33,969 bases of DNA from an uncultured Bacillota bacterium (lineage in GTDB: Bacteria; Bacillota_I; Bacilli_A; ML615J-28; CAG-313), in contig CAMODB010000010.1 in the NCBI GenBank assembly GCA_946611195.1, positions 1 through 33,969 on the forward strand, in the 5' to 3' direction. The translations under genes were made by a program, and so were the position numbers. Of this stretch, positions 1-33,969 are shown piece by piece (the first letter of the stretch is position 1; each line of letters opens with the position of its first letter). Under the pieces are notes generated by a model. That model had not been told where the DNA came from. It was given only the letters and a program-made list of their open reading frames with translations, and ran no database searches.

Positions 1-1
1 T

Positions 2-520
2 TTTTTATATGTCAACAGCAATAATAATCCTAAAACAGTGAGAAATTATTTTGCATCTTTAAATCTTAAATGTGATAATATTCAATTACAAGAATCTAGT
101 AATCCATTGTTATTAATATATCGAATCTTGACTATCGCTAGTAGTTTTAATGTAATTATTAATTTAATCATTTATTTAGTAATTACTTATTTCCTACTTC
201 GAAGAATTTATCGCAGTCGAATTAAAGATTTTGAAATATTAAGAGTATTAGGTGTTAATAAGAAAGACATGGCGAAAATTATTCGTTTAGAATTATTATT
301 AATTACTATTATTACGAGTATTTTAGGTTATGTTATTATTTATATTATCGCCTTTAGCGTTCCTGCTTTAGAAGATTTTAGAACCTTTGGCCTCTATCGA
401 CTTATTTTCTATTTTGTTGTCTTGTTTGGCTTTAGTTTAATTCTAGCAAAAAATATCAATCACCGAGTTTTCAAATTTACAGCTAGTCGTTCCATGAGAG
501 GAAGTGATGAAGATGATTAA
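2..520 (+). CDS. FtsX-type ABC transporter permease, C-terminal part (5' end outside the window)
   Basis: The reading frame is open from base 2, so the gene begins upstream of the window. What is visible is about 170 residues: a short extracellular stretch, a membrane segment rich in Ile/Leu, a basic cytoplasmic loop ending in ILRVLGVNKKDM, then two more membrane segments. The loop after the membrane helix resembles the conserved R-x-L-G-x-x-K-K-x-M region of FtsX/MacB permeases. The stop overlaps the start region of the following ABC ATPase-permease, so the two are probably translated together and form one transporter. The substrate cannot be told from the sequence; lipid, peptide or lipoprotein handling are typical for the family. 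Confidence 0.75.
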   Translation, partial: FLYVNSNNNPKTVRNYFASLNLKCDNIQLQESSNPLLLIYRILTIASSFNVIINLIIYLVITYFLLRRIYRSRIKDFEILRVLGVNKKDMAKIIRLELLLITIITSILGYVIIYIIAFSVPALEDFRTFGLYRLIFYFVVLFGFSLILAKNINHRVFKFTASRSMRGSDEDD

Positions 521-2606
521 AATTGATAACTTAAATAAATATTATTTTAAAGGTGATTCACGAGAATTACATGTTGTTAATAATGTATCATTAACCCTTC
601 CTGATAGTGGTCTTGTTACCATTCTTGGTCCTAGTGGTAGTGGTAAAACTACCTTATTAAATATTATTGGTGGTTTAGATAATTATTATAGTGGTCAAAT
701 TGCATATAACGATAAATTATTTAAAAAATATCGAGCTAAAGATATTGATTTAATGCGTAGTGAAGAAATTGGTTATGTATTTCAAAACTATTTATTATTT
801 CCTAATTATTCAGTTTATGATAATTTAAAAATAGCTTTAGAAATTATTGATATTTATGATCCAAACGAACAAAAGAAGCGAATTGAATATGCATTAAGCA
901 GTGTTGGTATGTATAAATATCGCCGCAAGAAAGTTAAGAATTTATCTGGTGGTCAGATGCAAAGAGTATCGATTGCGAGAGCCTTAGTTAAAAAAACAAA
1001 GATGATTATTGCGGATGAGCCAACTGGTAATATTGATAGCGAAAATACCATTGAAGTTATGAATATCTTAAAAAGAATTAGTGAAAACACCTTAGTTCTT
1101 TTAGTTACTCATGAAGAAAATATTGCTTATCATTATTCTGATCGTATCATTAAGATGCTAGATGGTAAGATTATTGCGGATGACGAAAATATTGAAAAAG
1201 AACATCTTATAAGTGATAAAAATATCAATAAAATTTATTTGAAAGATTTAGATAATAAAGTTTATGATGATGATGTAAAATTAGAAGTCTATACCGACCA
1301 TTCTTTAAATGATGAAGATATTAAATTAATTATTAAAAATAATACAATTTATATTGAAACAAAGAATAATCTCATTAATATTAAAGAATCAAGTGTACAA
1401 TTAATTGATGATCATTATCAAGAAATAGTAGAACAAAAAGAAGAAGATTTTGTTTTTGATAATAGTTTTTATGTTGATAAAAAATCTAATGATTTTATCT
1501 TCCGCTTAAAGAGTCATTTTAAAGAAGCTTTTAGCGAAGTCTTTAGAAAAGGAAAGAAGACGATTGCGTTATTAATAGTATTTGCTTTACTCGGTGGTTT
1601 ATTTGCTTTATCAACTATTAATTTAGCTAAAACTATTAATCGTGATGAAAATTATCAATTAAATTTTACAAATTCTTATACTATTAAAGAAAAATCTGAT
1701 TATCACTTACTATCTGATGATGATAAAAAAATATTAAAAGAAGCTTATAATCAAAATTTAATTAGAGATCTAATTGTTGTTAGTGCTTATGAACGTATTA
1801 ACATAACTAAACCAGTTAATAGTTTTAAAAATTCAGAAACAAATAATGATGGTTTCATACTCTATGGTCAACCAAAGAATATAATTTGGCATAATGATAA
1901 TACTGATGGAATAATAATTAGTAAAAAATTTGCTGATGATATTTTGAAAGATGCTAAAAATAGTAGTTATGAATTATTAAATGATTATAAAATAAATCAT
2001 AACGTAATAAAAGGCGTTTGTTCTGATGATTTTTATGGCTATTATAGCACTATAAATAATGATCTTTTTAATGAATATTGTTTAGATATCATCTTTAATG
2101 TCAATAATTATGAAAACGCAAAAACCTTCTTTAATAATCAAAATCATAATTTATCTAATGTAAAAGATAATTATCTTCAACAAAATAAGACAATGAATTT
2201 AAATAATAATCGTAATAGCGTTATCTTCTTAGTTGTTTTAGTTGTGATTTTTATTCTTTATACATATTTTTCTAATCGTAGTAAATTAATTAATGAAAAT
2301 TATTTTTATGGTGTTTATCGTTCATTAGGTAAATCAAAGAAACAAATGTATTTAAGTAATATTTTATATAACATCTTAAAGACTACTTTTTCTAGTGTCA
2401 TTGGGTATTTTGTAGTAATGGCTATTTATTTCTATTTTAGAAGTGAGTTAGCTTTATTATTTGATCCATTGAGTGCTTTATCTAGAATGGTTATTATCTT
2501 TGGCTGGATATTATTATATTTATTTAATATCCTCTTTGGTATTATTCCCCTTCATGGATTATTAAAGAAGACTCCAGCCCAGATAAATAGTAAATATGAT
2601 ATGTAG
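513..2606 (+). CDS. ABC transporter, fused ATP-binding and FtsX-type permease protein
   Basis: The N-terminal half is an ABC ATPase of the MacB/LolD type: Walker A GPSGSGKTT at about residues 39-47, signature LSGGQ near 144-148, Walker B/D-loop IIADEPTG near 165-172 and a switch His in LLVTHEE. After an acidic linker, a first membrane helix lies at about 349-372, then a roughly 200-residue extracellular domain, then three C-terminal membrane helices, the FtsX layout. A GTG at 504 and ATGs at 507 and 513 are all in frame. I chose 513 because AGAGGAAG (496-503) is too close to the first two and correctly spaced for the third. It overlaps the upstream permease end and probably pairs with it. Substrate unknown. 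Confidence 0.88.
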   Translation: MIKIDNLNKYYFKGDSRELHVVNNVSLTLPDSGLVTILGPSGSGKTTLLNIIGGLDNYYSGQIAYNDKLFKKYRAKDIDLMRSEEIGYVFQNYLLFPNYSVYDNLKIALEIIDIYDPNEQKKRIEYALSSVGMYKYRRKKVKNLSGGQMQRVSIARALVKKTKMIIADEPTGNIDSENTIEVMNILKRISENTLVLLVTHEENIAYHYSDRIIKMLDGKIIADDENIEKEHLISDKNINKIYLKDLDNKVYDDDVKLEVYTDHSLNDEDIKLIIKNNTIYIETKNNLINIKESSVQLIDDHYQEIVEQKEEDFVFDNSFYVDKKSNDFIFRLKSHFKEAFSEVFRKGKKTIALLIVFALLGGLFALSTINLAKTINRDENYQLNFTNSYTIKEKSDYHLLSDDDKKILKEAYNQNLIRDLIVVSAYERINITKPVNSFKNSETNNDGFILYGQPKNIIWHNDNTDGIIISKKFADDILKDAKNSSYELLNDYKINHNVIKGVCSDDFYGYYSTINNDLFNEYCLDIIFNVNNYENAKTFFNNQNHNLSNVKDNYLQQNKTMNLNNNRNSVIFLVVLVVIFILYTYFSNRSKLINENYFYGVYRSLGKSKKQMYLSNILYNILKTTFSSVIGYFVVMAIYFYFRSELALLFDPLSALSRMVIIFGWILLYLFNILFGIIPLHGLLKKTPAQINSKYDM

Positions 2607-2622
2607 ATTTTAATGTTAACTT

Positions 2623-2653
2623 GAAGGCAACATGTATAATGTTGTCTTCTTTT
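2623..2653 (+). terminator. Rho-independent terminator after the ABC transporter
   Basis: GAAGGCAACAT (2623-2633) pairs with ATGTTGTCTTC (2639-2649) with one G-U pair and a 5-nt loop, followed by TTTT. It separates the transporter from phoH. Confidence 0.85.
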
Positions 2654-2683
2654 CGCATATTCGAATAAATTATCTTGATTTTG

Positions 2684-2692
2684 TGTTATAAT
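2684..2692 (+). promoter_or_regulatory. Extended -10 promoter for the phoH operon
   Basis: TGT-TATAAT at 2684-2692 is a perfect extended -10. No good -35 lies 16-18 bases upstream. It is 31 bases before the phoH start. Confidence 0.6.
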
Positions 2693-2723
2693 ATTATTGA
2701 ATAAGAAAGTAAAGGAATAATTT

Positions 2724-3695
2724 ATGGATAAAAAAATTATTTGGACATTTGATGATTTAGAATTTGAAAAGATTTTTATTGGTCCAGTCAATCACAGCTT
2801 AGATATTATCAATAGTGAATTGAATGTACATTTAAATCACATTAATAATCATTTATTAATTGAAGAAAGTGATTTAGATCATTTAGAAGTGGTTGTTTCC
2901 GTTATCAAATTATTAAATCGTTTATATAGTGAACATATTGAATGGCATACACGTGATTTAATTCATTATGTCATGGAACTCAAAGAAAGTAAGAATTTAA
3001 ATGAAACCATTGAAGATTTAGTACGCTTCAGTTCGCATAAAGTGATTGTTTTAAATACCTTTGAGGGAAAGAAGATTTACGCAAAAACTCTTGGTCAAAA
3101 GAAATATTTAGATTCTTTAAATAAAAATAATATTGTATTTTCTTCTGGACCAGCTGGTACTGGTAAAACATATTTAGCTGTGGCATATGCAGTTAGTGAA
3201 TTAAAGAAGAACCATATTAATAAAATTATTATTACTCGTCCGGTTGTTGAAGCAGGTGAAAAATTAGGTTTCTTGCCGGGAGATTTGAAAGAAAAAGTTG
3301 ATCCATATTTAATTCCTATTTATGATGCGTTAAATGAATTCTTAAGTAAAGAAGTAGTAGAAAGAATGATGGAAAAAGGTGTTATTGAAATAGCTCCTTT
3401 AGCTTATATGCGTGGTCGTACTTTAGATCAAGCAATTATCATTCTTGATGAAGCTCAAAATACAACTACTAATCAAATGAAGATGTTTATCACTAGACTT
3501 GGTTTTAATTCGAAAATGATTATTACTGGTGACGCCAGTCAAATTGATTTAAGTAGTGGTGTTCGTAGTGGCTTTATTGAAGCTTTAAATATTTTAAAGG
3601 ATATTGATGGTATCCAAATGATTCATTTTAGTAAAAATGATGTTATGCGGCATCCATTAGTGGCGAAAATAATTGAAAGGTATGATCAAATATAA
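2724..3695 (+). CDS. phoH: PhoH family ATPase
   Basis: A 323-residue PhoH-like P-loop ATPase. The C-terminal two thirds hold Walker A GPAGTGKT at 142-149, a Walker B region IIILDEAQN, and the family segments [18 protein letters not shown] and MRGRTLDQA. The N-terminal ~110 residues match the usual variable domain of the family. PhoH is thought to be an RNA-associated ATPase, and its usual partner YbeY is next door. The start has AAAGGA upstream (2711-2716). The stop overlaps the ybeY start by one base, so translation is coupled. Exact cellular role is not settled for the family. Confidence 0.93.
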
Positions 3696-4150
3696 TGATA
3701 CATTATAATTTATTTACCAATGATTATCATTTTCCTTTTAAAATAAGAGGAGTAATTCAAAAAATATTAAGAGAAATATACCATTTCGAAAATTTAAAAG
3801 GGGAATATGTTGTTAGTTTTATTATCGTTTCTAATGATGAAATACAAGAAATTAATAAAACTTATCGTCATTTAGATCGACCAACCGATGTAATTAGCTT
3901 TGCGGGAATCGATAGTAATGAAAACCATAAACTTGATTATGAATTAGGGGATATTTATATTTCATATGATAAAGTATTAAGTCAAGCTGAAGAATATAAT
4001 CATTCTATTTTAAGAGAATTTAGTTTCCTTTTAACACATGGTATGTTACATTTGTTAGGTTATGATCATATGAATAAACATGATGAAGAAATTATGTTTA
4101 ATAAACAAGATGAAATCTTAGAAAATATTAAAATATTGAGGGATAATTAA
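3695..4150 (+). CDS. ybeY: Endoribonuclease / rRNA maturation factor YbeY
   Basis: The zinc-binding signature HGMLHLLGYDH lies at 115-125, with the three metal-ligand His at 115, 119 and 125. The N-terminal part has the family motif LNxxYRxxDxPTDVISF (ISFAGID here). At 151 residues it is of normal length. YbeY acts in 16S rRNA 3' end maturation and ribosome quality control in the cytoplasm. It starts at the A of the phoH stop (taATG) and its own stop overlaps the cdd start in the same way, so phoH-ybeY-cdd are translationally coupled. Confidence 0.95.
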   Translation: MIHYNLFTNDYHFPFKIRGVIQKILREIYHFENLKGEYVVSFIIVSNDEIQEINKTYRHLDRPTDVISFAGIDSNENHKLDYELGDIYISYDKVLSQAEEYNHSILREFSFLLTHGMLHLLGYDHMNKHDEEIMFNKQDEILENIKILRDN

Positions 4151-4554
4151 TGAATATTGATGAAAAATACCGTTTAGTAACCATAGCACAAGGATTTAGT
4201 TACAGTCCATATTCGAAATTTAAAGTAGGTGCTTTACTTATCTTTAATGATGATTCTTATGTAATGGGTTGTAATATTGAAAATGCTTCTTATCCTTTAG
4301 GCAATTGTGCAGAAAGAACAGCTATTTTTAAAGCTTTATCTGATGGTAAAGATTTAAAAAATGTTAAAGAATTAGTTGTAATTGCTCCTAGTCCAAGAGC
4401 GGTTTCCCCATGTGGTGCTTGTCGACAAGTAATGAATGAATTATTACCAAGTGATTGTATTATTACTTTATTTAATAATAAAAAAGAAGTCCTTGTCTTA
4501 AAAAATAGTGATTTATTACCATATGCCTTTAATGAAGGTGACTTAAATGGCTGA
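4150..4554 (+). CDS. cdd: Cytidine deaminase
   Basis: A 134-residue homotetrameric-type cytidine deaminase, which converts cytidine/deoxycytidine to uridine/deoxyuridine in pyrimidine salvage. Zinc ligands and catalytic Glu are visible: C53-A-E55 in NCAERTAIF and C88-x2-C91 in SPCGACRQV. It sits in the usual Firmicute position between ybeY and era, although the diacylglycerol kinase gene often found here (dgkA) is absent. The gene ends in TGA, overlapping era by 8 bases, which shows that TGA is a stop codon in this organism. Confidence 0.95.
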   Translation: MNIDEKYRLVTIAQGFSYSPYSKFKVGALLIFNDDSYVMGCNIENASYPLGNCAERTAIFKALSDGKDLKNVKELVVIAPSPRAVSPCGACRQVMNELLPSDCIITLFNNKKEVLVLKNSDLLPYAFNEGDLNG

Positions 4555-5443
4555 TTTTAAATCCGGTTTTGTTGCGATAATAGGTCGCAGCAATGTTGGG
4601 AAAAGCACCTTATTAAATCAAATCTTAAAAGGACATTTCTTAATTGTTAGTCCAAAAACCCAAACTACTCGCAATAAGATTAAAGGTATTTATACTAAAG
4701 ATGATTGTCAAATCGTCTTTATTGATACACCTGGACTTCATAAAGCTACAACTGAACTAGGTAATGTAATGAATGAATTTGCTTATAATAGTTTAGAAGG
4801 AGTCGATTTAGTCCTCCTTGTTGTTGATGCTAGTGTTAAAAAAGGTAAAGGTGATGATTTTGCAATTAGCATTTTACCGAAAAAAGTACCTACGATTCTT
4901 ATTTTAAATAAAGTTGATTTAGTAAAAAATGCTGATTCATTAAAAGAAAATATCGATTCTTATAAAGAAGCTTTCCCCTTTAGTGGTGGTATAACTGTAT
5001 CTTCAACCGAAAATTTCAATGTTGATACCTTAATTGAAATGATTAAAGAAAAATTACCGGTAGGACCTAAATATTATCCTGATGATGAAGCTATTGATTT
5101 ACCAATTCGTTTTGTGGTTAGTGAAATAATAAGAGAAAAAATCCTTTTACTTACTAATGATGAAATACCTTATAGTGTTGCGGTAACAATTGAAGCCTTT
5201 AAAGAAGAAGAAAAAATGGTTTCTATTAACGCAACAATAGTTGTGGAAAGAAGCAGTCAAAAGAAGATAATTATTGGTAAAAATGGTAATATGATTAAAC
5301 AAATCGGTCATGATGCCAGAATTGATATTATGAAATTAATTGATAAGAAAGTATATCTCGAATTATTTGTTAAAGTAGAAGAAGAATGGCGAAATAATAA
5401 ACATTATTTAAGAGAATATGGTTATCATAATGATGATGAATAA
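4547..5443 (+). CDS. era: GTPase Era
   Basis: A 298-residue Era. The GTPase domain has G1 GRSNVGKS at 13-20, G3 DTPGLH, and G4 NKVD. The C-terminal KH domain has the loop IIIGKNGNMIKQIG. Era binds the 3' end of 16S rRNA and assists 30S assembly, which fits its coupling with ybeY. The start lies inside the end of cdd (8-base overlap), with AATGAAGGTGA in cdd serving as the ribosome-binding region. Nothing unusual is seen in length or motifs. Confidence 0.96.
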   Translation: MADFKSGFVAIIGRSNVGKSTLLNQILKGHFLIVSPKTQTTRNKIKGIYTKDDCQIVFIDTPGLHKATTELGNVMNEFAYNSLEGVDLVLLVVDASVKKGKGDDFAISILPKKVPTILILNKVDLVKNADSLKENIDSYKEAFPFSGGITVSSTENFNVDTLIEMIKEKLPVGPKYYPDDEAIDLPIRFVVSEIIREKILLLTNDEIPYSVAVTIEAFKEEEKMVSINATIVVERSSQKKIIIGKNGNMIKQIGHDARIDIMKLIDKKVYLELFVKVEEEWRNNKHYLREYGYHNDDE

Positions 5444-5451
5444 GAAATAAT

Positions 5452-6192
5452 ATGAAAGAAATATTAAAACAAACAGGTATAGTTATCCATAATCAAAAAT
5501 ATAAAGATACGAGTTCTTTAATATCAGTGTTATCAAAAAATGAATTGATGACTTATCAAGTTAAAGGCGTTGAAAAAGCTGGTAGTGGAACCTTAAAATT
5601 CACTCAACTTTTAACAAAATTATCATTTAATTATGCTAATGGTAGTTTAAGAACTTTAACTGATGCTTATATCGATGATAATTACAGTGATATTAAGTTA
5701 GATTTGAATAAATATAATTATGCGTTAATCATTATGGAAAAATTAAATAATTTCTATTCAGCAATATCGGAAAAAGAATTAATTTATGATTTCTTTAATG
5801 AATTGATGGAAATATTAAAAATAACAAATTATCCAAAAGAAGTAGCTTTAATTTTTGAAGTTAAATTATTATATCTATTAGGAGTATCACCTATTTTTAA
5901 AACTTGTGTAAATTGTGGCAGAACATTTGATATAAAGAATGGTGTTTTTAATTATGCACAGGGTGGTATGATTTGTGATAATTGTAAAAGACGTTTTGTC
6001 GCCAATCTTAATGGTGAAGAATCGACAATATTAAAAAAAATTTATGTTACTAAAATAAAAGATGTTGATGAAGAAGTCCTTTTAGAATATAGTAAATATT
6101 CAAAAATTAGTGAAGTTGTCGATGAATATTATAGATTTCATTTAGAATTTGATTCTAAAGTCAAAAAAGTAATGAAAGAATTAAATAAATAG
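5452..6192 (+). CDS. recO: DNA repair protein RecO
   Basis: A 246-residue RecO, which loads RecA on gapped DNA together with RecR. The N-terminal OB-fold begins with GIVIHNQKYKDTSSL. The zinc site C152-x2-C155 ... C175-x2-C178 is complete. It follows era by 8 bases as in most Firmicutes. There is hardly any Shine-Dalgarno sequence before the ATG, so it may depend on coupling to era translation. Confidence 0.92.
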   Translation: MKEILKQTGIVIHNQKYKDTSSLISVLSKNELMTYQVKGVEKAGSGTLKFTQLLTKLSFNYANGSLRTLTDAYIDDNYSDIKLDLNKYNYALIIMEKLNNFYSAISEKELIYDFFNELMEILKITNYPKEVALIFEVKLLYLLGVSPIFKTCVNCGRTFDIKNGVFNYAQGGMICDNCKRRFVANLNGEESTILKKIYVTKIKDVDEEVLLEYSKYSKISEVVDEYYRFHLEFDSKVKKVMKELNK

Positions 6193-6200
6193 AGGTTTTT

Positions 6201-6710
6201 ATGCAAAAAATTAAAATCATTTTAAGTAATGATAAAGTAATAAATTTAGTTTTAGATGAACAATATGCCCCTAAAACAGTTGAAAATTTTATTAAATTAG
6301 TTAAGAATAAGTTTTATGATGGATGTTTATTTCACCGTATAATCGATAATTTTATGATTCAAACTGGTGGTTATTTCTTAGATGGAAATTCTATATATGA
6401 AAAAGAAACTCCTAGTATTAATGGTGAATTTAAACAAAACGGTTTTGATAATCAATTATTACATAAAGCGGGTGTGATTTCGATGGCTAGAACTAGTGAT
6501 CCTAATTCGGCTAGCTCACAATTTTTCATTTGTAGTGTTGATTGTCCGCATTTAGATGGGGCATATGCGGCTTTTGGTTATACGACAGATGAAGATAGCT
6601 TAAAAGTAGTAAAAGAAGTTGCGAAAGTTGAAACAACTACGGTTGCTAATTATTTTACAGATTTTCCAGTGGATTTAATTAGTATCAAAACCATAGAATT
6701 GGTAGATTAA
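6201..6710 (+). CDS. Cyclophilin-type peptidyl-prolyl isomerase, cytoplasmic
   Basis: A 169-residue cyclophilin without a signal peptide. Family motifs are clear: FHRIIDNFMIQTGG (catalytic Arg in HRI), ISMARTSDPNSASSQFFIC and LDGAYAAFG. It would catalyse cis-trans isomerisation of Xaa-Pro bonds in cytoplasmic proteins. AGAGG precedes the start. It directly abuts a second cyclophilin that carries a lipoprotein signal, and the two are alike along the whole domain, so they look like a tandem duplication. Confidence 0.92.
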   Translation: MQKIKIILSNDKVINLVLDEQYAPKTVENFIKLVKNKFYDGCLFHRIIDNFMIQTGGYFLDGNSIYEKETPSINGEFKQNGFDNQLLHKAGVISMARTSDPNSASSQFFICSVDCPHLDGAYAAFGYTTDEDSLKVVKEVAKVETTTVANYFTDFPVDLISIKTIELVD

Positions 6711-7325
6711 ATGAAAAAATTATTTGTTTTATTCCTTTTATCTTTTTTAATTCTTAGTCTAAATAGCTGTACTAAATTTGATGAAAATAATACTGATAAT
6801 ATTTATGCTCAAATAGTACTTAAAGATAATCGGAAAATTAATCTTAAGCTTGAATATCAAGCAGCACCCCGCACTGTTAAGAATTTTATTAAACTTGTCA
6901 AAGAAGGATTTTATAATAATAAGATTTTTCACCGCATTATCGATAATTTTATGATTCAAGGTGGTGGTTATGAATTAGATAATAATTTACCAATTAATCA
7001 TAGTACAGATGCCATTTATGGTGAATTTTCATCTAATGGTTTTGATAATCCTTTAAAACATGATCTTGGTGTAATATCTATGGCAAGAACGACTAATCCT
7101 AATTCTGCAAGCTGTCAATTCTTTATTTGTAGTGCCCCAAATGATAAAATAAGTTATTTAGATGGTCAATATGCAGCTTTTGGTAAAACTTATGAAGATA
7201 AAAGTAACCAAGTTATTTTAGAATTATCAAAAGTAAAAACGATTAGATACAATGCTTATCTAGAAGATTATCCGGAAGTTCCTATTATTATTAAAAAAAT
7301 TAAATTAGCTAATTCAGCATTTTAG
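6711..7325 (+). CDS. Lipoprotein cyclophilin-type peptidyl-prolyl isomerase
   Basis: A 204-residue secreted version of the preceding cyclophilin. The N-terminus is a lipoprotein signal: KK, a hydrophobic run to about residue 16, and lipobox LNSC with the lipidated Cys at about residue 20. The mature part has FHRIIDNFMIQGGG, ISMARTTNPNSASCQFFIC and LDGQYAAFG. It probably folds exported proteins at the outer face of the membrane. The ATG follows the previous stop with no gap. Signal cleavage would need LspA, encoded at 20513. Confidence 0.92.
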   Translation: MKKLFVLFLLSFLILSLNSCTKFDENNTDNIYAQIVLKDNRKINLKLEYQAAPRTVKNFIKLVKEGFYNNKIFHRIIDNFMIQGGGYELDNNLPINHSTDAIYGEFSSNGFDNPLKHDLGVISMARTTNPNSASCQFFICSAPNDKISYLDGQYAAFGKTYEDKSNQVILELSKVKTIRYNAYLEDYPEVPIIIKKIKLANSAF

Positions 7326-7334
7326 GAGTTAAAC

Positions 7335-8504
7335 ATGTTAGATTTTAATTTTTATTCACCAACCAAAATATATTTTGGTAAAGATAGAGAAAAAGAAATC
7401 GGAAAAATTATTAAAAGTTATGGCTATAAAAAAATACTACTTGTTTACGGTAAAAGTAGTATTGTTAAAAGTGGCTTATATAAAACAATAATTGAGAAAT
7501 TAGAAGAAGAACAAATTGAATATTTGATATTAAATGGGGTAGAGCCTAATCCTAAAGTAGATTTAGTGCGTAAAGGTGTTAGCTTAATAAAAGAATCGAA
7601 AGTAGATTTAATCTTAGCTGTTGGTGGTGGTTCTGTCATTGATACCGCAAAAGCTATTAGCTGTGGTTATTATTTAGATTGCGATCCTTGGTTACTTAAT
7701 AGTCATGAAGTTGAACCAACTAAGGCTTTACCTATTGGCGTAATTTTAACAATTAGTGCAGCTGGATCGGAATTATCTAATTCTTGTGTAATCTCAAATC
7801 CTGAATTAGGAATTAAAAATGGTTTTAATACTGACATTATTAGACCAATTTTTGCGGTTGAAAACCCTACTTTAACATATTCTGTATCCCAATTTCAAAC
7901 AGCTTGTGGGGTTGTCGATATTATAATGCATACTTTAGAAAGATATTTAACCGATACTTTAAATAATTATTTCCAAGAAGAAATGGCTTTAGGTCTTTTA
8001 AGAAGTGTTATTAAGGCAGGAAGAATTGTTAAAGATAAACCTGATGATTATGATGCGAGAGCCTGCCTAATGCTTGCATCAAGCTATAGTCATAATGGTT
8101 TAACAGGCCTTGGTAGTAAATTCTATTTTACAGTTCATAAATTAGAACATGAAATTAGTGGAACTTTTGATCATGTAGCACATGCTGCTGGTTTATCAGT
8201 CTTATATCCAGCTTGGGCTAAGGCTGTTTATAAATATTTACCTCATAAATTTGCTAGTTTTGCGCGTGATGTTATGAATGTTATAGAAGAAGATGATTTA
8301 AAGGCTAGCTATGAAGGTATTTTATGCCTAGAAGCATTCTTTAAAGAATTAAAAATGCCTACGAGATTTAGTGAATTAAATATTTTAGAAAAAGATTTTT
8401 TACCAATGGCTAATCGTTTAACTAAGAATGGGAAAAAGAAAGTAATTGGTTTTGTAGAATTAGATAAGAATTTAATTTTAGAAATCTTTAATAACGCTAA
8501 ATAA
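7335..8504 (+). CDS. Iron-containing alcohol dehydrogenase (BdhA/YugJ-like)
   Basis: A 389-residue group III alcohol dehydrogenase. The nucleotide-binding GGGS is at 97-100 with Asp103. The metal ligands are all present: D195, H199 (in DIIMHTLERY), H272 (in KLEHE) and H283 (in HVAHAAG). The LEHE and AHAAGL segments resemble the NAD(P)H-dependent butanol dehydrogenase/YugJ branch. It would reduce aldehydes to alcohols in fermentation, re-oxidising NAD(P)H. TAGGAG precedes the ATG. It is the last gene of the phoH operon; no terminator hairpin is seen after it. Substrate is inferred only. Confidence 0.92.
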   Translation: MLDFNFYSPTKIYFGKDREKEIGKIIKSYGYKKILLVYGKSSIVKSGLYKTIIEKLEEEQIEYLILNGVEPNPKVDLVRKGVSLIKESKVDLILAVGGGSVIDTAKAISCGYYLDCDPWLLNSHEVEPTKALPIGVILTISAAGSELSNSCVISNPELGIKNGFNTDIIRPIFAVENPTLTYSVSQFQTACGVVDIIMHTLERYLTDTLNNYFQEEMALGLLRSVIKAGRIVKDKPDDYDARACLMLASSYSHNGLTGLGSKFYFTVHKLEHEISGTFDHVAHAAGLSVLYPAWAKAVYKYLPHKFASFARDVMNVIEEDDLKASYEGILCLEAFFKELKMPTRFSELNILEKDFLPMANRLTKNGKKKVIGFVELDKNLILEIFNNAK

Positions 8505-8533
8505 TTTACAAATAAAATATTGTATGTTAAAAT
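8505..8533 (+). promoter_or_regulatory. Promoter of the zinc-ribbon membrane protein gene
   Basis: TTTACA (8505-8510), a 17-base spacer and TAAAAT (8528-8533), with TG one base before the -10. Confidence 0.75.
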
Positions 8534-8557
8534 GTAGTTAATACAAGGAGAATTATC

Positions 8558-8917
8558 ATGGAAAAAATTAAATATTGTCCTAAGTGTCAAAAAATACATT
8601 CAATTGAGGAAACAAAATGTGATTGTGGTTTTGAATTCTTTGTACCAGAAAAACAAGAAGAAGATCAAACTGTTGCAACATCAAATACAAGAGTAATCGT
8701 TGATAACGTACCATTAGGTATTTGGACATTCTTATCATTCATTACAGCTTCCATTGCTGGTTGGTTATTCTATTTCAAATTTAAAGAAACATATCCGGAA
8801 AGAAGTAAACATGCAAAACATGGAGCAGTAGCTTTTTATATTACTTTAGGTATTGTTGTCGCAATTGCTTTATTTATCATCATTCTTGATTCTAAAGGTC
8901 GAGTAATTTGGAAATAA
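8558..8917 (+). CDS. Small zinc-ribbon membrane protein, function unknown
   Basis: A 119-residue protein I do not recognise. The N-terminus has a probable zinc ribbon, C7-x2-C10 and C21-x-C23. An acidic linker follows, then two membrane helices at about 52-72 and 88-110, separated by a short basic loop (KETYPERSKHAKH). It has its own promoter and a strong ribosome-binding site (AAGGAG). It stands between the alcohol dehydrogenase and rpmG, with a separate promoter for rpmG, so it may be a single-gene unit. It could be a membrane-bound sensor or adaptor, but nothing in the sequence proves this. Confidence 0.8.
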   Translation: MEKIKYCPKCQKIHSIEETKCDCGFEFFVPEKQEEDQTVATSNTRVIVDNVPLGIWTFLSFITASIAGWLFYFKFKETYPERSKHAKHGAVAFYITLGIVVAIALFIIILDSKGRVIWK

Positions 8918-8936
8918 TTTCTCGTTTGTAAAATAG

Positions 8937-8965
8937 TTGAAAATTATTAAAAAATATAGTATAAT
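8937..8965 (+). promoter_or_regulatory. Promoter of rpmG
   Basis: TTGAAA (8937-8942), a 17-base spacer and a perfect TATAAT (8960-8965). Confidence 0.85.
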
Positions 8966-8991
8966 ATAATAGATTTTTTAGGAGGACTACT

Positions 8992-9147
8992 ATGCGCGTT
9001 AGTATATTATTAAAATGCTCAGAATGTGGCGAAGAAAATTATCTTTCTGAAAAGAACAAACGTAATACTCCAGATCGTATTGAAGTAAAGAAGTATTGCC
9101 CTCGTTGTAAGAAGGTTACTCTTCATAAAGAAAAGAATAAAAAATAA
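8992..9147 (+). CDS. rpmG: 50S ribosomal protein L33
   Basis: A 51-residue L33. It has the zinc-binding form, with C9-x2-C12 in KCSECG and C36-x2-C39 in YCPRCK. Family features are the N-terminal MRV, the [13 protein letters not shown] segment and the basic C-terminal HKEK tail. A very good GGAGG lies 8 bases before the ATG. In many Firmicutes an rpmG copy precedes secE-nusG, but here it is a single gene followed at once by a terminator. Confidence 0.95.
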
Positions 9148-9159
9148 TAGCTACAAAAT

Positions 9160-9189
9160 AAATAGCAACCAAATTAATGGTTGCTATTT
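9160..9189. terminator. Bidirectional terminator between rpmG and rarA
   Basis: AAATAGCAACC (9160-9170) pairs with GGTTGCTATTT (9179-9189), 11 base pairs, followed by a T-rich run on the plus strand and, less cleanly, on the minus strand. The rarA stop codon lies inside the 3' arm. Confidence 0.88.
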
Positions 9190-10434
9190 TTTCTTTTCAT
9201 TTTTTTGGGCTTCACGAATATAATTTTCAATTTCTAGATAGCGATTATAAAGACTTAATTCATTTTTAGAGGTTGGTTTTGGTGTGTAATATTTAACACC
9301 TACTAAAGAATCTGGTAAATATTGTTGATATACCCAAGCATTAGGATAATCATGAGGATATTTATAAGAGGCTTGATTAGGATCAAAAGAAGAAATATTC
9401 TTTAAATGAATAGGTAGGGAACCACTTTTACCATCTTCAATATCTTTTAAAGCTTTATCGATGGCGATAACAGCAGAATTTGATTTAGGTGAAAGTGCCA
9501 TTTCAATGACAATAGTGGCAAGAGGTAAACGAGCTTCTGGATTACCTAATTCTCTTGCGGCATTACAAGCTGCTACAACTCTTGGACCAATACCTGGATT
9601 TGCTAAAGAAATATCTTCATAAGCAACACATATTAATCTTCTACATAAAGATTGTAAGTCATCCGCAATAATTAATTTAGCTAAATAATGTAATGATGCA
9701 TCAACATCACTACCTCTTATGGATTTGTGTAAGCCGCTTAAAGTATCATAATAATTATCACTATTACTATCCATGCTTACATTAGCTTTTTGAATTACTT
9801 TAGCAGCATCTTCAATTGTGATATGTTCACCAGTAATACTAATTAAAGTATCAAAATTATTAATTAAGGTTCTAATTTCTTGATTACAAGAGGTAATTAA
9901 TAAATCATAAACTTCTTCATCAATTATCTTATTATTACCAACTAATTTATAAGCTTGATCTAAAACAGCTCTTAGAGCTTTTTCATCAATATCATGTAAG
10001 TGATAAATATGACAACGAGATCTTATTGCGGGATTAACCGCATGATATGGATTAACAGTTGTTAAACCGATCATTGTTAAGGTGCCATCTTCTACATATG
10101 GTAATAGATAATCTTGAATATCTTTTTTCATACGATGAATTTCATCAACAATAATGATGGTATTTTCTTCGAATCTAGAAGCATTAATTATTTGTCTTAA
10201 GGCTTCTTTATTATCGGTTGACGCATTAAATTTATGCCAATCATAGCCACTCATACGGCATGTTGCTTCCGCAATCGTAGTTTTACCACATCCTGGATTT
10301 CCATAAAGGATAAAAGAGAAGAGGGATTTAGATTCTAACATTTTTCTTATAATGCCATCTTTACCGACTAAATGATCTTGACCAAAGATATAATCAAAGT
10401 TAGTGGGACGCATTTGATATGCAAGAGGTTTCAT
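9184..10434 (-). CDS. rarA: Replication-associated recombination protein A (RarA/MgsA), AAA+ ATPase
   Basis: A 416-residue clamp-loader-like AAA+ ATPase. Visible parts are the N-terminal MRPTNFDYIFGQDHLVG, Walker A GNPGCGKTT at 45-53, Walker B IIIVDEIHR, the sensor region IGLTTVNP, and the C-terminal tetramerisation part SIRGSDVDASLHYLAKLI and RRLICVAYEDISLANP. RarA acts at stalled replication forks. It is transcribed divergently from the two-component operon. The minus-strand ribosome site TAAGGAGTG lies before the ATG. Confidence 0.95.
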   Translation of the reverse strand: MKPLAYQMRPTNFDYIFGQDHLVGKDGIIRKMLESKSLFSFILYGNPGCGKTTIAEATCRMSGYDWHKFNASTDNKEALRQIINASRFEENTIIIVDEIHRMKKDIQDYLLPYVEDGTLTMIGLTTVNPYHAVNPAIRSRCHIYHLHDIDEKALRAVLDQAYKLVGNNKIIDEEVYDLLITSCNQEIRTLINNFDTLISITGEHITIEDAAKVIQKANVSMDSNSDNYYDTLSGLHKSIRGSDVDASLHYLAKLIIADDLQSLCRRLICVAYEDISLANPGIGPRVVAACNAARELGNPEARLPLATIVIEMALSPKSNSAVIAIDKALKDIEDGKSGSLPIHLKNISSFDPNQASYKYPHDYPNAWVYQQYLPDSLVGVKYYTPKPTSKNELSLYNRYLEIENYIREAQKNEKKK

Positions 10435-10460
10435 AATAATAACACTCCTTATTCTTCCTT

Positions 10461-10489
10461 ATTATATAATAAAATAAGATTTTTTTAAA
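10461..10489 (-). promoter_or_regulatory. Probable rarA promoter
   Basis: On the minus strand, TTTAAA (10489-10484), a 17-base spacer and TATAAT (10466-10461), 27 bases before the start codon. Confidence 0.55.
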
Positions 10490-10539
10490 GTAAAAAGAGT
10501 CTAATTTTTATTATAATTCATATAAAATTAATGAAAATA

Positions 10540-10548
10540 TGATATAAT
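10540..10548 (+). promoter_or_regulatory. Extended -10 promoter of the two-component/HtrA/dinB operon
   Basis: TGA-TATAAT at 10540-10548, without a clear -35. It faces away from the rarA promoter within the same 162-base gap. Confidence 0.6.
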
Positions 10549-10596
10549 TTATAAAAAGTAAGAAAATTTATTTATTTTATAGTTAAGAGGTGTAGA

Positions 10597-11286
10597 ATGA
10601 GTAAAATTTTAATCGTTGATGATGAACAAAGTATTCGTGAATTAATCGCAAAATATGCTAAATTTGATGGTATTGAAACTGATCAAGCTGAAAATGGTAT
10701 GGAAGCTATTGAAAAAGCTTTGAATGAAGATTTTGATTTAATCATTATGGATATTATGATGCCAGAACTTGATGGTTATTCAGCTGTTAAAGAAATCAGA
10801 AAGAAGAAAAATACACCAGTTATTATGTTATCAGCACGTAGTGAAGAATATGATAAATTATATGGCTTTGAATTAGGTATTGATGATTATGTAACAAAAC
10901 CATTTTCTTCTAAAGAATTAATAATGCGAGTTAATGCGGTTATAAATAGATATAAAAATAATAATAAAGAAGAAGTAAAAGAAGAAGAAAAGAATATTTG
11001 GTCTTATCAAAGTTTAGAAATTGATTTGAATGCTTATATCGTTACGGTTGATAAGAATAGAATTGATCTTACACCTAAAGAATATGAATTATTAGTTTAT
11101 TTATGTCAAAATGCTAATCGCGCGATTACAAGAAATCAATTATTAGAAAAAGTTTGGGGCTATAATTTCTATGGTGATGATCGTACTCTTGATACACATA
11201 TGAAATCATTAAGAAAAAAGATTGGTAAATATTCCGATAATATTATTACTATAAGAAGGGTTGGTTATCGTTTTGAAACCGAATAA
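10597..11286 (+). CDS. OmpR-family response regulator
   Basis: A 229-residue response regulator. The receiver domain has the acidic pair D8-D9, phosphoacceptor D52 (IIMDIMMPE) and K101 in VTKPF. The C-terminal winged helix has LTPKEYELLVYL and DDRTLDTHMKSLRKKIG. It would bind DNA as a phosphorylated dimer. AAGAGGTG precedes the ATG. The kinase gene begins inside its last codons, followed by an HtrA-like protease. This recalls the CssRS envelope-stress pair of Bacillus, but that is an analogy, not a demonstrated orthology. Confidence 0.95.
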   Translation: MSKILIVDDEQSIRELIAKYAKFDGIETDQAENGMEAIEKALNEDFDLIIMDIMMPELDGYSAVKEIRKKKNTPVIMLSARSEEYDKLYGFELGIDDYVTKPFSSKELIMRVNAVINRYKNNNKEEVKEEEKNIWSYQSLEIDLNAYIVTVDKNRIDLTPKEYELLVYLCQNANRAITRNQLLEKVWGYNFYGDDRTLDTHMKSLRKKIGKYSDNIITIRRVGYRFETE

Positions 11287-12763
11287 GATTAAATTAAAGT
11301 GGAAGATTTTCGCCTATGTTTTAGTCTTTTCAATTGTTGTTGTTTCTTTATTCGTTTTCTTCCAAATGTTTATGTTGGAAAGATTCTATAAAAATACAAA
11401 GATTAATAATATGGAATCGTTATTTGATGATATCGAAACATTAATAATAAACGAAACGGATTTAAATAATGATGAATTCTCCCAAAAGATAAGAGAAAAG
11501 TCAGGTGAAGAAGAAACATCAATTGTTTTATTTAATGAAACAAATAATATTGTTACACAAGTTGGACAAAATGATGTTATCTTTAAATTACAAAATCCTG
11601 ATACGATGAATAAAGTTCGTTCATCTGCGCCTAGTAATAAAAAATTTTATATTTCTTTTACATCTAATTTCGGTCCAATGCCGAAAATGGGACCTCAAGA
11701 AGTAACAGTCTTTGATAATAGTAGTGAATTTAAAAAAGCATCTAAAGATTCTAATATTATCTGTGGAAAAATCATTTCTTATCAAGGTAATAATAATTAT
11801 TTATTAATTCTTGAATCTCGTTTAACTCCGGTTGCGCCAGCAGTTAAGGCTTTCCAAAGTCAATTATTATATATTTCAATTATTATTTTAGTTTTAGCTG
11901 TTGGTATTGCGTTATTCATTGCGTCTAGAATATCTAAACCAATTAAGAAGATGACTGATACAGCTAATGAATTAGCTAAAGGTAAAAGAGATATTGTTTT
12001 TGAAGGTAGTGGGTTTGCGGAAATCGAAGAATTGGATAATACATTAAATTATGCGGTTGCAGAACTTAATAAAACTGATACATTACAAAAAGAATTATTA
12101 GCGAATATTAGTCATGATTTAAAGACACCATTAACTTTAATTAGTGGTTATGCGGAAATGATGAAGGATATTCCAGAAGAAAATACACCAGAAAATCTTC
12201 AATTAATTGTTGATGAAGTTAATAGATTAAATGAATTAGTTAATGACTTAGTTCCTCTTGCAAAACTTCAAGCAGGAACAGAAGAATTCAATATAAAAGA
12301 AGTTAATTTAACCAAATTATTATCGGAAATAATCGATAGGCAACAAAAATTATTAGAATCACAAGAATTTACAATTAATTTCGATTTTACTGATTATATT
12401 ATAATTGATGCTGATCAACATAAATTAGAACAAGTTATTTATAATTTTATTACTAATGCGGTTAATTATAGTGGTGATTCAAAATTAATTGAAGTCAAAC
12501 AAGAAATCATTGGTGATGAAGTAAAAATATCAGTTAAAGATCATGGTATTGGCATTAAAGAAGAAGATTTAAGAGTAATTTGGAATCGTTATTATCGTGT
12601 TGATAAAGGTCATAAACGTAGTGTAAAAGGTAGTGGCTTAGGTCTTGCAATTGCCAAAGAAATCTTACAATATCATAAATTTAAATATGGTGCAGAAAGT
12701 GTTGTTAATGAATATAGTATTTTCTATTTTATTGCGCCAATAAAGAAGAAGGAAGCAAAATGA
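11273..12763 (+). CDS. Membrane sensor histidine kinase
   Basis: A two-membrane-helix kinase. Helices lie at about residues 10-33 and 197-218, enclosing an extracellular domain of some 160 residues. A HAMP domain follows at roughly 220-270. The H-box is NISHDLKTPL (His281), with N-box NFITNAVNY, G1 DHGIGI and G2 GSGLGLAIAKE. No ATG start exists. In-frame TTG codons lie at 11261 and 11273. AGAAGGG ends at 11260, so 11261 is too close and 11273 is slightly far; I prefer 11273 with low certainty. It ends in TGA, sharing ATGA with the next gene. The ligand is unknown. Confidence 0.92.
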   Translation: MKPNKIKLKWKIFAYVLVFSIVVVSLFVFFQMFMLERFYKNTKINNMESLFDDIETLIINETDLNNDEFSQKIREKSGEEETSIVLFNETNNIVTQVGQNDVIFKLQNPDTMNKVRSSAPSNKKFYISFTSNFGPMPKMGPQEVTVFDNSSEFKKASKDSNIICGKIISYQGNNNYLLILESRLTPVAPAVKAFQSQLLYISIIILVLAVGIALFIASRISKPIKKMTDTANELAKGKRDIVFEGSGFAEIEELDNTLNYAVAELNKTDTLQKELLANISHDLKTPLTLISGYAEMMKDIPEENTPENLQLIVDEVNRLNELVNDLVPLAKLQAGTEEFNIKEVNLTKLLSEIIDRQQKLLESQEFTINFDFTDYIIIDADQHKLEQVIYNFITNAVNYSGDSKLIEVKQEIIGDEVKISVKDHGIGIKEEDLRVIWNRYYRVDKGHKRSVKGSGLGLAIAKEILQYHKFKYGAESVVNEYSIFYFIAPIKKKEAK

Positions 12764-13974
12764 AAAAATTATTTTTCTTAGTTTTATTATTACTATTTGT
12801 TACTAGTTGTAGTGTAACAAATAAAGAAATAAATGAAGTAGTAAATCATGTAACAAATGAAATAACTACTAAAAATGTAACTGTTGAAGATTATACAATT
12901 AAGTCTTTAGAAGATAATCTTAATATTTGTATTGAAAAAGTTGAAACATCAGTAGTTGGAGTAATTCTAAAAGCTGAAAAAACCGTTAATGTTGATGGTG
13001 ATGATTGTACATTTTTGGAAAGAGAATCATTAGGTAGTGGTGTTATTTATAAGAAAATTGAACATCGTAATGCTGAAGATGTGATTGATTATTATACTTA
13101 TTATGCTTATACTAATGATCATGTTGCAGTATCAAGTGTTGCAATGGTAAATCATAAATTATTTGTTTATTTGAAGGAAGCAAATCTAGAAATTGAAGCT
13201 GAAACTTTAGGTAGTGATGCTAAATTAGATCTTGCAATCATTAAATTTAATACTTATGTGGATTTAAATCCTATAGAATTAGCAAATATTGATAATGTTA
13301 AAAAAGGTGATTTTGTTGTTGCAATTGGTTGTCCTGAAGGATTTGATTATTATCGTACTTCAACATTTGGTATTATTTCTAATTTAAGAGTTAGACGTTC
13401 ATCAGATACGGATGGTGATGGTATTGGTGATTTTGTATCAGAATTTGTTCTAGCTGATGCGGCAATTAATCATGGTAATTCTGGTGGTGGTTTATTTACT
13501 TTAGATGGTAAATTACTTGGAATTCCGTCTCTAAAAATTGTTAGTAATAATACAGAAGGTATGGGCTTTTCAATTCCATCAAATTTGATTGAAGCAGCAA
13601 CGCCTTATTTAGAAAATGGACAACCAATTATAAGACCAATATTTGGTATTACATCGAGTCCAGTTAGGGTTGTTCCAGCATCCTTTATGCAAACATATAA
13701 TATTAAAGCTTGGCCAAATGTTTATGATGGTGAACAACCATATGGCTTATATATTACCGCAAAATCCAATAAGGGAACGTTAAAAGATATCGATATTGAA
13801 GTAGGAGATATCATTATTAAAGTAAATGATATTAAATTATATGATTCAAGCGATTTAAGTATTCATTTAAATGGCTTTGAAGATTTTAATGTTTCGGATA
13901 CTGTTACTATTACTTATTATTCAAGTAAAACAAATGAATTAAAAACGATTGATGTAGTTTTAAAAGCGGAGTAA
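12760..13974 (+). CDS. HtrA/DegP-like serine protease lipoprotein with PDZ domain
   Basis: A 404-residue S1C protease. Lipobox VTSC puts the lipidated Cys at residue 17; most Firmicute HtrA proteins are instead anchored by a membrane helix. The triad is H121 (TNDHVA), D157 (KLDLAII) and S241 (GNSGGG). A PDZ domain spans about 290-400. Between the protease strands and the active Ser lies DTDGDGIGD (216-224), a calcium-loop-like insertion. The start overlaps the kinase stop (ATGA), and dinB follows after 3 bases. It probably degrades misfolded surface proteins under control of the preceding two-component system. Confidence 0.93.
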   Translation: MKKLFFLVLLLLFVTSCSVTNKEINEVVNHVTNEITTKNVTVEDYTIKSLEDNLNICIEKVETSVVGVILKAEKTVNVDGDDCTFLERESLGSGVIYKKIEHRNAEDVIDYYTYYAYTNDHVAVSSVAMVNHKLFVYLKEANLEIEAETLGSDAKLDLAIIKFNTYVDLNPIELANIDNVKKGDFVVAIGCPEGFDYYRTSTFGIISNLRVRRSSDTDGDGIGDFVSEFVLADAAINHGNSGGGLFTLDGKLLGIPSLKIVSNNTEGMGFSIPSNLIEAATPYLENGQPIIRPIFGITSSPVRVVPASFMQTYNIKAWPNVYDGEQPYGLYITAKSNKGTLKDIDIEVGDIIIKVNDIKLYDSSDLSIHLNGFEDFNVSDTVTITYYSSKTNELKTIDVVLKAE

Positions 13975-13977
13975 TTA

Positions 13978-15156
13978 ATGAGTAAAGTTATATTTCATGT
14001 TGATATGAATAGTTTCTTTGCAAGTTGTGAAATAGCTGAAAATCCTAGTCTTAAAGGTAAAAAAGTAGTAATTGCCCATGATAGTTTAGATAAAAAAGGA
14101 ATTATTGTTGCGGCGAGTTATGAAGCAAAACGAGAAGGTATCTATACTACACAACCTTTGTATGATGCGATAAAAAAAGTCAAAGATCTAATAATCGTTG
14201 AACCTCGTCATCAATTATATGAAGAATATTCACATCGATTCTTTGAATATTTTTATAAATTAACTCCTCTTTGTGAACCAGGTAGTATCGATGAAGCTTA
14301 TCTAGATGTTACTGATTGTGTTAGTGATAATAAATATTTAGAATTAGCCGAAAAAATTCAAAAAGATATTTTAGAATTATATAATCTGCCTTGTAGTATA
14401 GGAATTGGACCGAATAAGTTTTTAGCTAAAATGGGTTCCGATATGAAAAAGCCTTTAGGAATAACAGTGGTTAGAAAAAAAGATTTGAAAACTCAATTAT
14501 GGCCACTGCCTTTAAGCGATATGTTTGGGGCAGGAAAGAAGACTTGTTTAGCTTTAAGTAATATTGGTATTAAGACAATTGGTGATTTAGCTACTTATCC
14601 TAATCGAAAATTGATTTTTGATTTGTTGGGTCAAGCACAAGCTGATTATTTATTATCTAGTGCTTATGGTAATGGTAGTGATGTCGTTGATCCTAATCGT
14701 TATAATGATGTATCAAGTATTAGTAATGCTCATACATATGATTATGATGAATATAATCAAGAAAATATAAAATTATTAATTCATTATTTAACTAATAATG
14801 TTCAATCAAGAATGGAAGAAGCAGGTTATAGTGCGCAAAATTTCCGTTTATTAATTAAATTTAATAATTTTAAAGCGGTATCGAAATCTGTTAGTACTAC
14901 TACACCAATCATTTCTTCAATGGAGATGTATTATTTATATTTAGGTTTATATGATGAATTATCTGATCCTGATTTAGGTGTACGTCTAGTTAGTGTTACC
15001 GCAAGTCGTTTTACTAAAAATAATGAAAATTATAAACAATTAACTATTTTTGATTCATTAGATAAAGAAAAACAGGATTTAGAAGTCAATAAAGTTTTAA
15101 AGAATATTAATAAAATAGTTGGCAAAGATTTATTAATTAAAGGTGTAAAAAAATAA
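13978..15156 (+). CDS. dinB: Y-family DNA polymerase (Pol IV-like)
   Basis: A 392-residue translesion polymerase. Catalytic acids are D9 (HVDMNSFFASCE) and D105-E106 (GSIDEAYLD). The finger/palm segment SIGIGPNKFLAKMGSDMKKPLG and the thumb helix-hairpin-helix GIKTIGDLA are present. Near the C-terminus QLTIF (354-358) fits a beta-clamp-binding motif. The ribosome site GCGGAG lies in the last codons of the HtrA gene, 3 bases away, so expression is tied to the two-component operon. No terminator follows before the T-box promoter. Whether this is DinB proper or the related UvrX/YqjW type is not certain. Confidence 0.92.
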   Translation: MSKVIFHVDMNSFFASCEIAENPSLKGKKVVIAHDSLDKKGIIVAASYEAKREGIYTTQPLYDAIKKVKDLIIVEPRHQLYEEYSHRFFEYFYKLTPLCEPGSIDEAYLDVTDCVSDNKYLELAEKIQKDILELYNLPCSIGIGPNKFLAKMGSDMKKPLGITVVRKKDLKTQLWPLPLSDMFGAGKKTCLALSNIGIKTIGDLATYPNRKLIFDLLGQAQADYLLSSAYGNGSDVVDPNRYNDVSSISNAHTYDYDEYNQENIKLLIHYLTNNVQSRMEEAGYSAQNFRLLIKFNNFKAVSKSVSTTTPIISSMEMYYLYLGLYDELSDPDLGVRLVSVTASRFTKNNENYKQLTIFDSLDKEKQDLEVNKVLKNINKIVGKDLLIKGVKK

Positions 15157-15170
15157 TTTTCGCTCTTTAC

Positions 15171-15199
15171 TTGAAAAAATCTTTATTTTAAAGTATAAT
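15171..15199 (+). promoter_or_regulatory. Promoter of the hisS-aspS operon
   Basis: TTGAAA (15171-15176), a 17-base spacer and TATAAT (15194-15199). Transcription should begin near 15206. Confidence 0.88.
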
Positions 15200-15205
15200 A
15201 TTAAA

Positions 15206-15360
15206 AAATAATAATAAAAATCTTTCAATGAAAAATCTGACAAATTTGGAGAAAGACGTCTTAACGCGTTAAGTAAAAATTAAGAGTGGTAAAACCAAAC
15301 CAAGGTGGTATCGCGCAAATTTTGCGTCCTTGGAAAGAAATGTGTTTTTACCATTTTTTT
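15206..15360 (+). promoter_or_regulatory. T-box riboswitch leader of hisS-aspS, compact form
   Basis: The antiterminator is canonical: helix CCAAGG (15300-15305) with CCTTGG (15328-15333), a 7-base bulge TGGTATC (15306-15312) that would pair with the tRNA acceptor end, and an inner helix starting GCGCAA (15313-15318) with TTGCGT (15322-15327). The U-run is at 15354-15360. The region upstream of the antiterminator is only about 95 bases, too short for a standard Stem I. A hairpin TCTTTC (15221-15226)/GAAAGA (15251-15256) ends in a 7-base loop CTGACAA holding GAC. No CAC or CAT occurs in the leader, so it may sense tRNA-Asp rather than tRNA-His. The antiterminator is seen directly; the specifier is inference. 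Confidence 0.83.
15287..15360 (+). terminator. Attenuator terminator of the T-box leader
   Basis: TGGTAAAA (15287-15294) pairs with TTTTACCA (15346-15353), 8 base pairs, followed by seven T. The helix encloses the whole antiterminator, which is unusual because the two are normally mutually exclusive. Confidence 0.55.
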
Positions 15361-15373
15361 AATAGGAGGCTCT

Positions 15374-16663
15374 ATGAAAATAAATAAAATTAAAGGAACT
15401 TTTGATTTTTATGGTAAAGAAGTAGAAAAATATCGCTATATAGAAAAAGTTGCGGGTGATTTGGCGCAAAAATTCGGTTTTGAAGAAATGATTACCCCGA
15501 TGTTTGAAGCTACGGAAGTCTTTGTTAGAACAGCTGGTGATTCTAGTGATATTGTTAATAAAGAAATGTATACTTTTAAAGATCGTGGTGATAAATCATT
15601 AACACTTCGTCCAGAAGCTACAGCTGGAATTAGTCGGAGTTTTGTCGAAAACAAATTATATGTTGAACCAGGATTAAAGAAATATTATTATTTTGCACAA
15701 GCATTCCGTTGTGAAAGACCACAAGCTGGACGTTTTCGTCAATTTACTCAATTTGGGGTTGAAGCTTTAGGAAAAGAAAGTCCATATCTTGATGCTGATA
15801 TTATTTATTTCGGTTATTCAGTTTTAAATAAATTAGGAATTAAGAATGTTAAACTTAAAATTAATACTTTAGGTAGTAAAGAAGGAAGAAATCTATATTC
15901 AAATCGTTTAAGAGAATATTTTAAAGATAATATTTCTTGTATGTGTGATGATTGTAAAAAGAGATTGGAAACTAATCCTTTAAGAATTCTCGATTGTAAA
16001 ATTGATAGTGATAATCCGGTACTTATTAATGCACCTAAAATTCAAGATTCATTAAGCGAAGCTGATAATGAACGTTTTAATAAAGTATTAAGTATTTTAA
16101 AAGAATTAGGTGTCAATTATGAAGTTGATTCTAATTTAGTACGTGGTCTTGATTATTATAATCATACTGTTTTTGAATTTATTTATAATGAACCAAATTC
16201 ATCCATCTATAATTTAGCTATTTTAGCTGGTGGACGTTATAATGGTCTATCTAAAGAATTTGATGGCCCAGATACTGACGCAATAGGTTTTGGAGCAGGT
16301 GTTGAAAGATTAATGGTAATCTTAGAAGAATTAAATCTTTATCAAGAAAAGAAGACAAAAGTAGATGTTGTCATCGTTAATGTTGGTGAAAATTCTAAAT
16401 TAACCGCTTTAAAGATGGCTGGATTCTTAAGAAATAATGGTGTTCGATGTGAATTAGATTATGAATCGAATTCTTTAAAACCACAATTTAAACTTTGTGA
16501 ACGAAAAAATACACCTTTAATTATTATTATCGGTGATGAAGAAATTGAACAAGGCATCTTTAAATTAAAGAATACAGAAACAAGAACTGAAGAAATAAAG
16601 AAAATAGAAGAATTAAATGATTTATTTAAAATCGAAGGAGAAAAATATGCGTACCAAAAATAA
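15374..16663 (+). CDS. hisS: Histidine-tRNA ligase
   Basis: A 429-residue class II synthetase that charges tRNA-His. Motif 2 is AFRCERPQAGRFRQFTQFG, the His-binding loops are VRGLDYYNHTVFEF and AGGRYNGL, and motif 3 is IGFGAGVERL. The anticodon-binding domain is C-terminal. An in-frame opening extends to 15305, but that part is the T-box and terminator. The ATG at 15374 has AGGAGG at the right distance and gives the family N-terminus KINKIKGTFDFYG. The last 17 bases overlap aspS. Confidence 0.96.
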   Translation: MKINKIKGTFDFYGKEVEKYRYIEKVAGDLAQKFGFEEMITPMFEATEVFVRTAGDSSDIVNKEMYTFKDRGDKSLTLRPEATAGISRSFVENKLYVEPGLKKYYYFAQAFRCERPQAGRFRQFTQFGVEALGKESPYLDADIIYFGYSVLNKLGIKNVKLKINTLGSKEGRNLYSNRLREYFKDNISCMCDDCKKRLETNPLRILDCKIDSDNPVLINAPKIQDSLSEADNERFNKVLSILKELGVNYEVDSNLVRGLDYYNHTVFEFIYNEPNSSIYNLAILAGGRYNGLSKEFDGPDTDAIGFGAGVERLMVILEELNLYQEKKTKVDVVIVNVGENSKLTALKMAGFLRNNGVRCELDYESNSLKPQFKLCERKNTPLIIIIGDEEIEQGIFKLKNTETRTEEIKKIEELNDLFKIEGEKYAYQK

Positions 16664-18389
16664 TGGTGAATTAAGAATTGAAAATGTTGGTGAAGTAGTT
16701 ACTCTTTGTGGATGGGTAGCTCGAAAGAGAGATTTAGGAGGTTTAGTTTTCATCGATTTACGTGATCGTTGGGGAATTACCCAAATTGTAGTTGAACCAT
16801 CTAATCCTAATTATGATGTAGCTATGAGCTTAAAGAGTGAATATGTTATCAAAGTAACTGGTAAAGTTGTTGAAAGAGAAAGCAAAAATAAGAATATCCC
16901 AACTGGTGATATTGAAGTTATTGCGGATGAAGTAGTAATCCTTTCAACTGCTGAACAACCACCAATTTTAATCAGTGATAATGCGGATACCTTAGAAGAT
17001 ACTAGACTTAAATATCGTTATCTTGATTTAAGACGTCCTTCAATGCAAAAGAACCTTATTTTAAGACATAAGGCAGCAATGAGTATTCGTAATTATTTCA
17101 ATGAACATGATTTTGTGGAAGTAGAAACCCCAGTCTTTGGTAAATCAACACCTGAAGGAGCTCGTGATTTCTTAGTTCCATCGCGTGTACATAAAGGTTG
17201 TTTCTATGCCCTTCCTCAAAGCCCACAATTATATAAACAATTATTAATGGTTGCGGGAATGGAAAGATATTTCCAAATCACTAAATGTTTCCGTGATGAA
17301 GATTTAAGAGCAGATCGTCAATTAGAATTTACGCAAGTCGATGTCGAAATGAGCTTTGTTGATGAACAAGATGTTCAAGATATGATCGAAGGTTTATTAG
17401 TAAGAGTGTGGAAAGAAACTCTAAATATGGATATTAAAACACCATTTATTAGAATGACTTGGGATGACGCAATGAATTATTATGGCTCAGATAAACCAGA
17501 TACTCGTTTTGAAATGTTACTACAAGATATAACTGAACTTGCTAATAAAACTGAATGTTCATTCTTTAAAGATAATATCGCTAGTGGTGGCAAAGTTAAA
17601 TGTATCGTTGCTAATGCAGCTAATAAATATTCCAGAAAAGAAATTGATCGTTTAACTTTACTTGCTAAAAAATATCATGCTGGTGGTTTAGCTTGGTTAA
17701 AATATGAAAATAATGAATTCAGTGGTAGTGTAAGTAAATTTTTAACTGATGATAATAAAAAAGAATTTGTTGAAACCTTAAAATTACAAAATAATGATTT
17801 AATTTTAATCGTTTCTGATAAATTAGCTAATTGTAATACAGCTTTAGGCGCTCTACGTTCAACTTTAGGTCATGAATTAGATTTAATTGATAATGATAAA
17901 TTTAATTTCTTATGGGTAGTTGATTGGCCATTATTTGAATTTAGTGAAGAAGAAAATCGTTGGGTAGCTGCTCATCATCCATTTACATCACCTAAGAATG
18001 GACATGAAGATATGCTACTTACAGATCAAGAACATTGTCATGCGAAAGCATATGATATCGTCTTAAATGGTTATGAATTAGGTGGTGGAAGTATCCGTAT
18101 TCATGATCAAAATATCCAAGATAAGATGTTTAAGGCTATTGGTCTAAGTGAAGAAGAAATTAAAAATAAATTTGGTTATTTCGTTGATGCATTAAAATAT
18201 GGTACACCTCCTCATGGTGGTTTAGCTATTGGCTTTGATAGATTAGTAATGTTATTAACAAAGGCTAATAATATTCGTGAAGTTATTGCCTTCCCGAAAG
18301 TTAATTCAGCTAAATGTTTAATGAGTGGCGCCCCTACGGAAGTTACTGATGAACAATTAGAAGAATTGGGTATTCAAATTCGTAAATAA
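16647..18389 (+). CDS. aspS: Aspartate-tRNA ligase
   Basis: A 580-residue bacterial-type AspRS. The N-terminal OB-fold anticodon domain begins with VTLCGWVARKRDLGG. Motif 2 is TKCFRDEDLRADRQLEFTQ, the GAD insertion domain follows, and the C-terminal part has GGGSIRIHD and motif 3 GLAIGFDRL. The ATG at 16647 with GAAGGAG (16634-16640) is preferred over the in-frame codon at 16617 within hisS. It is co-transcribed with hisS under the T-box. The GAC in the leader would make sense for control by tRNA-Asp. Confidence 0.96.
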   Translation: MRTKNNGELRIENVGEVVTLCGWVARKRDLGGLVFIDLRDRWGITQIVVEPSNPNYDVAMSLKSEYVIKVTGKVVERESKNKNIPTGDIEVIADEVVILSTAEQPPILISDNADTLEDTRLKYRYLDLRRPSMQKNLILRHKAAMSIRNYFNEHDFVEVETPVFGKSTPEGARDFLVPSRVHKGCFYALPQSPQLYKQLLMVAGMERYFQITKCFRDEDLRADRQLEFTQVDVEMSFVDEQDVQDMIEGLLVRVWKETLNMDIKTPFIRMTWDDAMNYYGSDKPDTRFEMLLQDITELANKTECSFFKDNIASGGKVKCIVANAANKYSRKEIDRLTLLAKKYHAGGLAWLKYENNEFSGSVSKFLTDDNKKEFVETLKLQNNDLILIVSDKLANCNTALGALRSTLGHELDLIDNDKFNFLWVVDWPLFEFSEEENRWVAAHHPFTSPKNGHEDMLLTDQEHCHAKAYDIVLNGYELGGGSIRIHDQNIQDKMFKAIGLSEEEIKNKFGYFVDALKYGTPPHGGLAIGFDRLVMLLTKANNIREVIAFPKVNSAKCLMSGAPTEVTDEQLEELGIQIRK

Positions 18390-18391
18390 TT

Positions 18392-18586
18392 ATGATATTT
18401 AAAATATTAGTAGTTTTAATCCCTTTAGCTTTATTTGTGGTGACCTTATTTATTAATCATAAGATTACACCACCAGAATATAGTAAAGAAGAAGATGAAA
18501 TTTGCGCTTCTTGTAGTAATGTTTTATGTAAAAGAAGCCGAAAAGAAACAAAGAATTGTGAGGAATTAAATGATGAACAAAAGTAA
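18392..18586 (+). CDS. Small Cys-rich membrane protein, function unknown
   Basis: A 64-residue protein I do not recognise. One membrane helix spans about 4-22. A short hydrophilic tail then carries C38-x2-C41-x4-C46-x9-C56, four Cys suited to bind a metal or Fe-S cluster. It begins 2 bases after aspS and overlaps comEB by 17 bases, so it belongs to the operon, although there is no strong ribosome site. Size and layout (one helix then Cys-rich tail) recall the NqrM/DUF539 type of Fe-delivery protein, but no diagnostic sequence match is claimed. Confidence 0.72.
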   Translation: MIFKILVVLIPLALFVVTLFINHKITPPEYSKEEDEICASCSNVLCKRSRKETKNCEELNDEQK

Positions 18587-19049
18587 AGATTATATTTCTT
18601 GGGATGAATATTTTATGGGTGTAGCCTTACTTTCTAGTATGCGAAGTAAAGATCCTAATACAAAAGTAGGAGCTTGTATTGTAAATCCTAATAAAAGAAT
18701 TGTCGGAATCGGTTATAATGGCTTCCCTCATGGCTGTAGTGATGATGTTTTTCCTTGGAATCGTGATGGAGATTTTCTTGATACGAAATATCCTTATGTT
18801 GTTCATGCCGAACCTAATGCAATTCTTAATTCAACATCTAATTTAACTGGAGCTACTTTGTATGTTACCTTATTTCCCTGCAATGAATGTGCAAAATTAA
18901 TCATTCAATGTGGAATTAAAGAAATTGTCTATATTTCCAAAAAATATGAAGATACAGATAGTTTTAAAGCTAGTTTAAAGATGTTTGAAGCAGCAGGACT
19001 TACAACTAGACAAATGAAAAGTCCAAAACTAACTTTGAAATATGATTAA
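18570..19049 (+). CDS. comEB: Deoxycytidylate (dCMP) deaminase, ComEB-like
   Basis: A 159-residue dCMP deaminase that makes dUMP for thymidylate synthesis. Zinc ligands and catalytic Glu are H79-A-E81 (HAEPNAI) and C104-x2-C107 (FPCNECAK). The N-terminal SWDEYFMGVALLSSMRSKDPNTKVGA is typical. ATGs at 18570 and 18573 are both possible; GTGAGGAA lies 4-7 bases upstream. It overlaps both neighbours slightly, within the hisS-aspS transcription unit. Together with cdd it gives this genome two routes from cytosine to uracil nucleotides. Confidence 0.95.
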   Translation: MMNKSKDYISWDEYFMGVALLSSMRSKDPNTKVGACIVNPNKRIVGIGYNGFPHGCSDDVFPWNRDGDFLDTKYPYVVHAEPNAILNSTSNLTGATLYVTLFPCNECAKLIIQCGIKEIVYISKKYEDTDSFKASLKMFEAAGLTTRQMKSPKLTLKYD

Positions 19050-20112
19050 AATATTTAAAAAATTTAAATTTGTCTTAATTTCATTTATTGTTTTATCTTT
19101 AGGCTTAATTACTATTTCTTATATACCGACACATAAAGATTTAATTGTGCCAGCTGAAGCATATAATATTCAAAACACTTATCAATTTGCAGGAATTGAT
19201 ACCAAAGATGTTCACGTATATTCGGTATCGGTTTATTCTTATTATAATGTAACTTTATCACAATATTTATTCAGTTTGCTTAATCCTTATGCGGTTATCA
19301 GTGAACATAATGATATTGTTAATACTTCAAGTGTTTATATAAATTCTTCAGGGACAGTTCAAAAGAATGTAAGTTTAATTAATGCGTTAATAGCTGGTTA
19401 TCAGGAAAGTGGTAAAGATATTTCTTATACTTTTTTAGGTAATATTATTCATAGTCTATATGGAACTGCTAATCGCTATTTTCAAGTCGGTGATGTCATT
19501 AATGAAGTAGAAGGCGAAAAAATAACTAAAGATAAGGATGTTAATAATGTTCTTTTAGAAAAATATGGTTATATCCAAATCGGTGATTATTATTATATTA
19601 ATTTAGAACTTAATAAACCATACCAATTTAAAGTATTAAGAAATGGTGAAGTCATTGATATTGAAGCCTATTGTATGAATTATCAAGTTGATGATAATCT
19701 TTTACCAATTCTAGGCATTAATTATTATAATTATAATAGTATTAATAAAGAAGAAACTAATCCTAAATTTGAAATCAAAAGTCCAGATACTTATGGCCCA
19801 TCCGCTGGTTTAATGCAGTCATTATTTATTTATGATGCGCTAAGTGGCGAAAAATTAACTAAAAATTTGATTGTTGCGGGGACAGGAACTATTGATGAAG
19901 ATGGTCGAGTTGGCTCAATCGGTGGCGTTCAATCAAAATTAACGGCAGCTATTCAAGCTAAAGCGGATGTTTTCTTCTGCCCTGCTAGTAATTATATAGA
20001 AGCTAAAGAAAGATTTGATAAATTAAATTATAAAACAAAGATGAAATTAGTTTCGGTTAATACTTTACACGACTGTATTGAATATCTAAAAGAAAATATG
20101 GGAGGAATTTAA
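19042..20112 (+). CDS. ylbL: YlbL/SepM-like Lon-type membrane protease with PDZ domain
   Basis: A 356-residue protein with one N-terminal membrane anchor (about 8-28), a PDZ domain around 125-210 (FQVGDVINEVEGEKI), and a C-terminal Lon-protease domain. The Ser-Lys dyad is S254 in YGPSAGLMQS and K299 in GGVQSKLTAA. The protease domain would lie outside the cell. Relatives include Bacillus YlbL and streptococcal SepM, which trims a competence peptide. The substrate here is unknown. It overlaps the end of comEB by 8 bases. Confidence 0.92.
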   Translation: MIKIFKKFKFVLISFIVLSLGLITISYIPTHKDLIVPAEAYNIQNTYQFAGIDTKDVHVYSVSVYSYYNVTLSQYLFSLLNPYAVISEHNDIVNTSSVYINSSGTVQKNVSLINALIAGYQESGKDISYTFLGNIIHSLYGTANRYFQVGDVINEVEGEKITKDKDVNNVLLEKYGYIQIGDYYYINLELNKPYQFKVLRNGEVIDIEAYCMNYQVDDNLLPILGINYYNYNSINKEETNPKFEIKSPDTYGPSAGLMQSLFIYDALSGEKLTKNLIVAGTGTIDEDGRVGSIGGVQSKLTAAIQAKADVFFCPASNYIEAKERFDKLNYKTKMKLVSVNTLHDCIEYLKENMGGI

Positions 20113-20502
20113 ATGAAAGAACTCCTATTAAAAATAAAAAACGATATTAAAGAATATCGTCAATTAGATTATAAAATAAAAAAGCCGGCCATAATATGGA
20201 CTTTGATTATTGGTTTATGTCTTCTTATCAGCCTTATCTGTATAGTTAGTCCTATTATGGTAAATTATTATGGTAATAAAACAAGTTTTTTGATTATTTT
20301 AATAATTACAGCTTTTGTTATTTATTTATTACAAGCCTTCGTTTTAACAATGTATTATAAATTTTTAGTTGTTAATTTGGATTATGAAAAAAGAGTTCCT
20401 TTTTTTCCTTATTATCTTTATCATTTATTGGATATTGCAATGATTATTACAATCATTGTTCTCACCGTGATGGCTTATTTTATTATTAGATTTGTATTCT
20501 AG
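20113..20502 (+). CDS. Membrane protein of unknown function, three helices
   Basis: A 129-residue protein I do not recognise. A basic, amphipathic N-terminus (about 1-25) precedes three predicted membrane helices, at about 27-50, 58-82 and 106-128. No motif, Cys pair or catalytic residue stands out. GGGAGGAATTT precedes the ATG, which follows the ylbL stop directly, and lspA follows within 11 bases, so it is part of the operon. A role in membrane or envelope biology is suggested only by position between a membrane protease and signal peptidase II. Confidence 0.8.
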   Translation: MKELLLKIKNDIKEYRQLDYKIKKPAIIWTLIIGLCLLISLICIVSPIMVNYYGNKTSFLIILIITAFVIYLLQAFVLTMYYKFLVVNLDYEKRVPFFPYYLYHLLDIAMIITIIVLTVMAYFIIRFVF

Positions 20503-20512
20503 AGGTGTTGTA

Positions 20513-21124
20513 ATGAAGAAAAAAATTAAAATTAATACCTTGTCAGTAATAATTTCTCTTATTTGTGTAATTGTTTTAATTGGATTGGATCAATTAACTA
20601 AATATATTGCTAGTCACAATGAAACACTACTCAGTGGCGAAAAAATTATTTTCATCAAATATTTATTAAGCTTTGAACTTGCTTTTAATAAAGGTGCAGC
20701 CTGGAGTATTTTATCTGGTAAAAAATTCTTATTAGTATCCATTAGTGTTATTGCATCCTTAGCTTGTCTTAGTTTCTTAGTCCTAACTAGTGATTTTAAG
20801 AAAAAGAAATTATATAGTATTTCATTAATCTTGATTACTTCAGGCGCCATGGGTAATTTAATTGATCGAGCATTCTTTAAAGATGGAGTAATTGATTTCT
20901 TAAATTTTGAATTTATGACTTTCCCTATTTTTAATGGTGCTGATAGCTTCTTGACAATTGGAGCGGTGTTACTCGCAATTTATTTATTGTTTATCTATAA
21001 AGATGATAAAAAAGATAAAGATGCTTGTGATGAAAATAAAGAAGAAGTTGAAACTAGTAATGATGAAGTTAACACAAAAGAAGAAATAGAAAGTGAGAAT
21101 CATAATGATCAAAATAATAGTTAA
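20513..21124 (+). CDS. lspA: Lipoprotein signal peptidase (signal peptidase II)
   Basis: A 203-residue LspA with four membrane helices. Catalytic Asp are D118 (GAMGNLIDRAF) and D144 (FNGADSF). The conserved NKGAAWS and GVIDFL are present. It would process the two lipoproteins in this window (cyclophilin and HtrA). The ATG at 20513 after AGAGGTG is preferred to the in-frame TTG at 20492. The tail from about residue 165 is long and mixed acidic/lysine-rich, which is unusual for the family. The last 20 bases overlap the RluD-type gene. Confidence 0.94.
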   Translation: MKKKIKINTLSVIISLICVIVLIGLDQLTKYIASHNETLLSGEKIIFIKYLLSFELAFNKGAAWSILSGKKFLLVSISVIASLACLSFLVLTSDFKKKKLYSISLILITSGAMGNLIDRAFFKDGVIDFLNFEFMTFPIFNGADSFLTIGAVLLAIYLLFIYKDDKKDKDACDENKEEVETSNDEVNTKEEIESENHNDQNNS

Positions 21125-22007
21125 TCCTGATGATGAATTAATTCGTTTAGATAAATTTATTGTTGCTCATTATAAAGAAGTTTCTCGTAGTGAACTTAAA
21201 TATTATTTTGATGAACAAAAAGTAATGGTTAATAATAAAATAGTTAAACCAAGTTATTTAGTTAATTATGGTGATGAAATTATTATTATGGACCGTGATG
21301 AAAAAGAATCTAATTTAGAAAAAGACGATATTAAATTAGATATTGTTTATGAAGATGAGGATATTATTGTTGTTAATAAACCTAGTGGAATGGTTGTTCA
21401 TCCAGCTGCTGGTCATCATAGTGGTACTTTAGTTAATGCGTTATTAAACCATTGTCATAAATTATCAGATGTTGGTGGCGATACAAGAAGTGGAATTGTT
21501 CACCGTATCGATAAAGATACTTCAGGTTTATTAGTAGCTTGTAAAAATAATAAAGCACATCGGATTTTAGCAGAAGAATTTAAAAATAAAGAACATACTA
21601 ATCGTACTTATATTGCGATAGTAGTGGGAAATATCAGTCATAATAAAGGTAAAATCAATATGCCTATTGGTAGAGACCCGAATAATCGACAAAAACAAGC
21701 AGTTGTTGCCGGTGGAAAAGAAGCCGTTACATATTTTACAGTACTAGATCGTTTTAAAGATTATACATTAGTAGAATGTAAATTAGAGACTGGTCGTACG
21801 CATCAAATAAGAGTACATATGGCAGCCATTGGTCATCCTGTTATGAATGACCCTTTGTATGGTGTTAAAAAACAAACGACTCCTTTTGGTCAATATTTGC
21901 ATGCGAAAACATTAGGTTTTGTTCATCCAAGAACGAAAGAATATATGGAATTTGATTCTGAATTACCACAAGAAATGATTGATATGATTAATGAATTGAA
22001 AAAATAG
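21105..22007 (+). CDS. RluD-family 23S rRNA pseudouridine synthase
   Basis: A 300-residue RluA/RluD-type enzyme. The N-terminal S4 domain starts LDKFIVAHYKEVSRSELK. The catalytic site is HRIDKDTSGLLV with D136. The C-terminal RTHQIRVHMAAIGHPVMND is also standard. The ATG at 21105 gives a normal N-terminus; the in-frame GTG at 21093 adds four residues. In Firmicutes this gene (ylyB-like) usually follows lspA, as here. Exact target uridines cannot be assigned. Confidence 0.94.
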   Translation: MIKIIVNPDDELIRLDKFIVAHYKEVSRSELKYYFDEQKVMVNNKIVKPSYLVNYGDEIIIMDRDEKESNLEKDDIKLDIVYEDEDIIVVNKPSGMVVHPAAGHHSGTLVNALLNHCHKLSDVGGDTRSGIVHRIDKDTSGLLVACKNNKAHRILAEEFKNKEHTNRTYIAIVVGNISHNKGKINMPIGRDPNNRQKQAVVAGGKEAVTYFTVLDRFKDYTLVECKLETGRTHQIRVHMAAIGHPVMNDPLYGVKKQTTPFGQYLHAKTLGFVHPRTKEYMEFDSELPQEMIDMINELKK

Positions 22008-22027
22008 TCCAAGCAATTGGACTATTT
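22002..22027. terminator. Bidirectional terminator between the RluD-type gene and rnhC
   Basis: AAATAGTCCAA (22002-22012) and TTGGACTATTT (22017-22027) form 11 base pairs closed by a GCAA tetraloop. The U-run is better on the minus strand. Both genes' stop codons lie inside the hairpin. Confidence 0.85.
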
Positions 22028-22987
22028 ATTTATACTACCTTGTTTATTTTTAGGTAAGGGATTAGTTTCAAAATAAGATTTTATTCTATTGGTATTCGCA
22101 AATTTGATTTTTGCGACTTTCAATAATTCATCATAACCATATTTTTTTACAAAATTTATGGCGGTACGATCTACTTCTTGGCCAGCACCTTTTAAAAGAG
22201 TCATATCATAATTGTTTGATAATCTTTTTAATTCTTTTAAAAAGGCGACTCTTGCTAAAATACTACTAGCTGCAACCGCTAAATTTTTACTTTCAGCCTT
22301 AGGAATCATTGTAATATTTTTAATGACATCTGGTTGTTCATTCAAGTATTCGAAGTATTTTTCTTTAGGCGTAAACTGGTCGATAATGATAGCGTCATAC
22401 TTTACATTTGGGTATTTTTTTAGTATACTATTAATAGCCTTATTGTGTAAATATGACTTAATAAAATTTAAATTTGCATGTTTTTCTTTAAGACGATTAA
22501 TCTTACTTGGTTCAAGAAAGATAATAGAATAAGGAATTAAATCAGCGAGTTTTAGACCGATTTCAATTATTTGATTATCAGTTAATAATTTTGAATCTTT
22601 TACTCCTAATTCTTTTAATTTTGGAACCATATTAAGAGAGACAAAAGAAGCACAAACTGTGATGGGGCCAAAATAATCACCGGTTCCTACTTCATCACTA
22701 CCTATTGTCGATAATGATGATAAATCAAGTGTGGAATCTTGAATGATATTTTCTTTTTCTAGATTATATTTTTCAGCCCAGATATTATATTCTACGCTTT
22801 CATTCTCTCCTTGGAAAAGAACAACATTTGTTTTATAAAAGGTAATTGTAGCTTTACTTAGTTTAATACGCGCGACAACATAGGGATTATTATTGTAAGT
22901 GATATAACCTTTGTAATAATCAAGCATTTCTTTGAATTGTTCAGAGCTTGCTTTTATTTTGTGGGTGGTATTTGTTCGATCTTGCAT
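22022..22987 (-). CDS. rnhC: Ribonuclease HIII
   Basis: A 321-residue RNase HIII, which cuts RNA in RNA-DNA hybrids. The C-terminal RNase H domain starts with STIGSDEVGTGDYFGP, the G-S-D-E-V-G-x-G-D-x-F-G-P signature of type 2/3 enzymes, and has ESKNLAVAASSILAR. The ~90-residue N-terminal extension is the TBP-like substrate-binding domain that marks RNase HIII rather than HII. GGAGGAAA precedes the ATG. It is divergent from mutS2, its common Firmicute neighbour. Confidence 0.95.
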   Translation of the reverse strand: MQDRTNTTHKIKASSEQFKEMLDYYKGYITYNNNPYVVARIKLSKATITFYKTNVVLFQGENESVEYNIWAEKYNLEKENIIQDSTLDLSSLSTIGSDEVGTGDYFGPITVCASFVSLNMVPKLKELGVKDSKLLTDNQIIEIGLKLADLIPYSIIFLEPSKINRLKEKHANLNFIKSYLHNKAINSILKKYPNVKYDAIIIDQFTPKEKYFEYLNEQPDVIKNITMIPKAESKNLAVAASSILARVAFLKELKRLSNNYDMTLLKGAGQEVDRTAINFVKKYGYDELLKVAKIKFANTNRIKSYFETNPLPKNKQGSINK

Positions 22988-23004
22988 AAATTTCCTCCGA
23001 CTCT

Positions 23005-23033
23005 ATTATATCATTTTTTGTTTTCTTTTTCCA
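23005..23033 (-). promoter_or_regulatory. Promoter of rnhC
   Basis: Minus strand: TGGAAA (23033-23028), 17 bases, TATAAT (23010-23005), with TG one base upstream of the -10. Confidence 0.65.
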
Positions 23034-23067
23034 TTTAATAAATTAATAAGTTAGGATGGTTAAATCT

Positions 23068-25413
23068 ATGATGAATACTCATAATAACTATTTTTATAAA
23101 AAATTAGAAATTGATGAAATCTTTAATAATTTACTTAATTATGCTTTACTTCCTAATACGAAAGAATTTTTTTCCAATTTAGAGGAAGAAAATGATGTAG
23201 ATACCATCAAAAAAGAATTAGATGAAGTCAGTGAAATGATGCAAATCGTTATTTCTTATGAAAGATGTCCTATTTATTTTAATTTAGATTTAGAAAAATT
23301 ATTAAATGATGCGGTTAAAGAAAGAATTCTAAGTGGTAAAGAATTATATGAATTTGTTCTTTTATCTAGTTCAATTGGTGCTAATCGTCGATTATTAGAT
23401 AGTATCAAGAAAAATGGTAAAGAATTAAAATATTATAATCATTATATTGAATCGCTAATTGTTAATTTAGAATTTGATAAATTATTAAGAAAATCACTTG
23501 ATGAAGATGGTCATATTTTAGATGACGCAAGTAAAGAATTAAAAACTATTCGTAATCGTTTAAATAATTTAGATAATAAAATTAAAGATAAATTAAATCA
23601 ATTGATTGCATCACAATCTTCATATTTAGCAGATTCAACAGTAGTAATTCGGGATAATCGTTATTGTTTAGCTGTTAAAAGTGAATTTAAGAATAGCTTT
23701 AAAGGAATTCTCCACGATGTTTCTAATACTATGTTGACCTGTTTTATGGAACCTATTGCGGTTGCGGAATTAAGTAATGAAAAAGAACGCTTAAGAAATG
23801 AAGAAAAGATGGAAGAAGAACGCATTTTAAGAAATCTTACTAAAAGTGTTAGTGATAATTATGACATTTTAAAGAATAATTTTTCTATTTTTTCTCGTTT
23901 AGATATTTTATTTTCGAAAGCATTATTAGGTAAAAGCTTTGATGGCTCATGCCCAAAGGTCAATAATAATGGTTATTTAAAATTAGTTTCTGCTCGCCAT
24001 CCTTTACTTAAAGTAAAAAAAGTAATTCCTAATAATTTAGAATTTGGTAAAGATTATTTAGGTATTGTTATTACTGGTCCTAATACAGGTGGTAAAACTG
24101 TCTTTCTTAAAACTGTAGGTTTATTATGCTTAATGACTAAGTTTTGTTTACCAATACCTGCAGAAAAAGAAAGTGATATCAATATTTATGATTGTATCTT
24201 ATGTGATATTGGTGATGATCAATCTATTCAAGAAAATTTATCTACATTCTCATCACATATGAAGAAAATGGTAAAAATTGTTAATACTGCAAGCTCTAAT
24301 TCTTTAGTATTATTTGATGAAATTGGTTCTGGTACTGATCCAAAAGAAGGATCAGCTATTGCGGAAAGTGTTTTAACATACTTTTTAGAAAATCAAGTAT
24401 CCTTTATCGTTACTACTCATTATGCTAATCTTAAGAGTTTTGCATATAGTAATGATAAAGTAATAAATGCATCAATGGCCTTTAATGATTCAACATATAA
24501 ACCTACATATGAATTATTAATTGGTCGAAGTGGTTCTAGTAAAGCTTTGTCTATCGCAACTACTCTTGGCTTAAAGAAAGAAATTATCAAGAGAGCTAAA
24601 AAGAGTGTTACTGTTGATGAATCAAGTCGTTTAATTCATAATATAGAAGTCTTAAGTACTAATTTACATGAAAAAGAAAAAGAATTAAATTTATTAATCA
24701 ATGAATATAAGATTAAAGATGCAGAACTTAGCGTAAAATTAGATAATATTGAAAAAATAAAAGAACAAGAAATCGATAAAACAAAGAAAAAAGCCAATGA
24801 AATCTTAGAAAAAGCTCAAGAAGAGGCTAATAAATTATTAGAAGAAATTAATAATGCTAAAAATAAGAATTTAAAGATACATGAAGAAATTGAACTTAAA
24901 ACGAAAATAAATTCTTTAGATGATAAGAAAAATAGCTTGGATAAGAAAAAGAAAATTAAAAATAATAAAGATTTAAAAGTTGGTGATCGAGTTTTTGTTT
25001 CTAGTTTTGAACAATTTGGTAATATTAAAAGAATTAATCGCGATAAGAGTTATGAAATTGAAATTGGTAATTTAACAATTAAAGTTGAAAAAGATTTATT
25101 AGATAAAGTAGAAGAGGAAAAGATCGTTAATCAAAATATTACTTTTGATACAACAAATGAATCTCATCATTTAAGCTTAACACTAGATTTAAGGGGTATG
25201 CGTTATGATGAAGCCAAAGAAGCTTTAGATAAATATATTGATGAATTATTAGTTGCTGGTCTTAAATCAGCCACCATTATTCATGGATATGGAACCGGAA
25301 CAATCCGCGAAATGGTTCAAGATTATCTAAAAAAATGTAAATATATCGATTCTTATCGCTATGGACAAGGTGGAGAAGGAGGATTAGGGGTAACTGTAAT
25401 TACCCTTAAATAA
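23068..25413 (+). CDS. mutS2: Endonuclease MutS2
   Basis: A ~781-residue MutS2. The clamp and core regions are N-terminal. The ATPase has Walker A ITGPNTGGKTVFLKT, Walker B SLVLFDEIGSGTDP and a switch VTTHYANLK. A long Lys/Glu-rich coiled coil follows, then a C-terminal Smr endonuclease domain with LDLRGMRYDEA and IIHGYGTGTIRE. MutS2 of Firmicutes is linked to recombination control and to rescue of collided ribosomes; the sequence does not choose between them. In-frame ATGs are at 23056, 23068 and 23071. I prefer 23068, because TTAGGA overlaps the first. Confidence 0.95.
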   Translation: MMNTHNNYFYKKLEIDEIFNNLLNYALLPNTKEFFSNLEEENDVDTIKKELDEVSEMMQIVISYERCPIYFNLDLEKLLNDAVKERILSGKELYEFVLLSSSIGANRRLLDSIKKNGKELKYYNHYIESLIVNLEFDKLLRKSLDEDGHILDDASKELKTIRNRLNNLDNKIKDKLNQLIASQSSYLADSTVVIRDNRYCLAVKSEFKNSFKGILHDVSNTMLTCFMEPIAVAELSNEKERLRNEEKMEEERILRNLTKSVSDNYDILKNNFSIFSRLDILFSKALLGKSFDGSCPKVNNNGYLKLVSARHPLLKVKKVIPNNLEFGKDYLGIVITGPNTGGKTVFLKTVGLLCLMTKFCLPIPAEKESDINIYDCILCDIGDDQSIQENLSTFSSHMKKMVKIVNTASSNSLVLFDEIGSGTDPKEGSAIAESVLTYFLENQVSFIVTTHYANLKSFAYSNDKVINASMAFNDSTYKPTYELLIGRSGSSKALSIATTLGLKKEIIKRAKKSVTVDESSRLIHNIEVLSTNLHEKEKELNLLINEYKIKDAELSVKLDNIEKIKEQEIDKTKKKANEILEKAQEEANKLLEEINNAKNKNLKIHEEIELKTKINSLDDKKNSLDKKKKIKNNKDLKVGDRVFVSSFEQFGNIKRINRDKSYEIEIGNLTIKVEKDLLDKVEEEKIVNQNITFDTTNESHHLSLTLDLRGMRYDEAKEALDKYIDELLVAGLKSATIIHGYGTGTIREMVQDYLKKCKYIDSYRYGQGGEGGLGVTVITLK

Positions 25414-25416
25414 AAA

Positions 25417-25734
25417 ATGATCAAAAAATTAGAAGATATTATTAAGCTTATAAATAATGAAGAAGAAGTTATTTTACTTTTTGAATCACGTTGGTGTCCA
25501 ATCTGTCATTTACAAAAAAATATTTTATATGAATATTTTGAACCCTTAAAAATTAAGTTTTATGAAGTCTTGGTTGATGAAGATGAAAACATTCGTTCTC
25601 ATTTTAAAATTTATTCGACACCAGTTATTCAAATTTATCGAAATAATAAATTAAAAATCTCTTTAATTGGTAATCACGAATTAGAAGAAATAGCTTCTAT
25701 TTATCCAAAAGAAGAATATTTAGAAGATAATTAA
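25417..25734 (+). CDS. Thioredoxin-like protein with a CPIC active site
   Basis: A 105-residue thioredoxin fold. The redox motif is WCPIC (C27 and C30) instead of WCGPC, followed by the cis-Pro loop STPVIQIY. It lies 3 bases after mutS2, where a thioredoxin gene is common in Firmicutes. No strong ribosome site is visible, so it may be translated by coupling. The CPIC motif changes redox potential relative to CGPC in the thioredoxin superfamily, so it may not be the main thioredoxin of the cell. Confidence 0.87.
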   Translation: MIKKLEDIIKLINNEEEVILLFESRWCPICHLQKNILYEYFEPLKIKFYEVLVDEDENIRSHFKIYSTPVIQIYRNNKLKISLIGNHELEEIASIYPKEEYLEDN

Positions 25735-25753
25735 GATTGTTTATACAAATCAT

Positions 25754-25782
25754 TTTCCATTTTTGAAAAAATATGCTATAAT
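25754..25782 (+). promoter_or_regulatory. Promoter of the DUF402 gene
   Basis: TTTCCA (25754-25759), 17 bases, TATAAT (25777-25782), with an extended TGC before the -10. Confidence 0.7.
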
Positions 25783-25807
25783 ATATCCGAGTGGAAAGAG
25801 GAATTAT

Positions 25808-26374
25808 GTGAATAACAAAATAGAAATTATTAGTTATAAACATAATGGTGTTCTTCATCGGGTTTGGCAATATGCCTATGTAGTAAGACAAACTAGTGAT
25901 ACTCTAGTTGTGGTAAATGAACTTACCAATGTTATTGATGGGGATGGTCGTCGTTGGCGAACAAAAGAACCGGCAGTATGGTATTTTTTCAAAGATTGTT
26001 GGTACAACATAGTATGTATGTTGCGAAATGGATCGATTTATTACTATTGTAATCTTAGTTCACCTTATGTTAAGGATTCTGAAGGAATTAAGTATATTGA
26101 TTACGATTTAGATGTAAAAGTTTTTCCTAGTGGCGATAAAGTAATTCTAGATCGCGATGAATTTGAATTTAATCAAAAAGATTATCATTATTCTGACAAA
26201 CTAGTTAGAATTGTTGAAAGGGAAATGGATAAATTGCTTGAACGCATTGACCATAAAGAATTACCTTTCTATCCAGAAATTGTACTCAAGGATTATCAAA
26301 TTTATGTGAATTTGAAACAACAAATGAACCGTAAAAAAAAGAAATTGACTCCACAGAACAAAAAAAATTGGTAA
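25808..26374 (+). CDS. DUF402 protein, probable nucleoside tri-/diphosphatase
   Basis: A 188-residue protein of the DUF402/YgaC-Ntdp family. Typical segments are VWYFFKDCWYNIVCML, YYYCNLSSPY, KYIDYDLDVKVFPSG and ILDRDEFE, with acidic metal-binding residues. Members hydrolyse nucleoside tri- and diphosphates. The C-terminus is very basic (KKKKLTPQNKKNW). An in-frame extension to 25763 contains the promoter, so the GTG at 25808 with GAGGA 5 bases upstream is the start. It stands alone between its promoter and a strong terminator. Confidence 0.88.
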   Translation: MNNKIEIISYKHNGVLHRVWQYAYVVRQTSDTLVVVNELTNVIDGDGRRWRTKEPAVWYFFKDCWYNIVCMLRNGSIYYYCNLSSPYVKDSEGIKYIDYDLDVKVFPSGDKVILDRDEFEFNQKDYHYSDKLVRIVEREMDKLLERIDHKELPFYPEIVLKDYQIYVNLKQQMNRKKKKLTPQNKKNW

Positions 26375-26398
26375 ATATTTTTATATTTACCTTTTTTT
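26370..26398 (+). terminator. Rho-independent terminator after the DUF402 gene
   Basis: GGTAAATAT (26370-26378) and ATATTTACC (26383-26391), 9 base pairs with a TTTT loop, followed by seven T. The gene's stop codon lies in the 5' arm. Confidence 0.9.
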
Positions 26399-26449
26399 AT
26401 TATCTTTAAATTTATTAAGTAAAACCTAGAAAAAATATTATCTAATTAA

Positions 26450-26477
26450 TTGAATTTTTAGGAAAAAATGGTATAAT
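26450..26477 (+). promoter_or_regulatory. Promoter of the HU gene
   Basis: TTGAAT (26450-26455), 16 bases, TATAAT (26472-26477), with an extended TGG before the -10. Confidence 0.8.
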
Positions 26478-26494
26478 ATATTTGAGGTGAGATT

Positions 26495-26776
26495 ATGACA
26501 AAAAGCGAGCTAATTCGAATTGTTCATGATAAATCAAATTATAATTTTTCTGATATTGAAGAAGTAATTGATTTATTTTTAGAAAGTATTGTTGATAGTT
26601 TAGAAAAAGACGATAAAGTAGTAATTAGCGGGTTTGGAACTTTTGAAAAATATTATCAAGAAGGTTATGAAGGTGTTAATCCATCAACTGGTGAAAGAAT
26701 TAAAGTTCCTGGTTCTTATAAAACGCGTTTTAATTTTAGTAAAAAGAATGTAGCAAAATTAAAAGAAAAGAAATAA
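26495..26776 (+). CDS. HU-family DNA-binding protein
   Basis: A 93-residue HU/IHF-type nucleoid protein. The helical N-terminus is followed by KVVISGFGTFEKYYQEG, and the arm carries VNPSTGERIKVPGS, matching the family NPxTGE..x.P signature. The part just before NP reads YEGV, whereas typical HU has a more basic RKGR-like segment here, so DNA contacts may differ. AGGTGAG precedes the ATG. It is a single-gene unit with its own promoter and terminator. Confidence 0.93.
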   Translation: MTKSELIRIVHDKSNYNFSDIEEVIDLFLESIVDSLEKDDKVVISGFGTFEKYYQEGYEGVNPSTGERIKVPGSYKTRFNFSKKNVAKLKEKK

Positions 26777-26810
26777 AAATCTTCTAAGAAAATTCTTAGA
26801 AGATTTTTTT
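26775..26810. terminator. Bidirectional terminator between HU and the CPBP protease
   Basis: AAAAATCTTCTAAGA (26775-26789) and TCTTAGAAGATTTTT (26794-26808) form a long hairpin with T-runs on both strands. It lies directly between the two converging stop codons. Confidence 0.92.
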
Positions 26811-27708
26811 AAGCAAATATAACAATTAATAATGACAATAAATTATATGCCATATGCAATAATATTGTCACAATGATGTTTTTATCACTTAAAACATAGA
26901 CGGTTCCAATGGTAGCACCCATAATAGAATAAGATACTAAAGAGAAGAGTTCAAGAATAAATTGATTATAAGTTGCACTTCCTCTTAGCATTTCTATAAA
27001 GACATTAGTTGCCGGACTCATAACATGGATAAAACCAAAGAAGAGGCTACTAACGATAATAGCAGCTAAATTCTTTCCTTTAAAGAGTGCGAAGATAGAT
27101 TTTCTAAAAACTAATTCTTCAACGATTGGCGCCATAATTACGGTAGTAATAAAGGTAGATATTAAACCGAAATTTGAGGAAAAGAGATTTTCTTCAATAG
27201 CAGCTTGATTGGATGTTAAATTAGATACGCCAAATATTAAATTAATTAAATTAGAAATAATTCCACTTAAAAGAACGCCAAATACGCCTAAAATAATTAA
27301 GACTATTGAAATAAAATTAAATCTTTTAAAATCAGGTAATACCGATTTATAGGTAATTAAAACTATTGTGACGACTAAAAGAGAATAAATTACTAATTCT
27401 AACATTGGATTTAAGAAATTTGACATTTCATTATAAACATTTGCATCGTAATTTGGATTACTTGGATCAATTAATTGTGATGAATAACCTTTTGCGTTTA
27501 GCCACATAACAACGGCTAGAGAGCTAACGATACTTACTAGTACTAACATTATCCCTGCATATGATAAAATAGTTAAGAATGCTCTTTTTGTTGATAAAGT
27601 TTCATAATCATTAGTTAATTTATTATTTTTAGGCTTTATTAAAAAAGCAGCTGCTAAGGCACCACCAATAAAGAGGATCAAAAAGATTGTTATAAATAGT
27701 GATTGCAT
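26809..27708 (-). CDS. CPBP-family intramembrane metalloprotease
   Basis: A 299-residue membrane protein with about eight helices and the CPBP/Abi (CAAX protease-like) motifs: EE-x3-R at E197, E198, R202 (PIVEELVFRKSIF), FGFIH with H228, and HMAYN near the C-terminus. These are the metal-binding and catalytic residues of the Rce1-like family. Substrate unknown; relatives act in bacteriocin immunity or membrane-protein processing. The ATG at 27708 fits an AAGGGTGAT ribosome site; the in-frame GTG at 27720 overlaps that site. Confidence 0.92.
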   Translation of the reverse strand: MQSLFITIFLILFIGGALAAAFLIKPKNNKLTNDYETLSTKRAFLTILSYAGIMLVLVSIVSSLAVVMWLNAKGYSSQLIDPSNPNYDANVYNEMSNFLNPMLELVIYSLLVVTIVLITYKSVLPDFKRFNFISIVLIILGVFGVLLSGIISNLINLIFGVSNLTSNQAAIEENLFSSNFGLISTFITTVIMAPIVEELVFRKSIFALFKGKNLAAIIVSSLFFGFIHVMSPATNVFIEMLRGSATYNQFILELFSLVSYSIMGATIGTVYVLSDKNIIVTILLHMAYNLLSLLIVIFA

Positions 27709-27737
27709 AATTATTATCACCCTTTCATAGTATCATT

Positions 27738-27746
27738 ATTATATCA
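27738..27746 (-). promoter_or_regulatory. Extended -10 promoter of the CPBP protease gene
   Basis: Minus strand TGA-TATAAT (27746-27738); only a weak -35 (TAGATA) is seen 17 bases upstream. Confidence 0.6.
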
Positions 27747-27793
27747 AATTTTTTGTGATTTATCTAATATAAAACATATTTTGAATTAATTTT

Positions 27794-27822
27794 TTGACAA
27801 AATTAAGAAATTATGCTAAAAT
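27794..27822 (+). promoter_or_regulatory. Promoter of rdgB
   Basis: Perfect TTGACA (27794-27799), 17 bases, TAAAAT (27817-27822), with extended TGC. Expected transcript start is about 27828-27830, at the GTG that opens the gene. Confidence 0.88.
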
Positions 27823-27828
27823 AACTCG

Positions 27829-28437
27829 GTGATAAAATTGAATATATTATTAGCAACTACTAATGAAGGTAAAGTACAAGAAATTAAAGAATTATTTAAA
27901 AATTATCGAGTAAAAGATATTGATTTCATTACTTTAAAGGATTTACCTAAGGTTGATGAACCAATTGAAGATGGAAAAACTTTTTTTGAAAACGCCTATA
28001 TTAAAGCTACTTATTATTACAATATTTTTAAAATTCCAACTATTACTGATGATTCAGGCTTATTAGTTAAAGCTTTGAAAAATGAACCTGGTGTTAATAC
28101 TGCTCGTTATGCATGCGAAAATGGTGAAAAACCAAATTCTGTAAAAAATTATAATAAATTATTAAATAATTTAAAAGGTGTTAAAGAACGTCAAGCCTGT
28201 TTTAAAACTTCGATGTTATTTTATGATGGTAAAATCTTTATTTCATCTGAAGGTAAGATGTATGGGACAATAGCAGAAGAACCAAGAGGAAATAATGGGT
28301 TCGGTTATGATCCAGTCTTTATCGTGCCAAAATATAATAAAACAGTTGGTGAACTTACGGAAGAAGAAAAGAATAAAATTAGTCATCGTTCAAAAGCAGT
28401 AAAATCACTTGTACAAAAATTAAAAGTGTATTTTTAA
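27829..28437 (+). CDS. rdgB: Non-canonical purine NTP pyrophosphatase (RdgB/HAM1)
   Basis: A ~202-residue house-cleaning pyrophosphatase that hydrolyses dITP, XTP and similar nucleotides. Family motifs: LLATTNEGKVQEIKELF, TDDSGLLVKAL, PGVNTARYA, GNNGFGYDPVF and SHRSKAVKSL. Two starts are possible: GTG at 27829, which coincides with the predicted transcript start (leaderless), and TTG at 27838, preceded by GGTGAT and giving the more usual N-terminal length. The longer form is listed; the choice is open. Confidence 0.94.
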   Translation: MIKLNILLATTNEGKVQEIKELFKNYRVKDIDFITLKDLPKVDEPIEDGKTFFENAYIKATYYYNIFKIPTITDDSGLLVKALKNEPGVNTARYACENGEKPNSVKNYNKLLNNLKGVKERQACFKTSMLFYDGKIFISSEGKMYGTIAEEPRGNNGFGYDPVFIVPKYNKTVGELTEEEKNKISHRSKAVKSLVQKLKVYF

Positions 28438-28450
28438 ATTTGCATAATAC

Positions 28451-28479
28451 TTTACTTTTTGAATAAAATAAGGTATAAT
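28451..28479 (+). promoter_or_regulatory. Promoter of rpsU
   Basis: TTTACT (28451-28456), 17 bases, TATAAT (28474-28479). Confidence 0.8.
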
Positions 28480-28518
28480 ATTTAAGAATTTATGGTGCGG
28501 AAGGAGGGACCAAAGACA

Positions 28519-28698
28519 ATGCCTAAAATTATCGTCAGAGAAAATGATTCACTAGATGATGCTATCAAACGTTTTAAACGTGATGTATCAAGGGCTGGTA
28601 CCCTTGTTGAAGCAAAAAAACGTCAACATTATATGAAGCCAGCTGAAGTTCGTAAAGAAAAGAAAAGAGCTGCTCGTAAAGCTGGACGCGGAAGATAG
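28519..28698 (+). CDS. rpsU: 30S ribosomal protein S21
   Basis: A 59-residue S21: N-terminal [20 protein letters not shown], then a Lys/Arg-rich helix ending [12 protein letters not shown]. The ATG at 28519 gives the family N-terminus, with AAGGAGGGAC (28501-28510) as ribosome site. The in-frame upstream codon at 28492 would put that site inside the gene and is rejected. It has its own promoter and terminator. Confidence 0.96.
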
Positions 28699-28704
28699 TA
28701 AAAT

Positions 28705-28731
28705 AAAATTTCCTTTAAGGAAATTTTTTTT
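28705..28731 (+). terminator. Rho-independent terminator after rpsU
   Basis: AAAATTTCC (28705-28713) and GGAAATTTT (28719-28727), followed by a T-run to 28731. Confidence 0.88.
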
Positions 28732-28734
28732 GCT

Positions 28735-28753
28735 TTATGTAACAATTATGTAA
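28735..28753 (+). repeat. Helically phased direct repeat upstream of the rnf promoter
   Basis: TTATGTAA occurs at 28735-28742 and 28746-28753, 11 bases apart, 50-68 bases upstream of the -10. It may be an activator site; function is inferred only from position. Confidence 0.4.
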
Positions 28754-28799
28754 AAAATATGGAGATATAAAACATATTAAAAACTTTTTTGAAAAAATA

Positions 28800-28808
28800 T
28801 GGTATAAT
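28800..28808 (+). promoter_or_regulatory. Extended -10 promoter of the rnf operon
   Basis: TGG-TATAAT at 28800-28808 with an A-tract just upstream and no clear -35. Confidence 0.7.
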
Positions 28809-28844
28809 AGAATATAAATATAGATATAGATATTGGAGGCAACA

Positions 28845-30140
28845 ATGTTTAATAAAATACATGGACGTCATATTAATGGTCATAAGCATATGTCAACTTC
28901 TGAACCAATTATGAATTATCTTGATCCAGATTTTGTTTATTTTCCTTTAAATGTTGGTAATGCCACTTATCAAAAATTAGTAGAAGTTGGTTCTAAAGTA
29001 TTAATGGGCCAACAAATATTAATTAGAGAAGGACGTTTTGGTCATCCTATTTGTTCAAGCGTAAGTGGAACTGTAACTGCAATAAAGAAACAATGGCATT
29101 CATCTGGTAAAATGGTTGAAATGTTAGAAATTGCGAATGATCATCAAGATTTAGCATGTTATGTTAAAACAAATGACGAACAATTAACAAGAGATATTAT
29201 AATTGATAAGGTTAAAAATGCTGGTATTGTAGGTTTAGGAGGCGCTGGCTTCCCTACTTATGTTAAATATCTTCCATCACAACCTGCTGATTATGTAATT
29301 ATAAATGCGGCAGAATGTGAACCTTATTTAACTTGTGATTATTTAAGTATAATTGAAGAAACAGATCGTTTTATTCGTGGTATTCACTATATTATGATTG
29401 CAAATTCTAGTAAAAAAGGTGTTATTGCGATAAAAAAATCAAAATTAGAAGCTATTGATATTTTGAAAAAAGCTTTAGATGGTATTGATGATATTTCATT
29501 ATTCTTACTTGATGATGTATATCCTGCTGGTTGGGAAAAATATATAGTTGAAAAAGTAACGAAGAAATCATATACTGGTCTTCCAAGAGAAGCAGGTGCT
29601 GTTGTTAATAATGTTCAAACAGCGATTGCGGTTTGTGATGCGGTTGAAGAAAATAAACCATTAATCGATCGTGTTGTTACTATTACTGGTGAAGGTATTA
29701 AGAATCCTCGTAATTATCGAGTAAAGATTGGTACGAAAATTACACCATTACTTACTTTAAGTGGTGGTTATGTGGATGATTTAGATGAAGCATACTGCAT
29801 TTGTGGTGGACCAATGACAGGAAGAAGTTTATTCTTTGATGATTTAGTCATTACTTCGAATGTTGGTGGTATCATTGTTAAACCTAAACCAAAGACTTTA
29901 GAAGTTAATGAATGTATTGGCTGTGGTAAATGTAGCGAAAATTGTCCAGCTTTCCTTACCCCAACAGCTATTAAACAAGCATATTTAAGTAAAAATATTA
30001 ATGATTTAAATGCATTAAATGCTAGTCGTTGTGTACAATGTGGCTTATGTTCTTATGTTTGTCCATCAAGAGTTGAAATGACTGATTATATGGCTAAGGC
30101 AAAAGAAATGCTTATGAAAGCCAATGCTAATAAGAAATAA
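28845..30140 (+). CDS. rnfC: Rnf complex subunit RnfC
   Basis: A 431-residue NADH-side subunit of the ion-pumping ferredoxin:NAD+ oxidoreductase. The N-terminal barrel domain is followed by the NAD/FMN-binding GIVGLGGAGFPTYVK and INAAECEPYLTCD. Two 4Fe-4S sites are complete: C357, C360, C363, C367 and C396, C399, C402, C406. The ATG at 28845 with GGAGG six bases upstream is preferred over the in-frame codon at 28833. First gene of rnfCDGEAB. It lacks the long C-terminal extension found in some proteobacterial RnfC. Confidence 0.96.
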   Translation: MFNKIHGRHINGHKHMSTSEPIMNYLDPDFVYFPLNVGNATYQKLVEVGSKVLMGQQILIREGRFGHPICSSVSGTVTAIKKQWHSSGKMVEMLEIANDHQDLACYVKTNDEQLTRDIIIDKVKNAGIVGLGGAGFPTYVKYLPSQPADYVIINAAECEPYLTCDYLSIIEETDRFIRGIHYIMIANSSKKGVIAIKKSKLEAIDILKKALDGIDDISLFLLDDVYPAGWEKYIVEKVTKKSYTGLPREAGAVVNNVQTAIAVCDAVEENKPLIDRVVTITGEGIKNPRNYRVKIGTKITPLLTLSGGYVDDLDEAYCICGGPMTGRSLFFDDLVITSNVGGIIVKPKPKTLEVNECIGCGKCSENCPAFLTPTAIKQAYLSKNINDLNALNASRCVQCGLCSYVCPSRVEMTDYMAKAKEMLMKANANKK

Positions 30141-30154
30141 GGAGAAGAAGTAAA

Positions 30155-31390
30155 ATGCGTAAGTTTTCTTTAGAAAAAGGTCCTTATCTTCGTAGTGTCG
30201 ATGAAAAAATAATTTCGACACAACGAATGATGTTCGACGTTATCATTGCTTTACTCCCTATCGTTTTATTTGGTTGGGTTATTAATGGTATTTTACCTTA
30301 CTTTAAACATCTTAATAATGTTAATTTCTTTAATATGTTACAACCATTATTAAATGTCATTGTTGGTGTATTATCTAGTGTTGTCTTTGAAGCTTTATAT
30401 TTTCTAGCTTTTAAAAAAGCAGGAAACATTAAAAATGCTTTAATAGAAGCTAAAAATAGTTTTGCGGCAATTCCTGGTTTAATTATTGCTTTAATTTTAC
30501 CAGCAAGAGTAGATATGTATGTTATTGTTTTTGCTTGCTTCTTTGCAAATATCATCTTTAAGATGTTATTTGGTGGTTTAGGACATAACATCTTCAATCC
30601 TGCTTTAATTGGTTATGCTATTGCTGCTACCGTATTCTCTTCACAAATTGCTACCGCTTTAGAAATCCAAAATGGTGTTTTTAATTCACTACTTAATATT
30701 ACAACTACTGCTACACCATTAAGTATATTATCAGCAGAATCATCTTCAGTAGGATCATTTTTAGTTAATAAAACTGTTTTAGTAGATAATTATGGTGGTT
30801 TAATTAATTTATTCCTTGGTCTTAAGAATGGTGCCTTAGGTGAAACAAGTGGTTTATTATGTCTTGTTGGTTTTGTTTATTTAGTAGCAAGAAAAGTTAT
30901 TAATTGGCGAGTTCCTGTTTTCTATGTTGGTACTTTCTTTATCATTTGCTGGATTATTGGTATCGTTAATCATATTGAAGGCCCAGTTTTAGGAATTTGG
31001 TTCCCAACATTTAATATTTTAACTGGTGGCTTATTATTTGGTAGTATCTTTATGGCAACAGAACCTGTTACAACGCCAAAGAGTCCTAATGGTAAGATTA
31101 TATTTGCGGTATTCTGTGCAGTCTTTACAGCATTATTCCGTTTCATTGGTATGTTTAATGAAGGTGTTTGTACAGCAATTTTATTTGTATGTTTATTTAC
31201 ACCAATTATTGATAAATTTGCCGCAAAGAATCGTGGACCAATTATTAGTTCGAAAATGGTTCTACGTTATTTAGTTGTTTTTGTATTATTTGTTTTAATT
31301 ACTTTATATACAGTTTATAAGACTACTTCAATTCCTAAAGATGATTTAGCAGTTATTGAAATAGTTAATACAATTGGAGGTGGCTTTTAA
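30155..31390 (+). CDS. rnfD: Rnf complex membrane subunit RnfD
   Basis: A 411-residue NqrB/RnfD protein with about ten membrane helices. GLGHNIFNPALIGYA is a family signature. The flavin-attachment Thr would be T187 in NITTTATPLS. Compared with the ApbE motif D-x-x-S/T-G-A-T, the Asp is Asn181 and the Gly is Thr185. AAGGAGAAG precedes the ATG. The stop overlaps the rnfG start by one base. RnfD carries a covalent FMN in other bacteria and takes part in ion movement across the membrane. Confidence 0.95.
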   Translation: MRKFSLEKGPYLRSVDEKIISTQRMMFDVIIALLPIVLFGWVINGILPYFKHLNNVNFFNMLQPLLNVIVGVLSSVVFEALYFLAFKKAGNIKNALIEAKNSFAAIPGLIIALILPARVDMYVIVFACFFANIIFKMLFGGLGHNIFNPALIGYAIAATVFSSQIATALEIQNGVFNSLLNITTTATPLSILSAESSSVGSFLVNKTVLVDNYGGLINLFLGLKNGALGETSGLLCLVGFVYLVARKVINWRVPVFYVGTFFIICWIIGIVNHIEGPVLGIWFPTFNILTGGLLFGSIFMATEPVTTPKSPNGKIIFAVFCAVFTALFRFIGMFNEGVCTAILFVCLFTPIIDKFAAKNRGPIISSKMVLRYLVVFVLFVLITLYTVYKTTSIPKDDLAVIEIVNTIGGGF

Positions 31391-32139
31391 TGGAAAAAGA
31401 AGTTAACTTCAAGAAAAATCGTAAACCTTTACCTAATTTTATTCTCTTACCACTCTTTTTAGTTGTTCTTGGAACTATTTGTGCTTTCCTTTTATCTTTA
31501 ACTAATCAATTGACTAGTGAAGCTATCAAAGAAAATGAACAAAAAGCAGCTAATGAAGAATTAAAAGAAGTAAGAGAAATGTTAAATAATCGGTTTGGCA
31601 TGGAAATTGTTAATAATATTCATGACGATGATGATAATGTTACAGAAAGTAATGAACATGTTAAAGTTGCAAATGAATCTTTAAGAGAAATTGATAATAA
31701 ATTAAGATCAATTAATCTTATCAGTGGTCGGGGAACTGATAACTGTTTATATGAAGTAAATGGTGAATTTTATTGTCGTGATTTAGATGATAATGCCAAT
31801 TATATTGCATTTAGAGTTTTACATACGAATAATTTCACAACTGTAACAACTATTGTCTTAATTAATATCGATGATTTAACAATTAAACATGTACAAGTAA
31901 TTGGTAAAGCTACTACTTTAGGAGCTTCCAAAGATAATTTATTTATCAATAAGAATGATGAATGGAATGTAATTGGTCAAACTGAAGATACATATCGCAA
32001 TGAATTCTCTATTATTAGTGGATCAACTTATTCATCAAAATCAGTTAAAAATTCCATTCGGTATGCTTATAATCAATTGAAAGAAATTGGTGATGGTCTC
32101 TTAGATGAAATTAAAAAGTTAGGAGGTGAGATTCAATGA
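31390..32139 (+). CDS. rnfG: Rnf complex FMN-binding subunit RnfG
   Basis: A 249-residue subunit with one N-terminal membrane helix (about 16-38) and an extracellular FMN-binding domain. The covalent-FMN motif is SIISGSTYSS with T213 as acceptor; Asp of the usual D-x-x-S-G-A-T is Ser207 and the Ala is Ser212. A stretch around 70-115 contains an acidic HDDDDN run and looks inserted. GGAGGTGG in the last rnfD codons serves as ribosome site, and the gene overlaps rnfE by four bases. Confidence 0.92.
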   Translation: MEKEVNFKKNRKPLPNFILLPLFLVVLGTICAFLLSLTNQLTSEAIKENEQKAANEELKEVREMLNNRFGMEIVNNIHDDDDNVTESNEHVKVANESLREIDNKLRSINLISGRGTDNCLYEVNGEFYCRDLDDNANYIAFRVLHTNNFTTVTTIVLINIDDLTIKHVQVIGKATTLGASKDNLFINKNDEWNVIGQTEDTYRNEFSIISGSTYSSKSVKNSIRYAYNQLKEIGDGLLDEIKKLGGEIQ

Positions 32140-32768
32140 AAAAATCTCAAATCTTCCTAAATGGTATAATTAAAGAAAATCCAACCTTAGTTATGTTAAT
32201 TGGTATGTGTCCTACTATTGCGATAACAACCTCAATTTCTAATGCTATAGGTATGGGTGCCTGTGTAATCTTTGTATTATTCTTTTCTAATTTAATTATA
32301 TCTTTAATTAGACATATTGTTCCTGATGAAATCAGAATTCCTGTCTTTATTGTGGTTATTGCAACCTTAGTTACAATTACCCAATTAATTCTAAAAGCAT
32401 ATTTCCCATCTTTAGATGCTTCATTAGGTGAATTCGTTGCCTTAATTGTTGTAAACTGTATTATTCTAGGCCGTGCTGAAGCCTTTGCTTCTAAAAATGG
32501 TCCGGTTTCTTCAATGCTCGATGCTCTTGGTATGGGTTTAGGCTTTACTTTAGCAATTTCTGTTATTTCTTTAATTCGTCAATTCTTAGCTGATGTTTTA
32601 GGACTTGCTATGTTCGCATCACCAGTTGGTGGTTTTATCATTTTAGGTCTTGTCATCGGTATTTTCCAATCAGTTAAATTATTAATTGAAAAGAAGAATG
32701 AATTAAAGAAGAAAGAAAAGGAAAAGAAAGAAAAAGAAGTATCTGTTAATAAGGAGGCTGTTAAATAA
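32136..32768 (+). CDS. rnfE: Rnf complex membrane subunit RnfE
   Basis: A 210-residue NqrD/RnfE protein with six membrane helices. C25 (MCPTIAIT) and C108 (VNCIILGRAEAFA) are the conserved Cys that, with two from RnfA, hold the intramembrane iron centre. The last 25 residues are almost all Lys and Glu, a charged tail on the cytoplasmic side. A very strong AGGAGGTGAG site lies within the end of rnfG. It pairs with its homologue RnfA, which follows. Confidence 0.95.
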   Translation: MKKSQIFLNGIIKENPTLVMLIGMCPTIAITTSISNAIGMGACVIFVLFFSNLIISLIRHIVPDEIRIPVFIVVIATLVTITQLILKAYFPSLDASLGEFVALIVVNCIILGRAEAFASKNGPVSSMLDALGMGLGFTLAISVISLIRQFLADVLGLAMFASPVGGFIILGLVIGIFQSVKLLIEKKNELKKKEKEKKEKEVSVNKEAVK

Positions 32769-33343
32769 TGAAAGATTTAATGATTATTGCATTTGCGGCC
32801 TTTTTAACAGAAAATGTTATTTTAGGACGTACTTGGGGTATTTGTCCATTCTTAGGTGTTTCTAAAAAACAAAGTAATGCGATAGGTATGGGTGTTGCGG
32901 TAACTTTCGTTATCGTTATTACTACAGCTGTTACTTGGGCTTTACATCGTTATATCTTAGCTCGCTTTGATATGGAATATTTACAAATATTAGTATTTAT
33001 TTTAGTTATTGCCAGCTTAGTTCAAATGATTGAAATCTTCTTAAAGAAAGTATCACCTACATTATATAAAGCATTAGGTATTTATCTTCCTTTAATTACT
33101 ACTAACTGTGCAGTATTAGGGGTTGCTAATGCCGTTATTGATTTAGGTTATGGTTTCCCTGAAATGTTAGTCTTTTCTCTATTTAGTGGTCTTGGATTCC
33201 TCTTTGTTATGTGGATTTTCTCGGGCTTAAGAGAAAAAGTTGAAACTGCACCTGTTCCTGAAGGCTTTAAAGGTTTCCCTATTGCGTTAATAGCAGCAGC
33301 TGCTTTAGCATTAATTTTCTCAAGATTAGGAGGAATTATCTAA
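32768..33343 (+). CDS. rnfA: Rnf complex membrane subunit RnfA
   Basis: A 191-residue NqrE/RnfA protein with six membrane helices, homologous to RnfE but inserted with the opposite topology in characterised complexes. C26 (WGICPFLGVS) and C114 (TTNCAVLGVA) are the partner Cys for the iron centre. AAGGAGG precedes the ATG, which overlaps the rnfE stop by one base. Length and motifs are normal. Confidence 0.96.
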   Translation: MKDLMIIAFAAFLTENVILGRTWGICPFLGVSKKQSNAIGMGVAVTFVIVITTAVTWALHRYILARFDMEYLQILVFILVIASLVQMIEIFLKKVSPTLYKALGIYLPLITTNCAVLGVANAVIDLGYGFPEMLVFSLFSGLGFLFVMWIFSGLREKVETAPVPEGFKGFPIALIAAAALALIFSRLGGII

Positions 33344-33648
33344 TGGATTTTGAAAAAATATTGTGGGCAGTCCTTGTTCTAGTGGTTTTAGGACTTGTAT
33401 TAGGCTTACTTATTGCAGTTGTCAGTAAAGTATTTAAGGTTGAAGAAGATACAAGAGTTGAAGAAGTTTTAGCTTTATTACCAGGTGCTAATTGTGGAGG
33501 CTGTGGTTTCCCTGGCTGTTCAGGTATGGCTGACGCAATAGTTAATAACGGTGCTAATCCTCGTAATTGTAAACCTATTAAACAAGAAAAAGTTGATGAA
33601 ATTAATTCGTTAATGACAAAATTTAACGAAGATCAACAAAATCAATAA
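33343..33648 (+). CDS. rnfB: Short RnfB lacking the ferredoxin domain
   Basis: A 101-residue RnfB. An N-terminal membrane helix (about 7-28) is followed by the RnfB-type Fe-S module with C51, C54, C59 and C76 (NCGGCGFPGCSG and RNCKP). The family normally continues with a ferredoxin-like part of two or more 4Fe-4S clusters, giving about 190-330 residues. Here a TAA ends the frame and a terminator follows 5 bases later. No ferredoxin-like coding remnant is seen in any frame before rpoD. It starts at the rnfA stop (taATG) after TTAGGAGG. It is the presumed electron-entry subunit, so its shortness matters. Confidence 0.93.
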   Translation: MDFEKILWAVLVLVVLGLVLGLLIAVVSKVFKVEEDTRVEEVLALLPGANCGGCGFPGCSGMADAIVNNGANPRNCKPIKQEKVDEINSLMTKFNEDQQNQ

Positions 33649-33653
33649 ATAAT

Positions 33654-33686
33654 ACAAGACGCAAATTTATCCTTGCGTCTTGTTTA
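33654..33686 (+). terminator. Terminator of the rnf operon
   Basis: ACAAGACGCAA (33654-33664) and TTGCGTCTTGT (33673-33683), 11 base pairs with an 8-base loop, followed by TTTAATT (T-run overlapping the arm). Confidence 0.82.
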
Positions 33687-33698
33687 ATTATCTAAAAA

Positions 33699-33715
33699 TT
33701 GAAAAATATTTTCAA
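33699..33715. repeat. Short palindrome upstream of rpoD
   Basis: TTGAAAA and TTTTCAA are exact inverted repeats around ATA. It lies about 20 bases before the presumed -10 and may be an operator or chance in AT-rich DNA. Confidence 0.35.
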
Positions 33716-33732
33716 ATTTTTTAAAAATTAAT

Positions 33733-33741
33733 TGTTATATT
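33733..33741 (+). promoter_or_regulatory. Possible rpoD promoter (extended -10)
   Basis: TGT-TATATT at 33733-33741; no -35. The transcript would begin near the ribosome site at 33748, so the leader would be very short. Confidence 0.4.
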
Positions 33742-33761
33742 GTCGAAGGAGAGTTAAAAAA

Positions 33762-33969
33762 ATGATTAACGAAGAAGAAATTAAACCTCAATTAGAACAA
33801 TTAAAAGAAAAAAGTAATAAAAATGGTTTTGTTACTTTAAGTCAAATTGAAGAATTATTTCCTGATCGTAGTGAAGAATTCATGGATGAATTAATTGATT
33901 TCCTTAATGAAAAAGGAATTGAAATTAATACTGATGAAGATGATATTTTAATGGATAATATCGCAATGA
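33762..33969 (+). CDS. rpoD: RNA polymerase primary sigma factor RpoD, N-terminal part (3' end outside the window)
   Basis: An open frame of 69 codons runs to the window end. The peptide, starting MINEEEIKPQLEQLKEK and with GFVTLSQIEELF and FLNEKGIEI, fits sigma-70 region 1.1 of Firmicute RpoD, which keeps free sigma from binding DNA. GAAGGAGAG lies 9 bases upstream of the ATG. In Bacillus rpoD follows dnaG; here it follows the rnf operon. The assignment rests on region 1.1 only, so it is good but not complete. Confidence 0.8.
   Translation, partial: MINEEEIKPQLEQLKEKSNKNGFVTLSQIEELFPDRSEEFMDELIDFLNEKGIEINTDEDDILMDNIAM

Follow-up and report, generated by a model that had tools for sequence, protein, structure and literature searches.

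A single-module RnfB is the normal form in a class of mostly uncultured bacteria and is almost always accompanied by a small cysteine protein

The RnfB encoded in the DNA described here consists of a membrane anchor and a single Fe-S module, and this short protein is not a local truncation but an inherited and maintained form that is normal across the class (Bacilli_A) to which the organism belongs. The window, that is, the whole stretch of 33,969 nucleotides that was analysed, comes from a genome of an uncultured Bacillota bacterium that is 0.98 Mb in size and 65% complete. The protein is very probably a functional minimal RnfB of an old, class-wide Rnf lineage, in which soluble ferredoxin would reduce the single module and the module, in turn, RnfA/E. 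The stripped-down RnfB of the T. maritima type is thus the usual one in a large class whose members have small genomes and are mostly uncultured. A polyferredoxin relay appears not to be needed for Rnf, with ferredoxin probably docking on one mobile module, and for structural studies the class provides a natural range of simple Rnf complexes. The short RnfB is ordinary for the class; the more interesting lead is a small cysteine protein, referred to here as protein X. It follows the single-module Rnf almost one-to-one and is encoded by a gene that should be easy to delete, and the idea of a missing assembly or electron-entry factor thereby becomes directly testable.

The operon reads rnfCDGEAB on the plus strand (positions 28845-33648), with rnfB as the last gene. 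The start of rnfC (28845..30140) was taken at the ATG at 28845, although a longer open reading frame begins at 28833; its product contains the NADH/FMN motif GLGGAGFPT and two [4Fe-4S] motifs (CxxCxxCxxxC). The FMN attachment motif of RnfD (30155..31390) is ATPL, with Thr 187 as the attachment residue, and RnfG (31390..32139) displays an FMN_bind domain and the flavinylation motif SGST with Thr 213. The [2Fe-2S] ligands are present in both RnfE (32136..32768; Cys 25 and Cys 108) and RnfA (32768..33343; Cys 26 and Cys 114). Hence all six subunits of an Rnf complex are encoded, together with the FeS/FMN motifs of RnfC, the threonines of RnfD and RnfG, and the four cysteines of RnfA/E. Three matches to the ApbE flavin transferase were observed in the window genome. 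On the basis of its subunits and cofactor ligands, the operon is predicted to encode a functional Rnf complex with putative ferredoxin:NAD+ activity. A ferredoxin domain fused onto another Rnf subunit was considered and rejected: Fer4 matches occur in RnfC alone, where they correspond to its usual two clusters.

The ATG of rnfB (33343..33648, plus strand) overlaps the rnfA stop codon and is preceded by AGGAGG. The encoded protein of 101 residues (10.9 kDa) contains exactly four cysteines, at positions 51, 54, 59, and 76, arranged as C-x2-C-x4-C-x16-C. In a Pfam search, PF04060 matched residues 46-78 with an E value of 2.5e-12, and no Fer4 family was found in the protein. The TIGR01944 (rnfB) model scored above its cut-off (71.7 versus 68.7 bits), yet only model positions 3-92 of 190 were matched, and thus the C-terminal ferredoxin half is absent. 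The protein has the N-terminal transmembrane helix, the four-cysteine PF04060 module, and the location beside rnfA in an rnf operon that characterize RnfB, but not the C-terminal Fer4 domain or domains usual in described RnfBs. Such a domain is not obligatory, since the RnfB of T. maritima is likewise devoid of Fer4, and the size and the four cysteines of the window protein agree with that minimal form (~10.5 kDa, single predicted cluster). An intrinsic terminator, an 11-pair hairpin with a folding z of -6.1, ends the operon directly behind rnfB (33654..33683, plus strand). It is followed by the start of rpoD (33762..33969, plus strand; Sigma70_r1_1, region 1.1), which is cut off by the contig end. 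No ferredoxin remnant was found between rnfB and rpoD. The initial annotation had described an anchor with one Fe-S module and four intact cysteines, closed at once by a terminator, with no ferredoxin remnant downstream (and hence not a simple frameshift) and with every other Rnf subunit full length. All of this holds, and the cofactor residues of those other subunits are intact as well.

An AlphaFold2 model of the window RnfB, for which the input alignment comprised the protein itself and the matched segments of 34 full-length RnfBs, has a mean pLDDT of 89. It displays a transmembrane helix (residues ~3-30), a compact Fe-S module, and a C-terminal helix delineated by residues 81-99. The nearest solved structure is that of A. 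woodii RnfB (9eri_B, E 7.8e-4), followed by the [4Fe-4S] N-terminal domain of CFeSP, with root-mean-square deviations of 1.3-1.7 Å over ~50 residues. The FdI module of C. tetanomorphum RnfB has been likened to this same CFeSP domain (PMC9588780).

Short RnfBs were found throughout the relatives of the window organism, and what had been flagged as a peculiarity of one genome is in fact the normal form across the class. An RnfB match was observed in 41 of 60 relatives, in open reading frames of 89-117 aa, the exceptions being the five representatives of genus g2 and some weak hits that fall in unrelated, far longer frames. The LP-x2-NCG-x-C-x4-C-x16-C pattern is invariant in an alignment of 36 RnfBs. 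Class-wide, about half of the genomes sampled (212 of 395) have an RnfB match, and among the best matches, those listed, nearly all frames measure 92-155 aa from stop to stop. Complete RnfBs outside the class, drawn from 80 loci of Clostridia, Bacteroidales, Desulfobacterota, and Synergistota, are 258-690 aa long; the few shorter ones among these loci run off a contig end. No ferredoxin gene or remnant was observed within 2.5 kb downstream of rnfB at 40 loci, the only hits being one unrelated Fe-S enzyme and one chance frame. In a maximum-likelihood tree of RnfA, RnfE, and RnfD, all 35 sampled operons with a short RnfB form one clade (SH-aLRT 100), and short versus full-length RnfB requires one change of state overall; the short RnfB thus has a single origin in this sample. 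Genomes devoid of an RnfB match are also devoid of RnfA. It is this combination of class-wide conservation, a single clade, and joint absence with RnfA that identifies the short RnfB as inherited and maintained. A literature search for short RnfBs in this class returned nothing.

Given that the window comes from a draft genome, and one that is 65% complete, one might suspect that rnfB had been shortened by recent mutation or by faulty assembly. The probability of this is negligible: the orthologue in a congener (G001, 95% complete) is 99 aa long and 77% identical, RnfBs of ~100 aa occur throughout the class, the terminator stands right behind the stop codon, and no Fer4 coding remnant follows. 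The independent genomes and the terminator rule out an assembly error or frameshift. With respect to a second, full-length rnfB, the assembled part of the window genome (65% complete) has one PF04060 match, namely the rnfB described here, and the 99-aa protein is the single RnfB of G001.

Two departures from the common pattern were observed within the class. Genus g2 (L140-L144), from the family of the window organism, has full-length RnfBs with Fer4 matches, which measure 267-277 aa in complete copies, and it does not have protein X. Its RnfA, RnfE, and RnfD group inside the Clostridia-type operons, and for this reason the native Rnf of g2 was probably replaced by horizontal transfer. In addition, two or three rnf operons are found in some genomes, and each of these operons encodes a short RnfB: G053 (L135, L136, L137), G044 (L129, L145), and G056 (L132, L133). 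In one group of these operons RnfC is far more divergent or was not recognised at all.

With regard to the path of electrons, the simplest route would be direct docking of ferredoxin on the single module. The transmembrane helix of RnfB would anchor one [4Fe-4S] module, the counterpart of FdI in C. tetanomorphum and of B8 in A. woodii. Ferredoxin, presumably reduced by pyruvate:ferredoxin oxidoreductase (PFOR) and possibly also by a hydrogenase complex, would donate straight to this module, at a docking site that is predicted, with no polyferredoxin relay between them. The module would then swing to the [2Fe-2S] cluster of RnfA/E, from which electrons are expected to pass via the flavins of RnfG and RnfD to RnfC and on to NAD+. 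Electron flow would be coupled to the export of Na+ (or H+).

PFOR is encoded in 20 of 20 genomes tested, including that of the window organism, where it measures 1193 aa. A gene for a 55-aa stand-alone 2[4Fe-4S] ferredoxin follows rnfB at a distance of 5.5-10 kb in seven genomes (G001, G007, G009, G016, G019, G021, G036); in G001 it is ~6 kb 3' of rnfB. It belongs to a block of genes, named by eye, that reads rpoD, glyS, dnaG, trmK-like, DUF34-like, ferredoxin, plsY-like, parE-like. The initial annotation had suggested that a conserved stand-alone ferredoxin might be found in related genomes. The gene is indeed there, but as that of a general ferredoxin, since it also occurs in four genomes (G002-G004 and G006) in which rnfGEAB is absent. 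A stand-alone ferredoxin dedicated to Rnf was accordingly rejected, the linkage being that of a housekeeping gene block. A PF13370-type ferredoxin was rejected as the donor as well, for it occurs in only 1 of 18 genomes. The window genome gave no hit for a stand-alone ferredoxin; there the corresponding block lies beyond the contig end in rpoD. That circumstance, together with the PFOR and a hydrogenase-like cluster in the same incomplete genome, would suit another donor to the single module, namely flavodoxin, or else PFOR or a hydrogenase complex docking directly through its own Fer4 domains. We regard this as improbable, for the 55-aa ferredoxin is found in both close and distant relatives and ferredoxin of clostridial origin serves the T. 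maritima complex (PMC7414866). The cluster in question (contig C5 of the window genome, L169:1075-5236) consists of NuoE-like, NuoF-like, and NuoG/HydA-like open reading frames in a row, identified by eye; it looks like a soluble multimeric hydrogenase and could supply or use ferredoxin.

Protein X, which the initial annotation had overlooked, came to light as a small open reading frame of ~55-80 aa between rnfA and rnfB in about ten fetched loci. It encodes a transmembrane helix followed by N-K-K/R-T-x-x-P and then CxxCxxxxC. A profile of this frame finds a homologue in the window (18392..18586, plus strand, E 2.6e-8), a protein of 64 aa with a transmembrane helix, CASCSNVLC, and a later cysteine. 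Here the gene sits between aspS and a dCMP-deaminase-like gene. It is unlinked from rnf in the window and in the window's order, and the aspS/X/dCMP-deaminase arrangement recurs in G001, in G007-G009, and in most of sister family f2. Members of the family comprise 60-90 residues. Three cysteines (CxxCxxxxC) are invariant, and a fourth is frequent but variable in place or missing. The K/R-rich residues that follow the helix suggest that the cysteine tail is cytoplasmic, as in RnfB.

The distribution of protein X closely matches that of the short RnfB. At E<=1e-6 it was found in 32 of 36 genomes with a short RnfB, 0 of 5 with a full-length RnfB, and 1 of 19 without RnfB. Class-wide, 181 of the 195 genomes in which RnfB is strongly matched (genus g2 left out) have it, versus 5 of 200 others, with a Fisher p of about 1e-87 when shared ancestry is ignored. 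Less open to the objection of shared ancestry are six genera (g1, g9, g32, g60, g87, g101) in which some species have both X and RnfB and others have neither. Those genera in which the two do not agree (g15-g17, g19, g85, g102, g116) are mostly represented by incomplete genomes. In at least 69 genomes the X gene lies on the same strand no more than 116 bp upstream of rnfB, and dN/dS for two close copies of X is about 0.08. Protein X was not found within 8 kb on either side of rnfB in known complexes with full-length RnfB, from Clostridia and others. Searches with X against Pfam and NCBIfam gave no family above cut-off, and those against solved chains gave no match. The nearest family, FeoB_associated (PF12669), reached E values of only 0.0012-0.0053, and 12.6 bits versus a cut-off of 27 for one member. 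No report of a short gene separating rnfA from rnfB was found in the literature.

We infer that protein X serves as either an Rnf assembly factor or an extra subunit. The evidence leans toward a single-module Rnf lineage with X as its seventh component, gained and lost with Rnf, that would mature Fe-S clusters or complete the entry of ferredoxin electrons. On this reading the gene, next to rnfB on its upstream side in many families, would have relocated to an aspS/dCMP-deaminase operon in the window's order. Of the two roles, assembly is rated somewhat above electron transfer. A factor that acts like NqrM on the cluster of RnfA/E or of RnfB is given not quite an even chance, and it is compatible with direct reduction of the single module by ferredoxin. 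Co-occurrence and linkage with rnfB speak for it, a three-cysteine motif suits transient binding of a cluster or of iron, and X is absent from the three genomes that lost rnfGEAB. Against it, X has no match to the NqrM family, its best Pfam hit being the PF12669 match below cut-off, and it is not seen within 8 kb of the rnfB genes of the known complexes with full-length RnfB. It is unlikely, although by no means negligibly so, that X is itself a structural part of the complex and provides a second cytoplasmic Fe-S site, anchored in the membrane, that relays electrons from ferredoxin to RnfB or RnfA/E; RnfB would then not be the sole entry point. The same co-occurrence, the position directly upstream of rnfB, and the cysteines and K/R-rich stretch past the helix are consistent with such a relay, but the fourth cysteine is not constant, the gene is unlinked from rnf in the window's order, and the T. 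maritima complex reported as active was described as having the usual six subunits. NqrM itself is reported to be required for insertion of the intramembrane [2Fe-2S] cluster into Na+-NQR (PMC12174285). It resembles X as a small, membrane-anchored, cysteine-bearing protein tied to a complex of the RNF/NQR type, but occurs in other hosts and has no detectable Pfam sequence match to X. Indeed, PF04400/DUF539 (NqrM) was not among the matches listed for 27 X members at Pfam E<=0.5, and membership of X in that family was rejected.

The three genomes just mentioned belong to the window's own genus, and in each an rnfC and rnfD pair stands alone directly before rpoD (G004, L172:11218-13742; G003, L173:10547-13065; G002, L174:695-3213). 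Both genes are intact, encoding RnfC of 435 aa and RnfD of 400-402 aa, and rnfG, rnfE, rnfA, and rnfB are gone. No matches to RnfA, FMN_bind, or ApbE were found in these genomes. The ATPL motif of RnfD, which holds the FMN threonine, is replaced by QAPV or SAPI, and the pair is under purifying selection between species (dN/dS about 0.07-0.19). Judged by sequence, it would be a retained, flavinylation-free RnfCD pair. In other relatives (L113, L115, L118-L120, L124, L130, L151) the flavoprotein parts are enlarged or supernumerary and include RnfD-matching open reading frames of 560-760 aa, and RnfG-like frames with two FMN_bind matches occur in G008 and G007. These parts may resemble the multi-flavinylated RnfGs of PMC8238504. 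The window itself has a plain RnfD and an RnfG with a single FMN_bind domain.

The closest parallel among known systems is that of T. maritima, whose RnfB, also the product of an rnfCDGEAB operon, has a mass of 10.56 kDa and a single predicted [4Fe-4S] cluster (Kuhns et al. 2020, PMC7414866). After purification, the complex was active with ferredoxin from C. pasteurianum and transported Na+ (PMC7414866), and its shortened RnfB has been described as FdI only (PMC9588780). Gene order and an RnfB of ~10.5-10.9 kDa cut down to the FdI module are shared with the window, although T. maritima belongs to another phylum and the comparison is with its published description rather than its sequence. The minimal variant put forward in the initial annotation is therefore minimal but not new as a kind, the same form being active in T. 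maritima; what is new is its spread across the class. The RnfBs of A. woodii and C. tetanomorphum (9eri, 7zc6) carry 8 and about 6 [4Fe-4S] clusters, respectively. The transmembrane helix with the FdI/B8 module and the cofactor residues of RnfA/E, RnfC, RnfD, and RnfG are like those of the window, but the window RnfB does not have their C-terminal polyferredoxin, on which ferredoxin docks and which is in contact with RnfC. In A. woodii the B8 module shuttles to the [2Fe-2S] cluster of RnfA/E, mutation of its ligands being among the tests of this route (PMC11889175). The RnfB (RsxB) of E. coli and Azotobacter, at about 174-192 aa, combines FdI with two Fer4 clusters; its N-terminal half is like the window RnfB, which does not have the Fer4 pair.
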